64,000 nt of DNA from the NCBI RefSeq assembly GCF_002286985.1, contig NZ_NSKC01000002.1:186001-250000 (forward strand). The letters are read 5' to 3'. Below the pieces are notes generated by a model. That model did not search any database. It saw nothing but the letters and a program-made list of their open reading frames with translations, and was not told the origin of the DNA. Positions 1-64,000 of this stretch are shown in pieces. This DNA is from Halorubrum salipaludis. Lineage in GTDB: Archaea > Halobacteriota > Halobacteria > Halobacteriales > Haloferacaceae. Each line of letters starts with the position of its first letter. Position 1 is the stretch's first letter. A program made the position numbers and the translations under genes.

Positions 1-1
1 C

Positions 2-1450
2 GCGGGGCTGTCGGCCGAGGCGCTCGCGACCCGGATCGACGCCGCCGACTCGGAGTACCTCGTCACCTGCGACGGCTACTACCGCCGGGAGGACGCGTTC
101 AACCAGAAGTCGAAGGCGGACAACGCCCGGCTCCGGGCGGACGCCGACCTCTCGGCGACGGTGGTCGTCGACCGGCTCGGCGACGCGCTCGACGTGACCC
201 TCGGGGACGGCGAACACGAGTACGAGGCGCTCGTGGACGCCCACGACGGGGAGGCGGTCGAGCCGGTCGCGCGCGACGCCACCGACCTGCTCTTCGTGAT
301 GTACACCTCCGGGACCACGGGGCGCCCGAAGGGCGTCGAGCACGCCACCGGCGGCTACCTCTCGCACGTCGCGTGGACGACCCGGAACGTGCTCGACGTG
401 CGCCCCGACGACACCTACTGGTGCGCGGCCGACATCGGCTGGATCACGGGCCACTCCTACGGCGTATACGGCCCTCTCTCCGTCGGGACCACGACCCTCC
501 TCTACGAGGGCTCGCCCGACTACCCCGACCGGGACCGCGTGTGGGACCTGATCGAGCGCAACGCCGTCAGCGTCTTCTACACCTCGCCGACCGCGATCCG
601 CTCGTTCATGAAGTGGGGCGCGGAGTACCCCGAGGCCCACGACCTGTCGTCGATCCGCCTGCTGGGGACGGTCGGCGAGTCGATCACCCCGAAGGCGTGG
701 CGCTGGTACCGCGAGCACGTCGGGGGCGGCGAGGCGCCGATCGTCGACACGTGGTGGCAGACCGAGACGGGCGCCATCTCGCTGGCGACGCTGCCGGGGG
801 TCACGCCGATGAAGCCCGGCAAGGTCGGGCCGCCCCTGCCGGGGATCGACGCGCGCGTCGTCGACGAGGACGGCGAGCCCGTCGACCCCGGCGAGCCTGG
901 CTACCTCACGATCGCCGCCCCGTGGCCGGGGATGCTCCGCGGGCTCCGCGAGGGCGACGAGCGCTACCGGCGAGAGTACTGGCTGGAGGGCGAGGACGGA
1001 TGGCGGTACCGCACCGGCGACGGCGCCACCGTCGACGAGGACGGCTACGTGACCATCCTCGGCCGCGTCGACGACGTGATCAACGTCCGGACCCACCGGT
1101 TCAACACCGCGGAGCTTGAGTCGGCCATCGTCGGGTGCGACGGCGTCACGGAGGCCGCGGTCGTCGGCGACGACGACGGGCGGATCGTCGCGTACGTCAC
1201 GACCCGCGGCGACGTCGACCCGGACGGATCCCTCCGCGAGGAGATCGGAGAGCGGCTGGCGCGGGCGGTCGGCGACGTGGCGCGTCCCGATCGGATCGTG
1301 TTCACGCCGGATCTCCCGAAGACCCGGTCCGGAAAGATCATGCGCCGCCTGCTGGAGGACATCGCGCGGGGCGACGAGTTCGGCGACGTGAGTGCCCTCC
1401 GCAATCCCGAGGTGGTCGGCGAGATCGAGTCGACGGTTCGCAGCGAGTAA
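2..1450 (+). CDS. acs: Acetyl-CoA synthetase (AMP-forming), 3' part of a divergent paralogue
   Basis: The gene enters from before the window; about 482 residues are visible and the reading frame is open from base 2. The protein activates a short-chain acid, normally acetate, with ATP and transfers it to CoA. Visible family motifs are the P-loop-like YTSGTTGRPKG (about 297-336), the DTWWQTETG acyl-pocket motif and the C-terminal PKTRSGKIMRR with the lysine that is acetylated in the family. It is clearly homologous to the complete acs at 3929, but the hinge motif reads NVRTHRFNT instead of NVSGHRLGT. In bacterial Acs this glycine is needed for the CoA half-reaction, so substrate or activity may differ. 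Family assignment is certain; the exact substrate is not. Confidence 0.93.
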   Translation, partial: AGLSAEALATRIDAADSEYLVTCDGYYRREDAFNQKSKADNARLRADADLSATVVVDRLGDALDVTLGDGEHEYEALVDAHDGEAVEPVARDATDLLFVMYTSGTTGRPKGVEHATGGYLSHVAWTTRNVLDVRPDDTYWCAADIGWITGHSYGVYGPLSVGTTTLLYEGSPDYPDRDRVWDLIERNAVSVFYTSPTAIRSFMKWGAEYPEAHDLSSIRLLGTVGESITPKAWRWYREHVGGGEAPIVDTWWQTETGAISLATLPGVTPMKPGKVGPPLPGIDARVVDEDGEPVDPGEPGYLTIAAPWPGMLRGLREGDERYRREYWLEGEDGWRYRTGDGATVDEDGYVTILGRVDDVINVRTHRFNTAELESAIVGCDGVTEAAVVGDDDGRIVAYVTTRGDVDPDGSLREEIGERLARAVGDVARPDRIVFTPDLPKTRSGKIMRRLLEDIARGDEFGDVSALRNPEVVGEIESTVRSE

Positions 1451-1523
1451 CTCATACTGGTTACGTTTCTACGGTTTAGAAATGTCTATGGGTTTCTTAT
1501 TGCTGTAGGCCGTTTGGCGTTCC

Positions 1524-1760
1524 ATGAGCTCTCTCATCTCGCGCACGCCGCTCCATGCGCGGAAGCGAGCGCTCGCCAAAACCCTCTGCTACCGGGCGCT
1601 CATGGTGGCGATCACCGTTCTGGTGGCGTGGGTCGTCGTCGGCGACGTCAGCGACGCCGTGAACATCGGGCTGGTCGCCAACGTGGTGAAGACAATAACC
1701 TACTACAGTTACGAGCGACTGTGGGACCGCGTCTCGTGGGGCGTCGCCGACCGGGCCTGA
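1524..1760 (+). CDS. DUF2061 small membrane protein
   Basis: 78 residues with the features of the DUF2061 family: a basic N-terminus (HARKRALAKTLCYRAL), one strong hydrophobic segment (about residues 27-40), and the C-terminal motif KTITYYSYERLWDRVSWG, which corresponds to the family's YYxHERxW signature. Function is unknown; members are short inner-membrane proteins, some fused to sulfate-assimilation enzymes in bacteria. A TATA-like element (ttcttatt, 1493-1500) lies 24-31 nt before the ATG, supporting this start and an own leaderless transcript. It sits between the two acs genes, with no other obvious functional tie. Confidence 0.82.
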   Translation: MSSLISRTPLHARKRALAKTLCYRALMVAITVLVAWVVVGDVSDAVNIGLVANVVKTITYYSYERLWDRVSWGVADRA

Positions 1761-2015
1761 TCCGGGGAACTCGGAGAGCCGCCGAGGCGATCCGGATCGA
1801 GTGTCCCGACACGGACAACGGTCCCGTTTCGATCGTTATTTCGGAACTCAATCTATAAGCGAAACGTATTCTCGACGTGTCGCGCCCACTGAGGCTCGAA
1901 TCGGCGACTGCGAGCGGACGGCGAGTTCGGGAACGGAAGAGAACGGCTGAATATCCGATATCGAACGGCAACAGGGGAAAGACTTACTTCGCTTTTCTGA
2001 GTGTACGCGAAACGA

Positions 2016-3818
2016 ATGGCCGACGGACTGGACGACGAGGCGTACGAGGCGCTCGTGACCGCGGCGGAGACGTACCGCGCCGCGCTGACCGTCCGCCTCG
2101 CCGGTGAGGCCGGCCTCCGGACCGGCGAGATCACGCGCGTCGCCCCGCGTCACCTCCGGGAGCCGGAGGGCGACGCGGACCTCTCCGTGCTCGCGGTCCC
2201 GTCCGACGACGCGGCGACGGGTGTGGAGGCGGGTGCAGACGACGGCTCCGAGTCGGAGGCCGCGGCGCGTGACGGGAGCCCGATCGACCGCGAGACGGCA
2301 GTTCCGGCGTCGCTGGCGGCGGAGCTGCGGCGGTACGCCGAGAGCGCCGACCTCGGGGAGTCGGAGCCGTTCGTCGACGTGTCGCCCCGCCGCGTCCAGA
2401 TGATCGTGAGCGAGACCGCGGAGCGCGCGGCGGCGCGGACCGACGGCCTCGTCGACCCCGGGGTTACCCCGCGGGACCTGCGGCGGACCTTCGCGCGGCG
2501 GCTCCTCGTCGACCGCGGCGTCGACCCCCACGCCGTCCGCGAGGCCGGGGGCTGGGAGACGATGGCGACGCTCGACGGCTACCTCGGACCGCTCGACGGG
2601 GAGGCGATCGCCGAGGCGTTCGGCGGCGACGGTGTCGGTTCGCCGGACGGATCGGGGGCGATGACGGCGCCGACCGCGCTCGGCGGGTTCGAGGCGCTCG
2701 CGGACCGCGAGGGGCGGGAGGACCCCCTCGCGGCGGTCCCGGACGGGGTCGTCGAGGCCGACCGCTGGGCCGAGTCGTGGGTCGTTCGCAGGGCGGGCGA
2801 CCGCGACCGCGTCGAGATCGCGGGCGCGGCCGGCGTCGGTCGGGAGGCGCTCCGCGACCGCGGCGCGACCGCCGAGGGCCCGTGGCGGGACGCGGTCGCG
2901 GAGGGGGAGCCGGTCGCGACCGAGGGGGCGACCGCGACCGCGGGGCGGCCGGCGATCGCGGTCCCCGTTCGGTACCGCGACGTGACCCACGGCGCGCTGT
3001 GCGTCGTCGCCGGCGGAGACGCTCCGATTTCCCCCGTCTCGTCGGCGGAGCGGCGTGAGATCGCGGCGCTCGGTCAGTGCCTCGGATGGGCGGTGACCGC
3101 GGGGCGCTGGCGCGACCTGCTCCACTCCGACGCGGTGACCGAGGTGGAGTTCCACACCGGCGACGAGGGGGCGTTCCTCGCCCGCGCGAGCGCGGCGCTC
3201 GGCTGCCGGATCGGGCTGGCCTCGACGGTGGCGGTCGACGACGACGCCTCCCGCTTCTACCTCTCGGTCGAGGGCGCGCGGCCGCAGGCGCTCGCCGACG
3301 TGATCGCCGGCGCGTCCGGCGTCTCCGACCTCCGCGTGATCGAGACCCGCGAGGACGGCTGCGACGTGTCAGCGCGCGTGGCGGGCGGGTCCGCGGTCCG
3401 GACGCTCACCGAACACGGCGCGACCGTCCGCGACGCGACCGCCGAGGACGGGCGAGTCCGGGTCGTCGCCGACCTCCCGGAGGGGGCCGACGTCCGCCCC
3501 GTCGCCGACGGGTTCCGAGACGCCTTCGCCGACGCGCGGCTCGCGAGCAAGGAGTCGGTGCCGCGGTCGCCCCGGAGCGAGGACTCGCTGCGGGAGGGCG
3601 TCGCCGACCGGTTCACCGACAGGCAGTGGGCGGCGCTGTCGGCCGCGTACCACGGCGGCTACTTCGACTGGCCGCGGGGGAGCACCGCCGAGGAGGTCGC
3701 CGACGCCATGGACGTCTCCTCCCCGACGTTCCACAACCACCTCCGGAAGGCACAGCGCAGGCTGCTCGACGAGCTCTTCGAAGACGGTCGTCGGACGCGG
3801 CGCCCCGATCGGGAGTGA
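2016..3818 (+). CDS. Bat-type HTH transcriptional regulator with N-terminal tyrosine-integrase-like domain
   Basis: 600 residues. The C-terminus (about 525-595) is the archaeal bacterio-opsin-activator-type HTH (HTH_10), recognisable from FTDRQWAALSAAYHGGYFDWPRGSTAEE followed by a recognition helix and an amphipathic end (split here: FTDRQWAALSAAYHGGYF, then DWPRGSTAEE). The middle holds a GAF-like sensor region (about 220-370) and the Bat-associated domain before the HTH. Residues 1-205 resemble the catalytic domain of tyrosine recombinases: GLRTGE with Arg35, PRDLRRTFA with Arg156, GGW with Trp180 and DGY with Tyr189, but the active-site His of HxxR is Arg153, so recombination is doubtful. 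The ATG at 2016 is preferred over an in-frame GTG at 2001. Position between two acs genes suggests control of acetate metabolism; this is inference. Confidence 0.82.
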   Translation: MADGLDDEAYEALVTAAETYRAALTVRLAGEAGLRTGEITRVAPRHLREPEGDADLSVLAVPSDDAATGVEAGADDGSESEAAARDGSPIDRETAVPASLAAELRRYAESADLGESEPFVDVSPRRVQMIVSETAERAAARTDGLVDPGVTPRDLRRTFARRLLVDRGVDPHAVREAGGWETMATLDGYLGPLDGEAIAEAFGGDGVGSPDGSGAMTAPTALGGFEALADREGREDPLAAVPDGVVEADRWAESWVVRRAGDRDRVEIAGAAGVGREALRDRGATAEGPWRDAVAEGEPVATEGATATAGRPAIAVPVRYRDVTHGALCVVAGGDAPISPVSSAERREIAALGQCLGWAVTAGRWRDLLHSDAVTEVEFHTGDEGAFLARASAALGCRIGLASTVAVDDDASRFYLSVEGARPQALADVIAGASGVSDLRVIETREDGCDVSARVAGGSAVRTLTEHGATVRDATAEDGRVRVVADLPEGADVRPVADGFRDAFADARLASKESVPRSPRSEDSLREGVADRFTDRQWAALSAAYHGGYFDWPRGSTAEEVADAMDVSSPTFHNHLRKAQRRLLDELFEDGRRTRRPDRE

Positions 3819-3893
3819 ATCGGCTCCGAGGCGGTCGGAGCGTTCCGAATTACACCGCGTATCTATAACGATTTTTCGTATTTAGCGCCAGCG

Positions 3894-3900
3894 TTTATAT
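3894..3900 (+). promoter_or_regulatory. TATA box of acs
   Basis: tttatat lies 29-35 nt before the ATG at 3929, the spacing of a leaderless haloarchaeal promoter. It overlaps the upstream in-frame ATG at 3899, which argues against that start. Confidence 0.6.
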
Positions 3901-3928
3901 GCTGAGATCGGTTGGGTATGCCCGTACC

Positions 3929-5923
<1,995 letters not shown>

Positions 5924-6031
5924 CCGGCACACCACCGTTTTCGAGACACCAGACGACGACGCGTTCGACACCGCAGACAACTATCACGAAAAAACCGCAC
6001 AAACGAACCATGTCAATACACACCACAACAC

Positions 6032-6514
6032 ATGACAGACAATAGCTCACGAAACTCGGACGGCGCGGTCACCGATGGTGGCAGCGTAGCCGACGATGCA
6101 GCCACCGACGGGGGGCGCGCAGCGGACGACGCGGCCACCGACGGCGGCGTCGCCGCGACCGGCGCGGCACAGGCGCACAACGACACCGACTACCTCGGCG
6201 CGGAGGTGAACATCCTGAATCCGAGCACGCCGTACATGCGCGATCACCTCCGCATCGTCTGGGCCGGGTTCGCGGTCTGGGTCCTCGCGGTGTGGGGACC
6301 GGTAACGCTGACGCGGCTCGCGCCCGATACGATGACGTCGACGATGCCGATCCTCGGGTTCCCGATCCACTACTTCCTCGTGGCGTTCGGCGCGCCGACC
6401 AGCGCGCTAATCTTAGCGTTCTGGTACTCGCGCAAGCGGGACGCGCTCGACGACAAGTACGGTATCGATCACGGCGCCGCTGACGTCGCGGCCGACGGAG
6501 GGACCGACGAATGA
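6032..6514 (+). CDS. Sodium/solute symporter small subunit (DUF4212)
   Basis: 160 residues. Residues about 58-150 match the DUF4212 family: a conserved cytosolic lead-in (LNPSTPYMRDHLRIVW) followed by two transmembrane segments and a charged tail (YSRKRDALDDKYG). These small proteins are encoded directly before a large SSS-family symporter and are taken as its small subunit. The N-terminal 55 residues are low complexity, acidic, and built on TDGG and DDAA repeats. The stop overlaps the start of the large-subunit gene by 4 bp (ATGA), so the two are translationally coupled. Confidence 0.87.
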   Translation: MTDNSSRNSDGAVTDGGSVADDAATDGGRAADDAATDGGVAATGAAQAHNDTDYLGAEVNILNPSTPYMRDHLRIVWAGFAVWVLAVWGPVTLTRLAPDTMTSTMPILGFPIHYFLVAFGAPTSALILAFWYSRKRDALDDKYGIDHGAADVAADGGTDE

Positions 6515-8277
6515 CGGCGAGTTCAATCCTCCTCCAGAGTGACCTCCTTCCGGAGGCCCTCGACATCTCGTTCAAGGCCGCCCCGGCGCTCCTCGTGCTC
6601 GGGATGCTGGCGCTGTTCCTCACCATCGGCTTCGTCTTCCGCGTGGCCGACACGGACGACATGTGGGTCGCCGGTCGGTCCATCGGGAACGTCGAGAACG
6701 GGATGGCGATCGGGGCCAACTGGATGTCGGCCGCGTCCTATCTCGGGATGGCGGCGTCGATCGCGCTGGCGGGGTTCTACGGACTGGTGTTCGTCGTCGG
6801 CTGGACGACGGGTTACTTCATCCTGCTCATCTTCCTCGCCGCGCAGCTGCGCCGGTTCGGGAAGTACACGGCGCCGGACTTCGTCGGCGACCGCTTCAAC
6901 TCCGACACCGCGCGCGCCATCGCGGCGGTGACGACGTTCCTCATCGGCTTCGTCTACGCCATCGGGCAGGCGAAGGGGATGGCCTTGGTCGGCCTGTACA
7001 TCTTCGGTGACTACGGCGGCCTCATCCCCGGCTTAGACGGGTACCAGGTGATGGTCGTCGCCATGATGGTCGTCACCGTCGGCTACCTGACGCTGTCCGG
7101 CATGCTGGGCGCCACGAAGAACCAGGCGGTCCAGTATGTCATCCTCATCCTCGCGTTCGTCGTCGGGCTGTTCGTCGTCGGATACACCAACGGCTACTCC
7201 ACGGTGCTGCCGCAGCTCGAGTACGGGATGCTGATCAGCGAGCTCGGCGGCGAGTTCTCCGAGCCGTTCGCGTCCTCGAGCTACTACCTCTGGGTCGCCA
7301 CGACGTTCTCGCTGATCGTCGGCACCTGCGGGCTGCCGCACGTCCTCGTCCGGTTCTACACGGTCGAGAGCGAACGGACGGCCCGCTGGTCGACGGTCTG
7401 GGGGCTGTTCTTCATCTGTATCCTCTACTGGAGCGCCCCGGCCTTCGCGGCGTTCGGGACCGACCTGTACACCCAGAACGTCGGCGCCACCTACGGCGAT
7501 CCCGGCATGTCTGGCGCGGCCAGCGAGGTCATCGTCGTGCTGGCGGCGCAGCTGTCCGGGCTGCCCGAGTGGTTCGTCGGCATCGTCGCGGCGGGCGGTA
7601 TCGCCGCGGCCATCGCGACGGTCGCCGGGCTGTTCATCGCCGGCTCGTCGGCGATCAGCCACGACATCTACACCAACATCATCAACGAGGACGCGACGCA
7701 GCGCCAGCAGATCCTCGTCGGCCGCCTCTCGATCGTCGCGCTCGGCGCGCTGACCACGCTGGCCGCGCTCAACCCCGCGTCGTCGATCGCGGCGCTCGTG
7801 GGCTACGCGTTCTCGCTCGCCGGCTCCGTGCTGTTCCCGATGTTCTTCCTCGGCATGTGGTGGGAGAACGCCAACCGGCAGGGGGCGCTGGCCGGCATGA
7901 CGACCGGGCTCACGCTCTGGTCCATCCCGATGATCAACCAGATCGTCCCGACGTACATCAGTTCGCTCGAGGCGCCGCTGTCGGCCGGGCTCGCGACCTG
8001 GATGCCCGCCATCGGCTCGGCGCTCATCACGCTCCCGGTCGTGTTCGTCGTCACCATCGTCGTCTCGATGGCGACCGACGAGCCGTCGCTCGAGACGAAG
8101 CGGATCGTCCGGCAGTGCCACAGCCCCGAGCCGATGGGGCAACAGGAGACCGCCGAGGACGTCGTCGCCGCGGACGGCGGCGAGGACGTCGCGACCGACG
8201 GCGGCCGCACGGTCGACGACGCGGCCGCAGACGGTGACCGCGCAGTCGACGAAGACGCCACGGAGGAGGCGGAGTAA
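6511..8277 (+). CDS. Sodium:solute symporter large subunit, probable acetate permease
   Basis: 588 residues with about 13 predicted membrane helices, typical of the SSS (sodium/solute symporter) family; the lead-in WVAGRSIGNVENGMAIGANW and the segment following it match the ActP/VC_2705-type branch that works with a DUF4212 partner. It should import a monocarboxylate such as acetate or pyruvate with Na+. Proximity to acs supports acetate. The cytosolic C-terminus (after about residue 530) is acidic low complexity and repeats the DGG and ATDGGR-type motif seen at the N-terminus of the small subunit. A universal stress protein follows 2 bp later, so the run 6032-8741 is one operon. Confidence 0.88.
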   Translation: MTASSILLQSDLLPEALDISFKAAPALLVLGMLALFLTIGFVFRVADTDDMWVAGRSIGNVENGMAIGANWMSAASYLGMAASIALAGFYGLVFVVGWTTGYFILLIFLAAQLRRFGKYTAPDFVGDRFNSDTARAIAAVTTFLIGFVYAIGQAKGMALVGLYIFGDYGGLIPGLDGYQVMVVAMMVVTVGYLTLSGMLGATKNQAVQYVILILAFVVGLFVVGYTNGYSTVLPQLEYGMLISELGGEFSEPFASSSYYLWVATTFSLIVGTCGLPHVLVRFYTVESERTARWSTVWGLFFICILYWSAPAFAAFGTDLYTQNVGATYGDPGMSGAASEVIVVLAAQLSGLPEWFVGIVAAGGIAAAIATVAGLFIAGSSAISHDIYTNIINEDATQRQQILVGRLSIVALGALTTLAALNPASSIAALVGYAFSLAGSVLFPMFFLGMWWENANRQGALAGMTTGLTLWSIPMINQIVPTYISSLEAPLSAGLATWMPAIGSALITLPVVFVVTIVVSMATDEPSLETKRIVRQCHSPEPMGQQETAEDVVAADGGEDVATDGGRTVDDAAADGDRAVDEDATEEAE

Positions 8278-8279
8278 TC

Positions 8280-8741
8280 ATGTACGAACGCATTCTCGTA
8301 CCCACGGACGGAAGCGACGTCGCGGAGTCCGCCGTCGACCACGCGCTCGACCTCGCGGAGAAGTACGACGCCGAGGTCCACGCGCTGTACGTGGTCGACA
8401 TCGACTCCGTGAACTTCAGCCTCGGAACCGAACAGGTCGACCGGCTCAAGCAGGGCCGGTTCGACGAGATGGGAGAACTGAAAGACCGGGCGGACGAGGC
8501 GACCGGCGTGGTCGCCGGGCAGGGCGCCGAGCGGGGCGTCGACGTCGTCGAACACGTCTCCGGCGGTCGGCCGCACAAGGTGATCGGCGACTACGCCGAG
8601 GACCACGACATCGACCTCATCGTGATGGGGAGCCACGGGCGCGCTGGCGTCCGCCGCGCGCTCCTCGGGAGCGTCACCGAACGGACGCTGCGGTCGACGC
8701 ACGTGCCCGTCCTCGTCGTCGACTACCTCGAAGAGGACTGA
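8280..8741 (+). CDS. Universal stress protein (UspA family)
   Basis: 153 residues, a single Usp domain: the N-terminal strand MYERILVPTDGS and the ATP-binding motif GSHGRAGVRRALLGS (G-x2-G-x9-G-S) near the C-terminus, so it belongs to the ATP-binding type. Cytoplasmic. It begins 2 bp after the symporter stop and is most likely co-transcribed; Usp genes are commonly paired with transporters in haloarchaea, where a regulatory role is assumed but not proven. Confidence 0.93.
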   Translation: MYERILVPTDGSDVAESAVDHALDLAEKYDAEVHALYVVDIDSVNFSLGTEQVDRLKQGRFDEMGELKDRADEATGVVAGQGAERGVDVVEHVSGGRPHKVIGDYAEDHDIDLIVMGSHGRAGVRRALLGSVTERTLRSTHVPVLVVDYLEED

Positions 8742-8897
8742 CGCGGCGCGGTTCCGCCTCTCTCCGCTTTCGCTGCGAAGTACCAGCCGACCAGCCGACC
8801 AACCGAGACGCCTTCCTCCGCCCCTCGCGTCTGCGACGGGCGGGACCGACCCGGTCGGTTCCGGAACACCGACGTAGCCAGCCACACACGCCCACCC

Positions 8898-9167
8898 ATG
8901 ACCGACGCGAACGACACGGACTACGCGAACGACTCGGAGCCCGACGAGACGGTCGCCGACCGCCTCCGGAGACACGTCAGCGAGAACCGAGGTGGGATGC
9001 TCTACGACCTCGCGTTCGCGGTCGTGTGGGTGACGACCGTCTCGCTTCTGTACGACTTCCTGTTCTCGAACTCCCCGCGGTGGGTGCTGTACATGTTCAT
9101 GCTCGCCGGGATCCCGGCGTATTTCGGGTTCTTCATCTCGCTGGAGATGGCGCGGAAACAGGGGTAA
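8898..9167 (+). CDS. Small haloarchaeal membrane protein, function unknown
   Basis: 89 residues: an acidic N-terminus of about 35 residues, then two hydrophobic segments (about 36-53 and 60-80) separated by a short FSNSPRW loop and ending in a short basic tail (EMARKQG). Not assigned to a functional family. It is monocistronic, about 155 bp after the usp gene and before the cold-shock gene. Codon use matches its neighbours, which supports that it is real. Confidence 0.7.
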   Translation: MTDANDTDYANDSEPDETVADRLRRHVSENRGGMLYDLAFAVVWVTTVSLLYDFLFSNSPRWVLYMFMLAGIPAYFGFFISLEMARKQG

Positions 9168-9224
9168 TCCGAGGGTTCCGGGCCGCGTATCCGGAATTTA
9201 CGTCCGATTCCGGCGGCACACAAC

Positions 9225-9230
9225 ACTTAT
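9225..9230 (+). promoter_or_regulatory. TATA box of the cold-shock gene
   Basis: acttat lies 29-34 nt before the ATG at 9259 and overlaps an in-frame upstream ATG at 9229. This favours 9259 as the translation start. Confidence 0.55.
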
Positions 9231-9258
9231 GACGCAGTCGGGAGTGTGTCCAGACGCG

Positions 9259-9453
9259 ATGGCGACAGGCAAGGTCGACTTCTTCAACGACACCGGCGGC
9301 TACGGATTCATCGAGACTGACGACGCTGACGAGGACGTGTTCTTCCACATGGAAGACGTCGGCGGCCCGGACCTCGAGGAGGGACAGGAGGTAGAGTTCG
9401 AGATCGAGGAGGCGGACAAGGGTCCGCGCGCGAAGAACCTCACTCGGCTGTAA
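9259..9453 (+). CDS. cspA: Cold-shock domain protein
   Basis: 64 residues, a single cold-shock (OB-fold) domain. RNP1-like GGYGFIETDD and RNP2-like DVFFHMEDV motifs are intact and the protein starts with the typical MATGKVDFFND. It binds single-stranded RNA or DNA and probably acts as an RNA chaperone. An upstream in-frame ATG at 9229 would add ten residues not found in the family and lies in the TATA element, so 9259 is used. Monocistronic. Confidence 0.93.
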   Translation: MATGKVDFFNDTGGYGFIETDDADEDVFFHMEDVGGPDLEEGQEVEFEIEEADKGPRAKNLTRL

Positions 9454-9570
9454 CTCGTTCGGCAGCATCCGCTACCGGCGACATCGGACAGCTCTCGAAA
9501 CGCGTCTCGCGTATATGACACGCCCCAGCGGCGGCGCCGGTATTTTGACCGTCGAGCGGGGACCTCCGAC

Positions 9571-10140
9571 ATGGACGCCGCCGACCTCGACAGCGCCGAC
9601 CTCGACAGCGCCGACCTCGACGCGTTCGTCTCCGAGCATCTCGATCGGTACGCGGAGACGCAGGGCGTCCTGCCCGAGCGGCTCGACGAGTTCGGCGAGA
9701 CGTACCGGTCGCAGGGGTACCTGACGCGCGACCAGCTGTACGAGATCGCCTACGAGTCGTCGACGCGGAGCGCGTACCACGTCGAGAAGAACCCCGAGGC
9801 CCGCTGCCGAGAGGTGACTCGCAACGCCCGGACGGTCGACGGCGACTTCTCGGCGATCCAGCTGATTACCGGCCTCTCGGGGTTCAAGGCGCCGACCGCG
9901 TCGTGCGTGCTGGCCGCGCTCGACGGCGACCGTCACGCCGTCGTCGACACCCGCGTGTGGGCCTCGCTGGAGCGGCTGGGCTACCTCGACCGGCGGAAGG
10001 AGTCGTTCGACGCCGCCGACTACGTCGCGATGATCGGTCCGATCCGCGAGATCGCCGACCGGACCGGTCATCGGGCGGTCGACGTGGGATACGCGCTGTT
10101 CGCCCACGACGACCGCGTGCGGGAGGGAACGTTACACTAG
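9571..10140 (+). CDS. HhH-GPD-like protein, possible DNA-repair role
   Basis: 189 residues. Residues about 90-135 read ITGLSGFKAPTASCVLAAL followed by VVDTRVWASLERLGY, which resembles the helix-hairpin-helix and catalytic-Asp segment of HhH-GPD base-excision glycosylases. The position that is Lys in bifunctional enzymes is Pro, and no Fe-S cysteine cluster is present. An enzymatic function is therefore only a suggestion. The N-terminus has a tandem pentapeptide (ADLDS), see the repeat entry. A TATA-like element (tattttga, 9540-9547) precedes the ATG by 24-31 nt. Confidence 0.72.
   Translation: MDAADLDSADLDSADLDAFVSEHLDRYAETQGVLPERLDEFGETYRSQGYLTRDQLYEIAYESSTRSAYHVEKNPEARCREVTRNARTVDGDFSAIQLITGLSGFKAPTASCVLAALDGDRHAVVDTRVWASLERLGYLDRRKESFDAADYVAMIGPIREIADRTGHRAVDVGYALFAHDDRVREGTLH
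9580..9621 (+). repeat. 15-bp tandem repeat in coding sequence, 2.8 copies
   Basis: Copies at 9580-9594 and 9595-9609 are identical and a third (9610-9621) lacks the last codon. They encode ADLDS-ADLDS-ADLD at the N-terminus of the HhH-like protein. The in-frame 15-bp unit looks like replication slippage. Confidence 0.9.
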
Positions 10141-10154
10141 CGCGGGCCGCCGAC

Positions 10155-11108
10155 TCAGACCGGGAACTCCACGCCGGTCGCCTCCTCGGAGTACTCCCAG
10201 AGCTTCCGGGCGTCCTCGCGGTCGTAGGAGGCGTCGTTTGACCGGCCGATCGTCGGCGCGCCGCGCATGTTCAGCAGTCCGCCGGGCTCGACGTAGGCGC
10301 CGCCGTCGACGTCGGCGGTGGTCGCGTACAGCATCGGAAGCGCACCGGTGGCGGCGTCCTGCCCGAGCACCGCGTTCGCCAGCCGCATGCCGACCTTCAT
10401 GAGGGGGTTGCCGCTCTCCTCGCCGGTCCGGATCTGGAGGTTCGTGTCCGCGTATCCGGGGTGGCACGCGACGCTGCAGACGCCGACGTCGTCGTCGCTC
10501 GCGGCGTCGATCCGGCGCTGGAGCTCGTAGGCGAAAAGCAGGTTCGCGAGCTTGCTCCGGCCGTACGCCTTCCACTTCCCGTACGACTCCTCCCAGTTGA
10601 GGTCCGAGAAGTCCATCTCGCCGCTCTCGTGGGCGCCCGACGACTGGGTGACGACGCGCGCGTCACCCTCGATCCCCTCGGCGGCGTTGAGGAGATCGAA
10701 CACCCGTCCGGTGAGCGCGAAGTGCCCGAGGTGGTTGACGCCGAACTGCGTCTCGAAGCCGTCCTCGGTCTCGCTGCGGGGAATCGCCATCACGCCGGCG
10801 TTGTTACAGAGGGCGTCCACCGCGTCGTAGTCGTCTCTCAGTCCCTCCGCGAAGGCCGCCACCGAGTCGAGAGAGGCGAGGTCGCACTCGCGCACGTCGA
10901 GCTCCCCCACGACCTCGCCGCCGGCGTCGGCCCGGAGCTCGTCGGCCGCGCCCTCGCCGCGCCCGACGCTCCGGCACGCCAGCACCACGGTGGCGCCCTT
11001 GGCGGCGAACGCGCGCGTCCCCTCGTAGCCCAGCCCGCTGTTCGCGCCGGTGACGACCACCGTCTTCCCGTCCAGTCGCGGCATCTCGTCGGTCGTCCAG
11101 CCTGACAT
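10155..11108 (-). CDS. Short-chain dehydrogenase/reductase (retinol dehydrogenase-like)
   Basis: 317 residues. Rossmann fold with the cofactor motif TGANSGLGYE (about residues 20-29), the NNAGVM motif and the catalytic YGRSK (YxxxK). The length and the long C-terminal part match the protochlorophyllide/retinol-dehydrogenase-like branch (extended SDR, NADP-dependent). Substrate is unknown. The start at 11108 is preferred over a start at 11228 because the extra 40 residues are Arg-rich and unlike the family. It is divergent from topoisomerase VI, with a 170-bp shared promoter region. Confidence 0.9.
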   Translation of the reverse strand: MSGWTTDEMPRLDGKTVVVTGANSGLGYEGTRAFAAKGATVVLACRSVGRGEGAADELRADAGGEVVGELDVRECDLASLDSVAAFAEGLRDDYDAVDALCNNAGVMAIPRSETEDGFETQFGVNHLGHFALTGRVFDLLNAAEGIEGDARVVTQSSGAHESGEMDFSDLNWEESYGKWKAYGRSKLANLLFAYELQRRIDAASDDDVGVCSVACHPGYADTNLQIRTGEESGNPLMKVGMRLANAVLGQDAATGALPMLYATTADVDGGAYVEPGGLLNMRGAPTIGRSNDASYDREDARKLWEYSEEATGVEFPV

Positions 11109-11278
11109 GGCCGAACGGAGGGGCGTCACGGGGAGAAAGCTGTCGGCGGGATCGGACGTTGCTCGTTCGTGCGACGCGTTGTCGATCAGGGCGACTAGAC
11201 GGCGTCTGACGCCGGGATACACTTTCACCGCGCCGGCGGTGCGTTTTTAGGTGCCTCGGTGAAAGGGGAGGGTACCGA

Positions 11279-13729
11279 ATGACGTCCTTCCAGTCGACGA
11301 TCGGCGACGAGGAGGGGATCGCGGAGGAGCTGGCCGAGGGCCAGCGCGAGATCTCCATCGCCGAGTTCTTCGAGAAGAACAAACACATGCTCGGGTTCGA
11401 CTCGGGCGCCCGCGGGCTCGTCACCGCCGTCAAGGAGGCGGTCGACAACGCCCTCGACGCGACCGAGGAGGCCGGCGTCCTCCCCGACATCTACATCGAG
11501 ATCGAGGAGGTGGGCGACTACTACCGGCTCGTCATCGAGGACAACGGGCCGGGCATCACCAAAGAACAGCTCCCGAAGGTCTTCGGGAAGCTCCTGTACG
11601 GCAGCCGGTTCCACGCCCGCGAGCAGTCGCGCGGCCAGCAGGGGATCGGGATCTCGGCGGCCGTACTGTACTCACAGCTGACCTCCGGCCAGCCCGCGAA
11701 GATCACCTCGCGCCCGAAGGGGCAGTCCCGGGCGCAGTACTTCGAGCTCATCATCGACACCGACACGAACGAGCCGGAGATCAAGGCCGACGAGGAGACG
11801 ACGTGGGACCGCCCCCACGGCACGCGGATCGAGCTGGAGATGGAGGCGAACATGCGCGCCCGCAACCAGCTCCACGACTACGTGAAACACACCGCGGTCG
11901 TCAACCCCCACGCGCGGCTCGAACTGCGCGAGCCGGGGCTCGACGAGCCGCTGAAGTTCGAGCGCGCGACCGACGAGCTGCCGGCGGAGACGAAGGAGAT
12001 CCGCCCGCACCCCCACGGCGTCGAGCTCGGCGCGCTGATCAAGATGCTGGAGGCGACCGAGTCGTACTCCGTCTCCGGGTTCCTCCAAGGCGAGTTCACG
12101 CGCGTCGGGAAGAAGACCGCCGACAGCGTGATCGACAACTTCCGCGACGTGTACTACGGGCGCGAGCTCGCGTGGTCGCCCCCCAGGGCCCACGACGACC
12201 GCGACGTCGCGAACGCGGTCGCGGACGCGGTCGCCAACAAGGGTGCGGAGGCGACGACCGCCTTCGCCGAGGGAGTCGCCGAGACGGTGTCGAACAGCGA
12301 CCGGCTCTCTCGGTCCGAGCTCGCGACGATCGTCGACAACATTGCGGAGACGGTCGAGGGCGACACGGGCAAGACGTTCGGCGGGACGGTCCGCGAGAAC
12401 GCGGTCGACGCCGCGTGGCGGGCGATCACGGGGGCCGGCGGCGAGGACGACGACGGAGCGGACGACGACGAGGACGGCGCGACCGAGTCGCCCCTCGTCG
12501 CCGACGCCTACGCCCTCGTCGACGACGCGACCTCGACCCGCAAGGACGACGCCGCGGTGCGGGCGATGGCCGAGGCGCTCGCGCGCCGGTTCGAGAACCT
12601 CGACGGCGACGCGTTCCGGGCCACCCTCGACGACCTCGAACGGCTCGTCGCGGACGCGGCCTCGTTCGTCGCCGAGCAGCACGACGCGACCTTCGGCGAG
12701 ACCGCCCGCGAGAACGTCGTCGAGGCGTTCTGGTCGCGGGCGCGCACGGTCCCGGACGACCCGCCGAAGGTGAAGTCGATCGCGGGGAGCCGCGACGCCG
12801 CCGCCGACCTCCTGGAGGCGATGCGGACGACCGACATCCTCGCGCCCCCCACCGACTGCCTCGCACCGATCACGGAGGAACTGGTCGAGGCCGGGCTCCG
12901 CAAGGAGTACGACGCCGACTTCTACGCGGCGGCGACCCGCGACGCCGAGGTCCACGGCGGCGACCCGTTCATCGTCGAGGCCGGCATCGCCTACGGGGGC
13001 GAGATTCCGGCCGAGGGGTCGGTGGAGCTGCTCCGGTTCGCGAACCGCGTCCCGCTGGTGTACCAGCGCGGCGCCTGCGCGACGACGGACGTGATCAAGA
13101 ACATCGGCTGGCGCAACTACGGGCTCGACCAGCCCGGCGGGTCGGGGCTGCCGAACGGCCCGGCCGTCATCAGCATCCACGTCGCCTCCACGAACGTCCC
13201 GTTCACGAGCGAGTCGAAGGACGCGCTCGCGAACGTCCCCGAGATCGAAGACGAGATCGAGCTGGCGGTCCGCGAGGCGGCCCGCGAGCTGAAGTCGTTC
13301 CTCAACAAGCGGCGCTCGATGCAGCAGCGCCGAGAGAAACAGGACGTGCTCGGGCGCATCCTCCCGGAGATGGCCGACAAGGTCTCGGAGGTCACGGGCC
13401 GGTCGCGCCCCGACATCGACGGCGCGCTGGCGCGGATCATGAACAACGTCAGCGTCGAGCGCGAGGTGACCGACGAGACGGTGACGCTCGTCGTCGAGAA
13501 CCACTCGGACGTGAACGAGCAGTTGGAGATCACGGACATCGTCTCGTCGGAGCCGACTGACCTGTCCGACGGAACGGTGGTGGACATGGACGGCGAGTGG
13601 TTCGTCCAGTGGAAGCCCGAGGTCCCCTCGGGCGACGAGCGGGAACTGACGTACGCGATCGACGGCGACGCCGACTTCGAGGTCAGCGTCGGCGGCGTGG
13701 AGACGGAGAAACTCACGGTGAACGCCTAA
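11279..13729 (+). CDS. top6B: DNA topoisomerase VI subunit B
   Basis: 816 residues; crenarchaeal homologues are about 530. Order: GHKL ATPase (N-box [16 protein letters not shown], and [10 protein letters not shown]), then the H2TH region beginning [16 protein letters not shown], the transducer domain ([11 protein letters not shown] onward) and a C-terminal Ig-like domain typical of euryarchaeal subunits. It binds ATP, dimerises and gates the DNA passage of the type IIB enzyme. About 200 extra residues (about 305-500) interrupt the H2TH domain and contain an acidic linker and an internal duplication (see findings). A TATA-like gtttttag lies about 30 nt upstream. top6A starts immediately after the stop. 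Confidence 0.97.
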
Positions 13730-14815
13730 ATGACGACCGAAAGCGACGCGCGAGACGAGCTGATCGACCTGGCCGCGGACTTCTACGACCAGTTCGCCGA
13801 CGGGGAGATCCCGGAGATGACGCTTCCCACGCGGACGAAGAGCAACATCGAGTACGACACCGAAAGCGGCGTCTGGACCTACGGCGACCGCACCTCGACG
13901 CGCAGCGCCAACTCGGTGCGGGGCGCGCGCAAGCTGCTGAAGGCCGCGTACACGATCGAGTTCCTCGCGGAGCAGCTCGACGAGGACCGCTCGTCGACCC
14001 TGCGTGAGCTGTACTACCTCTCGGAGTCGTGGGACAACGACGAGGCGCAGTTCTCCTCGCAGGACGAGTCGAACGACCTCGTGGAGGACTTGGAGATCGT
14101 CACGGGCGTCACCCGCGAGGACTTCCACATGCGCCCGGAGGAATCGGGCGCGACCCTGATGGGTCCGCTTCTCATCCGCGAGCAGACCCGCCGCGGGGAA
14201 CGCGAGATCCACTGTCAGGAGGACGTGGGCGCGGGCGGGTACCAGATCCCGAACAACCCGGACATGATCGAGTTCCTCGACGACGACATCGACTTCGCGC
14301 TCGCCGTCGAGACCGGCGGGATGCGCGACCGGCTCGTCGAGAACGGGTTCGACGAGGAGTACAACTGCCTCGTCATCCACCTCAAGGGCCAGCCGGCGCG
14401 AGCGACCCGCCGGATCACGAAGCGCGTCCACGACGAACTGGACGTGCCCATCGCCGTCTTCGCCGACGGCGACCCGTGGTCCTACCGGATCTACGGCTCC
14501 GTGGCGTACGGCTCGATCAAGTCCGCGCACCTCTCGAAGTACCTCGCGACGCCGGAGGCGCAGTTCGTCGGGATCCAGCCGGAGGACATCGTCGAGTACG
14601 ACCTCCCCTCGGACCCGCTCTCCGACTCCGACGTGAACGCCCTCGAGTCGGAGCTGGAGGACCCGCGCTTCCAGACCGACTACTGGGAGGAACAGATCGA
14701 GCTCCAGCTCGACATCGGGAAGAAGTCGGAACAGCAGTCGCTCGCGAGCCGCGGGCTCGACTTCGTCACGGACACCTACCTCCCCGAGCGGCTCGACGCG
14801 ATGGGCGTGCTGTAG
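13730..14815 (+). CDS. top6A: DNA topoisomerase VI subunit A (Spo11-like)
   Basis: 361 residues, normal length. It carries the cleaving tyrosine in the winged-helix (CAP-like) domain, in [13 protein letters not shown], and the Toprim domain with [18 protein letters not shown], whose acidic residues bind Mg2+. Together with Top6B it makes the A2B2 enzyme that relaxes and decatenates DNA. The ATG abuts the top6B stop (TAAATG), so the two subunits are translated from one mRNA. Confidence 0.98.
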
Positions 14816-14845
14816 GCGGGGACCCCTCCGTCGAGCCGCGGCGCC

Positions 14846-15082
14846 TCACTCGTTCTCGTAGACGATCTCGTCGATCTCGCGGCGCTCGCCGTCGGCGTCG
14901 TCGTTCGCGTACTTGTACACGACGCCGTCCTCCTCGTCTGCCGTCGCGTTGTGCGAACCGTCACAGAGCGGCTGCGTGTCCGAGAGGCCGCACCGGCAGA
15001 CGTAGATCAGGTCGTCGTCGCCCATATCCGACTCGTCGAGCACCGTCGGGCCGCGCTCCTCGTGGGTCACTTCGCGTGCCAT
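14846..15082 (-). CDS. CDGSH iron-sulfur domain protein
   Basis: 78 residues. The motif CRCGLSDTQPLCDGSH (C-x-C-x9-C-x3-H, about residues 30-45) is the 2Fe-2S-binding signature of mitoNEET-type CDGSH proteins. A single short domain; likely a redox or cluster-transfer protein in the cytoplasm, role unknown. It converges on top6A and is divergent from msrB. Confidence 0.88.
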   Translation of the reverse strand: MAREVTHEERGPTVLDESDMGDDDLIYVCRCGLSDTQPLCDGSHNATADEEDGVVYKYANDDADGERREIDEIVYENE

Positions 15083-15175
15083 GCCGGTGGATCCGCCGCG
15101 AGGGGCAAACCCCTTGCGCCGCGGCCCGTGTCAGATCGCCGCAACCCCCTTGAGCGTGCGGTCCCTACCCGAGGT

Positions 15176-15595
15176 ATGAGCGAAACCGAGGCGGACGACG
15201 CGGTCGACCCGCGGGACCTGACCGACGAGGAGTGGCGCGAGCGGCTCTCCGAGGAGGAGTACCGCGTGCTCCGTGAGAGCGGCACGGAGGCGAAGTTCTC
15301 CGGCGAGTACGTCGACCACCACCCCGACGACGGCGAGTACCGCTGTCGCGCCTGCGGGACGGTCCTCTTCGACGCCGAGACGAAGTACGAGTCCGGCTGC
15401 GGCTGGCCCGCCTTCTACGCCGCCGAGGAGGAGTCCGTGACGACGACGGTCGACACCAGCCACGGAATGCGCCGCACCGAGGTCCGGTGTGCGAACTGCG
15501 ACTCGCATCTGGGTCACGTGTTCGACGACGGCCCCGAACCGACCGGCAAGCGGTTCTGTATCAACTCCGTCGCGATGGAGTACGACGGGGAGTGA
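15176..15595 (+). CDS. msrB: Peptide-methionine (R)-S-oxide reductase
   Basis: 139 residues, a complete MsrB domain. It reduces the R epimer of methionine sulfoxide in proteins. Zinc is bound by CRAC and CANC; the catalytic cysteine is in RFCINSVAMEY, and the SGCGWPAF and SHLGHVF motifs are intact. The start at 15176 (MSETEADD) is chosen because upstream sequence in this frame reads through the divergent intergenic region. It neighbours the CDGSH gene but is on the other strand. Confidence 0.95.
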   Translation: MSETEADDAVDPRDLTDEEWRERLSEEEYRVLRESGTEAKFSGEYVDHHPDDGEYRCRACGTVLFDAETKYESGCGWPAFYAAEEESVTTTVDTSHGMRRTEVRCANCDSHLGHVFDDGPEPTGKRFCINSVAMEYDGE

Positions 15596-15616
15596 GCGGT
15601 CTCAGCGGCCCCGACC

Positions 15617-16771
15617 TCACATCCCCTCGTCGAGCAGCTCGCGGGCGATGATGTTCTTCTGTATCTCCGTGGTCCCCTCGTAGATCTGGGTGATCTTCGC
15701 GTCGCGGTAGAGTCGCTCGACGTCGTGGTCGTTGACGAAGCCGGCGCCGCCGTGGACCTGGACCGCCTCGTCGGCCACGTCGACGGCGACCCGCGAGGCG
15801 AACTCCTTCGCCATCGACGCGAGCGCGGTCAGGTCGCCGGCCTCGTTGTCGACCGCCCACGCGGAGCGGTAGGTGAGCCACCGGGCCGCCTCGGTGTTGG
15901 TGTGCATCTCCGCGAGCTTGTGTTTGATCGCCTGGAAGTCGCTGATCGGGCGGTCGAACTGCTCGCGCTCTTCCGCGTACTCCAGGGCGCGCTCGGCCGC
16001 GCCGCGGGCGATCCCGACGCCCTGCGCCGCCACGGCGGTCCGGGTCTCGTCGAAGAACTGCATGAGCTGGAGGAACCCCATCCCGCGCTGGCCGATCAGG
16101 TTCTCTTCCGGCACGCGCACGTCGTCGAACCGGAGCTCGGCGGTGTCGCTCGCGCGGATGCCGAGCTTCCCGGTGATCTTGTCACGGGTGAGACCGTCGC
16201 GGTCGCCCTCGACGAGGATCTGCGAGTAGCCGGAGTAGCGGTCGTCGATCTCGGGGTCGGTCTCGCAGACGACGACGAAGTAGTCGGCGACGGTGCCGTT
16301 CGTGATCCACATCTTCGAGCCGTTTATCACCCACTCGTCGCCGTCCTTCTCCGCGCGGGTCGCGACCGAGGTCACGTCCGAGCCCGCCTGCGGCTCCGAG
16401 ATCGCCGACCCCATCACCGCGTCCCCCGCGGTCACCTCGGGGAGGACGCGCTCCTTCTGCTCGTCCGTGCCGAACTCCATCAGCGCCTCCGCGCCGAAGC
16501 CGGCGCTGGAAACGCAGAGGCCGATCCCGGGGTCGGCGGCGAACAGCTCCTCGGTCAAGATCGCGTTCTCCAGCGAGGAGTAGCCGACGCCGCCGTACTC
16601 GACCGGGACGTGGGGCGCGAGCAGCCCCATGTCGGCGGCCTTCTCCATCACCTCGTGGGGGTACTCTTCCGCCACGTCGTACTCGGTCGCGACCGGTCGG
16701 ATCTCCTCGTCCGCGAACTTCCGCACCTCCTCGCGGAGCTGTTTCTGCTCGTCGGTCAGCTGGAACTCCAT
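15617..16771 (-). CDS. Acyl-CoA dehydrogenase
   Basis: 384 residues, standard length. FAD-dependent enzyme that introduces the alpha,beta double bond in acyl-CoA thioesters. Visible: the N-terminal helical domain (LTDEQKQLREEVRKF), the FAD/substrate motif SAISEPQAGSDV, WITNG, and the catalytic glutamate in YEGTTEIQ near the C-terminus. This matches the short/branched-chain branch; chain length cannot be decided. The start at 16771 is supported by a TATA box 25-32 nt upstream. Not in an obvious fatty-acid operon. Confidence 0.95.
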   Translation of the reverse strand: MEFQLTDEQKQLREEVRKFADEEIRPVATEYDVAEEYPHEVMEKAADMGLLAPHVPVEYGGVGYSSLENAILTEELFAADPGIGLCVSSAGFGAEALMEFGTDEQKERVLPEVTAGDAVMGSAISEPQAGSDVTSVATRAEKDGDEWVINGSKMWITNGTVADYFVVVCETDPEIDDRYSGYSQILVEGDRDGLTRDKITGKLGIRASDTAELRFDDVRVPEENLIGQRGMGFLQLMQFFDETRTAVAAQGVGIARGAAERALEYAEEREQFDRPISDFQAIKHKLAEMHTNTEAARWLTYRSAWAVDNEAGDLTALASMAKEFASRVAVDVADEAVQVHGGAGFVNDHDVERLYRDAKITQIYEGTTEIQKNIIARELLDEGM

Positions 16772-16795
16772 GTCCGACCCTTTCGCCGAATCTAT

Positions 16796-16803
16796 GATAA
16801 TAA
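16796..16803 (-). promoter_or_regulatory. TATA box of the acyl-CoA dehydrogenase gene
   Basis: On the minus strand the sequence reads ttattatc, 25-32 nt before the ATG at 16771. The surrounding sequence is GC-rich, so the AT-rich patch stands out. Confidence 0.55.
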
Positions 16804-16870
16804 TTCGCAAACGTTGAGAAATTCGGACCGCGTTTACAGTTTAGCGGTCGCGCACCCGTCGATCAGCGTC

Positions 16871-17611
16871 TCAGATCCCGCTCACGCCGAGCGCGGCGGC
16901 GATCCCGGGGAACGACGTGAGAAGCAGGTATCCGAAGCCGGCGACGAGGCCCGCACCGAGGAAGATGCTCCCCAGCGACCGCCCGAACATCCGCGCGACG
17001 GTCTCTAACTCGCCGCCGTCGGTGACTCGGAACGGTGGCGCTTCCTCGCCGTCGCCGATGTACGTCCGGTGATCGTCCAGGTCGGCGTCGGCCTCGTTCG
17101 CGGAGCGCTTCTGCCCGATCACGTGGACCCCGTCGCCGGGGTCGATGCGGCTCTCCGTCTTTTTGATGTCTCCCGTGCGATCGCTGTACTCGTTGTCCAT
17201 CCCGAGCGTCGCCGCGGCGGGGTCGACCGGGATCGATCCGGTGTCGTCGGCGACGAGGAAGGGGACCGACTCGCTGCCCGACTCCAGAGTCCGCCACTCC
17301 GTCTCGTACTCGCCGTCCTCGTTCCTCTCGCGTTCCTTCCGTTTCTTCGAGTAGCTGTACGCGAGCGAGCGGGCGCCGTCGTACGGGGACCGGAGGGTCC
17401 GGGAGAGCTCCTCCGCCGTCCCTTCGACTTCGATCGTGCCGTCGATGAGGTGCGCCTCGCCGATCGGTGTCGGATCGCTCTTCCACACCGCGATCGTCCG
17501 CCTGAGTCCGTTAACGCCCCAGACGACGAGGTAGACGCCGATAACCGCCGCGGCGACGCCGCCGGCCAGCACGAGCATCTCCTCGGTTACCGGTCCGATC
17601 ACGGTGGACAC
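16871..17611 (-). CDS. GIDE-domain membrane protein (MUL1-like domain)
   Basis: 246 residues. One N-terminal membrane helix (about 12-32), a soluble middle part and two hydrophobic segments near the C-terminus (about 205-240). The middle part (EGTAEEL, SPYDGARSLAYSY, VPFLVADDTGSIPVDP) follows the pattern of the GIDE/BAM domain found in the mitochondrial ubiquitin ligase MUL1 and in many archaeal and bacterial membrane proteins. No RING domain is present, so ligase function is not implied. Role in archaea is unknown. Monocistronic. Confidence 0.72.
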   Translation of the reverse strand: MSTVIGPVTEEMLVLAGGVAAAVIGVYLVVWGVNGLRRTIAVWKSDPTPIGEAHLIDGTIEVEGTAEELSRTLRSPYDGARSLAYSYSKKRKERERNEDGEYETEWRTLESGSESVPFLVADDTGSIPVDPAAATLGMDNEYSDRTGDIKKTESRIDPGDGVHVIGQKRSANEADADLDDHRTYIGDGEEAPPFRVTDGGELETVARMFGRSLGSIFLGAGLVAGFGYLLLTSFPGIAAALGVSGI

Positions 17612-17699
17612 GATCGATCACTCCCGAGCGAACCTCATCGTGTCAACTGATTAATCTTGTGGTTAGATAACAAGAGACGAGATATGGTGGCGTGCGCCG

Positions 17700-18842
17700 T
17701 CAGTCCCGCGACTCGACGAACGACGCGATCCGGTCTGTCGCCTCCTTCAGCTCCCGCATCGAGGTCGCGTAGGAGACGCGAAGGTGGCCCTCGCCGCCCT
17801 CGCCGAAGACGGAGCCCGGGACGACCGCGACGCCCTCCGCCTCCAACAGCTCCTCCGCGAAGACTTCGTCGTCGCCGCCGCAGTCCGGGAACGCGTAGAA
17901 GGCGCCGCCCGGCTCGAAGGTGTCGAGGCCCATCTCGTTGAACCGAGAGACGACGAGCCGTCGCCTGCGGTTGTACTCGTCGACCATCTCGGTCACCTCC
18001 TCGTCGCACCGGTCCAGCGCCTCGCAAGCCGCGTACTGCGGCGTCGTCGGCGCCGACAGCATCGTGTACTGGTGGATCCGGTTCATCGCGTCGATCGCCT
18101 CCGCGGGGCCCAGCGCGTACCCGAGGCGGAGGCCGGTCATCGCGTAGGCCTTCGAGAACCCGTTGACGACGACGGTGCGCTCGCGCATTCCCGGCTGCGT
18201 CGCGATCGAGGCGTGATCGGTGCCGTAGGTGAGCGCGGAGTAGATCTCGTCGGCGATCACCCGGAGGTCGTTGTCGCGACAGAACGCCGCGACCTCGGCG
18301 TACTCCTCCTCCGTCATCGTCGCGCCCGTGGGGTTGTTCGGGTAACAGAGCACGAGCAGATCGGCCTCCGCGGCGCCAGCGGCCTCCAGCGACTCCCGCG
18401 TGAGTGCGAAGTCGTCCTCGGCGCGCGTGGGGACCGTCAGCTGCTCGCCGCCCGCCAGCTCGATCCCCGGCCCGTAGGAGATGTAGGTCGGCTCGTGGAC
18501 CGCGACCGTGTCGCCGGGGTCGACCAGCGCCCGGAAGGCCAGGTCGACCGCCTCGCTCGCGCCGGTCGTGACCAGGATCTCGTCGGCCGGGTCGTACGGC
18601 TGGTCGTAGCGCTCGTGGTGATCGGCGATCCGCTCGCGGAGCGCGGCCATCCCGCGGTTCGAGGTGTATGAGGTCTTCCCGCGTTCCAGCGAGTCGATCG
18701 CGGCGGTGCGGGCGGCCCACGGCGCCGAGAAGTCGGGCTCGCCGACGCCTAAGGAGATCACGTCGTCGCGCGCCTCGGCGAGCTCGAAGAACTTCCGGAT
18801 CCCCGACTCCGGGAGGTCGCTCGCGCGGTCCGAGAGTCTCAT
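17700..18842 (-). CDS. Pyridoxal-phosphate aminotransferase, class I (aspartate/aromatic type)
   Basis: 380 residues, complete fold-type I aminotransferase. Motifs: YTSNRGMAALRERIA near the N-terminus, CYPNNPTGATM, DEIYSALTYG and the PLP-lysine motif VVNGFSKAYAMTGLRLGY. Catalyses amino-group transfer between an amino acid and a 2-oxo acid; the AspC-like branch is likely, exact substrate unknown. It is the second gene of an operon with an Lrp-type regulator, overlapping it by 4 bp. Confidence 0.92.
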   Translation of the reverse strand: MRLSDRASDLPESGIRKFFELAEARDDVISLGVGEPDFSAPWAARTAAIDSLERGKTSYTSNRGMAALRERIADHHERYDQPYDPADEILVTTGASEAVDLAFRALVDPGDTVAVHEPTYISYGPGIELAGGEQLTVPTRAEDDFALTRESLEAAGAAEADLLVLCYPNNPTGATMTEEEYAEVAAFCRDNDLRVIADEIYSALTYGTDHASIATQPGMRERTVVVNGFSKAYAMTGLRLGYALGPAEAIDAMNRIHQYTMLSAPTTPQYAACEALDRCDEEVTEMVDEYNRRRRLVVSRFNEMGLDTFEPGGAFYAFPDCGGDDEVFAEELLEAEGVAVVPGSVFGEGGEGHLRVSYATSMRELKEATDRIASFVESRD

Positions 18843-19327
18843 GGCGAGACGGAGAGCCGATCGTCGTCGTCGCCGTCCTCGAACCGGATCCCGCCGTCCT
18901 TGTAGGTCTCCATGATGTAGTGGGTCACCGTCTGGGTGACCTCCGGCATGGGCGCGACCTGCTCGGAGATGAACCGCGAGACGTCCTGCATCGTCTCGCC
19001 GAGCACCTCGACGGCGAAGTCGTAGTCGCCGGAGACCAGATGGAGGGCGTCGACCGCGGGGAACTTCGCGATCCGGTCGGCGACCTGCTCGTAGCCGGTC
19101 TCCCGGTCGAGCTCGACGTTGATCTCGACGATCGCGCGGATCTTCCCCTCGTCGACGCGGTCCCAGTCGACGACCGCCTGGTAGCCGTGAACCACGTTAT
19201 CCGCCTCCAGCGCGTCGATCGCCGCCGCTACCGCGTCCGCGTCGAGGCCCGTCTGGGCCGCGATGTCGTCGATGTCCTCGCGGGCGTTCCGCGCCAACAC
19301 GTCGAGTACCTCGCGCTCGGCGTCCAT
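18839..19327 (-). CDS. Lrp/AsnC-family transcriptional regulator
   Basis: 162 residues: an N-terminal HTH (residues 1-50, DIAAQTGLDADAVAAAIDAL) and a C-terminal RAM ligand-sensing domain with the typical SGDYDFAVEV and ETMQDVSRFISEQV segments. Likely senses an amino acid and controls the overlapping aminotransferase gene and itself. A TATA-like element (minus strand ctcataaa, about 19349-19356) lies about 25 nt before the ATG. Confidence 0.92.
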   Translation of the reverse strand: MDAEREVLDVLARNAREDIDDIAAQTGLDADAVAAAIDALEADNVVHGYQAVVDWDRVDEGKIRAIVEINVELDRETGYEQVADRIAKFPAVDALHLVSGDYDFAVEVLGETMQDVSRFISEQVAPMPEVTQTVTHYIMETYKDGGIRFEDGDDDDRLSVSP

Positions 19328-19493
19328 ACCCCACGATCACGCGGGGGCGGTTTATGAGTAGCGACGCGCGCAAGACGGGCGATCGGTCGGACCGATCGGT
19401 CGAGGATCGAAAGGACGTACCGCCACGCGCGTTTCCGCCTCCCGCGCTTCCGCCATCCCCACGGCTTTCCGCGTGGCGCGCGACCGTCCGCCC

Positions 19494-20360
19494 ATGGCTT
19501 CAGACCCTACCGACCGCAGCGACACGTTCGACATCGGCGGCGACCTGACCGTCAACCGCCTCGGCTTCGGCGCGATGCGGGTCACCGGCGAGGAGATCAT
19601 CGGCCGACCGGACGACGAGGAAGAGGCCAAGCGGGTCCTCCAGCGGGCCGTGGACCTCGGCATCGACTTCGTCGACACCGCGGACTCCTACGGCCCGGGC
19701 GTCTCGGAGCGCCTGATCGGTGAGGCGCTCGGCGACCCCGATGACGTGGTCATCGCCTCGAAGGCCGGCCTGCTCCGCAACCGCGAGGGGGACTGGCTGC
19801 CCCACGGCGACCCGGACTTCCTCAAGAACCAGGTGCTGTGTAGCCTCGATCGGCTCGGGACCGACACGATCGACCTGTACCAGTACCACCGCCCGGACCC
19901 CGACACCGACTTCGAGGAGTCGGTCCACGCGTTCGCGGAGATGAAGGACGCCGGCCAGATCGCCCACGTCGGGCTCTCGAACGTCACCGTCGAACAGCTG
20001 GAGACCGCCATGGAGATCGTCGATATCGCGACGGTCCAGAACCGGTACAACGTCGGCCACCGCGACGACGAGGACGTGTTGCGGGCCTGCGAGCGCCACG
20101 ACGTGGGGTTCATCCCGTGGGGTCCGATGTATGCGGTCGACGGAGACGAGACCCCCGGCGCGCTCGCCGAGGTCGCCGACCGGCGCGACGCGACGGCGCG
20201 GCAGGTCGCGCTCGCGTGGCTCCTCGACCACTCCGACGTGACGCTGCCGATCCCGGGGACCTCCAGCGTCGACCACCTCGAGTCGAACCTCGCGGCCGCG
20301 GACCTGTCGCTGACCGACGAGGACCTCGCCGCGCTGAACGGCGTCGACGCGCAGGAATAG
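19494..20360 (+). CDS. Aldo/keto reductase
   Basis: 288 residues, TIM-barrel AKR. Visible: GFGAMRVTGEE, FVDTADSYGPG with the catalytic Asp and Tyr, SKAGL with the catalytic Lys, YQYHRPD with the His, and the C-terminal cofactor segment PIPGTSSVDHLESNL. NADPH-dependent reduction of aldehydes or ketones; substrate unknown. The ATG at 19494 is chosen over a GTG at 19473, which would add an Arg-rich leader. Confidence 0.93.
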   Translation: MASDPTDRSDTFDIGGDLTVNRLGFGAMRVTGEEIIGRPDDEEEAKRVLQRAVDLGIDFVDTADSYGPGVSERLIGEALGDPDDVVIASKAGLLRNREGDWLPHGDPDFLKNQVLCSLDRLGTDTIDLYQYHRPDPDTDFEESVHAFAEMKDAGQIAHVGLSNVTVEQLETAMEIVDIATVQNRYNVGHRDDEDVLRACERHDVGFIPWGPMYAVDGDETPGALAEVADRRDATARQVALAWLLDHSDVTLPIPGTSSVDHLESNLAAADLSLTDEDLAALNGVDAQE

Positions 20361-20392
20361 TCGGGAAGTCCGAACGACGGACGAGCGAGAGA

Positions 20393-21745
20393 CTACTCGT
20401 CGAACGGGTTCGTCAGCTCGACCGTCTCCTCGCGGTCGGGGCCGACGCCGACCGCGTAGACGGGGGTGTCGATCTCGTCGGCGACGAACTCCAGGTACTC
20501 GCGGGCCGCCTCGGGGAGCGCGTCGTAGCCCTCCTCGGCGACCGCGGCCGAGTCGAACGGCTCCCACGTGTCGAGCGTCTCGTAGACGGGCTCGCACTGC
20601 TCCCAGCGCTCGGTCGTCGTCGGGACGGTGTCGAGCTTCTCGCCCTCGAGCTCGTAGCCCGTACACACCTTCAGCTCGTCGAGCCCCGCGAGCACGTCGA
20701 CGTGGTTGACCGCGACGCCGGTGAACCCGGAGACGCGCGCGGCGTGTCGGAGCATCGGGAGGTCGAGCCAGCCGATCCGACGCGGACGACCGGTGACGGT
20801 GCCGAACTCGCCGCCCTTCTCGCGGATATCGTCGGCGAGCGCCTCCTCGTCGGCGTCGCCGTCCAGCTCGGTCGGGAGCGGCCCCTCGCCGACCCGCGAG
20901 AGGTACGCCTTCACGATGCCGACGACCTCGCCGTCGCCGACCTGGGTGACGCCGAGCCCTGAGCCGACTGACGCGGCGCCGGCAGTCGGGTTCGAGGAGG
21001 TGACGAACGGGTAGTTCCCGTGATCGACGTCGATGTGGGTGCCCTGCGCGCCCTCGAAGAGGATCTCGTCGCCCGCCTCGCGGCGGCGGTGGAGGTAGTC
21101 GGAGCAGTTGACGGTCATCCCCTCGTCGGCGAGGCGCTCGCCGATCGCGGCGAACTCCTCGTGGAGCGCGTCGACGTCGAACGCGTCGGCGCGGTCGTCG
21201 TCAGCGAGGTCGAGCCCGTACACGTCCTCGACGAGCGCGCGCTTCTGCGGGACGACGTACTCGAGTTTCTCGCGGAGCACGTCGGGGTCGAGCAGGTCGG
21301 CGATCCGGATCCCCCGCCGACCGGCCTTGTCCTCGTAGGTCGGACCGATGCCGCGGCCGGTGGTACCGACTTCGTCGCCCGCGTCGTCGTCCGCCTTGAC
21401 CTCCTCTTCGATCCCGTCCAGTACGCGGTGGTACGGCATGATGACGTGCGCCCGACGGGCGACCCGCACGTCGGGGTCGAGCCCGCGTTCGCGCAGGTCG
21501 TCGATCTCGGTGAACAGCGTCTTGGGGTTGACGACGCAGCCGTTGCCGAGGATCCCGGTCGTGCCCCGGACCGCGCCGCTCGGCACGAGCGACAGCTTGT
21601 ACTCGACGCCGCCCTCGACGACGGTGTGGCCGGCGTTGTCGCCGCCCTGATAACGGACTACGACGTCCGCGTCCCCTCCCCACCGGTCGACGAGCGCGCC
21701 CTTGCCCTCGTCTCCCAGCTGGGAGCCGACGATGGTGAGTGTCAT
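20393..21745 (-). CDS. purA: Adenylosuccinate synthetase
   Basis: 450 residues, usual length. Makes adenylosuccinate from IMP, aspartate and GTP, the first committed step to AMP. N-terminal GDEGKGALVD (GTP-binding loop with catalytic Asp), GNDAGHT-type segment (here GGDNAGHTV), the IMP-contact region TTGRGIGPTYEDK and the C-terminal NHVDVLAGLDELKVC are all present. The start at 21745 places the conserved IVGSQLGDEGKG at the N-terminus. A TATA-like ggttttac lies 22-29 nt before it on the minus strand. Confidence 0.97.
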   Translation of the reverse strand: MTLTIVGSQLGDEGKGALVDRWGGDADVVVRYQGGDNAGHTVVEGGVEYKLSLVPSGAVRGTTGILGNGCVVNPKTLFTEIDDLRERGLDPDVRVARRAHVIMPYHRVLDGIEEEVKADDDAGDEVGTTGRGIGPTYEDKAGRRGIRIADLLDPDVLREKLEYVVPQKRALVEDVYGLDLADDDRADAFDVDALHEEFAAIGERLADEGMTVNCSDYLHRRREAGDEILFEGAQGTHIDVDHGNYPFVTSSNPTAGAASVGSGLGVTQVGDGEVVGIVKAYLSRVGEGPLPTELDGDADEEALADDIREKGGEFGTVTGRPRRIGWLDLPMLRHAARVSGFTGVAVNHVDVLAGLDELKVCTGYELEGEKLDTVPTTTERWEQCEPVYETLDTWEPFDSAAVAEEGYDALPEAAREYLEFVADEIDTPVYAVGVGPDREETVELTNPFDE

Positions 21746-21983
21746 ACGACCCGGTGGTTTCCGGCGGGGGGTAAAACCGATTACGGTCCAGCGCCGGGAA
21801 TACACCACGAACGTGCATTAGATCCGACCAGCGTGTGCGTCGCTATCGCCGTTCGTGCAGGTGCCTTCGCCGCCCGCGACGGAGTGGTCCGCTCGCGTCG
21901 GCGGTCGGCGCGATCGAATGCGTTAACTACTCCCACGTCAAAGCGTCGGGTCGAGCGATTCCGGGCCGGTCCCCGACAGCAAC

Positions 21984-21990
21984 TTTTAAA
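21984..21990 (+). promoter_or_regulatory. TATA box of the small winged-helix regulator
   Basis: ttttaaa sits 28-34 nt before the ATG at 22018 and supports that start against longer upstream frames. Confidence 0.6.
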
Positions 21991-22017
21991 CGGGGGCATG
22001 ACGAGTTAACATGTGCC

Positions 22018-22323
22018 ATGATAGATCGACTAGAGAAGGAGGTAGACATGCTCGAACGTCACCTCCAGGTCCTGCGGATGGTCATCGAAAACGAGCCGAT
22101 CGGCATCGTGAAGATGTCGAACGAGACGGGATACCCCCATCACAAGGTCCGCTACTCGCTGCGCGTGCTCGAGGAGGAGAACCTCATCGAGCCGTCCAGC
22201 CAGGGCGCGATCACGACCGAGCGCACCCACGAGTTCGTCGACGAGCTCGACGAGAAGCTCGACGAGACGGTCGACAAGCTCGGCTCCATGCGGATCGACG
22301 ACGCCGCAGAGCTCGAGAACTGA
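22018..22323 (+). CDS. Small winged-helix transcriptional regulator
   Basis: 101 residues: a short coiled lead (DRLEKEVDMLERHLQVLRMV), an HTH (about 32-65, SNETGYPHHKVRYSLRVLEEENL) split as SNETGYPHHKVRYSL and RVLEEENLIEPS, and an acidic amphipathic tail. This architecture is common for small haloarchaeal DNA-binding proteins; the regulon is unknown. It is monocistronic and has its own TATA box. Confidence 0.82.
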   Translation: MIDRLEKEVDMLERHLQVLRMVIENEPIGIVKMSNETGYPHHKVRYSLRVLEEENLIEPSSQGAITTERTHEFVDELDEKLDETVDKLGSMRIDDAAELEN

Positions 22324-22499
22324 ACCGATTCGACTTCGCGCGGGGCGACGCACGGATCGTTTGTGACGGCGGGAAGCGGCGTTTACGTCGCGTTTGAACC
22401 GCGTTTGAATAGGCGTGTTTCCTGCGATTGACCGCGTTTCGACCGGATTTTCACCGGACATTCTCGACCACCTGCCGGAAATACTGCTGGCCCGGCCAG

Positions 22500-24878
22500 C
22501 TACAGGTCCGGGACCGTCATGTGGAAGCCGCCGTCGCGGGCCTCGACCAGACAGAGGTGGTACCCCCGCTTGCGCGAGAGCTTCACGAAGCTCGCGCGCT
22601 TCGACCGGCTGAACAGCCCGCCGCCGACCGCGTCGCTCGCGGTCTCTAGGGCGCCCGGCTCGAAGAAGCTCTCCGTCACCGCGAACGCCGCGGCGAAGGG
22701 CTCGTTCGACTCGGCGATGTCGCGCCCGTTCTCGACCAGCGACTCCAGCGTGCCCTCGGCGGTCGGGTCGCGGCTGTCGTTGAGGTCGGCGACGAACAGG
22801 GGGTTCCCCATCCGGTCGCGCAACACCAGGTCGAACGAGCGCTGTTCGCGGGTCTCCTCGCCGTTCTCGCGGATCGCGATCGACACGCTGCCGCCGATCT
22901 CCGCGCGGTCGATCTCCGGGATGGCGTCGTACAGGTCCCGGAGCACGCTCTGGTTGCCGGTGCCGCTGACCTCGAAGGGGAGGTCCTCGACGAGCCACCG
23001 GGTGAAGCCGTACTCGATGGTGTCCTTGAGGAACTCCTCGTACGGGCGGCCGTCGACGGCCAGCCCGTCCGTCTCGAAGCTCGTGTGGTGTTCGATCCGG
23101 AGGTTCTCGCGGAGCGCGTCGCGGTCGACCGTCCCGTCGTGGGCGTCCTCGAGCGTCGCGCCGCCCTTGGACTCGTACCTGACGAAGAGGTTCGTCCCGC
23201 TCCGCGCCTCCGCCGGCGAGATCGTCCGGTCGCTCTCGGGGAGCCGGTCGCGGGCGGCCGACAGCTCCGACTTCAGTCGGTCGCGCTCCTCTCGGAGCGT
23301 CGACAGCTCCGACTCCAGCCGGTCGACCTCGGACGCGAGCTCGTCGCGCTCCGCGGCGACCTCGTCTCGTTCGCTCGCCAGGTCGTCGCGTTCCGCCTCC
23401 AGGGACGCCCGCTTCTCCTCGGCCGCCTCCAGCTCGCGCCGGAGCTGTCGGAGCCGCTCGTCGACGCCATCGCCCGAGTCCGACTGCGACGCGCGCTGCG
23501 AGACGGCCGACCGGTTCGAGCGATCGCGGTCCGTGGAGCGCGGCTCCGGGGACCGGTCGTCGCCGTTCGCGGCGGCCGATCCGGACGCTCCGCTCCGACC
23601 GCCGCTCCCGGAGCGCTGTCGCGCCTGATCTCCGCGCTGAGACTGCTCGCCGCCGTTCGGACCGGCCTCACCGCGACGGCGGCCGCCAGCCGGCTCGCTC
23701 GCCTCGGACGGGTCGAGCGCCGGGATCGACTTCTGCTCGCGCCACTCCTCCTCCTCCGAGAACACGTCGTCGCCCGGGCGATCGCCATCGGAGTCGGGAG
23801 CGTCGGAGGGATCGTCGACCGACTGCGGGCCGGCCCGATCGGTCAGGGGGTCGGACCGATCGCCGGCCGCTCCGCGCCCGCCCTTGCGTCCGGACCCCGG
23901 CCGCTCGGTCGCGTCCGCGGCGGTGTCGGCGGCGGTGTCGCCGTCGTTCGAGCCATCGGACCGCCCCGCGTCTCCGGTCTCCTCTCCGCCGGCCGACCCC
24001 GGACGGACCTCCGCATCGGAAGGCTGCCGTCCGGAACTCGATCGGTCGGGTGGTTCCGGGTCGGTCGATTCGCGGCCTGTCGCACGGGTCCCGGCCGCGC
24101 CCTCGTCGTCGGGTGACGCGTCGGGTGCGGCGTCGTCGGTCTCGTCGTCGACGACCACCGGGTCGTCAGTGCCCGCCTCGGCACCCCCGACGCCGGCCTC
24201 GTCTTCGGTGTCGGTCGCGCCCGTCTCGTCGGAGCTCGCGTTGTCGGTGCCCGGCCGGTCGGTTCCCGCCACGTCCGCGCTCGCTTCGTCCGCGTCCGCG
24301 TCCGCGTCCGACGCGTCGGTCGCTTCGGCCGCCGGCTCGGGCTCTGGGATCTCCCGGACGTTCAGGTCCACCTCGTAGACGGTGTAGATCCCGACCTCGT
24401 CGTCGGCCAGCTCGAAGGCGTCGTCGCCGGTCTCGAGCCGGCGCGAGTTGCCGACGTACGCCGCGGCCATCGACTCGCCCGCGGTGTAGGTGACGTAGTA
24501 GTCACCCGAGAGCACGTTCTCCGACAGCTCGACGTAGCCGGTGAATCCCCCCTCGGAGAGCTTCCGGTCGGCCTCCGACAGCGGCGTGTCGTTCGTGTAG
24601 TACTGCGCCCGCGGCTCGCCGCCCCGCTCCTGCATGGCGAACAGGACCGGGAGGACCTCCGCCGGTGCCTTGTAAATCGTCCCGGAGGCGTCCGCGAACG
24701 CGTCGAGGTCGGCGTCGGCGGTGCCGACGACGCGGCCCTCGAACACGAACAGCCACCCCGTGCCGTTCGTCACCGCGCCGGAGAACCCCCGGTCGACGAG
24801 ACGCCGGAGCCCCGCGAACCCGTCCGAGAACTCCCGGGCGTCCCACCCGGTTATCTCCGCTCTTCGCTCTGCGTCCAT
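22500..24878 (-). CDS. Long haloarchaeal protein with acidic linker and coiled coil, function unknown
   Basis: 792 residues in four parts. Residues 1-180 form a compact domain (GFAGLRRLVDRGFSGAVTNG, GWLFVFEGRVVG) with conserved beta-type sequence. Residues about 180-440 are low-complexity acidic and Ser/Gly-rich sequence. About 445-540 form a coiled coil with dense Glu/Arg heptads (RQLRRELEAAEEKRASL). The C-terminal 240 residues are a second globular domain with a hydrophobic core and a motif FDLVLRDRMGNPLFVADLND. I do not recognise a functional family. It has no signal peptide or membrane helix. A TATA-like ggtatttgg lies about 30 nt upstream. Possible roles are regulatory or DNA-linked; I cannot decide. 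Confidence 0.8.
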   Translation of the reverse strand: MDAERRAEITGWDAREFSDGFAGLRRLVDRGFSGAVTNGTGWLFVFEGRVVGTADADLDAFADASGTIYKAPAEVLPVLFAMQERGGEPRAQYYTNDTPLSEADRKLSEGGFTGYVELSENVLSGDYYVTYTAGESMAAAYVGNSRRLETGDDAFELADDEVGIYTVYEVDLNVREIPEPEPAAEATDASDADADADEASADVAGTDRPGTDNASSDETGATDTEDEAGVGGAEAGTDDPVVVDDETDDAAPDASPDDEGAAGTRATGRESTDPEPPDRSSSGRQPSDAEVRPGSAGGEETGDAGRSDGSNDGDTAADTAADATERPGSGRKGGRGAAGDRSDPLTDRAGPQSVDDPSDAPDSDGDRPGDDVFSEEEEWREQKSIPALDPSEASEPAGGRRRGEAGPNGGEQSQRGDQARQRSGSGGRSGASGSAAANGDDRSPEPRSTDRDRSNRSAVSQRASQSDSGDGVDERLRQLRRELEAAEEKRASLEAERDDLASERDEVAAERDELASEVDRLESELSTLREERDRLKSELSAARDRLPESDRTISPAEARSGTNLFVRYESKGGATLEDAHDGTVDRDALRENLRIEHHTSFETDGLAVDGRPYEEFLKDTIEYGFTRWLVEDLPFEVSGTGNQSVLRDLYDAIPEIDRAEIGGSVSIAIRENGEETREQRSFDLVLRDRMGNPLFVADLNDSRDPTAEGTLESLVENGRDIAESNEPFAAAFAVTESFFEPGALETASDAVGGGLFSRSKRASFVKLSRKRGYHLCLVEARDGGFHMTVPDL

Positions 24879-24987
24879 TTGCGTTTACGTCGCCTGCAAC
24901 GACCCAAATACCTTCCGGAGCGTGAGACGGCCGTCTGACGCCGGCCGTCGGCCGATCTGTCACTAATTCTGATCGTTCCGCTCCCTG

Positions 24988-25461
24988 CTAGGCCCCGTCG
25001 ACGGCGGCGATCGCCTCGCGGCCGAGCTCGATCACGTCGGGCTGGAGGTCGCTCTCCGCCAGCTCCGCCGGCGTGTACCAGCGCCAGCCGTCGGGATCGA
25101 CCTCGTCCGCGCCGTTCGGCGCGATCTCCCGCGAGTCGACCCGGGCGTAGTAGAGGTGGTCGACGTGTTGGTGGCCGACCGACCCGTCCTCGTGGACGTT
25201 GATGTCGTGGAGCATGAGGTGGGCCGGCTCCGGGAGCCCGCGCGTGTTCGGCCCCGAGATCGACGACTCGGTCGCGACGAGCTCCGCCTCCAGCCCCGTC
25301 TCCTCGCGGACCTCTCGGAGCGCGGCCTCGTGCGGGAGCTCGTCGCGGTCGACGTGACCGCCCGGCGGGAGCCGGATCCCCAGCCGCTCGTGGGCGTGGA
25401 GCGCGGTCGCGCCGTCGTTGACGACGTACGTCGTCGCCGTGAAGTGACGAGTGGTCTCCAT
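24988..25461 (-). CDS. Nudix hydrolase
   Basis: 157 residues. The Nudix box GGHVDRDELPHEAALREV followed by REETGLE (GX5EX7REUXEEXGU) is complete, so the protein should hydrolyse a nucleoside diphosphate linked to another group. Substrate is unknown; the LPPGGH variant and the HVDHLYYAR segment resemble MutT/NUDT-type clean-up enzymes. It follows the tfb gene on the same strand with an 85-bp gap. Confidence 0.92.
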   Translation of the reverse strand: METTRHFTATTYVVNDGATALHAHERLGIRLPPGGHVDRDELPHEAALREVREETGLEAELVATESSISGPNTRGLPEPAHLMLHDINVHEDGSVGHQHVDHLYYARVDSREIAPNGADEVDPDGWRWYTPAELAESDLQPDVIELGREAIAAVDGA

Positions 25462-25546
25462 ACCCGTGGCTCGCCCTGCGGGGGCTTGGGCGTTCGGAAA
25501 AGCGGCGGGCGCCGACGGGACGAATCGGTTCGGAGCGGCGGCGGCG

Positions 25547-26521
25547 TCAGTTCAGCGCGACGCCGTCCTCGGCTTCGAGCAGCTCGTGGTACCGGTTCCG
25601 GATCGTGACCTCGCTGATGTTCGCCACGTCGCTGACTTCGCTCTGGGTCACCTTCTCGTTGACGAGGAGCGAGGCGGCGTAGACGGCGGCGGCCGCGAGT
25701 CCCACGGGCGATTTGCCCGAGTGGATCCCCTGCGACTTCGCGGTGTCGAGCAGGGAGCGCGCCCGACGCTCGGCCTCGTCGGAGAGGCCCAGGTCGGAGG
25801 CGAACCGCGGGACGTAGCTCTCGGGGTCGGCGGGCTGGATCTCCAGTTTCAGCTCGCGGACGACGTAGCGGTACGTCCGCGCGATCTCGTCTTTCTCGAC
25901 GCGGGAGACCGCCGAGATCTCGTCGAGGCTCCGGGGGGTCCCGGCCTGCCGGGCGGCGGCGTACAGCGACGCCGTCGAGACGCCCTCGATGGAGCGTCCC
26001 GGCAGGAGGTCCTCGTCGAGCGCGCGACGGTAGATGACGGAGGCGGTTTCGCGGACGTTGTCCGGGAGGCCGAGCGCCGAGGCCATGCGGTCGATCTCGC
26101 CGAGCGCCTGCTTGAGGTTGCGCTCCTTCGAGTCGCGGGTGCGGAACCGCTCGTTCCAGGTGCGGAGCCGCTGCATCTTCTCGCGCTGCCGGCTGGAGAG
26201 GGACTTGCCGTAAGCGTCCTTGTCCTGCCAGCCGATGTTGGTCGAGAGCCCCTTGTCGTGCATCATGTTCGTCGTCGGGGCGCCCACGCGGCTCTTTTCG
26301 TCTTTCTCCTTCGAGTCGAACGCGCGCCACTCCGGCCCGCGGTCGATCTCGTCTTCCTCGACGACGAGCCCGCAGTCGACGCAGACGGTCTCGCCGTGTT
26401 CCGTGTCGGTCGCGAGCTGGCCGCCGCACTCCGGGCAGCGCAGCTCCTCGTCGGCCGACTCGGTCTCGGACTCGGTCTCGTCGGCGTGCTCCGCCGTGTA
26501 CGTTCGAACGTTTTCGCTCAT
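25547..26521 (-). CDS. tfb: Transcription initiation factor IIB (TFB)
   Basis: 324 residues. N-terminal acidic leader, zinc ribbon (CPECGG and CVDCG), B-finger/linker region (GPEWRAFDSKEKDEKSRVG), and two cyclin repeats ending in the recognition HTH (EVSDVANISEVTIRNRYHEL). It recruits RNA polymerase to TBP-bound promoters and contacts the BRE. Haloarchaea carry many tfb paralogues, so which one this is cannot be said. The likely TATA box is more than 80 nt upstream, so the mRNA probably has a leader of about 55-60 nt. Confidence 0.96.
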   Translation of the reverse strand: MSENVRTYTAEHADETESETESADEELRCPECGGQLATDTEHGETVCVDCGLVVEEDEIDRGPEWRAFDSKEKDEKSRVGAPTTNMMHDKGLSTNIGWQDKDAYGKSLSSRQREKMQRLRTWNERFRTRDSKERNLKQALGEIDRMASALGLPDNVRETASVIYRRALDEDLLPGRSIEGVSTASLYAAARQAGTPRSLDEISAVSRVEKDEIARTYRYVVRELKLEIQPADPESYVPRFASDLGLSDEAERRARSLLDTAKSQGIHSGKSPVGLAAAAVYAASLLVNEKVTQSEVSDVANISEVTIRNRYHELLEAEDGVALN

Positions 26522-26833
26522 TGGTTAGTTCAAGTGGAGGGAACGAGGGGACCGAGAGACGCGTCTCGGTTGGTTTCCTCACCGTTACGTAAGTGCCGAG
26601 AGTATTTAAATCCTTGGCCAAGTTTCGAATCAGAGAAAGTCTATTTGAGGCCCGAACAAGGCCGTATATGACGATTATTGCCGGCTTTTCGGTCGACCTT
26701 AACATCGGTCTGAACCGATCGGCGTTCGGCGAGGCTCACCTATATAGCTATTTCGCGGCCCGAGCGTCGTCTCGGACGCACCGCGGCGTTCCGCGAGGGC
26801 AACGGATTTGGGGGTCGCCCGAGCAGGTGTCGT
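26522..26833. other. Divergent intergenic region between tfb and the M24 peptidase gene
   Basis: 312 bp without a supported gene. On the minus strand it holds a TATA (26603-26610) for tfb and a TTACGTAA palindrome (26585-26592). On the plus strand it holds a tatatag at 26741-26747 and a dyad ATCGGT-N4-ACCGAT (26704-26719). AT content is higher than in the flanking genes. Confidence 0.6.
26603..26610 (-). promoter_or_regulatory. TATA box of tfb
   Basis: On the minus strand the sequence is tttaaata, 82-89 nt before the tfb ATG, in an otherwise TATA-free stretch. A transcription start near 26580 would give a leader of about 60 nt. Confidence 0.5.
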
Positions 26834-28009
26834 ATGAACCGCGCGCGACTCGACGACCGGCTGGCCGACCTCGAGACGGACGGCTACCTGATCGACGCCT
26901 CGCAGGACGACGCCAACCAGCTGTACCTCTCCGGGTTCACCGGCCCCGACCCGTTCCTCACGCTGTACGCCGACGGCGAGATCCACGTCCTCGTCGGCGG
27001 GTTGGAGTACGGTCGGGCGAAGAGGGAGGCGGCCGCCGACGGGGTCGAGCGACACGCCGACTACGACTACGAGTACGGCGGCCGCGAGGCCCGCAACGAC
27101 ATGTACGCCCGGTTCGTCCGCGACAAGGGAGTCGAGTCCGTCTCGATGCCGCCGCGGGGTCCGGTCGGCACCGCGGACGCGCTCCGCGAGCGCGGGATCG
27201 AGGTCGCCGTCGACGCCGACGACCGACTCCGGGAGGTCAGGGCCGTCAAGACCGACGAGGAGGTGGACGCGATTCGCGAGGCCCAGCGCGCCAACGAGGC
27301 CGCGATGCGGGCCACCGAGGACCTGCTCGCCGGCGCCGACGTGGCCGGTGACGGGGACGACGCGGAAACCGGGGTGCTGCTGCACGAGGGCGAGCCCCTC
27401 ACCAGCGAGCGGGTGACCGAGGAGATCGAGGTGACGCTGCTGCGGCGCGGCTGCGCGCTCGACCAGACGATCGTCGCCGGCGGCGCGCAGGCGGCGGACC
27501 CCCACGACCGCGGATCGGGGCCGCTCCGAGCCAACGAGGCGATCATCGTCGACATCTTCCCGCGGTCGAAGGCGACGAAGTACAACGCCGACATGACCCG
27601 GACGTTCTGCGTCGGCGAGCCGAGCGAGACGCTGCGCGAGTGGTACGAGCTCACCGAGCGCGCGCTCGACGCCGCGCTCGACGCGGTCGAGCCCGGAGCG
27701 ACCGGCGAGGACGTGCACGCGGCGGCCTGCGAGGTGTACGAGGAGGCGGGCGAACCGACGTTCCGGACCGACCCCGAGACGGAGACGGGGTTCATCCACT
27801 CCACCGGCCACGGGGTCGGCCTCGACGTCCACGAGTCGCCGCGCCTCGCGACTGGCGGGGAGGAGCTGGAGCCCGGCCACGTGATAACCGTGGAGCCGGG
27901 GCTCTACGACCCCGACGTGGGCGGGGTTCGGATCGAGGACATCGCCGTCGTCACCGAGGACGGCTACGAGAACTTCACGGAGTACCCGATCGAGTTCGTC
28001 GTCGGGTGA
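26834..28009 (+). CDS. M24-family metallopeptidase (Xaa-Pro dipeptidase type)
   Basis: 391 residues. N-terminal creatinase-like domain (1-150) and C-terminal pita-bread domain with all five metal ligands: Asp in IIVDIFP, Asp in NADMTRTF, His in STGHGVGLDVHE, Glu in TVEPGLY and Glu in RIEDIAVV. It should cleave dipeptides or N-terminal residues next to proline in the cytoplasm. An acidic loop (about 170-190) between conserved blocks is unusual but compatible. Divergent from tfb. Confidence 0.93.
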   Translation: MNRARLDDRLADLETDGYLIDASQDDANQLYLSGFTGPDPFLTLYADGEIHVLVGGLEYGRAKREAAADGVERHADYDYEYGGREARNDMYARFVRDKGVESVSMPPRGPVGTADALRERGIEVAVDADDRLREVRAVKTDEEVDAIREAQRANEAAMRATEDLLAGADVAGDGDDAETGVLLHEGEPLTSERVTEEIEVTLLRRGCALDQTIVAGGAQAADPHDRGSGPLRANEAIIVDIFPRSKATKYNADMTRTFCVGEPSETLREWYELTERALDAALDAVEPGATGEDVHAAACEVYEEAGEPTFRTDPETETGFIHSTGHGVGLDVHESPRLATGGEELEPGHVITVEPGLYDPDVGGVRIEDIAVVTEDGYENFTEYPIEFVVG

Positions 28010-28048
28010 CCGCGGACGCGCCTCTCCGTCCGGACTCGGGGACCGCCG

Positions 28049-28816
28049 TTACGCCGCCGGCGCGGAGCCGGGATCGGTCGCACCGCTCTCGCCGGCTTCG
28101 CCTCGGGAGTCGCCCTCGCGGAGGCGCTCGAACGCCTCGGCGATCACGCCGAGGACCACGATGCTGAACGCCATCGAGATCGCGACGGTGACGAGCGTCG
28201 CCGCGCCCGACGCCGGACCGACCGCGATCGTGAGCGCGATCGACAGGGCGGTTATCGCGACGGTGAACGGGACGGTGACGATGAGGATCAGCACGAACAG
28301 CCGGATCCAGTTCCCGCGGGTGAGCCGCCAGCTGTCCCCCATCGCGGCGACGAAGTTCTCGTCTTCGACCGCGACGAAGACCGCCATGAACAGCAGGGCG
28401 ACGTAGACGATGATTCCGGGAACCACGAACAGAACGGTCCCGACCATGACAAGCACACCGAGGACCATGCCGCCGACAACGAGGTTCGCCACGACCCAGC
28501 CGATCCGGCGGGTGACGAACTCGCGCGGAACGCGGTCGGTCTCGCCCGCGACGAAGGTCCGGATCGCCGCGACCGAGACGACCGGTAGCACGAGGAACGA
28601 AACGACCGCGAAGGCGGCGAGTACGGGGAACGGCGCGTCGACCACCGGCGCGAGCTGGCCGGCGACCTCGGGCGGGAGCGACGCCGCCATGGCGCTGTTG
28701 AACGCCACCTGCCACGCCGTCCCGACGAGGACGGACGCGAGGACCAGAAGCAGGCCGTTCCGATTCGCGACTCGGCGGAGACCGTTCGTTACCGTCGAAC
28801 CGATCTGGAGGGACAT
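28049..28816 (-). CDS. Polytopic membrane protein, function unknown
   Basis: 255 residues with about six hydrophobic segments spread along the chain (for example ASVLVGTAWQVAFNSAMAA, PVLAAFAVVSFLVLPVV, VVGGMVLGVLVMVGTVLFVV) and a conserved cytosolic segment AAMGDSWRLTRGNW that also occurs in other haloarchaeal membrane proteins of this type and in GlpQ-associated membrane domains. No catalytic motif. C-terminus is Asp/Glu/Gly-rich. A TATA-like ggtttact lies about 25 nt before the ATG. Not in an operon. Confidence 0.75.
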   Translation of the reverse strand: MSLQIGSTVTNGLRRVANRNGLLLVLASVLVGTAWQVAFNSAMAASLPPEVAGQLAPVVDAPFPVLAAFAVVSFLVLPVVSVAAIRTFVAGETDRVPREFVTRRIGWVVANLVVGGMVLGVLVMVGTVLFVVPGIIVYVALLFMAVFVAVEDENFVAAMGDSWRLTRGNWIRLFVLILIVTVPFTVAITALSIALTIAVGPASGAATLVTVAISMAFSIVVLGVIAEAFERLREGDSRGEAGESGATDPGSAPAA

Positions 28817-28955
28817 GCGGGCCTTCGTTATTCGGGATGTAAAGTAAACCTATTGAAACGAACGCGGGATCGCGGCGAGGGCGAAGGCGTGCCGCGATCG
28901 GAGGCTCCCATGCCGCGATCGGAAGCCGCTTTTTGACCCGGACGCAACGGCGACC

Positions 28956-30140
28956 GTGAACTGGCGGTACAAACACGCCGCGCTCGCGCTCTGTACGCTC
29001 GCGTTCACCGCGACGATGGTCGCGCGCTTGGTCATCAGCCCGCTCGTTCCGGCGATCACGGCGGAGTTCGGGGTCACGAACGGAACCGTCGGTCTCGCGC
29101 TCTCCGGGATGTGGCTGGCGTACGCGATCTCGCAGTTCCCCTCCGGGGTGCTCGGCGACCGGTACGGCGAGCGCGCGGTCATCCTGACCGCCGTCGGCGC
29201 CACCGCGGTCGCCTCGCTGCTCATCGCCGTCTCCCCGTCGATCGCGGTCTTCGGGCTGTTCACCGTCCTCCTCGGCGCCGGCGCCGGGCTCCACTACTCG
29301 GTGGCGACCACCTTCCTCACGCGGCAGTTCGACGACATCGGCCGCGCCATCGGGGTCCACGTCGCCGGCGGGCCGGTCGCGGGACTGGCGGCGCCGCCGC
29401 TGGCAGCGCTCGTCGGATCGCGGTACGGCTGGCGCGCCGGTATCGCCCTCGGCGTCGCCGCCGCGGTTCCCGTGTTCGTCCTCTTCGCGTGGCGGGTGCG
29501 ACCCACCGAGCCCCTCCGCCCAGACCAGCCGATGCGCGAGCGGTTCGCCCTCGGACCCCTCGCGGAGCTGCTCTCCCGGCCTCCAATCCTCTACACGACC
29601 GCGCTGGCGACGATGGGCGCGTTCACGTGGCAGGCGACCGCCTCCTTCCTCCCGTCGTTCCTGGAGTTCGGAACGGGGCTCTCGACCGGGCTGTCGGCGC
29701 TTTTGTTCTCGCTGTACTTCCTCGTCCACGGCGCGACGCAGCCGGTGACGGGGTCGGTGTCCGACCGGATCGGCCGCGACGCGACCGTGATGGCGACGAT
29801 GGCCGCCGGAGTCGTCGGCTACGGCCTGCTCGTCGCGTCCGCGGAGCTCGGTCTCGGCCGCCCCGCCACCGTCGTCGGCGTCGTGTTCGTCGGGCTCGCG
29901 ATGTCGTGGGGCGCGCCGCTGCAGTCGCGGTTCATGGACCTCCTCTCGGACGCCGAGCGCGGTGCCGGCTTCGGGCTCGTCCGGACCGCCTACATGGTGA
30001 TCGGCGCGTCGGGGAGCGTCGTCGTCGGCGTGATGTCGGACGCCGCCGGCTGGTCGGTCGCGTTCGGGCTCCTCGCCGGCGTGATGGGGCTGGCGCTGAC
30101 GGCGCTGCTAGCGAACCGACTGCTGCGGCTCGGCTACTAG
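28956..30140 (+). CDS. Major facilitator superfamily transporter
   Basis: 394 residues with 12 hydrophobic helices and no signal peptide. The inter-helix 2-3 motif GVLGDRYGERAV and the helix 8-9 counterpart SVSDRIGRDA are intact, as in antiporter/uptake MFS members. Substrate cannot be predicted. A GTG start at 28956 is used, giving MNWRYKHAALAL; the ttttt patch (28931-28935) 21-25 nt upstream may be its promoter. Divergent from the membrane protein gene at 28816. Confidence 0.9.
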   Translation: MNWRYKHAALALCTLAFTATMVARLVISPLVPAITAEFGVTNGTVGLALSGMWLAYAISQFPSGVLGDRYGERAVILTAVGATAVASLLIAVSPSIAVFGLFTVLLGAGAGLHYSVATTFLTRQFDDIGRAIGVHVAGGPVAGLAAPPLAALVGSRYGWRAGIALGVAAAVPVFVLFAWRVRPTEPLRPDQPMRERFALGPLAELLSRPPILYTTALATMGAFTWQATASFLPSFLEFGTGLSTGLSALLFSLYFLVHGATQPVTGSVSDRIGRDATVMATMAAGVVGYGLLVASAELGLGRPATVVGVVFVGLAMSWGAPLQSRFMDLLSDAERGAGFGLVRTAYMVIGASGSVVVGVMSDAAGWSVAFGLLAGVMGLALTALLANRLLRLGY

Positions 30141-30186
30141 CGGGCCGCTCGTCGGTTTAAAAGAACGATTCGCGAGTCGACCTCGA

Positions 30187-30423
30187 CTACAGTCGGTCGT
30201 CTTCGAGGCTCCCCGGGTCCTGTGCCGTGTCGAACATGTTGTTCTCCGCGCCGTCGAGCATCTCGTCGCGGGGGTCGTCGTCGACGACGCTCACGTTGTA
30301 CGCCTCGATGCCGGAGGCGATCAGGTCCTCGGCGGCCTGCTCCTCGGAGACGAACTCCTGTTCGGCGAGCTGCTGGAACTCCGCGTACACGTCGTCGGAT
30401 AGGTTCAGCTCGAAGGTGGGCAT
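30187..30423 (-). CDS. Small ribbon-helix-helix-like protein
   Basis: 78 residues. The N-terminal strand MPTFELNLSDDVYAEFQQLAEQEFVSEEQAAEDLIASGIEAY, shown here only by its parts (MPTFELNLSDD and EEQAAEDLIASGIEAY), resembles CopG/RHH proteins, where the strand binds DNA as a dimer. The C-terminus is acidic. Start 30423 is chosen because the TATA lies 23-30 nt upstream and the longer frame would include it. DNA binding is an inference. Confidence 0.7.
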   Translation of the reverse strand: MPTFELNLSDDVYAEFQQLAEQEFVSEEQAAEDLIASGIEAYNVSVVDDDPRDEMLDGAENNMFDTAQDPGSLEDDRL

Positions 30424-30445
30424 ACGCACTCGTTCCGCCCGGACA

Positions 30446-30453
30446 CTTTTAAG
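30446..30453 (-). promoter_or_regulatory. TATA box of the RHH-like gene
   Basis: Minus-strand cttaaaag, 23-30 nt before the ATG at 30423. Confidence 0.5.
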
Positions 30454-30483
30454 CATTCCTTCGCCGGCGGCTCTCTGACAGTC

Positions 30484-30741
30484 TCACCGATTCCGATCGA
30501 TCCACTCGCAGAACGCCTCGAAATCCTCCGCGCCGGCGTCGGCCGCGATGTCGTGAAGCGTCCCGATACTGATCGAGTCGTGTGCGGGTACGGTCACGAC
30601 GCGGGCGTCCGTGTCCTCGTGTTCCGCCGGTGGATCCCATCGAAGGATCAGGTGATCTCCCGTCGTCCGAACGTGCTGGAACCCGCCGACGTTCACCAGT
30701 ACCTTGTACACGTCTTCGCCGGAGAAGTCCCGCGTTACCAT
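30484..30741 (-). CDS. hicA: HicA-type toxin (mRNA interferase family)
   Basis: 85 residues. The core GFQHVRTTGDHLILRW contains the dsRBD-like HicA motif with the catalytic histidine in GDH, and VVTVPAHDSISIGTLHDI matches the conserved C-terminal half. HicA toxins cleave mRNA. It is the second gene after the HicB-like antitoxin, with 2 bp between them, the usual order for a co-translated TA pair in which the antitoxin is made first here. Confidence 0.8.
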   Translation of the reverse strand: MVTRDFSGEDVYKVLVNVGGFQHVRTTGDHLILRWDPPAEHEDTDARVVTVPAHDSISIGTLHDIAADAGAEDFEAFCEWIDRNR

Positions 30742-30743
30742 CG

Positions 30744-31019
30744 CTACTGCAGCGGATCTGGGAGATCGTCGTCCTGAGATCGAGCCACCTTCGGATCGAC
30801 GCCGAGATCGCGGATCTCGTCGTCCGTCGGCGGGTTTCCCCCTTCGTTCTCGACCGCCTCGACGACGGCGTCGAGGTTGTCGAGGGCGGCAGTCCGGCTC
30901 TTGCCCTGTGCAGTCACCTCGGCGCGGAGGTCGCGAGCCGTCCACTGGCCGTCTGGATTCTCGATCAGCCTGATCTCCCGAGTGGGAGCGTCCGAGTCTC
31001 GCGGGTCGGCTCGGGCCAT
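30744..31019 (-). CDS. hicB: HicB-type antitoxin
   Basis: 91 residues. RLIENPDGQWTARDLRAEVTAQGKSRTAAL, given here in parts (IENPDGQWTARDL and AQGKSRTAALDNL), is the partial RNase-H-like HicB fold with the G-x-S/T-x-x-A segment. It should bind and neutralise HicA and may repress the pair. The start at 31019 is used because a longer start (31046) lies in a weak TATA-like patch. The C-terminus is acidic. No clear separate DNA-binding domain is visible. Confidence 0.72.
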   Translation of the reverse strand: MARADPRDSDAPTREIRLIENPDGQWTARDLRAEVTAQGKSRTAALDNLDAVVEAVENEGGNPPTDDEIRDLGVDPKVARSQDDDLPDPLQ

Positions 31020-31104
31020 GACTGGCCGTAACTCGTCAAGACTCAAAGTGTTTCGGGGACCGCTGGGTTCGATGGGGAGAGCGTTTCGAGATTCCCACCA
31101 GGCC

Positions 31105-31707
31105 TCACAGGTCGCGCCACGCGCCGAGGAACCGCTGAACAGCCGTGAGGTGGCCGACGGCCGCGAACAGCGCGAGCAGGAGGCCGACGACGTTCAGCCC
31201 GGCGACGATCGGTGCGGCGTACGCCGCGGCGACGACGCCGACGATCCCCATCAGCGCGAGCCGGTCGGCCCGCCCCAGGAGGCCCCCGTACTCGCGGCCG
31301 ATGCCGACCGCCTGGATCTGGGTGCCCATGTAGGAGGTCATCAGCACGCCGGTCACGGCGGCGAAGCCGAGCGCGTACGCCCCGATCCCGACCGTGAAGC
31401 CGGCGATCACCGCGATGTCGGCGTAGCGGTCGAGGACGTGATCGAGGAGGTCGCCGCCGTCGGAGGAGACCTCGAGGTGGCGCGCGAGCGCGCCGTCGAC
31501 GAGGTCGAGCCAGCCGTTGAGCAGGACACAGACCGCCCCGGCGACGTAGAAGGCGGGCTCGCCGACGGCGAACGCGGCGGCGGCGGCGACGGCGACGCCG
31601 AACGCGATCACGCTCACTTGGTCGGGCGAGAGGCCGATCTTGGCCGCGGCGCGCACCCACGGACCGAGCAGACGGTCCGCGACGGAGCGGTACTGGTCGA
31701 GGGTCAT
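31105..31707 (-). CDS. CDP-alcohol phosphatidyltransferase (archaeal lipid synthesis)
   Basis: 200 residues with about six membrane helices. The signature DG-x2-AR-x8-G-x3-D-x3-D is complete (DGALARHLEVSSDGG then DLLDHVLD). It condenses CDP-archaeol with an alcohol or alcohol-phosphate to build polar lipid headgroups; inositol phosphate or glycerol phosphate are candidates. It is the last gene of a minus-strand run with hisC and the AK6-type kinase, 26 bp after the latter. Confidence 0.9.
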   Translation of the reverse strand: MTLDQYRSVADRLLGPWVRAAAKIGLSPDQVSVIAFGVAVAAAAAFAVGEPAFYVAGAVCVLLNGWLDLVDGALARHLEVSSDGGDLLDHVLDRYADIAVIAGFTVGIGAYALGFAAVTGVLMTSYMGTQIQAVGIGREYGGLLGRADRLALMGIVGVVAAAYAAPIVAGLNVVGLLLALFAAVGHLTAVQRFLGAWRDL

Positions 31708-31733
31708 CTATCGACCCGAACCTCGCGGCGGGC

Positions 31734-32249
31734 TCATATATAATCGATGAAGTCGACGGTCCCCGCGCTCGGCTCGCGGTCGCCCTCGATCGCCGCCCGG
31801 ACCGCGTCCGCGACGGCCTCGGGATCGCGGTCGGTGGTGTCGATCTCGTAGACGTTCTCGATCCCGTGTTCGTCGACCGCCTCCGAGAGGATCACGTCGA
31901 GCGCCTCGCTCTCCGCGTTCTCCTGGGCGGTCGCGGCTGATTCGCCGCGGGCTTCGAGCCGCCGTTCGATCTCCTCCGGGCGGCAGCGAAGGACCACCAC
32001 GCGGTCGACGTCGAACCGGTGCGCGAGGTGGGAATCGAGCACGCCGGACCAGTCGCCGAGGCGCTCGCGGACCGCGTCGAGGTCGGCGACGAGCGTGTCG
32101 CGGTCGGCGTCGCGGTCGGTCCAGAGCTCGTCGTTCTCCTTTATCAGGTCGTTGAGGTGGATCACGTCGTACTCGTCTTCGAGCAGCGCCGTCGCCGTCG
32201 ACTTGCCGGTCCCGGGGGTGCCGGTGACGGCGACGCGGTCGGCGGTCAT
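31734..32249 (-). CDS. AK6/Fap7-type adenylate kinase family protein
   Basis: 171 residues. P-loop GTPGTGKST at the N-terminus, a LNDLIKEN lid-like segment and LRCRPEEIERRLEARG. This is the archaeal homologue of human AK6 (yeast Fap7), which acts in small-subunit ribosome maturation and has broad NMP-kinase/ATPase activity. The start overlaps the hisC stop by 4 bp (ATGA), so they are translationally coupled. Confidence 0.9.
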   Translation of the reverse strand: MTADRVAVTGTPGTGKSTATALLEDEYDVIHLNDLIKENDELWTDRDADRDTLVADLDAVRERLGDWSGVLDSHLAHRFDVDRVVVLRCRPEEIERRLEARGESAATAQENAESEALDVILSEAVDEHGIENVYEIDTTDRDPEAVADAVRAAIEGDREPSAGTVDFIDYI

Positions 32250-33340
32250 GGCCGGGCACCGAGCTCCAGGTCCGACAGCGTCTCGTTGAGCAGGTCGACG
32301 GCCTCGCGGGTCCCCTCGCGCGTGCCGGTCGAGATCCGGACGTGCTCGGGGAGCCCGAAGGAGGTGCAGTCGCGGATGATCACGCCGCGCTCCTGCGCCG
32401 CCTCGGCGACCCGCTCCGCGTCGCCGACCTCGGCGAGCACGAAGTTCCCGGCCGACTCCACGGTCGGGGCGTCCAGTTCGGCCGCGATGTACTCGCGGGC
32501 CCAGCGCGCCGTCTCGACCGACTCCGCGACGTGCTCCTCGTCGTCGAGGGCGGCGAGCGCGGCCCGGCACCCCAGCTCGCTCGCGGCGAAGGGGGTGTTG
32601 ACCCGGGCGTACGCCTCGCCCCACGCCTCCGGGACCACGCTGTATCCGACCCGGAGCCCGGCGAGGCCGTACGCCTTCGAGAACGTCCGGAGCACCGCCA
32701 CGTCGTCGCGCTCGTCGACCAGCGGGATCGCGCTGTCGACCTCGGCGAACTCCCCGTACGCCTCGTCGACGACGACGAGCGTCTCCTCCGCGGTCGCGTC
32801 CGCGATCGCCTCGACCGCGTCGAGGGGCATCACCGAGCCCGAGGGGTTGTGCGGCGAGGTGACGTAGACGATCCGCTCGCCGCCGTAGGCGGACAGCACC
32901 GTCTCCGCGTCCTGCGCGAACCCGTCGTCGGGGGTGAGCGCGTACTCGGCGACCTCGCCGTGGTGGTAGCGGGCGGACATCGCGTAGTAGGCGAAGCCGG
33001 GCTCCGGGACGAGCACCTCGTCGCCGGGCTCCAACGCGGCCCGCGAGAGGTAGTCGATCGAGCCGTCGGCGCCGGGCGAGACCCACACCTGCTCGGTCGA
33101 CACGTCCCACTTCTCCGCCAGCTTTTCCGTGAGGTCCGTGTGCGAGGACTTCGGGTACTGGTGGACGCGGTCGGCGTGCTCGCGGATCGCCTCGACGGCC
33201 GCCGGGCTCGGGCCGTGCGGGTTCTCATTCGATGAGAGCTTGATGAGGTCGTCGGGGTCGAGCCCGCGGTCGCGGGCGACCTCCTCGACGCCCCGGCCGG
33301 GCACGTACGGCGAGTGATCGGAGAGATCCCGTGGTTGCAT
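32246..33340 (-). CDS. hisC: Histidinol-phosphate aminotransferase
   Basis: 364 residues, usual length. PLP enzyme of histidine biosynthesis converting imidazole-acetol phosphate to histidinol phosphate. Visible: KLSSNENPHGPSPA near the N-terminus, SPHNPSGSVMP, VVDEAYGEF and the PLP-lysine motif RTFSKAYGLAGLRVGY, with a C-terminal arginine motif VRISTGTREGT. TATA-like minus-strand cccttaag lies 24-32 nt upstream. It leads the run hisC-AK6-CDP-alcohol transferase. Confidence 0.95.
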   Translation of the reverse strand: MQPRDLSDHSPYVPGRGVEEVARDRGLDPDDLIKLSSNENPHGPSPAAVEAIREHADRVHQYPKSSHTDLTEKLAEKWDVSTEQVWVSPGADGSIDYLSRAALEPGDEVLVPEPGFAYYAMSARYHHGEVAEYALTPDDGFAQDAETVLSAYGGERIVYVTSPHNPSGSVMPLDAVEAIADATAEETLVVVDEAYGEFAEVDSAIPLVDERDDVAVLRTFSKAYGLAGLRVGYSVVPEAWGEAYARVNTPFAASELGCRAALAALDDEEHVAESVETARWAREYIAAELDAPTVESAGNFVLAEVGDAERVAEAAQERGVIIRDCTSFGLPEHVRISTGTREGTREAVDLLNETLSDLELGARP

Positions 33341-33460
33341 GCGCGTGGATCCGGGCGGGGCGCTCTTAAGGGTGGCCGAAGCGGCCGTTCACCGGAAACC
33401 CGGTGTGTTATCGGACGCCACGGCGGCCGAGGCGTCCGACTCGGACCGGTGTGGACCCGG

Positions 33461-34204
33461 TCAGGGGACCCGCACGTCGTGTTCGAGCGTCCCGACCCCC
33501 TCGACCTCCACCTCGACGGTGTCGCCGTCGGAGAGGGCGCCGACGCCCTCGGGCGTGCCGGTCGAGATCACGTCGCCGGGCTCTAGGGTGAGGTAGGTCG
33601 TGATCTCCTCGATCAGCGTCGGCACGTCGAAGATGAAGTGCTCGCGGTCGCTGGACTGCTTCGTCTCGCCGTTGACGCGGAGCTCGACGCTCGCGTCCGC
33701 CGGGACCTCGTCGGGGGTCGCCAGCACCGGGCCGAGCGGCGCGGCGTTGTCGAACGCCTTGCCGCGCACCCAGTTCTGCTCGCGGTTCTGGTCGTCGCGG
33801 TTCGACACGTCGTTCATGCAGGTGAAGCCCGCGACGACGTCCATCGCGTCGTCGGCGTCGACGTCCTTGCACTGCTCGCCGATGACGACCGCTATCTCGG
33901 CCTCCCAGTCGATCCGGTCTTTCCCGGCGGGCGTCGTGATCTCGTCGCCGTGGCTCGCCAGCGCGTTCGGCGGCTTCAAGAAGAGGAGCGGTCGGTCCGG
34001 CACCTCGTTGCCGAGCTCGGCGGCGTGGTCGGCGTAGTTGCGGCCGATACAGACGATCTTCGTCGGCTCGGCGGGCGGGAGCACGTCGATCGCGGGGTCG
34101 TCGAGGGCGTACTCCTCGCCGGCGAAGGCGACGGTGTCGGTGTCGGGGTCGTAGGTCCCCTCGCGGATCGAGCCGGCCGGGTCGCGGAACCGTGCGTGGT
34201 GCAT
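33461..34204 (-). CDS. Fumarylacetoacetate hydrolase family protein
   Basis: 247 residues. C-terminal FAH domain with metal-binding acidic residues in DWEAEIAVVIG and the substrate-pocket motifs PLLFLKPPNALASHGD and TCMNDVSNRDDQ, ending in STGTPEGVG. Members cleave C-C bonds of acylpyruvates or hydrate 2-oxo acids (for example 5-carboxymethyl-2-hydroxymuconate isomerase or 2-keto-3-deoxy type enzymes); substrate is not decided. Start at MHHARF with a TATA-like patch about 28 nt before. Confidence 0.92.
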   Translation of the reverse strand: MHHARFRDPAGSIREGTYDPDTDTVAFAGEEYALDDPAIDVLPPAEPTKIVCIGRNYADHAAELGNEVPDRPLLFLKPPNALASHGDEITTPAGKDRIDWEAEIAVVIGEQCKDVDADDAMDVVAGFTCMNDVSNRDDQNREQNWVRGKAFDNAAPLGPVLATPDEVPADASVELRVNGETKQSSDREHFIFDVPTLIEEITTYLTLEPGDVISTGTPEGVGALSDGDTVEVEVEGVGTLEHDVRVP

Positions 34205-34262
34205 GTCTCGGCAATCGGGCGGCCGCCCGAAAAGCGTTCCCGGAGAGGCAAACGCGACGGGG

Positions 34263-35345
34263 CTACTCGGCCCGGTCGACCGCGGACTCGGCGTCGGCCG
34301 CGGACCTAGTGTCGAGCTCGGAGTCGATGTCGAGTTCGGAATCCCGGTCGGTCCCGGAGTCCGGGACGAACACCGAGCTGGCGTCCGCGCCCGAGTCGCC
34401 GCCGAACAGCTCCGCGCGGGCGCAGTCGGCGCAGTAGTGGTTGCGCCGGATCGAGTGGGTCCGGACCGGGACGCCGGCGACGACCGTCTCGTCGCGACGC
34501 CGACGGACGACCCCGCGCTCGAACGCCTCGCCGCAGACGACGCAGGGCGCCTCGGTCCGCTCCGTCGCGGGGGTGATCCGGTGGTCGACGGTGCGGACCC
34601 GACCGAAGCGGGAGAGCCCGTGTCGGCGGTCGAGCCGCCGTTCCACGGGCGGGGAGAGCGCTAGCCCGATCGCGGCGAACGCGAGCCCGAACAGGGTCCC
34701 GAGAACCGACCCCGCCCCGACCGAGACCGCGGCGATCCCGGCTCCGATGAGCAGCAGCAGTCCGCCCAGGAGGTAGCCGGAGAGGGTGACGAGCGGGTCC
34801 TCGTCGCCGGGGGTCGCCAGTTCGCCGTCCGGGAGCGGTCCGTCGGAGACGCCGAGCCGCCGCGTCTCGGCCTGCTCGGCGTAGTTGTACCACCCGTACA
34901 GCAGGTTCCCGACGCCGCCGGTCGTCGGGAGCAAGAGGACGTGGACCGGGAGCGACCCGATGTCCCGGTCGACGAGCACGACCCGGTCGCCGTGGTCCTC
35001 GGTGAGCTCCCAGCCCGCGTCGAGGTGGTCCCGCACTCGGGCGCGGAAGGCGCGGCGGGCGTCCGGGTCCGCAGTGGCGGTGGTCTCTGCGGTCGGGTCG
35101 TCGGCTTCGGCGGTCGGGCCGTGAGCACCCTCGCAGGGCGCCCCGCAGTTCGCGCAGAACTCGTCGTCCGGGCCGACGAGCTCGCCGCATTCGGTACAGT
35201 AGGTGGACGAGGCGTTTCCCAGGGGGTCCTCGGCGCGCAGATCGGCGCCGCAGCCCGGACAGAAGTTCGCGTCGGGGCTGACGGCTCGGCCGCACTCGCG
35301 ACACCGGTCGGTCCGCGGGACGCGGTCGTTCCGCTGGGAGGGCAT
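34263..35345 (-). CDS. Zinc-ribbon membrane protein
   Basis: 360 residues. Two N-terminal double zinc ribbons (CRECGR / CPGCGAD and CTECGE / CANCGAP), a soluble middle domain, two to three hydrophobic segments (about 195-245), then another Cys-pair motif (CVVCGEAF and CADCARAE) and an acidic Asp/Ser tail. Haloarchaea have many proteins of this type; function is unknown. The N-terminal ribbons suggest a metal-binding or protein-binding role at the cytoplasmic side. Minus-strand agttaacc lies about 25-32 nt before the start. Confidence 0.8.
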
Positions 35346-35447
35346 CGGCGGCCGTTCGTGCGGCGGGCGGTTAACTCCTCTCCCGGCGGGGGCAGTGGCC
35401 GCGGCGTCGACTTTTATTACGGCTCGCCGAGACGTACCAGGCGTACC

Positions 35448-36170
35448 ATGGAACTCACCTGGCACGGCCACTCGACGTGGCACGTCGTCGTCGACGACAC
35501 GGAGCTGCTGATCGATCCGTACTTCGACAACCCGAAGACCGACGTCGACCCGGAGGAGCTCGACCCCGACTACCTCCTCTTGACCCACGGCCACGCGGAC
35601 CACATCGGCGACGTGGACCGCTACGAGGGCGCGACGGTGGTCGCCACCCCGGAGCTGACGGGGTACATCCAGGACAACTTCGGCCACGAGGACGCGGTCG
35701 GCGGCATGGGGATGAACATCGGCGGCACCGCCGAGTGCGGCGACGCGTGGGTGACGATGGTCCGCGCGGACCACTCGAACGGGATCGAGACCGGCTACGG
35801 CACCTCCGCCGGGATGCCGGCCGGCTTCGTGATCGGCGACAAGAAGCCGACCCAGGAGTCGGACCCCGACTGCACGACGTTCTACCACGCCGGCGACACC
35901 GGGCTGATGTCCGAGATGGTCGACGTGATCGCGCCGTACCTCGAACCCGACGCCGCCGCCCTGCCAGCCGGCGACCACTTCACGATGGGTCCCGCCGGCG
36001 CCGGCATCGCGGCCGACTGGGTGGGCGCCGACGTGGTGTTCCCGATGCACTACGACTCGTTCCCGCCGATCGAGATCGAGACGCAGGAGTTCGTCAACGA
36101 GGTGAAGGCGGCGGGCGCTGCGGCCGAGCCCGTCGTCCTCGACGGCGACGAGACGTACGTGCTGGAGTAG
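35448..36170 (+). CDS. UPF0173 metal-dependent hydrolase (beta-lactamase fold)
   Basis: 240 residues. MBL-fold hydrolase with [10 protein letters not shown] (HxHxDH), a second His in the [10 protein letters not shown] segment and an H in [11 protein letters not shown]0173 family members are short; substrate unknown. TATA-like cttttatta (35411-35419) lies 29-37 nt before the ATG. A T-run after the stop fits an archaeal terminator. Confidence 0.9.
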
Positions 36171-36192
36171 CCGGTCCGACGCGCGACTGCGG

Positions 36193-36198
36193 TTTTTT
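36193..36198 (+). terminator. T-tract terminator after the metal-dependent hydrolase
   Basis: Six consecutive T, 23 nt after the stop codon at 36170, in GC-rich surroundings. Archaeal RNA polymerase stops on T-tracts. Confidence 0.45.
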
Positions 36199-36388
36199 CA
36201 CGCGACATCGACATCGGAGAGCCGCGGTGTTCCGACCGTCGATCGGCGACCGGACCGCCGCGTTCCCACGGGTGTAGAATGCTATTCGGAGACGAATAAA
36301 TATTATATGAACCTCGGTAGATTCCGTATGTCTCCAAGGGCACAAAATAACTTCATAGATGTAAATTAATAATAAATCAGAAGCCTTC

Positions 36389-36398
36389 TAAATAAAAG
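36389..36398 (+). promoter_or_regulatory. TATA box of the sugar transporter gene
   Basis: taaataaaag lies 26-35 nt before the ATG at 36424, at the end of an AT-rich stretch (about 36280-36400). Confidence 0.55.
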
Positions 36399-36423
36399 AC
36401 GGTTACGGTCGGATTGGTACCTC

Positions 36424-37821
36424 ATGTCAACCGCAGATATGCGGGCTGTGATCCGCGGGGAGGGCGGACGGTTCGTGTACGTCGTCTCCGCGCTCGCGGC
36501 GCTCAACGGACTCCTGTTCGGGTTCGACACCGGGATCATCTCCGGAGCCATCCTCTTCATCGACACGACCTTCGAGCTGACCCCTCTGGTGGAGGGGATC
36601 GTCGTCAGCGGCGCGATGGTCGGGGCGGCCGCCGGCGCGGCCGTCGGCGGACAGATATCCGACCGCGTCGGCCGCAAGCGGTTCATCCTGCTCTCGGCCG
36701 GGGTGTTCTTCCTCGGCTCGTTCCTCATGGCGGTCGCGCCGACCGTCGAGGTGCTCGTCGCGGGACGGATGATCGACGGGATCGCCATCGGGTTCGCCTC
36801 GATCGTCGGTCCCCTGTACATCTCTGAGATCGCGCCGCCCTCCGTCCGCGGCGGGCTCACGTCGCTGAACCAGCTGATGGTCACCGTGGGGATCCTCTCG
36901 TCGTACTTCGTCAACTACGCCTTCTCCGGCTCCGGATCGTGGCGGATCATGCTCGGCGCGGGGATGGTCCCGGCCGTCGTGCTCGCGATCGGGATGCTCC
37001 GGATGCCCGAGAGCCCGCGGTGGCTCTACGAGCAGGGCCGGACCGACGAGGCCCGCGCCGTGCTCCGCCGCACCCGCGAGGGCGACATCGAGTCGGAGCT
37101 CTCCGAGATCGAGGCGACCGTCGAGGCGCAGTCCGGAAACGGGGTCCGCGACCTGCTCAGCCCCTGGATGCGTCCGGCGCTCGTCGTCGGGCTTGGGCTC
37201 GCGATCTTCCAGCAGATCACCGGGATCAACGCCGTGATGTACTACGCCCCGACGATCCTGGAGTCGACCGCGTTCGGGAGCTCGCAGTCGATCCTCGCGT
37301 CGGTGGTCATCGGCACCGTCAACGTCGCGATGACGGTGGTCGCGATCCTGCTCGTCGACCGCGTCGGCCGGCGTCCCCTCCTGCTCGTCGGCACCGGCGG
37401 GATGATCGGGTCGCTGGGCGTCGCCGGCCTCGTCTTCCAGTTCGCGGACCCGACCGGGGGGATGGGCTGGCTGGCGACGCTCACGCTCGTGTCGTTCGTC
37501 GCCTTCTTCGCGATCGGGCTCGGCCCGGTGTTCTGGCTGCTCATCTCCGAGATCTACCCGCTGGCCGTCCGCGGGAGCGCGATGGGGATCGTGACCGTCG
37601 CCAACTGGCTCGCGAACCTCGCCGTGGCGCTGTCGTTCCCCGTGTTACTCGACGGGATCGGGACGCCGATGACGTTCTGGCTGTTCGGCGCCTGCAGCGT
37701 CGTCGCGCTCCTCTTCACCTACCGCGTCGTCCCCGAGACCAAGGGCCGGACGCTGGAGGCGATCGAGGCGGACCTCCGGAGCGCGACCGGGGCGGCGGCC
37801 GACGTTCCCGGCGACGACTGA
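36424..37821 (+). CDS. MFS sugar transporter (sugar porter family)
   Basis: 465 residues, 12 transmembrane helices. Sugar-porter signatures: GGQISDRVGRKRFI, PESPRWLYEQGR, QQITGINAVMYY, GLGPVFWLLISEIYP and the C-terminal PETKGRTLEAIE. It should import a hexose or related sugar by proton or sodium coupling. Its upstream region is unusually AT-rich. The galactose-catabolism genes begin about 11.7 kb downstream, so a direct link is not shown. Confidence 0.93.
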   Translation: MSTADMRAVIRGEGGRFVYVVSALAALNGLLFGFDTGIISGAILFIDTTFELTPLVEGIVVSGAMVGAAAGAAVGGQISDRVGRKRFILLSAGVFFLGSFLMAVAPTVEVLVAGRMIDGIAIGFASIVGPLYISEIAPPSVRGGLTSLNQLMVTVGILSSYFVNYAFSGSGSWRIMLGAGMVPAVVLAIGMLRMPESPRWLYEQGRTDEARAVLRRTREGDIESELSEIEATVEAQSGNGVRDLLSPWMRPALVVGLGLAIFQQITGINAVMYYAPTILESTAFGSSQSILASVVIGTVNVAMTVVAILLVDRVGRRPLLLVGTGGMIGSLGVAGLVFQFADPTGGMGWLATLTLVSFVAFFAIGLGPVFWLLISEIYPLAVRGSAMGIVTVANWLANLAVALSFPVLLDGIGTPMTFWLFGACSVVALLFTYRVVPETKGRTLEAIEADLRSATGAAADVPGDD

Positions 37822-37900
37822 GGGCGGCCGCGATCCGAGCCCCCGCCGCGGGGCGATGCCGGTAACCTTTATCCTCGGGAGACCGAACCAAAGAACGACC

Positions 37901-38299
37901 ATGGCAGACATCGAGACATCCACCGTTTCCGAGGAAGGGTACGCCTGCACGAGCCAGGTCGGTGAGTTCGACCTGCAGATCGACGCGACCGACGAGACGG
38001 GGCCGAACCCGAACGCCGCGCTCGTCGCGACGTACGCCTCCTGTTACCTCCCCGCGTTCCGCGTCGGCGGGAGCCAGCGCGGCGAGGAGGAGCTCGGCAA
38101 GGTCCAGATCGACGCGAGCGCGGAGCTCGACGACGACGACGATCTGGAGTCCATCGCCTTCGACGTCCACGTCGAGGCCGACCTCGACGAGGAGACCGCG
38201 GCCGACATCGCCGAGCGCGCCGAGGGCATCTGTCACGTCCACAGCGCCCTTCGCGACGGCCTCCACGCCGACATCAGCGTCTACCCCGGCGCGTTCTGA
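37901..38299 (+). CDS. OsmC-family protein
   Basis: 132 residues. OsmC/Ohr fold; the segment ATYASCYLPAFRVGG contains the conserved peroxidatic cysteine, and the second conserved Cys is in GICHVHSAL. These proteins reduce organic hydroperoxides; which substrate is used is unknown. TATA-like cctttatc lies 28-35 nt before the ATG. It converges on the histidine kinase gene. Confidence 0.88.
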   Translation: MADIETSTVSEEGYACTSQVGEFDLQIDATDETGPNPNAALVATYASCYLPAFRVGGSQRGEEELGKVQIDASAELDDDDDLESIAFDVHVEADLDEETAADIAERAEGICHVHSALRDGLHADISVYPGAF

Positions 38300-38343
38300 G
38301 CCGGCGATCCGGCCGCTTCGACCGCTCGGCGAAGACGGCGACT

Positions 38344-38356
38344 CGAAAATTTTTCG
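38344..38356. terminator. Bidirectional A/T terminator between convergent genes
   Basis: cgaaaatttttcg is an inverted repeat with A- and T-runs in both directions, lying between osmC (+) and the histidine kinase (-). A single T-tract can end both transcripts. Confidence 0.45.
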
Positions 38357-38402
38357 CGACGACGACCGGACTCGGGAGCCGCGGGACCGCCCGAGGTGCT
38401 CC

Positions 38403-41087
38403 TCAGGGCCGATCGACGCCCGTGAACTCGAAGCGGGCGCCCCCGTCGTCGCCCTCGGTCAGCGTCACCTCCCAGCCGTGGGCCTCCGCGATGCGCTCGA
38501 CGATCGCCAGCCCGAACCCGGTCCCCGACTCGGAGGTCGTGTGGCCGCTCTCGAACACCTCGTCGCGTCGGTCCTCCGGGATCCCGGGGCCGTCGTCGGC
38601 GACGTAGAACCCGTCCGGCAGGTCGCCGACGACGATGCGGTCTCCGCCGTGTTCGGCGGCGTTCCGGAAGAGGTTCTGCAGCAGGCGCTTGAGCCGGCCG
38701 GGATCCGCGAGCACGTCGTGCTCGGTCTCGACGGCGACTTCGATCGGCTCCGCCGATTCGTCGCCCTCGTCGCCGTCGATTGACCCGACCGCGTCCTTCG
38801 CGTAGCGGGTCGCCAGCTCGTCGAGGGGGACCGGATCGACCGATCCGACGGCGTCGCCCTGCCGGGCGAGGGTGAGCACGTCGTCGATCAGCCGCTCCAT
38901 CTCGTCGAGCGCGGTGTCACAGCGGTCGAAGTACGAGTCGTTTCCCGTTTCTCGGGCGAGCCGGAGGTAGCCGGAGAGCACGTTGAGCGGGTTCCGGAGG
39001 TCGTGCGAGACGATGCTCGCGAACTCGTCGAGCCGCTCGTTCTCGCGCTCGATCCGGCGCTCGTACGCCTTCCGCTCCGAGATGTCGCGGCTGGTGGCGA
39101 GGAACCGGTCGTCCCCCTGCACGTCGACGCGGCGGACCTGCACCTCGACCGGGAAGGTGGTGCCGTCGGCCCGACGGAACGTCGTCTCCAGCCGGCGCGT
39201 CTCACCCATCTCGATGCTCTGCCAGAGGTCGATCCCGGTCTGTGGGTCCAGCTCCGTGTCGATCTCCCAGACGTCCATCCCCACGAGCTCCTCGCGGTCG
39301 TAGCCGAGTTCCGCCGCCATCACGGGGTTCGCGTCGACGATCTCGCCCGCCTTGTCGTGGATGTCGACCATGTCCGGGGAGTCCTCGAAGAGGGCCTCCA
39401 GCCGGGCCGAGGTGCGTTCGAGCGCCCGCTGGCGGCGGCGCTTCTCGGTCACGTCGCGGCTGACGGCGAGCACCCCGTCGAACTCGCCGTCGATGACGAG
39501 CCGCCGCAGGGTGAAGTCGATGATCGCGTCGGACCGCTCGGGGAGGTCCAGCTCGATCGTGCCGGACACCGCCTCCCGGTCGCCGGCGACCAGCGCCGCG
39601 AACGGGTCGTCCTCGCGGGTCTCTCGGAGCCGCCGTAACAGGGGACTCTTCCGACCGACGAGCTCCTCGGGGGTCGACTCGTACACCTCGGTCAGCCGGT
39701 CGTTGACCACCGCGAACCGACTGTCGGCGTCGTAGAGTGCCACCGGGTTCGGAAACTCGTCGACGAGTCGCCGGTAGCGCTCCAGGTCGCGCTCGCGCTC
39801 CTTCTCCTCGGTCACGTCGATGTGGATCCCGACGGCGCGGACCGGCTCGCCGTCGTCGTTGCGCTCGACGACGCGGCCGCGGTCGCGGATCCACTTCCAC
39901 TCGCCCGACTTCGCCTCCATCCGGTGATCGCACCGGTAGTACTCCGTCTCGCCGGCGAAGTGCGCCTCCAGCGCCGCCCACACCTCGGCGAGGTCGTCGG
40001 GGTGGACGCGGTCTTCCCACTCCGAGAGCTCGAAGGCGATCTCGGATTTGTCGTATCCCAGCATGCCGGCCCACCGCTCGTCGAACCGCACCTCGTCGGT
40101 GCGGATGTCCCAGTCCCAGACCCCGACGTCGGCGCCCTCAACCGCGAGGCGGAACCGCTCGGAGAGTTCGCGGAGCTCGCGCTCGCGTTCGCGCTCGTCG
40201 GTCACGTCGCGGAAGTACACCGAGAGGCCGGTGTCGGAGGGGTAGGCGTCGATCGCGAAATCCAGGTCGGGACCCTCGAAGTGGTACTCGAAGGCGGTCG
40301 GCTCTCCGGAGGCCACGGCGTCGCGGAACTCCGTCTCGATCCGAGTCCCGCGGAGCGTCGGAAACCGGTCCCAGATCCGCTCGCCGAGCAGCTCTCCGGC
40401 GTCGCGTTCGAGCAGCTCACGCGCCCGCTCGTTGAGGTACGTGAGCCGCCAGGACTCGTCGATGCCGCAGAACGCGTCCGTCATCCGGTCGAGGTGCTCT
40501 GTCTCTTGGTGCTCGGTCCGCGACCGGGACACGGCGCGGTCGACGCGCTCCGCGAGCGCGGCGTAGGGGTCGGCGTCTGTCGGCTCGTCGTCCGGACGGT
40601 CGGTATCTGTCGTCTCGTCGTCCGGACGGTCGGTATCTGTCGTCTCGTCGTCCGGACGGTCGGTATCTGCCGGCTCGTCGTCGGCCGTCCCGTCCTCCGC
40701 GACCCCGTCGGCGTCACGCAGCGGGAGGTACTCGTCGACGCCCGCGGCCACCGCCCTGCTCGCGACCGCCTCCGACCCGCGGGCCGTGAACAGCACGAAG
40801 GGGAGGTCCCCGACCCGGTCCCGGACGGCGCGGAGGAACTCCATGCCGTCCATCCCGGGGAGGTCGTAACCGCTGACGACGCAGTCGACCTCGCCGGCGT
40901 CGACGGCGCCGAGCGCCTCGGCGGCGTCGTCCGCCGACGTCACCGCGAACCGCTCGCCGCGGTCCTCGATGGCCGCCGCCGCGCGGTCTCCGACTGACGG
41001 CCGCTCGGCGACGAGAAGCACTCGCACCGGGTCGGACCCCGCGTCGGCCGCGAGCGCCTCCGACTCGTACCGGTCCCGTGTCGTCAT
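38403..41087 (-). CDS. Hybrid-type PAS sensor histidine kinase with degenerate receiver domain
   Basis: 894 residues. N-terminal receiver-like domain (about 18-130), a repetitive acidic linker (about 137-175), four PAS domains (about 195-665), HisKA (H695 in VSHDLRNPLN) and HATPase (NAAEHGG, DDGPGIP, GTGFGLAIV). No membrane segment, so it should sense a cytoplasmic signal. In the receiver the position of the phospho-acceptor Asp is Gly73 (codon 40869-40871), so it probably cannot be phosphorylated there. Start at 41087 (MTTRDRYESE) is the first ATG that keeps the domain intact. No partner regulator is adjacent. Confidence 0.92.
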   Translation of the reverse strand: MTTRDRYESEALAADAGSDPVRVLLVAERPSVGDRAAAAIEDRGERFAVTSADDAAEALGAVDAGEVDCVVSGYDLPGMDGMEFLRAVRDRVGDLPFVLFTARGSEAVASRAVAAGVDEYLPLRDADGVAEDGTADDEPADTDRPDDETTDTDRPDDETTDTDRPDDEPTDADPYAALAERVDRAVSRSRTEHQETEHLDRMTDAFCGIDESWRLTYLNERARELLERDAGELLGERIWDRFPTLRGTRIETEFRDAVASGEPTAFEYHFEGPDLDFAIDAYPSDTGLSVYFRDVTDERERERELRELSERFRLAVEGADVGVWDWDIRTDEVRFDERWAGMLGYDKSEIAFELSEWEDRVHPDDLAEVWAALEAHFAGETEYYRCDHRMEAKSGEWKWIRDRGRVVERNDDGEPVRAVGIHIDVTEEKERERDLERYRRLVDEFPNPVALYDADSRFAVVNDRLTEVYESTPEELVGRKSPLLRRLRETREDDPFAALVAGDREAVSGTIELDLPERSDAIIDFTLRRLVIDGEFDGVLAVSRDVTEKRRRQRALERTSARLEALFEDSPDMVDIHDKAGEIVDANPVMAAELGYDREELVGMDVWEIDTELDPQTGIDLWQSIEMGETRRLETTFRRADGTTFPVEVQVRRVDVQGDDRFLATSRDISERKAYERRIERENERLDEFASIVSHDLRNPLNVLSGYLRLARETGNDSYFDRCDTALDEMERLIDDVLTLARQGDAVGSVDPVPLDELATRYAKDAVGSIDGDEGDESAEPIEVAVETEHDVLADPGRLKRLLQNLFRNAAEHGGDRIVVGDLPDGFYVADDGPGIPEDRRDEVFESGHTTSESGTGFGLAIVERIAEAHGWEVTLTEGDDGGARFEFTGVDRP
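40585..40674 (-). repeat. 30-bp in-frame tandem repeat, three copies
   Basis: The unit (tccggacggtcggtatctgt plus flanking bases on the plus strand) repeats at 40585, 40615 and 40645. Copies 1 and 2 are identical and copy 3 differs near its end. It encodes an Asp/Arg/Pro/Thr-rich decapeptide (DTDRPDDETT) between the receiver and the first PAS domain. Confidence 0.9.
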
Positions 41088-41149
41088 CCGTTCGTGTGTC
41101 GTTTCCCCGACATAGTAACTATTGGCATTTTGCTTGTCACGTCGCCGGG

Positions 41150-41335
41150 TCACGCCGACGCGTACGCCACGACGGCGCTGGACGCCGCGTACCCGATCGC
41201 CGCCAGGACGAGGGCCGCAACGAGCGCGACCGCGAACTCCCGGGCGACCGCGAACGCGAGCAGGAATCCGGCCATGCCGACCGCGTTCGCGCACAGCAGC
41301 CGGAGCGTTCGATACGACGGCTCTCGGGTGGACAT
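41150..41335 (-). CDS. Small membrane protein, function unknown
   Basis: 61 residues (MSTREPSYRTLRLLC at the start) with two hydrophobic segments (about 16-30 and 33-58). A TATA-like ctttttgg on the minus strand (about 41359-41366) lies 24-31 nt upstream, which supports expression. No family recognised. It is the kind of short membrane gene often missed by annotation. Confidence 0.55.
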   Translation of the reverse strand: MSTREPSYRTLRLLCANAVGMAGFLLAFAVAREFAVALVAALVLAAIGYAASSAVVAYASA

Positions 41336-41469
41336 ACCCGCGGTACGAACCGTCGGACCAAAAAGCCACGAGTCGCCGGCAGATCGCGGGCCGTCGACGG
41401 AATTTGTCCCGTCGGGAGCCACGCGCCGCCGGTCGCGGTGCGGGACGGCTTCGGCCGAAACCGGGGAAC

Positions 41470-41477
41470 GGTTTAGG
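41470..41477 (+). promoter_or_regulatory. TATA-like element before the Arg-rich membrane protein
   Basis: ggtttagg, 25-32 nt before the ATG at 41502. It is the only AT-containing patch nearby and helps pick the start. Confidence 0.4.
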
Positions 41478-41501
41478 GCCGATGCCGCGGCCACCCGCCC
41501 C

Positions 41502-41894
41502 ATGCGACCGCGAGACGATCCGACTGATCGGGGGCGGCGCCCGGCGGAACGCGGGCGGTGCTCGGCGGAGCGGCGGCGGCCCCCGCCGGCGGAGAAACGG
41601 TCTCCGGCGGAGCGGCGGCGACTGAGGCCCCGAGCGGGTCTCCGCTTCCGGCGAGCGGCGGAACGGGACCGAAGCGTCTCCGCGCCGCGGTGGCTCGCGT
41701 CACCGATGCTCGTTCCGGGCGGAACCCTCGCCGCGCTCGTCGTCGCCTGGGGGTTCGCGGCGGTGCGGACGGTGAGCGCGGCTCTTCGGGAATGGTCCCT
41801 CGCGATCGCGGCGGTCATCGCCGCCGCGGGCTGTCTGCTGGCCGCCGTCGCCGTCGCGCACGCCGCGGCCGTGGTCGCCGCCGCCCGGGCCTGA
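41502..41894 (+). CDS. Arg-rich small membrane protein, putative
   Basis: 130 residues if translated from 41502. The first 65 residues are strongly basic, with repeating AER/RRR patterns (PAERGRC, SAERRR, PAEKRS, PAERRR, AAERDR). The last 60 residues have two hydrophobic helices (LVPGGTLAALVVAWGFAAV and LAIAAVIAAAGCLLAAVAV). The basic part is unusual for an acidic proteome. A shorter version starting at 41706 would keep only the membrane part. No family recognised. The TATA-like element supports 41502. Confidence 0.5.
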   Translation: MRPRDDPTDRGRRPAERGRCSAERRRPPPAEKRSPAERRRLRPRAGLRFRRAAERDRSVSAPRWLASPMLVPGGTLAALVVAWGFAAVRTVSAALREWSLAIAAVIAAAGCLLAAVAVAHAAAVVAAARA

Positions 41895-41951
41895 ACGGCC
41901 GACGGGGACGCCCCGCGGAACGGTTTTGGGGACGGCGCCGGAAGGCACGGT

Positions 41952-42512
41952 ATGGTCGCGACTGAATCCGACTCGGAGCTCGACCGCGGCGACGCCGCGC
42001 CGCCGTTCGAGCTCCCGGGAACCGACGGCGAGACGTACGCCCTCGACGACTTCGACGCGGACGCCCTGCTCGTGGTGTTCACCTGTAACCACTGCCCGTA
42101 CGCGCAGGCGAAGTTCGACCTCCTCAACGACCTGGCGGCCGAGTACGACGACCTGGCCGTCGTGGGGATCAACCCGAACGACGCCGAGGAGTACCCGGAC
42201 GACTCCGTCGAGGCGATGCGCGACCGCGTCGCCGACGGGGCGATCGGGTACGACGCGTACCTCCGCGACGAGACCGCCGCGGTCGCGGACGCCTACGGCG
42301 CGGTCTGTACCCCCGACCCGTTCCTGTTCGGCCGCGACGGCGACGGGTTCCGGCTCCGGTACCACGGCCGCCTCGACGACGCGTTGAACCCGGACGACGA
42401 GCCCACCGAGTTCTACATCTGCGACGCCGTCGACGCCGTGCTCGCGGGCGAGGAAGTCGACGTTCCGGACCGCCCCTCGCGGGGCTGTTCGATCAAGTGG
42501 CCGGGGGAGTGA
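41952..42512 (+). CDS. Redoxin (AhpC/TSA-thioredoxin family)
   Basis: 186 residues. Thioredoxin-fold protein with the redox motif FTCNHCPYAQAKF (CxxC) about 35 residues into the domain, as in bacterial TlpA/ResA- and DUF899-like redoxins. No signal peptide or membrane anchor, so it is cytosolic. Thiol-disulfide exchange or peroxide reduction is likely. TATA-like ggttttgg (41921-41928) lies 24-31 nt upstream. Confidence 0.85.
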   Translation: MVATESDSELDRGDAAPPFELPGTDGETYALDDFDADALLVVFTCNHCPYAQAKFDLLNDLAAEYDDLAVVGINPNDAEEYPDDSVEAMRDRVADGAIGYDAYLRDETAAVADAYGAVCTPDPFLFGRDGDGFRLRYHGRLDDALNPDDEPTEFYICDAVDAVLAGEEVDVPDRPSRGCSIKWPGE

Positions 42513-42640
42513 GTGCGGAGAGCGAGGGACGGCGCCGACGAATTCGTCGATCGCGCGGTAGCGCCCGCCGCCGAGTGCCTCGGTAGACCTGGTTCGGAGC
42601 GATTCGATGACCTCGAGCCGGAACCTCCCGAGACCCGGCG

Positions 42641-43816
42641 CTACGGAACGACCACGCCGGCCACCTCGAACCGCGCGCCGCCGGCGGCGCTCTCTTCGAC
42701 CTCGACCGTCCACCCGTGGGCGTCGACGACCCCCTCGACGATCGAGAGGCCGAGCCCGATCCCGTCCGTGGCGGTCGTGTATCCCGATTCGAAGACGCGC
42801 TCGCGGTCTGCCTCCGGAATTCCGGGACCGTCGTCCTCCACGTAGAACCCGTCTCCGCCGTCGAGCGGTCCGACCCGGACGGACACGTCCGCGCCCCCGT
42901 GTTCCACGCTGTCGCCGGACTTCGTCCGGCTGCCAGTCGAGCCGTGCTCGACGCTGTTCCGGAACAGGTTCTCGAAGAGGTGCCGGACGCGGTCGGGGTC
43001 CGCCTTGAACTGCAGTTCCTCCGCGACGGCCACCGTCGCGCCGTCGGTGTCGGTCCCCTCCCAGCACTCCTCGACCATCGCACTGAGGGAGACGAGCTCC
43101 GTCTCCCCGATCTCGTGTCCCTGTCTGGCGACGGTGAGGACGTCGCCGATCAGGTTCTCCATCCGGTCCAGCGACCGCGAGACGATCTCTAAGTTGTCGC
43201 TGTCGCAGGTCGATCGCTCGAGGTTGACGCGTCCCTGTGCGACGTTCAGCGGGCTTCTGAGGTCGTGCGAGACGACGCTGGCGAACTGGTCGAGCCGGTC
43301 GATCTTCGCCTCCGTCCGCTCCGCTTGAAGCTCCGTCTCCAACATCCGCGCGATCAGCTCCGCGAACAGCGTCTCGGCGTCGTCGAACGGCTCGGCGCGC
43401 GGATCCGCGGAGACGAAACACAGCGTCCCGAAGAGCTCGTCGTCGACGGTGATCGCGCTGCCGTGGTAACAGTGGAGGCCGTGCCGCTGAAACGCGGGGT
43501 CGTCGTCCCATCCCTGGTTGGGCGCGTCGTGCAGTCTGACCGGAGCCTCTCCGCCGATCGTCCGCCGGCAGTACGTCTCTCCGAGGTCCAGCTGGAGCCC
43601 GACCGGGAACGCCCCGTCCGCCGGGTCCGTGCTGGCGATCGCCTTCCAGTAGTCGCTCTCGGGGTCGATCCGCGTCAGGTGTCCGTTCTCCACGTCCAGA
43701 TACGCCTCTCCGACGGAGAGCGCCAGCGTCGCCTTCTCCTCGAACGGCAGGTCCCGGTCCATCACCTCGTAGAGCCGCTCCCGGGCCGCCGCCGCGCTGA
43801 GAGCCTCGCCACCCAT
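42641..43816 (-). CDS. GAF-domain sensor histidine kinase
   Basis: 391 residues. GAF domain (about 20-165; LQLDLGETYCRRTIGG, HCYHGSAITVDDELFGTLCF), HisKA with H184 in SVVSHDLRSPLN, and HATPase with NSVEHG, VEDDGPGIPEAD and GIGLGLSIVEG. Soluble. The start at 43816 is preferred because the next in-frame ATG (43849) lies in the TATA element. No response regulator is adjacent, as is common in haloarchaea. Confidence 0.93.
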   Translation of the reverse strand: MGGEALSAAAARERLYEVMDRDLPFEEKATLALSVGEAYLDVENGHLTRIDPESDYWKAIASTDPADGAFPVGLQLDLGETYCRRTIGGEAPVRLHDAPNQGWDDDPAFQRHGLHCYHGSAITVDDELFGTLCFVSADPRAEPFDDAETLFAELIARMLETELQAERTEAKIDRLDQFASVVSHDLRSPLNVAQGRVNLERSTCDSDNLEIVSRSLDRMENLIGDVLTVARQGHEIGETELVSLSAMVEECWEGTDTDGATVAVAEELQFKADPDRVRHLFENLFRNSVEHGSTGSRTKSGDSVEHGGADVSVRVGPLDGGDGFYVEDDGPGIPEADRERVFESGYTTATDGIGLGLSIVEGVVDAHGWTVEVEESAAGGARFEVAGVVVP

Positions 43817-43846
43817 GGGTAACGTCCGAGGTACCGACCCCACCGA

Positions 43847-43854
43847 CAAAAGTG
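43847..43854 (-). promoter_or_regulatory. TATA-like element of the GAF kinase gene
   Basis: Minus-strand cactttt-type patch, 31-38 nt before the ATG at 43816; it overlaps the alternative ATG at 43849. Confidence 0.45.
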
Positions 43855-43925
43855 GCCCTGTTATCTGGGAGTAAATTCTCTACTTTTTACACTACTCGTG
43901 GCGTTCCGGCGGTACGAATGCGAAA

Positions 43926-44939
43926 TCACCGGACCGTGCGGACTCCGAGCACCGAGGCCGACGCGCCGCCGATCGCCACCGGCATCCAGTAGACGCCGCC
44001 GCGGAAGACGAGCACCGCCGCGGTGACCGCTGACGCCGGGACCCCGGTCGTCGGGACGAGCAGGGCGACGAACGCCGCCTCGATCCCCCCGAGTCCGCCC
44101 GGGAGGGGCGTCGCGCCCGCGACGTACGCCAGCGGGACGGCGAAAAGCGGGATCACCGGCGAGATCCCGTGGCCGACGGCGGCGAACGCGACCGTGAGCG
44201 CGGCCGCTTGGAACACCCACCCGGCGAGCGAGAGCCCGACCGCGGCGGCCAGCCGCCCGGGGCTCGTCCCGACGCGCTCGATGTCCTCGAAGAAGTTCCG
44301 CAGCCTGTTGGCGATCCCGGCCTCGACCGTCTCGGCGTCGAACCGGTCCAGTCGGCCGGCCACCGCGCCGACCGCGCCGGGAAGCCGATCGACGACGACA
44401 CGCCGGTACCGCCAGCCGAGCGCGATCCCCGAGACGATCGCCGCGATCAGCGCGACGGCGACGCCGACGGCGATTTCGAGGCGTTCGCCGACCGCGGCGC
44501 TCGTCGCGTAGTAGCCGACCCCGAGGAACACGAGCGAGATGGAGGGGACGACGTTGAGCACGTCGACGCTGGCGATCCCGACGAGCCCCGTCTCGTAGCG
44601 CGACCCGGAGACGCGGGAGATGAGCGCGGCGGCCACCGGCTCGCCGCCCGCTTGCCCGAACGGGGTGACGTTGTTCGCGAAGACGGCCCCGGCGTACACG
44701 AGGAACGCCGTGCCGACCGAGAGGGAGACGTCGAGCGACCCGAGGACGGTCCGGAGCATGAGGCTCCACGCGACCAGCCAGCAGAGCGCGAACCCGAACG
44801 TCGCCGCGACCAGGGTCGGGTCCGCCGAACGCAGCGTCCCGATCACGCGGTCCGCCCCAACGACGACGAAGAGGACGGCGAGGACCGCGAGCGCCGCGAT
44901 CCCGCCGATGACCACTCCCCGCCGCTGGCTCCCGTCCAT
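43926..44939 (-). CDS. Lysylphosphatidylglycerol-synthase-like / flippase-like membrane protein
   Basis: 337 residues with about eight transmembrane helices. It matches the UPF0104/LPG synthase TM-domain family that includes the haloarchaeal glycosylation protein AglD and several proposed lipid-linked-glycan flippases: conserved NNVTPFGQAGGEP segment and the later AGATPLPGGLGGIEAAF. Probably in membrane-lipid or glycan translocation. It is divergent from the sulfatase-like gene, which starts the next small group. Confidence 0.82.
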   Translation of the reverse strand: MDGSQRRGVVIGGIAALAVLAVLFVVVGADRVIGTLRSADPTLVAATFGFALCWLVAWSLMLRTVLGSLDVSLSVGTAFLVYAGAVFANNVTPFGQAGGEPVAAALISRVSGSRYETGLVGIASVDVLNVVPSISLVFLGVGYYATSAAVGERLEIAVGVAVALIAAIVSGIALGWRYRRVVVDRLPGAVGAVAGRLDRFDAETVEAGIANRLRNFFEDIERVGTSPGRLAAAVGLSLAGWVFQAAALTVAFAAVGHGISPVIPLFAVPLAYVAGATPLPGGLGGIEAAFVALLVPTTGVPASAVTAAVLVFRGGVYWMPVAIGGASASVLGVRTVR

Positions 44940-45128
44940 GGGGGGTATGACGCGCTGGCGGACTTGAAACGTCTGATCGGTTCTCGCTCCCCGTTTGGGG
45001 GCTCCCCCGATGCGAGGTCAGCGGAGAGAACGCCGAGAAGACGACGCTGAGGGCGTGTGTAGCCGAATTATGTCACGAGAGCGGCACCAACAAGAATACA
45101 ACCGTCGGGGGGGTACGGGGGCGTACTT

Positions 45129-45998
45129 ATGGACGATCAGCGGTTCCTCGAGTCGGAGTGGGACTACTGTCTGGTGTTGGACGCGTGCCGCTACGACGTG
45201 TTCGAGGACGTGTACGACGAGTACCTCGACGGCGACTTAGAGAAGCGCCGGAGCGTCGGATCGTCGACGCCGGAGTGGGCCTACCGGACGTTCACGGGCG
45301 ACCACGACATCGCCTACTTCTCGGGGAACCCCTTCATCAACGACCTCGGCATTCCGCTGAACGAGCTGAAGTGGGGCGCGAGCTGCGACTACGACTGGAC
45401 CGCCTCCGACCACATCAGCGACATCCACGACGTGTGGAAGACCGGCTGGGACGACGACCTGGGCACCGTCCCGCCGGAGGGGCTCGCCGAGGCGTACCGG
45501 AACAACCGCGACGCCGTCGAACGCGCCGACCGCACCGTCCTCCACTACATGCAGCCGCACGCTCCCTACCTCTCCCGCGGGAAGGGACAGAAGCTCAAGC
45601 AGATCCAGAAGGGGATCAAACGGCAGGAAGAGGAGGAGGCGAACGGCGGCGACGCGGGCGACGACGGCGGCCTCCTCTCGTCGCTCAGCGACTCGGTCCG
45701 ACCGAAGATCGAGAGCCGGCTCGACGACAGCGAGTTCGCCCAGAAGGCGGGGCTGTGGCTGGAGCTCGACCCGAAGGACCTCGTGAAAGACGGCACCCGC
45801 GTCACCGCGTTGAGCATGTACGAGGAGAACCTCCGGATCGCCTTAGAATCCGTCGCGGATCTCGTCGAGGAGCTCGACGGGAAGGTGGTCGTCACCGCCG
45901 ACCACGGCGAGGCGTTCGGCGAGGAGGGCGTGTGGGAACACCACATCGAGACGTACATCCCGCCGCTGATGGAGGTCCCGTGGCTGGAAGTGGAGTGA
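45129..45998 (+). CDS. Sulfatase-like / alkaline-phosphatase-superfamily protein
   Basis: 289 residues. The N-terminal WDYCLVLDACRYDVF carries the metal-binding Asp of this superfamily and TADHGEAFGE holds the second metal site; HYMQPHAPYL is a typical core strand. There is no signal peptide. Haloarchaeal members sit in surface-glycan gene clusters. It is probably transcribed with the glycosyltransferase 37 bp downstream. Substrate is not known. Confidence 0.82.
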   Translation: MDDQRFLESEWDYCLVLDACRYDVFEDVYDEYLDGDLEKRRSVGSSTPEWAYRTFTGDHDIAYFSGNPFINDLGIPLNELKWGASCDYDWTASDHISDIHDVWKTGWDDDLGTVPPEGLAEAYRNNRDAVERADRTVLHYMQPHAPYLSRGKGQKLKQIQKGIKRQEEEEANGGDAGDDGGLLSSLSDSVRPKIESRLDDSEFAQKAGLWLELDPKDLVKDGTRVTALSMYEENLRIALESVADLVEELDGKVVVTADHGEAFGEEGVWEHHIETYIPPLMEVPWLEVE

Positions 45999-46035
45999 CC
46001 GTCGCCGCTTCGCGTTCCAATTCCGAGACCGCGCC

Positions 46036-47028
46036 ATGAAGGTCAGCCACTACTTCGAGTTCGAGGAGCGCGTCACCGGCGGCATCCGCGAGTCCGTCGT
46101 CCACCAGCGGAAGATGCTCGACCGCGAGGGGATCGCCTACACCACCGAGCCGACCCTCGACGCCGACGTGCTCCACTGCAACCTGATGGGGCCGCGCTCG
46201 GTGTGGTACGCGAAGCGAGCGAGCGACCGCGGGGTCCCCGTCGTCGCGCACACCCACGTCACCGCCGAGGACTTCGGCGACAGCTTCCGCTTCACCAACG
46301 CCCTGGCGAAGCCCCTCAAGCCCTACCTCAGCCGCGCGTACGGCCTCGCCGACGCGCTGGTCTGCCCCTCCGAGTACAACCGCGGCGTGATCGCGGAGTA
46401 CGCCGACGCGCCGACGACCGTCATCTCGAACGGCGTCGACCGCGAGAAGCTGGCCGGCTTCGAGTCGCTGGAAGCCGAGTACCGCGACCGGTACGACCTC
46501 GACCCGCCGACCGTCTTCCTCGTCGGCCACGTGATCAAGCGGAAGGGGTTGGAGACGTTCGTCGACCTGGCCCGTGCGCTCCCCGACATCGACTTCGCGT
46601 GGTTCGGACCGCTCGACCTCTCCTTGAAGGGCCGCGAGACCACCCGGCTCATCGAGGAGTCGCCGGACAACTGCACGTTCACCGGCTTCGTCGACGACGT
46701 GCGGGGCGCGTTCGCCGCCGGCGACGTGTTCCTCTTCCCGACCCACGAGGAGAACGAGGGGATCGCGCTGCTGGAGGCGATGACCGCCGGGAAGGCCGTC
46801 GTCGTCCGCGACATCGAGACGTTCTCGTGGCTCGACGACGGCGAGGACTGCCTGAAGGTCGACCCCGCCGCCGGGGACGACGAGACCGCGGCGTTCGCCG
46901 ACGCGATCCGGCGCCTCTCCGACCCCGCGCTCCGGGAGCGGCTCGGGTCGAACGCGGAGGCGCGCAGCGAGTCGTTCTCGCTCGACGCGATCGCGGAGCG
47001 GTACCGCGAGCTGTACGAGTCGCTGTGA
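46036..47028 (+). CDS. Glycosyltransferase, family GT4
   Basis: 330 residues, two Rossmann halves. Visible: NGVDREKLAGF, FLVGHVIKRKGLETFVDLA (donor domain start) and HEENEGIALLEAM, the E-x7-E motif of retaining GT-B transferases. It transfers a nucleotide-activated sugar to an acceptor, most likely during surface glycan or N-glycan assembly. It is short for the family (330 instead of about 380). Confidence 0.9.
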   Translation: MKVSHYFEFEERVTGGIRESVVHQRKMLDREGIAYTTEPTLDADVLHCNLMGPRSVWYAKRASDRGVPVVAHTHVTAEDFGDSFRFTNALAKPLKPYLSRAYGLADALVCPSEYNRGVIAEYADAPTTVISNGVDREKLAGFESLEAEYRDRYDLDPPTVFLVGHVIKRKGLETFVDLARALPDIDFAWFGPLDLSLKGRETTRLIEESPDNCTFTGFVDDVRGAFAAGDVFLFPTHEENEGIALLEAMTAGKAVVVRDIETFSWLDDGEDCLKVDPAAGDDETAAFADAIRRLSDPALRERLGSNAEARSESFSLDAIAERYRELYESL

Positions 47029-47038
47029 CCGCCGCCCC

Positions 47039-47743
47039 CTACTCGCTTCCGTCGTCGCCGCCGATCGTCGCCTCATCCCTCTCGACCGAGAGCGACCCGT
47101 CGTCGGCGAGCGCGAGCGCGAAGCCGAACGTCGCCTCGGACTCGGGGGCGTCGTCTCCGGGTCGTCCGCGGTGTACCGTCACGTCGTCGCCGAAGGCGTA
47201 GGTTCCGGCCGGGAGACACGACTCGTTCTGGTACCCGTACACGGCGTATCGCTGACGCAGCGCTTCTCCCGGAGCCACCGCCGTGTACGCCCCCATCTCT
47301 TCGATCACGGCGTCTCGCGTCGCGTTCCAACACCCGCTCTCGACCGTCTCGGAGATCCGGTCGGTCCCGTCGGACCACCCCAAGGGGCTCTCGTCGGCCG
47401 GGACCTCGGGAACGAGAACGAGTCGGTTCGCGTCCGGGTCGCCGTCGCTCAGGTAAGAGGTGAACGGCGGCGTCACGCCCGTGAAGACGGAGATCGGGTC
47501 GGCGGCGGTGTTCCGGAGCTCGGCCCGGATACGCGCGGGGTGATCCGCGGTGAACGGCTCCGTCGCGCTCGCCTCGAACGCGACGTCGTCAGCGGTCACC
47601 GGCGCCGGCGTCGACGTGTCGGTTCCGTTCGCGGAGCCGTTCGACTCCCCGGGCCCTCGGTTCGCGCCGCAGCCGGCGAGCGCGAGCGCGACGGACGACC
47701 CGACGACCCGAAGGGCGGTCCGCCGATCGAAGCGGGAGGGCAT
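47039..47743 (-). CDS. Tat-exported lipoprotein, function unknown
   Basis: 234 residues. The N-terminus MPSRFDRRTALRVVG has the twin-arginine motif and LALAGCG is a lipobox, so the protein is probably exported by Tat and anchored by a lipid at the Cys. The mature part is acidic with Cys pairs (ESGCWNA and NESCLPAG) that could form a disulfide. No functional family recognised. It converges on the GT4 gene with 10 bp between stops. Confidence 0.82.
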   Translation of the reverse strand: MPSRFDRRTALRVVGSSVALALAGCGANRGPGESNGSANGTDTSTPAPVTADDVAFEASATEPFTADHPARIRAELRNTAADPISVFTGVTPPFTSYLSDGDPDANRLVLVPEVPADESPLGWSDGTDRISETVESGCWNATRDAVIEEMGAYTAVAPGEALRQRYAVYGYQNESCLPAGTYAFGDDVTVHRGRPGDDAPESEATFGFALALADDGSLSVERDEATIGGDDGSE

Positions 47744-47826
47744 TCGCGATCCGCTTGCGGGGTCGGCGAGGTAAGCGTTCCGCCGATCCGCGGTCGGAAA
47801 CTGCGACGTGCGGATCCACGACCGGC

Positions 47827-47833
47827 CTTTATC
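47827..47833 (+). promoter_or_regulatory. TATA box of the PAS kinase gene
   Basis: ctttatc lies 24-30 nt before the ATG at 47857. Confidence 0.5.
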
Positions 47834-47856
47834 ACTTTCGGCGTGGAAACGCCGGT

Positions 47857-48903
47857 ATGACTCACGGCTCGCTCGGGAAACGGCGCGATTTCCGAGCCCT
47901 GTTCGACCACCTCGACGGCGTCGCGCTGTGGACGGCCACGCAGCCCGGCGAGTTCGACTACATCAGCGCCGGATTCGAGGACATCTGGGGAATCCCTCCC
48001 CAGGAGATCAAAGACGACGTGTCCCTGTTGATCGACAGCATCCACCCCGAGGACCGCGATCGGGTGCGAGAGAACATCGAGGCGGCGGCCCGAGGGACCA
48101 GAGACGAGGCGTACGAGGGTCGCGTCGTCCGGCCCGACGGATCGGTTCGCTGGGTGCTCACGCGACAGGTCGCGCTCCGAGACGAGGACGGCGAGATCGC
48201 GGAAGTCGTCGGTATCTGTACGGACATCACCGAACAACGCGGCCGGGAACAGGAGCTCGAACTGCTGAACCGGATCGTCCGCCACGACATCCGCAACGAC
48301 ATGGCGGTCGTTCTCGGCTGGATGGAGATGCTCGAGGACCACGTCGACGCCGAAGGGGAAGAGTACCTGCGGAAGATCCTCGCCAGCGCCGAACACGTCG
48401 TCGAACTGACCGAGGTCGCGCACGACTACGTCGAGGCGGTCGTCTCGAACGAGGACATCGCCGTCGAGCCGGTCTCGCTCCGCTCCGTTCTGACGACCGA
48501 GCTGTCGCTCCGCGAGGAGTCGTTCCCACAGGCGGAGTTCGTCGTCGAGGGGTCGATCCCCGAGGTCGCGGTGGCCGCCGACAGCATGCTCAGTTCGGTG
48601 TTCCGGAACCTCCTGAACAACGCCGTCCAACACAACGACAAGGACGCCCCGCTCGTCGAGGTGTCCTGCGAGGCGCGCGACGACGACGTCGAAGTCCGGA
48701 TCGCCGACAACGGCCCCGGCATCCCGGACGACAAGAAGGACATCGTGTTCGGCAAAGGCGAGCGCGGTCTCGGGAGTCCCGGCACCGGAATCGGGCTGTA
48801 CCTCGTGGAGACGCTGGTCTCCCAGTACGGCGGCCGCGTCTGGGTCGAGGACAACGAGCCGACGGGCGCCGTTTTCGTCGTCGAGCTTCCGCGCGTCGAG
48901 TGA
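47857..48903 (+). CDS. PAS sensor histidine kinase
   Basis: 348 residues. PAS domain (about 10-125, with the PAC-type tail VRWVLTRQVALRDEDGEIAEVVGICTDI shown in parts: WVLTRQVALRDEDGEI and VGICTDITEQ), a histidine-bearing helix LLNRIVRHDIRNDMAVV with H143, and a HATPase domain (NAVQHND, ADNGPGIPDD, GTGIGLYLVE). Soluble. The HDIRND variant of the H-box is common in haloarchaeal kinases. The start at 47857 is fixed by its TATA box. Confidence 0.93.
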   Translation: MTHGSLGKRRDFRALFDHLDGVALWTATQPGEFDYISAGFEDIWGIPPQEIKDDVSLLIDSIHPEDRDRVRENIEAAARGTRDEAYEGRVVRPDGSVRWVLTRQVALRDEDGEIAEVVGICTDITEQRGREQELELLNRIVRHDIRNDMAVVLGWMEMLEDHVDAEGEEYLRKILASAEHVVELTEVAHDYVEAVVSNEDIAVEPVSLRSVLTTELSLREESFPQAEFVVEGSIPEVAVAADSMLSSVFRNLLNNAVQHNDKDAPLVEVSCEARDDDVEVRIADNGPGIPDDKKDIVFGKGERGLGSPGTGIGLYLVETLVSQYGGRVWVEDNEPTGAVFVVELPRVE

Positions 48904-49548
48904 CGCCGACCGTTGGAACGACGCGTCTCCGTCGAAGGCGTCCGACGCTTGAGTGACCGGGGATCGGAGCCGTATCCGTCCCACTCGAATATACATAATA
49001 AATACTATCATTCAAGATTAACATACTATTTCTATCATAACATGAGTCGATCCCGAACCGGTCACCACCGAGATCGCGGTTTCTGCACTCTCTCGAAGGG
49101 ACGTTGACCGATCGAATCGAGAGACGACGGACCGATCAGAGCGTTCACACCGCCCTCGTCTCGGCAGTTTGAGAGACTTCGGTCCGCGAAGACGGTCGAG
49201 CTCGTTTCGCCCGACATCGAATGAGACTGCCGTTTCGATTCGGGACCGGCGTGGGCCGGCGATCCTACTGCCATCCCCGATCCGAGTCGCGGTCGATGCG
49301 AACACCTCTCGGTTCGGAGTCGGCCCGACGGCGGCCGCCGACCCGTCCCTAGTCGAAAACGGCCGATCGATCGGAGTGGAAAATCATACCATATTTCAAA
49401 GATATATTTTAACCTGACACATGACGTCGAATTCGGTGCACATTCCCGTCGGCGGCGATGGTGTGACCTCTCCACAAACGCTGTGGCCCGGTCGGTTCTC
49501 CGGTCGCGGCAGCCCCACCGTTGGCCCGAGAGCCCCACCGCCGATCGA
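48904..49548. other. 645-bp intergenic region
   Basis: No gene is supported here. It has two AT-rich islands (about 48990-49040 and 49383-49420) in otherwise GC-rich sequence. Frames on both strands are Arg-rich and lack the third-position G/C pattern of real genes. It separates a histidine kinase from the galactose cluster. Confidence 0.6.
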
Positions 49549-50361
49549 TCACGCGTCGCGGCGGTAGTCGAGGTAGACCTCGTCTTGCATCACCTGCGAA
49601 CGCCCGCCGTCGATCAGAATGCTCTCGCCGGTGATGAAGCTCGCGTCGTCGCTCGCGAGAAAGGCGGCGAGCCCGGCCACGTCGGCGGGCGTTCCGAGCC
49701 TCCCGACCGGGTGGATCTCCTCCGTGTACTCGTACTCGTCGCCCAGCTCAGCTTCGGTGCGGTCGATCTCGATCCAGCCGGGGTTGATCGTGTTCACCGT
49801 GAGCCCGTCCGGCCCGAGCTCCAGCGCCAGCGCGCGAGTCATCCCGTTGATCCCGGCCTTCACCGCGTTGTAGGGGAACAGCCCCGGCATCGTGAGGAAC
49901 GCGTGGTTCGAGGAGGTGTTGAGGATCGTCCCGCCCTCAGGCATGTGGTCGGCGGCGTGTTTCGCGCACAGCCAGAAGGACCGGAAGTCGGTCTCGACGA
50001 CGAACTCCCAGTCGTCGATCGTCGCCTCGCTCGCGGTCGTCTCCGTCTGGACGCCCGCGTTGTTCACTAACACGTCTATCCGCTCGTACTCCGCGACGGC
50101 GTGCTCGACGAGCGCCTCGATCTCCGCGGGCTCGCGCATGTCCGCCCGGACGAACGTCGCCTCGCCGCCCGCCGACTCGATCTCGTCGACCACCGCCTCG
50201 CCGCTGTCGGCGGAGCGACCGGTCACCACGACCGAAGCGCCCTCGGCGGCGAAGCGACGGGCGACGCCCTCGCCGATTCCCCGCGTCGATCCCGTGACGA
50301 CGGCGACGGTGTCCGCGTGTCTGTTCGCGACGGCGTTCTCGGTCGGGTTGCCCGGCGACAT
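49549..50361 (-). CDS. SDR-family sugar dehydrogenase (candidate galactose dehydrogenase)
   Basis: 270 residues. Classical SDR: TGSTRGIGEG cofactor loop, NNAGVQ, YNAVKAG (YxxxK) and the C-terminal SITGESILIDGG-type end. Its neighbour is galactonate dehydratase, which suggests oxidation of D-galactose (or another aldose) to the lactone with NAD(P)+. TATA-like minus-strand gattattt (about 50387-50394) lies 26-33 nt upstream. Substrate is an inference from context. Confidence 0.82.
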   Translation of the reverse strand: MSPGNPTENAVANRHADTVAVVTGSTRGIGEGVARRFAAEGASVVVTGRSADSGEAVVDEIESAGGEATFVRADMREPAEIEALVEHAVAEYERIDVLVNNAGVQTETTASEATIDDWEFVVETDFRSFWLCAKHAADHMPEGGTILNTSSNHAFLTMPGLFPYNAVKAGINGMTRALALELGPDGLTVNTINPGWIEIDRTEAELGDEYEYTEEIHPVGRLGTPADVAGLAAFLASDDASFITGESILIDGGRSQVMQDEVYLDYRRDA

Positions 50362-50500
50362 ACCCCTAACTGGTGATGCCCCCGGCAAATAATCACCGTC
50401 TGCGGGGCCGCCGTCGCCCGACTTGCTCGGCGGCGCTTGCGGTCCGGCGGTGCTCACCGTCCGGCGGCGCTTGCGGCCCGGCGATACTACCGGCCGGCGC

Positions 50501-51655
50501 TCACCACTCGGCGACGCTCCCGTCCGCGTGGCGCCACACGGGGTTGTGCCAGTCTACGTCCTTCTCGGCCTGCGCGCGCACGTGCTCCTCGTCGATCTCG
50601 ATCCCGAGGCCGGGCGCGTCGGGGATCTGGACGGAGCCGTCCTCGTAGTCGAAGACGGAGGGGTCCGCGAGGTAGTCGAGCACGTCGCTCGTCTCGTTGT
50701 AGTGGATGTTGAGGCTCTGCTCCTGGATGAAGGCGTTCGGAGAGACGGCGTCGACCTGCAGGCAGGAGGCCAGCGCGATCGGCCCGAGCGGGCAGTGGGG
50801 CGCCATCGCCACGTCGTACGCCTCAGCCATCGCGGCGATCTTCTTCACCTCGGTGATCCCGCCGGCGTGCGACAGGTCCGGCTGGATCACGTCGACGGCG
50901 CCGTCCTCGAACACCTCCTTGAAGTCCCATCGGGAGTACATGCGCTCGCCGGTCGCGATCGGCGTCGTGGTGTGCTCGGCGATCTTCGGGAGGGCGTCGT
51001 TGTGGCCCGACAGAACCGGTTCCTCGACGAACATCGGGTCGTACGGTTCGAGCGCCTCGACGAGCCGCTTCGCCATCGGCTTGGAGACGCGCCCGTGGAA
51101 GTCGACGCCGATGCCGACCTCGTCGCCGACCGCCTCGCGGACCTCTCGCAGCCGCGTCGCGGCGGCGTCGACGGTGGCGGGGTCGTCGACCCGTTCGATC
51201 TCCTCGGTCGCGTTCATCTTCAGCGCCGTGAAGCCCGCGTCCACCTGTTCGCGCGCCTGCTCGGCCACGTCGGAGGGGCGGTCGCCGCCGATCCACTGGT
51301 ACACCCGGATCCGCTCGCGCGCCGCGCCGCCGAGCAGCTCGTAGACGGGGACGCCGAGCTGTTTGCCCTTGATGTCCCAGAGGGCCTGATCGACCCCGGC
51401 GATGGCCGACATGAGAACCGGGCCGCCGCGGTAGAACCCGCCGCGGTACATCGTCTGCCAGTGGTCCTCGATCCGACCGGCGTCCTCCCCGAGGAGGTAG
51501 GTGTCGAACAGCTCCTCGACCGCGGTCCGCACCGTCTTCGATCGCCCCTCGACGACCGGCTCCCCCCACCCGACCGTGCCGTCCGCGGTCTCGACCCGCA
51601 GGAAGAGCCACCGCGGGGGCACTTCGAACAGCTCGTAGTCGACGATTTCGCTCAT
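50501..51655 (-). CDS. dgoD: D-galactonate dehydratase (enolase superfamily)
   Basis: 384 residues. Mandelate-racemase-type TIM barrel with lid domain. The acid-base and metal residues of DgoD are visible: DFHGRVS (Asp and His), FVEEPVLSGHN (Glu), ATGERMYSR (Glu) and APHCPLGPIALA (the second catalytic His). It dehydrates galactonate to 2-keto-3-deoxygalactonate. The protein is near standard length. It has its own promoter region and lies next to the sugar dehydrogenase on the same strand. Confidence 0.93.
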   Translation of the reverse strand: MSEIVDYELFEVPPRWLFLRVETADGTVGWGEPVVEGRSKTVRTAVEELFDTYLLGEDAGRIEDHWQTMYRGGFYRGGPVLMSAIAGVDQALWDIKGKQLGVPVYELLGGAARERIRVYQWIGGDRPSDVAEQAREQVDAGFTALKMNATEEIERVDDPATVDAAATRLREVREAVGDEVGIGVDFHGRVSKPMAKRLVEALEPYDPMFVEEPVLSGHNDALPKIAEHTTTPIATGERMYSRWDFKEVFEDGAVDVIQPDLSHAGGITEVKKIAAMAEAYDVAMAPHCPLGPIALASCLQVDAVSPNAFIQEQSLNIHYNETSDVLDYLADPSVFDYEDGSVQIPDAPGLGIEIDEEHVRAQAEKDVDWHNPVWRHADGSVAEW

Positions 51656-51855
51656 TCGTGAGCAACCTACCCCGTCGGCTCTGTTAGTCGTTACGGGACG
51701 GCGGGTTCAGAAGCGACGCCGTGTCGGCTCCGTCGGCGGAAATCGGTGTTCGCGCGTGTTCGATCTCGCGTCGAACCTGTCTCGGATTGGTCGCAAGTGC
51801 CGCTCCGCGTCCGTCGTGAGGCCGCGTATCCGTATCGCGTCCCGGAGAAACTCCA

Positions 51856-51875
51856 TTACAGAATTATCTCTGTAA
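51856..51875 (+). promoter_or_regulatory. Inverted repeat TTACAG-N8-CTGTAA upstream of the KDPGal aldolase gene
   Basis: A perfect 6-bp dyad separated by 8 bp lies just upstream of the aldolase TATA element. Position upstream of TATA suits an activator site. Seen directly; the protein that binds is unknown. Confidence 0.5.
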
Positions 51876-51898
51876 GTAATATCGTTCGCGAGCCGTCC

Positions 51899-51907
51899 AA
51901 TTTATTA
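51899..51907 (+). promoter_or_regulatory. TATA box of the KDPGal aldolase gene
   Basis: aatttatta, 24-32 nt before the ATG at 51931. Confidence 0.55.
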
Positions 51908-51930
51908 CGGCCGCAGTTCCCGGTAGCCGT

Positions 51931-52572
51931 ATGCATGCACGACGAGTCGATCAGATCCGGGAGGGCGGCGTCGTCGCGATCCTCCGCGGTGTGGGCCCCG
52001 AGTCCGCGATCGACGTGGCGGACGCCGTGGTCGACGGCGGCGTCACGGCGCTCGAAGTGACCGCGGACACGCCGCGGGTCACGGAGACCATCGGCGCGCT
52101 CTCCGACCGGTTCGACGACGTGCTCGTCGGCGCCGGGACGGTGCTGGACGCGGAGACCGCCCGGGCGGTACAGCTCGCGGGCGCCGAGTTCCTCGTCACG
52201 CCGACGGTCGACGCCGGCGTCATCGAGACCGGGAACCGCTACGGGACGCCGGTCGCGACCGGGGCGTTCACCCCGACGGAGGCCGTCCGCGCGTACGAGG
52301 CCGGCGCCGACCTCGTGAAGGTGTTCCCGGCGAAGACCGGTGGACCGGACCACGTCGCGGCCCTCGGCGGCCCGCTCCCGCAGATCCCGCTCGTCCCGAC
52401 CGGCGGGGTCGGTCCGGAGAACGCCGGCGCGTACGTCGAGGCGGGCGCCGCGGCGGTCGGCGTCGGCAGCGCGATCGTCGACGACGACGCGGTCGCGAAC
52501 GGAGACTACGAGGCGATCACCGAGAACGCGCGGCGAACGGTCGACGCGGTCGCGGCCGCGAGAGAGAACTAG
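51931..52572 (+). CDS. dgoA: KDPGal/KDPG aldolase
   Basis: 213 residues, class I aldolase of the KDPG/KDPGal family: GVVAILRGVGPESA at the N-terminus, the Schiff-base lysine in LVKVFPAKTGG, and LVPTGGVGPENAGAY. It cleaves 2-keto-3-deoxy-6-phosphogalactonate (or -gluconate) to pyruvate and glyceraldehyde 3-phosphate. Beside galactonate dehydratase the galactose-type substrate is most likely. The 2-keto-3-deoxy sugar kinase needed before it is not in the window. Confidence 0.92.
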   Translation: MHARRVDQIREGGVVAILRGVGPESAIDVADAVVDGGVTALEVTADTPRVTETIGALSDRFDDVLVGAGTVLDAETARAVQLAGAEFLVTPTVDAGVIETGNRYGTPVATGAFTPTEAVRAYEAGADLVKVFPAKTGGPDHVAALGGPLPQIPLVPTGGVGPENAGAYVEAGAAAVGVGSAIVDDDAVANGDYEAITENARRTVDAVAAAREN

Positions 52573-52964
52573 CCCGACGGCCGGGCGACCGATTCTCCTC
52601 GGACCACGAACCGAAGCGGAGACGCCACTCCTCGGCCGCCAGACGTACGCATCGATGCCGCTCCCGGACCTTCCTGCTGGGGGTGGCCCCCGAGTTGCCG
52701 AACGATTTCGATCGGGCGCGGATTCTCACCTTCTGCTCGTCGCTGAAATACCGCCGTTGACCCGGTTGCTCTCGCCGGATCCAGTGCGTCGCTCGCTTTC
52801 GCGATCGCCTCCGATTTTGTATCGCGGTATATGATTTATCCGTCGTGCGTCGGACAGTTCAGAGTCGCCTCCGAAGCAACTGAATTCGCTCTCACTCTGA
52901 GGATAACGATCGAATTCCAGCCGAGAGCGGAACGATTACCCCGGACGCACGCCCAACGTCGGCC
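52573..52964. other. 392-bp intergenic region
   Basis: No supported gene. The end holds TATA-like patches (cggtatatgattt around 52825 and gattacc around 52934) before the hydrolase gene. No tRNA or repeat was found. Confidence 0.6.
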
Positions 52965-53798
52965 ATGACCGATTCCGACTGGGGCGACTGGCTGCCGCGC
53001 GCGGTCGCGGACGCCGACCCCGACACGGTGGCGCTGTGGTACCTCGGCTGCAACGGCTTCGCGATCAAGGGGAGCGAGGGGACGGTGCTCTGGATCGACC
53101 CGTACGTCGGGACCGGCGACCCGCCGCGCACGGTCCGGATGATCCCGGTCCCGTTCGATCCCGAGGACGTCGACGAGGCGGACGCGGTGCTGGCGACTCA
53201 CGAACACACCGATCACGTCCACGGCCCCTCGCAGGCGCCGATCCTCGCGAACACCGACGCCGACTTCGTCGCGCCAGACGACTCGCTCGCCGTCGCTCGC
53301 GAGGAGGAGCGCTGGACCGAGCACTGGGACGTGGCGGCGGAGGCGTTCCTCGAAGTGACCGAGGGCGACGAGCTGAAGATCGGCGAGTTCACGGTTCACG
53401 TCGTCGAAACGCAGGACTCCGACGCGACGCACCCGGTCGGGTACGTGATCGAACACGAGTCGGGCACGCTGTTCCACGCGGGCGACAGCAAGCCCTCGGC
53501 GTCGTTCTCGGGGCTCGGCGAGGAGTTCGACATCGACCTCGGAATCCTGGCGTTCGGGTCCGTCGGCCGGGTTCCGGACAAGGAGACGGGCGAGCCGGTG
53601 GAGACGAAGTGGTACAGCGACGAGAACGAGATCGCGGCTGCCGCCGAGGACCTCGCGCTCGATCGGCTCGTCCCCACCCACTGGGACATGTGGAAGGGGC
53701 TGACCGCGGACCCGACCGCGCTCCACGAGCACGTCCGGAGCCGATCGCACCCGAACCGGCTGGAGATAGTCGAGATCGGCGACCGGATCGACCTGTAG
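52965..53798 (+). CDS. UlaG-like metallo-hydrolase (candidate sugar lactonase)
   Basis: 277 residues. MBL-fold with ATHEHTDHVHG (HxHxDH), FHAGDSKPSASF and PTHWDMWKG, the layout of UlaG, which hydrolyses L-ascorbate-6-phosphate lactone. In this cluster it could open the galactonolactone made by the sugar dehydrogenase. That role is an inference. It is preceded by its own promoter patch and followed by a T-run. Confidence 0.82.
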   Translation: MTDSDWGDWLPRAVADADPDTVALWYLGCNGFAIKGSEGTVLWIDPYVGTGDPPRTVRMIPVPFDPEDVDEADAVLATHEHTDHVHGPSQAPILANTDADFVAPDDSLAVAREEERWTEHWDVAAEAFLEVTEGDELKIGEFTVHVVETQDSDATHPVGYVIEHESGTLFHAGDSKPSASFSGLGEEFDIDLGILAFGSVGRVPDKETGEPVETKWYSDENEIAAAAEDLALDRLVPTHWDMWKGLTADPTALHEHVRSRSHPNRLEIVEIGDRIDL

Positions 53799-53828
53799 GT
53801 CGTCGGCCTCGAGAGGGCCGATTCCGCG

Positions 53829-53834
53829 TTTTTT
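53829..53834 (+). terminator. T-tract terminator after the UlaG-like gene
   Basis: Six T, 31 nt after the stop, in a GC-rich context. Confidence 0.45.
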
Positions 53835-53874
53835 CACCGATCGGTGGTTATCAGCGCCGAAAGGCGGCCCGTGG

Positions 53875-53882
53875 AATTTAAG
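53875..53882 (+). promoter_or_regulatory. TATA box of the coiled-coil protein gene
   Basis: aatttaag, 25-32 nt before the ATG at 53907. It supports this start over an in-frame upstream candidate at 53844. Confidence 0.55.
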
Positions 53883-53906
53883 CCCCTGCTCCGGGTGAGT
53901 CCCCGT

Positions 53907-55715
53907 ATGAGCGAACGGACGGCAGAAGCGACGACGACCGTCGACGAGGACGGTATCCGCGTCGAGAAGTCCTTCACGGACGACGCGTTCCCCGTGCCCG
54001 CGGTGATGTACGAGCTCTCCTCGACCCGCGAGGACCCCGTGCGCGTGCGCATCGTCGACCGGATCCCCGAGTCGTTCCCGATGGACCGGATCGGGTTCCA
54101 CCCGGAGTACGAGAGCGAGAACTGGACCGCCTACAAGGACCACCGCGTCGAGTTCGAACGCGTGATCGATCCCGACGAGGAGGTCGAGACCGTGTTCGGG
54201 ATCCGCGACGACGACCCCGACCTCGACGGCTTCCTCGGGACGCCGGTGATAGAGCACGTCCCGGTCGGCGAGGAGATCGAAGACGTCCTCGGCGCCGGCG
54301 ACACCGACGCCGTCAGAGAGGTGCTCTCCGGCGACCGCGCGACGCTTCCCGGGATGGAGGAGCCGCTCGCGTCCGACGACGAGCCCGCAGTCGACGACGA
54401 ACCGGCGGCCGATACCGAAGCGGCGGACCCGGACGCGGCTGTCGAAGCGCCGGAGGTCGCCGAAAGCGACGACACAGACGATGTAGAAGCGCCGGAGGTC
54501 GCCGAAAGCGACGACACAGACGATGTAGAAGCGCCGGAGGTCGCCGAAAGCGACGACACAGACGATGTAGACGGCGAGGCCGCCACTCCCGAACCGCGGA
54601 AAGTCGCCGCGGGAACGGCGGCGGTCACCCCGCGAGACGGGGAGGAGACCGCGGAGGCCGACGCCGAGGAATCCGAGATCGGTGAGTCGGACGAGCCCGA
54701 ACCGGAAGAATCCGAACCGGAAGCGGCCGATTCGGAGGCGGTCGAGTCGGAGGAGCCCGAACCCGAAGTGACCGAACCGGCGGCCGACGAGGCCGCAGAG
54801 CCGACCGAGGCCGCGGAAACCGCTCCCGCGTCCGCCTCCGGGGAGGGGCTCGCCGCGACGCTCGCCGCGGAGATCCGCGCGGGCGAGGTCGACGACGAGG
54901 ACCTCGAGACCATTCGGTCCGAACTCGACGCGGGCGTCCCCCGGAGCGTCGACGTGCGGATCGGCCGGCTGCAGTCGAGCGTCGCCGACATCGAGGCGTA
55001 CGCCGACGCGCTCGCGGAGTTCATCGACGGCGAGGGGACCGCCCGCGAGATCCTCGACGACCTCGACGAGAAGGTCGCCGCCGTCGAGTCCGAGATGGCC
55101 GCGATCGACGACCGGTTCGCGTCCGCCGACGCCGACCGGAACGACCTGCGCGAAGAGGTCTCGCAGGTCGACGAATCGGTGTCGGCCGTGACCGAGGACG
55201 TCGACGCCGTCACCGGGCGCGTCGAAGAGGTCGACGGGCGCGTCGACGGCGTCGAATCGGACGTATCGACCGTCGAGGAGTCGGTCGCTGACGTCGAAGA
55301 GACCGTCTCCGGCGTCGAAGAGTCGGTCGCAGACGTCGAGGAGACCGTGGACGGCGTCACGGACGACGTGTCGCGGCTCGACGACGAGACGACCGGACTC
55401 GACGAGGCGGTCGACGACCTGGGCGACGACGTGGAGACCTTATACGAGGAGGTCGACGACGCCGCCGCGGGGCTGGAGGCGACCGAGAACCGGATCGAGG
55501 ACGTCGAGGCCCGCGTCGAGCGGTTCGACGAGGAGTTCGACGACCTCTGGGACGACCTCGCGGAGGTCGACACCCGGCTGACCGACATCGAGGACCGGCT
55601 CGGCGAGGACCTCGACGACGTGGCGGCGGAGCTCGACGCGATCGACGACCACCTCGAGGAGCTCGAAGCCTTCAGAAAGCGGCTCAACGAGGCCTTCGGT
55701 CCGGGCGGACAGTAG
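53907..55715 (+). CDS. Coiled-coil protein with acidic tandem repeats, function unknown
   Basis: 602 residues. Residues 1-135 form a conserved haloarchaeal domain (RVRIVDRIPESFPMDRIGF, FEGRI-like segments). Residues about 150-310 are Glu/Asp/Ala/Pro-rich and include three 14-residue repeats. From about 345 to the end the chain is a long coiled coil with many VDEVxxRVD-type heptads (SVADVEETV, DVEARVERF, LDDVAAELDAIDDHLEEL). No membrane helix or signal peptide. Possibly a structural or chromosome-linked protein; the function cannot be read from the sequence. Confidence 0.85.
   Translation: MSERTAEATTTVDEDGIRVEKSFTDDAFPVPAVMYELSSTREDPVRVRIVDRIPESFPMDRIGFHPEYESENWTAYKDHRVEFERVIDPDEEVETVFGIRDDDPDLDGFLGTPVIEHVPVGEEIEDVLGAGDTDAVREVLSGDRATLPGMEEPLASDDEPAVDDEPAADTEAADPDAAVEAPEVAESDDTDDVEAPEVAESDDTDDVEAPEVAESDDTDDVDGEAATPEPRKVAAGTAAVTPRDGEETAEADAEESEIGESDEPEPEESEPEAADSEAVESEEPEPEVTEPAADEAAEPTEAAETAPASASGEGLAATLAAEIRAGEVDDEDLETIRSELDAGVPRSVDVRIGRLQSSVADIEAYADALAEFIDGEGTAREILDDLDEKVAAVESEMAAIDDRFASADADRNDLREEVSQVDESVSAVTEDVDAVTGRVEEVDGRVDGVESDVSTVEESVADVEETVSGVEESVADVEETVDGVTDDVSRLDDETTGLDEAVDDLGDDVETLYEEVDDAAAGLEATENRIEDVEARVERFDEEFDDLWDDLAEVDTRLTDIEDRLGEDLDDVAAELDAIDDHLEELEAFRKRLNEAFGPGGQ
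54441..54566 (+). repeat. 42-bp in-frame tandem repeat, three copies
   Basis: Copies start at 54441, 54483 and 54525. They encode VEAPEVAESDDTDD three times, and copies 2 and 3 are identical while copy 1 differs by one base. Near-identity at synonymous sites implies recent expansion. Confidence 0.92.
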
Positions 55716-55790
55716 GCCGCGAGGAACCCCCCGAACTCACGCCGACCGAAAAGCGCAACCCGTTTTACCCGCGGCCACCCAAATCCGGCA

Positions 55791-56696
55791 ATGAGCGAAC
55801 CGGTACCGGTCGCCGTGCCGCGGAAAGGCCGACCCCTCGAAGCGGTCCTCGAACGGATCGCGGCCGTCGGCCCGGACGACCGGCTCGACGGGCTCGCGGA
55901 CCGCGTGAGCAACACCCTCCGGTACGAGAAGGCCGTCACGAAGGGCCGCGTCGACGCCGAAGACGGCCCGTACGAGCGACTGACGGAGTACTCCGACCCA
56001 GACGACCCGCGCCGGCCAGAATTCACGCTGCTGCGCGACGACCGGGACGGGAAGCCCCGGCGGATCGTCTTCGACGCCGCCACCGTCGACCTCGGCGACG
56101 TGACGCTGAAGCTCGTCGGCCGCGAGGAGCCGTTCCGAGCCCTCCGAACCCACGAGTTCGCGCTCGGGTTCGACTCGGCCGACCTCGTCTTGGAGGAAGT
56201 CGTCGGGATCCGACCGGAGGGACTGGGACAGATCGCCGACATCAACGAGCGGATCGACCCCGTCGACACCGACGTGCGCGTGGTCAACGGGCTCGGAGAC
56301 ACCGTCTACCACACGCTGATGGGAAAGCTGGAGGGGACCGATCCCGGGACCGACCTCGATCGGCGCTTCGTCGCGGAGTACGAGGGACCGCTTTGCATCT
56401 CTCCGCGCTACGAGCGGCTCGTCACCGCCGTCCTGGGAACGGACGCGCTGGAGGGCGTCGAGTTCGTCTATCCGAACGCCGACGAGGAGGAGGAGGCCGC
56501 CATCGCCCGGACGGGGATCGGCGTCTACCTCACGGTCACCGGGTCGACGGCCCGCGAGCACGGGCTCGTCGTCGGCGAACACCTCTTCCCCAGCGAGACC
56601 GTGCTGATGCGGAACGCGGCCGAACACGACCCGCGCGTCGAGCGCGCGCTCGACGCGCTCGCGGTCGAGGAGTCGTCCTCGGAGATCCGGGTCTGA
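55791..56696 (+). CDS. HisG-like protein (ATP phosphoribosyltransferase superfamily), function unassigned
   Basis: 301 residues. The N-terminus PVAVPRKGRPLEAVLE resembles the KGRL motif of HisG. Near the C-terminus TVTGSTAREHGLVVGEH (TGST at residues 250-253) matches the HisG PRPP-loop region (TG-x-T-L-x-x-N-GL), and LCISPRYERLV resembles the HisG substrate-binding segment. The loop is further from the start than in HisG (about residue 176 in E. coli), so a part has been inserted. I infer a periplasmic-binding-like fold of the HisG type; ATP-phosphoribosyltransferase activity is not shown. TATA-like gttttacc lies just upstream. Confidence 0.7.
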   Translation: MSEPVPVAVPRKGRPLEAVLERIAAVGPDDRLDGLADRVSNTLRYEKAVTKGRVDAEDGPYERLTEYSDPDDPRRPEFTLLRDDRDGKPRRIVFDAATVDLGDVTLKLVGREEPFRALRTHEFALGFDSADLVLEEVVGIRPEGLGQIADINERIDPVDTDVRVVNGLGDTVYHTLMGKLEGTDPGTDLDRRFVAEYEGPLCISPRYERLVTAVLGTDALEGVEFVYPNADEEEEAAIARTGIGVYLTVTGSTAREHGLVVGEHLFPSETVLMRNAAEHDPRVERALDALAVEESSSEIRV

Positions 56697-57222
56697 TCCC
56701 AACACTTTCTATAGCGATATACAATATATACGTCGGCGATCGATCGTCCCCGCGTGTACTCGCAACGGCCGATCACGGGAGAAAAAGTCTGATTGCCCGG
56801 ATATTTCGGTCGGAGACGGGGTAGTGTGGAGTCGTGAGGGGTTCGATGTCCCCTTTGTCCGTTTCTGGTACAGATTCCATCAGTGGCGCGAGAACGGCCA
56901 CAACGGTCCGAGAGACACGCGGTGGGACAGACGGGACCATCGACCGGTTCGAACCGTAATCGACGTGACTCCGCCGAGGCGACCGAGCGTTCGCGATCGA
57001 TAGGCTCGTCGATGGAGTCACGGGCGTGTCGACTGCGGTACACGCCAGGCCACCACGGTCGACGAGCCGGGTCGATGAACGCGCGAACCACGGGCGGCGC
57101 TCGACAGCAGCCACGGGCTCCTACCCATGTCGTCGTCCCGCCCCACAGGGGAGTCCCGCTTCGTCCCCGGCCGTCAACGAGCGCCGGCGACGATCGGGCG
57201 TCTGAATATCCGTGATTCTATG

Positions 57223-57244
57223 ACTACACATTGAATCTTGTAGT
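57223..57244. promoter_or_regulatory. Dyad ACTACA-N10-TGTAGT
   Basis: A perfect 6-bp inverted repeat with a 10-bp spacer, 124 bp before the DUF5805-like gene. The spacing (6-N10-6) is the size expected for a dimeric winged-helix or RHH regulator. Confidence 0.5.
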
Positions 57245-57288
57245 ACCACAAAGACAGATATTCAATATTCACCGGGCAAATAGTGGAC

Positions 57289-57302
57289 ATACAGTACTGT
57301 AT
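57289..57302. promoter_or_regulatory. Perfect palindrome overlapping a TATA-like element
   Basis: ATACAGTACTGTAT is a perfect 14-bp palindrome. Its right end overlaps tgtataag (57299-57306), the likely TATA of the recombinase operon; a bound protein would block TBP. The leader to the ATG at 57368 would be about 40 nt. Confidence 0.55.
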
Positions 57303-57367
57303 AAGTGACCTTATCCGGGATTGTGGGATAGATTGAAGATGGCGGGCCGAAAAGGCTCGGACGAGAG

Positions 57368-57748
57368 ATGAGCGACGACCGCCGCTCCGTGAAGACGTAC
57401 GTCCCCAAGGATCAGAAGGCGATCTGGCAGGACCACGCCGACGAGTTGGGGATGTCCCAAAGCGAGTTCGTCAGAACGATGGTACAGGCCGGGAGACGCG
57501 GGTTCTCGATCGAGGGCGACGAAAATCCCGTCGAACCGGATCCGTCGGGGTCTGACCCTGGGGGTAACAACCTCGAAAGGCGAGTCGAGGCGGCCCTCGC
57601 CGACGGGGTCCTCTCGTGGGAGGAGCTCGTCGACGCCGTGTTCGACGACTTCGAGGGGCGGCTGGAGGACGCGCTCGACGCGCTCCAGGACCGCAACCGC
57701 GTCCGGTACAACGGGCGGGAAGGAGGGTACACGCTGATCGATGAGTAG
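57368..57748 (+). CDS. DUF5805-like small regulator
   Basis: 126 residues. An N-terminal strand-helix-helix (SVKTYVPKDQKAIWQDHADELGMSQSEFVRTMVQ, in parts SVKTYVPKDQKAIWQ and GMSQSEFVRTMVQAG) has RHH character, and the C-terminal half (EELVDAVFDDFEGRLEDALDAL) looks like a small winged helix. I recall this as the DUF5805 family, paired with integrases in haloarchaea. It overlaps the recombinase gene by 8 bp, so it is probably part of the same function. Role is not known. Confidence 0.75.
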   Translation: MSDDRRSVKTYVPKDQKAIWQDHADELGMSQSEFVRTMVQAGRRGFSIEGDENPVEPDPSGSDPGGNNLERRVEAALADGVLSWEELVDAVFDDFEGRLEDALDALQDRNRVRYNGREGGYTLIDE

Positions 57749-58775
57749 CGCGCGCGCCCCCGCCGAGGTCGACGACCCGATCGGGTACTTCATCGAGGAC
57801 CTCACCTATCACGGGAAGACCGAGCGGACCCGGGACTCCTACGAGCGCGTGCTCCGCCGGTTCGAGGCGTTTCTCGACGCCGAGACGACGCCGTCGTCGG
57901 CCACCCATCGCGACTGTATGGCGTTCGTCCACTCGCTGCGCGGCGACGTGGCCGACAGCACCGTGGCGACGTACGCGGCGTATCTGCACCGGTTCTACGG
58001 GTACATGACCGAAGTCGGCGTCTTCGAGGGGAACCCGATGACGCTCGTGATGGAGGAGATGGACGAGACGGTGGACAAGGACCCTGCGCGGCGAGACGTG
58101 TCGATCCCGGCGATGCGCGAGTTCGTCGCCGGGGTTCGCCATCCCCTCCACCGCGCGCTCGTCGTCACACTGTTGAAGACCGGAATGCGGGTCGGCGAAC
58201 TCTGCAACCTCGATCTCCGCGATCTCGCCGTCGACGACGAGGAGGTCAGGGGGGCGTTCGCGCTCGGGACCCGGCCGGCCCTCGCGGACCGACCGAACTC
58301 GCTGTACGTCACGCCGGACGCGACGGTCGGAGAGGAGCTCAACGGCGAGGTCCGCACGGCGTCGAACAAGCGCAAGCGGGCGACCGTGATCCCGGTCGAC
58401 GACGAGCTGGCGCGGACGCTGAAACGGTGGCTCGCGGTGCGGCCGGACAGCCCGTCCCCCGCGGATCCGCTGTTCGTCGGCACCGCGGAGGGATGGGGAG
58501 AGCGGCTCGACCCGCAGGCGGTCAGACACGTCGTCGAGCGCCACGCCCGCGACGCGGGGTGGTACCGCACGGGCGGCGGCGCCGCCGAGAACGTCACGCC
58601 CCACTACTTCCGGCACTTCTTCACGACGCATCTCCGGGACCGGACGGGCGACCGCGGCGTCGTCAAATACCTCCGCGGCGACGTCGCCGACGACGTGATC
58701 GACACGTACACCCACAACTGGGGCGATCAGGTCCGCGAGACGTACGAAGCGAACGTCTATCGGCTGTTGACGTGA
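57741..58775 (+). CDS. Tyrosine recombinase/integrase
   Basis: 344 residues. N-terminal SAM-like domain (about 10-105) and C-terminal catalytic domain. Catalytic residues visible: Arg in TGMRVGELCNL, Lys in KRKRATVIPV, H-x-x-R in HYFRHFFTTHL, and Tyr in DTYTH. The position of the second His/Trp reads as Asp in RGDVADDV. It should cut and rejoin DNA like XerC/D or a chromosomal integrase. Whether it is a mobile-element integrase or the host Xer cannot be decided; no att site was recognised. Confidence 0.9.
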   Translation: MSSARAPAEVDDPIGYFIEDLTYHGKTERTRDSYERVLRRFEAFLDAETTPSSATHRDCMAFVHSLRGDVADSTVATYAAYLHRFYGYMTEVGVFEGNPMTLVMEEMDETVDKDPARRDVSIPAMREFVAGVRHPLHRALVVTLLKTGMRVGELCNLDLRDLAVDDEEVRGAFALGTRPALADRPNSLYVTPDATVGEELNGEVRTASNKRKRATVIPVDDELARTLKRWLAVRPDSPSPADPLFVGTAEGWGERLDPQAVRHVVERHARDAGWYRTGGGAAENVTPHYFRHFFTTHLRDRTGDRGVVKYLRGDVADDVIDTYTHNWGDQVRETYEANVYRLLT

Positions 58776-59072
58776 GCTGACACTCGATCGGGCGTAGTCG
58801 TTGCAATTTTGTTGATAGTATTACAACCCAATTGAGACCGATTCCGATCAGATAAATCGCATGCCGCTATACCGAATTCACGGCACAGCTTCGCGACCGA
58901 CCCGAGGATCGTCGCGAAGACGGCGGTGCCCCATATCACCCGTCCGGGGAAGGTACAGGAGCCGTTGGGTGTGAACACGTCTCGACGTTGATCGACCTGT
59001 GTCTACGGGATCCGTTCGAACCCCGGATCGACATCAAATGGCCGGCACGTCGGTGAGCAGTCCCGTGGGGAA

Positions 59073-60248
59073 TCAGTCGTCGTCTAACGCGGGTTCGCTC
59101 GGCGATTCGTTCGCCGGTGCATCGAGGCGTCCGGTCGTGTACCCCTGCCAGTCGTACCGCTTCTGGAGCCACAGCGCCACCTTGACCAACGCGAGCAGGA
59201 CGGGCACCTCGATGAGCGGACCGATCACGGTCGCGAACGCGACCCCGGAACCGACGCCGAACACCGCGACGGCGACGGCGATCGCGAGCTCGAAGTTATT
59301 TGAGGCCGCGGTGAAGCCGATGGCAGTCGTCGTCGAGTAGTCGGCGCCGATCCCGCGGCCCATCCCGAAGCTCACGAAGAACATCACGACGAAGTAGATC
59401 GTGAGCGGGACCGCGATCAGGAGGACGTCGCTCGGCTGCGCGACGATCCGCTCGCCCTGCATGGCGAACATCACGATCACCGTGAACAACAGCGCGACCA
59501 GGGTGAGCGGACTAATCGTCGGCTCGAACGTCTCCTCGTACCACTCGTCTCCCTTCGTTCGCGTCCCGACGAACCGCGAGACGACGCCCGCCGCGAAGGG
59601 AATCCCGAGGAAGATCGCGATCGCCTCGAACACCTGTCGCGGGCTGATCCCGAACTCGGAGATCCCCGCGACGAGCGACTCCATACCGAGCAGCGGCGGG
59701 AGGAACAGCGCGAAGAACCAGACGTACACGCCGTAGGTGAGGATCTGGAAGACGCTGTTGAACGCGACCAGCCCGGCGGCGTACTCGTTCGACCCCTCGG
59801 CGAGTTCGTTCCAGACGAGCACCATCGCGATACAGCGGGCCATCCCGATGAACACCAGTCCGAGGAAGAACTCGGGACGGGCCGGGAGTCCGGGAACGAG
59901 ACCGCTGAAGAACACGATCGCGAGCCCGAACATGAGGGTCGGCCCGATGAGCCAGTTCTGGACGAGGCTCAGTCCAAGCACCTTCACGTTCTTGAAGACG
60001 GCGGGAAGCTGTCCGTAGTTGACCTTCGCCAGCGGCGGGTACATCATCACCACCAGTCCGATCTCCACGAGGTGGAGGTCCTGTATCGGCCCCGTGACCG
60101 AGGGTGCGACGTAGCCCAGACCGATTCCGACCGCCATTGCACCGAAGATCCAGACGGTGAGATACTTGTCGAGGAAGTCCATCGAACGCGGGTCGCCGCA
60201 GGCTTCGCAGTCGCAGTCCGGCCCGTGTTCGTGGGGAGCGTCGCTCAC
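59073..60248 (-). CDS. acr3: Arsenite efflux transporter ACR3
   Basis: 391 residues, ten membrane helices (bile/arsenite/riboflavin transporter superfamily). ACR3 marks: [11 protein letters not shown] near helix 2-3 and the conserved Cys in [15 protein letters not shown], required for arsenite transport. The N-terminus is His/Cys-rich ([13 protein letters not shown]), which may capture metalloid. It exports arsenite from the cell. It is the last gene of a minus-strand run after ridA-like and arsR genes. Confidence 0.95.
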
Positions 60249-60345
60249 GACGGCCGCACCCCCGTAGCGACGAGCGAATCGACTGGCGGGCGATACCGGC
60301 GTGTAAGCGGATGAGCGTTCATAAGTGGTGTCTCGGACGAGGCGA

Positions 60346-60801
60346 CTACTCTTCAGCCGCGATCACGTCGAGCTGTACGTCCGCACCGCCGGGCAGCGAG
60401 CAGACGCCGACGACGGTCCGCGGCGGAAGTTCGACATCGTCGAACCGCGACTCGTAAACGTGATCGATCGCCTCCGCAGCGCTCGGGTCCGTGAGCTGGA
60501 TCTCGAGTTTCATCACGTCGCCGAACGTCGCGTTCCGGTTGTCGGCGAGCGCGGATTCGAGGTTGTCGAGCGCGGTCGAGAACTGCTCTTCGATTGAATG
60601 ATTACTCAATACTTCTCCGTCAATTTCGGGGAGGATCCCCTCGAAAAAGCGCAGGTCTGACGACCCGGTTCGCTTCCCGAACGCTCCTGTATTGTCCGAA
60701 CCGCAGCGCTGTCCCTTGCTCTCTTCGCTCAGCGTCGGATCGATGTTCATCTCGGTGTCGCGATTCTCGTCCGAGCCGACCTCCGTCGTGCGGTGCCCCA
60801 T
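60346..60801 (-). CDS. Rid-family protein (YjgF/YER057c/UK114)
   Basis: 151 residues: a poorly conserved 45-residue leader and a Rid domain ([44 protein letters not shown]). The conserved Arg of the active site is present, but the Glu of RidA proper is replaced (DVQLDVIA), so deaminase activity on imine intermediates is uncertain. It is located between arsR and acr3 on the same strand. TATA-like attttaat lies 23-32 nt before the ATG. Confidence 0.85.
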
Positions 60802-60823
60802 ATCAAATGAACAAATGCTCAGA

Positions 60824-60833
60824 TATTAAAATA
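60824..60833 (-). promoter_or_regulatory. TATA box of the Rid-family gene
   Basis: Minus-strand tattttaata, 23-32 nt before the ATG at 60801. Confidence 0.5.
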
Positions 60834-60963
60834 TTGTGAAAGCCCGGAGGTGCGTCTCTGAGTAACGTCGGCAGCTGGGAAACCTTCCGGCGGGCCGCCG
60901 GTTGAGAGCGCCCGCTCGCAACGCCGATCTACTCCGAACCGATCAGCTGCGGGATGACCCTTT

Positions 60964-61359
60964 CTACAGCGAGCGAGATCCGTCGAGTGCGACGAGGACA
61001 GCGTTCGCGCGCGGCGTGGCGCGGTACATCCGCCATTTCCCCTCCTTCCGGCGCGTGACGAGACCGGCGTCGGTGAGCTTCGAGAGGGCGTGGCTGATCG
61101 CGCTGTCGCTCACGTCCAGCAGCGGCGAGAGCTCGCAGACGCACAGCTCGTCGTCGTCGGCCGCGTGAAGCATTCGGACGATCTTGTACCGCGTCTCGTT
61201 TCCGAGCGCCGACAGCAGCTCGATGTCGGTCTCGAGGTCCGACCCGCCGATGCTCTCGTTCAGTTCCTCCAGCTCTGCGAGCCGCTCGGAGAGGTCCTCG
61301 TCGGTACAGGAGCCGCACTCGTCGGCGACGTACCGCTGGAGCCGATCGGTCGATGACAT
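60964..61359 (-). CDS. arsR: ArsR-family arsenic-responsive repressor
   Basis: 131 residues. Winged-helix domain with the As(III)-binding motif ELCVCEL in the alpha3 region and the recognition helix LDVSDSAISHALSKL. The N-terminal extension has a further Cys pair (ECGSC). It represses in the absence of As(III) and is released by it. An operator-like dyad overlaps its promoter (61361-61382), so it is probably autoregulated. The start at 61359 is chosen over a GTG two codons upstream because the dyad would otherwise be in the coding part. Confidence 0.93.
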   Translation of the reverse strand: MSSTDRLQRYVADECGSCTDEDLSERLAELEELNESIGGSDLETDIELLSALGNETRYKIVRMLHAADDDELCVCELSPLLDVSDSAISHALSKLTDAGLVTRRKEGKWRMYRATPRANAVLVALDGSRSL

Positions 61360-61360
61360 A

Positions 61361-61382
61361 CTCACAATTGAATCGATGTGAG
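61361..61382 (-). promoter_or_regulatory. Probable ArsR operator at the arsR promoter
   Basis: CTCACA-N10-TGTGAG is a perfect 6-bp inverted repeat that ends 2 bp from the arsR start. It contains CAATTGAATCGAT (61365-61377), also found at the arsD promoter. The TATA-like element (agattaag, 61381-61388 on the plus strand) abuts it. Confidence 0.6.
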
Positions 61383-61571
61383 ATTAAGCGTTATGGCCCA
61401 TCACGCAATTGCAGTTACGATTCGACGAACAGTTTATCACTCCCTTATTCCTGACGCAGTCTCGTTTCGGGCGGCTCAAATGAGTAGGAGCGGAACCCTC
61501 GCTTTAACCCCGTTTAAATGCTTCACCACGATATTTTTTTGATGTGCGCAACGGACAGACCGATCGGAGGG

Positions 61572-61581
61572 TTTATATTTA
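61572..61581 (+). promoter_or_regulatory. TATA box of the arsDA operon
   Basis: tttatattta, about 100 nt before arsD. A start near 61604 would give a leader of about 75 nt. Confidence 0.5.
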
Positions 61582-61590
61582 TCTGAGAAA

Positions 61591-61608
61591 TTGTTCAATT
61601 GAATCGAT
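61591..61608 (+). promoter_or_regulatory. Probable ArsR operator at the arsDA promoter
   Basis: Contains the palindrome TTCAATTGAA (61594-61603) and the 13-nt CAATTGAATCGAT (61596-61608) shared with the arsR operator. It overlaps the expected transcription start. Confidence 0.6.
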
Positions 61609-61679
61609 CAGAAAGGGAACGCAGCGTTAGCCCTTGTCGCGACGGCGACTCAGGCGATCGACGACACTCCGACACCACC

Positions 61680-62009
61680 ATGACCGAACTCACCCTCTAC
61701 GAAGAAGCGATGTGTTGCTCCACCGGCGTCTGTGGCCCCGACCCCGACGACGAGCTCGTCGAGGTCAGCGCGGCGCTCGACCAGCTCGAGGACGCGTTCG
61801 ACGACCTCGAGGTGACGCGGGCGAACATGCAGCACAACATCGACCAGTTCCTCGAGACACAGCGCATCTACGACCGCGTGCAGGAGAACGGCCCGTCTGT
61901 CCTCCCGATCACGGTCGTCGACGGCGAGGTCGTCGCCGAGGGGGAGTACCTCTCGTACGACGAACTGACAGCCGCCGTCGGCGGGGACGCCGCGACCCAG
62001 GAGGCCTGA
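61680..62009 (+). CDS. arsD: ArsD arsenic metallochaperone
   Basis: 109 residues. Thioredoxin-like ArsD with MCCSTGVCGP near the N-terminus; the vicinal Cys pair and the third Cys bind As(III) and hand it to ArsA. The typical segment VLPITVVDGEVV near the C-terminus is intact. It starts the plus-strand operon; arsA follows 3 bp after its stop. Confidence 0.95.
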   Translation: MTELTLYEEAMCCSTGVCGPDPDDELVEVSAALDQLEDAFDDLEVTRANMQHNIDQFLETQRIYDRVQENGPSVLPITVVDGEVVAEGEYLSYDELTAAVGGDAATQEA

Positions 62010-62012
62010 CAG

Positions 62013-63968
62013 ATGGCACGGTCACAGTCGAACCAGTCGACGAGCGCGCGGGACATCGTGGAACCGAGCGGCGAGGAGACGGAGTTCGTCTTCTTCAGCG
62101 GGAAGGGCGGCGTCGGCAAGAGCACGGTGAGCTGTGCGACCGCGGCGTGGCTCGCCGACAACGACTACGAGACGCTCCTCGTCACGACCGACCCCGCGCC
62201 GAACCTCTCGGACATCTTCGGGCAGTCGATCGGCCACGAGGTCACCGCGATCGACGGGATCGAGAACCTCTCGGCGATCGAGATCGACCCGGACACCGCC
62301 GCCGAGGAGTACCGCCAAGAGACGATCGAGCCGATGCGGGAGCTGCTCGGCGACGAGGAGATCCGGACGGTCGAAGAGCAGCTCAACAGCCCCTGCGTCG
62401 AGGAGATCGCCGCCTTCGACAACTTCGTCGACTTCATGGACAGCCCGGAGTACGACGCCGTCGTCTTCGACACGGCGCCGACGGGCCACACCATCCGGCT
62501 GATGGAGCTCCCCTCCGACTGGAACGCCGAACTGGAGAAGGGCGGCTCGACCTGTATCGGCCCGGCCGCCTCGATGGAAGAGCGCAAGCGGGACTACGAG
62601 CGCGCGATCGACACGCTGCAGGACGACGAGCGCACCTCCTTCGCGTTCGTCGGCAAGCCCGAGGACTCCTCGATCGACGAGATCGAACGCAGCGCTGGCG
62701 ACCTCGCCGAGCTCGGGATCGAGTCGCAACTCCTGATCCTCAACGGCTACCTCCCCGAGTCGGTGTGTGAGGATCCCTTCTTCGAGGCCAAGCGCGCGGA
62801 CGAGCGGGCGGTCATCGAGCGCGCCCGCGAGGAGTTCGACGCGGACGCGACGGCGACGTACCCGCTCCAGCCCGGCGAGATCGCCGGCCTCGACCTGCTC
62901 GCCGACGTGGCCGGCGTCCTCTACGACGGCGACGAGGCGACGGTCGACATCGGCGCGGCGACCGACGTCGACGACGGGGGCCGCGGCGACGGGGCGGTCG
63001 ACTTCGACGCGACCGCGGACGCCGACGCGGTCGTCGAACAGCTGACGCCCGGCGAGGAGACGCAGTACCTCTTTTTCACCGGCAAGGGCGGCGTCGGGAA
63101 GAGCACGGTCGCCTCGACGGCGGCGACGAAGCTCGCCGAGGCGGGCCACGAGACCCTCGTCGTTACGACCGACCCGGCCGCGCACCTGGAGGACATCTTC
63201 GGCGAGCCCGTCGGTCACGAGCCGACCTCGGTCGGGCAGGACAACCTCGACGCGGCGCGGATCGACCAGGAGGAGGCCCTCGCCGAGTACCGCGAGCAGG
63301 TCCTCGATCACGTCACGGAGATGTACGAGGAGAGGGAGGACACGCAGATCGACGTCGGCGCCGCGATCGCGAACGTCGAGGAGGAGCTGGAGTCGCCCTG
63401 CGCCGAGGAGATGGCGGCCTTAGAGAAGTTCGTGAGCTACTTCGACGAGGACGGCTACGACGTCGTCGTCTTCGACACGGCACCGACGGGCCACACCCTC
63501 AGACTGCTCGAACTCCCGTCCGACTGGAAGGGGTTCATGGACCTCGGCTCGCTGACGAAGGGCGCCGCCCCCGCGAAGGGCGACCAGTACGACGAGGTCA
63601 TTGAGACGATGAAAGACCCCGAGCAGAGCACCTTCGCGTTCGTGATGTACCCCGAGTACACGCCGATGATGGAGGCGCACCGCGCGGCCGCCGATCTCAG
63701 AGATCAGGTCGGCATCGAGACCTCGCTGGTCGTCGCCAACTACCTCCTCCCCGAGGAGTACGGCGACAACGCCTTCTTCGCGAATCGCCGCGCGCAACAG
63801 GCGCAGTACTTAGCGGAGATCCGCGACCGCTTCGACGCGCCGCTCATGTTAGCCCCGCTCCGCCGAGACGAGCCGATCGGGATCGACGAGCTGAGCGCCT
63901 TCGGCGAGGAGATCACCGGGCTGGCGGACATCGCCGACGCGGACGCGCCGGAGGTGACTCCATCGTGA
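62013..63968 (+). CDS. arsA: Arsenite-transport ATPase ArsA (two-domain)
   Basis: 651 residues: two homologous halves, each with P-loop GKGGVGKST (start about residue 30 and about 357) and DTAPTGHT. The arsenite-binding cysteines of the family are visible: NSPCVEEI and GSTCIGP in the first half and ESPCAEEM in the second. ArsA drives arsenite export with an ArsB or ACR3 partner and receives As(III) from ArsD. Here the transporter is the ACR3 encoded about 2 kb upstream on the other strand. Confidence 0.96.
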   Translation: MARSQSNQSTSARDIVEPSGEETEFVFFSGKGGVGKSTVSCATAAWLADNDYETLLVTTDPAPNLSDIFGQSIGHEVTAIDGIENLSAIEIDPDTAAEEYRQETIEPMRELLGDEEIRTVEEQLNSPCVEEIAAFDNFVDFMDSPEYDAVVFDTAPTGHTIRLMELPSDWNAELEKGGSTCIGPAASMEERKRDYERAIDTLQDDERTSFAFVGKPEDSSIDEIERSAGDLAELGIESQLLILNGYLPESVCEDPFFEAKRADERAVIERAREEFDADATATYPLQPGEIAGLDLLADVAGVLYDGDEATVDIGAATDVDDGGRGDGAVDFDATADADAVVEQLTPGEETQYLFFTGKGGVGKSTVASTAATKLAEAGHETLVVTTDPAAHLEDIFGEPVGHEPTSVGQDNLDAARIDQEEALAEYREQVLDHVTEMYEEREDTQIDVGAAIANVEEELESPCAEEMAALEKFVSYFDEDGYDVVVFDTAPTGHTLRLLELPSDWKGFMDLGSLTKGAAPAKGDQYDEVIETMKDPEQSTFAFVMYPEYTPMMEAHRAAADLRDQVGIETSLVVANYLLPEEYGDNAFFANRRAQQAQYLAEIRDRFDAPLMLAPLRRDEPIGIDELSAFGEEITGLADIADADAPEVTPS

Positions 63969-64000
63969 GCGACGCCGGCTCCGGCGGCTCGGGCGGTCCC
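63965..64000 (+). CDS. Possible start of the next gene (partial)
   Basis: A GTG start (gtgagc) overlaps the arsA stop by 4 bp (GTGA) and the frame stays open to the window end (MSDAGSGGSGGP), as in a coupled operon gene. Too short to identify; only the overlap supports it. Confidence 0.3.
   Translation, partial: MSDAGSGGSGGP

Follow-up and report, generated by a model that had tools for sequence, protein, structure and literature searches.

A HisG-fold paralogue found across the haloarchaea, with an altered active site and without the regulatory domain

The window analyzed here is a stretch of 64,000 nucleotides from Halorubrum salipaludis (contig NZ_NSKC01000002.1, positions 186,001 to 250,000), to which all coordinates below refer. 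It contains a unit in which the genes of a metallo-beta-lactamase (MBL)-fold hydrolase, a coiled-coil protein and a HisG-like protein lie on one strand, separated by gaps of 45 and 75 bases. The features discussed in the following are:

32249..33340, minus strand: hisC, outside the unit, ca. 22.4 kb from the HisG-like gene (TIGR01141, 350.7 bits, above cut-off)
52965..53798, plus strand: MBL-fold hydrolase, first gene of the unit (Pfam Lactamase_B_2, 62.3 bits)
53844..55715, plus strand: coiled-coil protein, the N-terminal ca. 135 amino acids of which form a conserved domain, directly upstream of the HisG-like gene
55791..56696, plus strand: HisG-like gene, 301 amino acids (open reading frame, family alignment, AlphaFold model, PDB fold matches)
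55821..55841, plus strand: RKGRPLE motif, residues 11-17, aligned to NKGRL of HisG (invariant in 33 of 33 members; joint alignment)
55869..56057, plus strand: inserted segment, approximately residues 27-89, not in HisG (joint alignment; models)
56058..56063, plus strand: invariant R90-R91, directly before the beta hairpin (conservation)
56526..56567, plus strand: Y246 to the TGSTAREHGL phosphate loop, residues 246-259 (alignments)

The HisG-like reading frame is regarded as a real gene because it is found at this position and is 64-97% identical to the 80 named relatives that were kept as the best of 215 retrieved in a genome-collection search. Among the matches listed, the closest named relatives are from Halorubrum, with 93-97% identity. 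The alignment of 33 members of the family has 103 invariant columns, and over a set of 130 sequences conservation reaches 98% or more at 103 of the 301 positions, many of which are charged and located in the cleft motifs. In one Halorubrum genome (G097) the copy is in two pieces ca. 38 bases apart (G097:C70:360651-361539; L123, L131), which is likely a broken gene or an assembly error.

The only Pfam family that matches the protein is HisG (PF01634), with 15.7 bits (E 0.015) against a cut-off of 25.5, and the NCBIfam hisG model (TIGR00070) gives 12.2 bits, below its cut-off of 75.75. The Pfam match recurs at E ≤10 in 31 of the 33 members, with a best E of 2.4e-4, while searches of the PDB sequences with the protein itself (phmmer) and with the family profile found no HisG. 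Comparison of the family profile with that of 34 archaeal HisG proteins in global mode yields an E of 3.7e-6, and the profile match to HisG whose absence would have spoken against the sequence-only reading is found here and, below the cut-off, in Pfam. Comparison with three HisG subgroups gives E values of 3.3e-5 (local mode), 4.4e-4 and 0.21, the best being for the subgroup of alignment A3 (see below), and led to no decision among the three as to the parent of the family.

The AlphaFold model, calculated from the 33-row alignment without templates, has a pLDDT of 82.9 and a pTM of 0.78. All 50 matches listed by Foldseek are HisG (best E 9.4e-7), and the best 35 PDB entries found by VIA-align are likewise all HisG, with Z values of 14.3-10.8, the first being 2vd3 (Z 14.3, 198 residues at 3.3 Å). 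Other binding-protein folds follow below, from Z 8.7 down to 8.1. These matches of the predicted model establish that the resemblance is a true homology of fold with the HisG catalytic core. That it arose by chance from two short motifs, as the 15.7 bits and the fruitless PDB sequence searches might suggest, is highly improbable and was rejected from the fold comparison, considering that a template-free model nevertheless finds only HisG among its best 35 entries and that motif order and secondary structure match HisG across the entire core.

In the joint alignment the elements follow each other as in HisG, namely KGR near the N-terminus and, past an insert, the beta hairpin, D/E-rich stretch, LGF strand, GLGDTVYHTL stretch, TGxT loop and helix. 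The KGR (residues 12-14) and TGSTAREHGL (residues 250-259) motifs noticed in the sequence-only reading are both present, with K12, G13, R14, T250, G251 and T253 identical in all 33 members, and R14 aligns with the KGR arginine of HisG. The displacement of the loop, which was also noticed there, is only apparent, because insertions push the loop along the sequence. The segment of ca. 55 residues that is absent from HisG is located in lobe I and consists of two helices and a short strand. A role of this insert in binding double-stranded RNA was considered, as the insert alone (window positions 55872-56156) matches Staufen dsRNA-binding domains weakly (E 0.055; whole protein E 0.24), but it is unsupported by fold or Pfam: no Pfam dsRNA-binding match is found in the 33 members, and a separate model of the insert gives nothing at E <1 in Foldseek and a best Z of 2.9 in VIA-align. 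The protein stops after the core, and the regulatory C-terminal domain III, described in a passage of PMC5415358 as the histidine sensor of long HisG, is absent.

The features kept in comparison with HisG include the KGR motif, the TGxT loop, the acidic cluster E233-E235, D131 and E135. The passages of PMC9734150 that concern the P. arcticus enzyme state that E163 bonds the 3'-OH of PRPP and that Arg32 and Arg56 assist the departure of pyrophosphate. In the present family E234 and E235 are invariant and E233 is aligned in 30 of 33 members, the exact match to the glutamate that bonds the 3'-OH being uncertain. The invariant R90-R91 pair is read here, from the secondary structure, as taking the place of Arg56-Lys57 (P. 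arcticus numbering), while MAFFT places that column elsewhere. The P-loop aspartate of HisG, four residues before the threonine of TGxT, is replaced by Tyr246 in 33 of 33 members. There are 39 core positions at which at least 85% of 34 HisG rows agree; the majority residue of the family is the same at 16 of them, one of these (HisG column 33) being doubtfully aligned, and D156, L164 and R50 of HisG have become Y, A and G, respectively, each invariant in the family. Because several residues invariant in HisG are swapped for others that are equally invariant here, a changed ligand, as had been suggested earlier, appears plausible from the alignments.

With long-form HisG (PF01634; PDB 2vd3, 1h3d and 1nh7) the protein shares the two-lobed catalytic core, the two loops, the order of elements and the D-x-x-x-E that follows the LGF/GIT strand. 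It differs from this form by the absence of domain III, the insert of ca. 55 residues, the tyrosine in place of the P-loop aspartate, scores under the curated family cut-offs and a location away from the his genes. The short form, which occurs with HisZ, also has no domain III, but neither the insert nor the changed core residues of the present protein. The A3 subgroup from other Halobacteriota (291-310 amino acids, PKGSLE motif), the best profile match of the three tried, is unlike the HisG-like protein in that it keeps domain III and the P-loop aspartate and scores above the PF01634 cut-off. In these other Halobacteriota (L182-L231) up to two full HisG proteins are present per genome, in three sequence types: NKGR (ca. 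170-190 bits), PKGS (ca. 140-160 bits, 291-310 amino acids) and PDGH (ca. 95-108 bits). Many of the genomes combine the NKGR and PKGS types, while some of family f15 have only PDGH.

A search at E ≤0.001 detects the HisG-like gene in 351 of the 391 Halobacteria sampled, a count that includes one doubtful case, the weak partial match of G217 (E 4e-4). No full-length match was found outside the class (392 genomes of the phylum sampled); the seven matches obtained there are partial and below 22 bits, and the four of them that are also among the HisG matches listed (G462, G465, G393 and G420) fall on HisG reading frames. The great age that had been proposed for the paralogue is therefore supported only as far back as the root of the class Halobacteria. 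The haloarchaea possess a class-wide paralogue with the HisG fold, in which the core is changed and the regulatory domain is lost.

As the sequence-only reading stated, no histidine genes adjoin the locus and hisC is ca. 22 kb away. The former says little, because hisG, hisI, hisD and hisA/hisF of this genome are all located on other contigs. The normal hisG, for which that reading had advised a search, scores 163.3 bits; together with the HisG fold of the model, it supports the view of the protein as a HisG paralogue and means that the protein is not the only HisG of this genome. In 13 others it is the only clear relative of HisG.

The gene encodes a paralogue of the catalytic part of HisG (type IV phosphoribosyltransferase fold) that is found throughout the haloarchaeal class. 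The cleft between the two lobes has been kept in it, as have the KGR and TGxT loops, while the histidine-sensing third domain has been lost and some 55 residues have been gained in lobe I. In the mechanism that we propose, the cleft would most likely bind PRPP or a phosphoribosyl compound, and the phosphoribosyl group would most likely be transferred to a non-ATP acceptor, outside histidine synthesis. We tentatively favor this reading of the protein as a HisG-fold phosphoribosyltransferase. The analysis establishes the homology of fold, the conservation, the distribution and the gene order, while the binding of PRPP, a catalytic activity and the change of acceptor are inferred. Against it, the tyrosine that all members carry could mean that PRPP is not bound in the manner of HisG, and by sequence alone the HisG match falls under the curated cut-offs. 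Neither an acceptor nor a pathway was found for the protein.

An alternative is that the protein is a second ATP phosphoribosyltransferase free of histidine feedback, which would be the sole enzyme feeding the pathway where hisG has been lost and a backup elsewhere. An unregulated form would fit the loss of the regulatory domain, and the distribution of hisG itself gives this possibility some weight. A normal hisG is present in 377 of the 391 Halobacteria and absent from 14, all of which (e.g., G042, G140 and G145) retain hisD, hisI and two PF00977 proteins above 230 bits, assigned as hisA and hisF. The HisG-like reading frame is among the PF01634 matches of 13 of these genomes, in which no protein passes the cut-off and the HisG-like protein is the only clear relative of HisG; in G090 it is narrowly outscored by a fragment that contains stops. 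All sampled genomes of the genera g7 (six) and g17 (three) are without hisG. Three of the six g7 genomes have 100% DNA identity to loci of Halolamina rubra, H. salifodinae and H. pelagica, and g7 is therefore taken as Halolamina. The 13 genomes suit the ATP phosphoribosyltransferase and count against the non-ATP acceptor that we favor.

The figure of 13 of 14 is, however, at the level of chance (Fisher p 1.0), because the family is present in 351 of the 391 genomes, and of the 40 genomes without the HisG-like gene 39 simply retain hisG. The remaining one, G145, has neither gene and still keeps hisA, hisF, hisI and hisD. Its locus matches that of the close relative G140 on both flanks, where ca. 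2.1 kb including the HisG-like gene are replaced by 62 bases, i.e., a clean deletion in which no remnant of the gene was found. Either G145, and perhaps the others of the 14, use an unrecognized enzyme, or G145 no longer makes histidine. Furthermore, only one column of the alignment (75, a variable one) sets the proteins of the 13 genomes apart from the rest, and many of the residues invariant in HisG are altered. We consider a role as ATP phosphoribosyltransferase rather unlikely on these grounds; it keeps a share of the probability because 13 genomes have this protein as their only HisG relative. A protein of ca. 375-425 residues adjoins hisI at seven loci (L270-L274, L278 and L279), with a start that by eye is similar in most of them.

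The HisG-like gene usually comes last in its unit. At 79 of 94 loci the coiled-coil gene directly precedes it on the same strand, at 85 of 94 the coiled-coil gene is within three genes, and the MBL gene is at most three genes upstream at 76 of 94, the 94 being 101 loci minus seven at which the reading-frame picker missed the HisG-like gene. Neither Pfam nor the PDB sequences yielded a match to the conserved domain (ca. 135 residues) at the N-terminus of the coiled-coil protein. Of the 40 genomes that lack the HisG-like gene 20 were listed, and 18 of these retain the MBL gene; the two neighbors are still adjacent at 11 of 18 such loci. Since both neighbors persist without the HisG-like gene, the latter can be separated from the rest of the unit, and an obligate complex with either product was rejected for the same reason. 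At four Halolamina loci (L047, L050, L052 and L053) the gene has other neighbors instead of these two, one of which we take to be a GTP cyclohydrolase III.

The large coiled-coil protein encoded directly upstream brings to mind another explanation, in which the protein would act as a sensor rather than an enzyme, binding a nucleotide or a phosphoribosyl metabolite in its cleft and controlling the coiled-coil partner. Binding proteins share the same two-lobed fold, as seen in the lower part of the VIA-align list, and the loss of the P-loop aspartate would be consistent with such a role. On the other hand, the strong conservation of charged residues and cleft motifs is more typical of an enzyme, and the putative partner and the MBL gene both persist without the HisG-like gene. 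A sensor is thus unlikely.

The reading as a phosphoribosyltransferase with a non-ATP acceptor can be extended, with still more reserve, to a new branch of the HisG (type IV) fold that would be ancestral to the haloarchaea and start an unrecognized pathway. ATP phosphoribosyltransferase forms its own class IV of phosphoribosyltransferases, according to a passage of a review (PMC3896937). A second branch of this fold with a changed active site, present in nine tenths of the haloarchaea, would, if true, represent a new function for the class. The family also bears on the puzzle of Halolamina and some other genomes, which keep several genes of the histidine pathway without a recognizable normal hisG. 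Searches of one open library found no published description of a HisG-like haloarchaeal family, no literature on histidine biosynthesis in Halolamina and, by title, nothing related to ATP phosphoribosyltransferase in Haloferax volcanii. In one haloarchaeal paper examined, hisG occurs only as an E. coli strain marker, and neither HisG nor PRPP is mentioned in the main text of a review devoted to unsettled annotations in Haloferax.

Downstream in the window, positions 57368-58775 encode a DUF5805 protein and a XerA-like recombinase, which overlap by 8 bases; this pair is found close to the HisG-like gene at many loci, in either orientation. Farther on, positions 59073-63968 contain arsenic genes, namely those of an ACR3 efflux transporter and a haloarchaeal ArsA ATPase.
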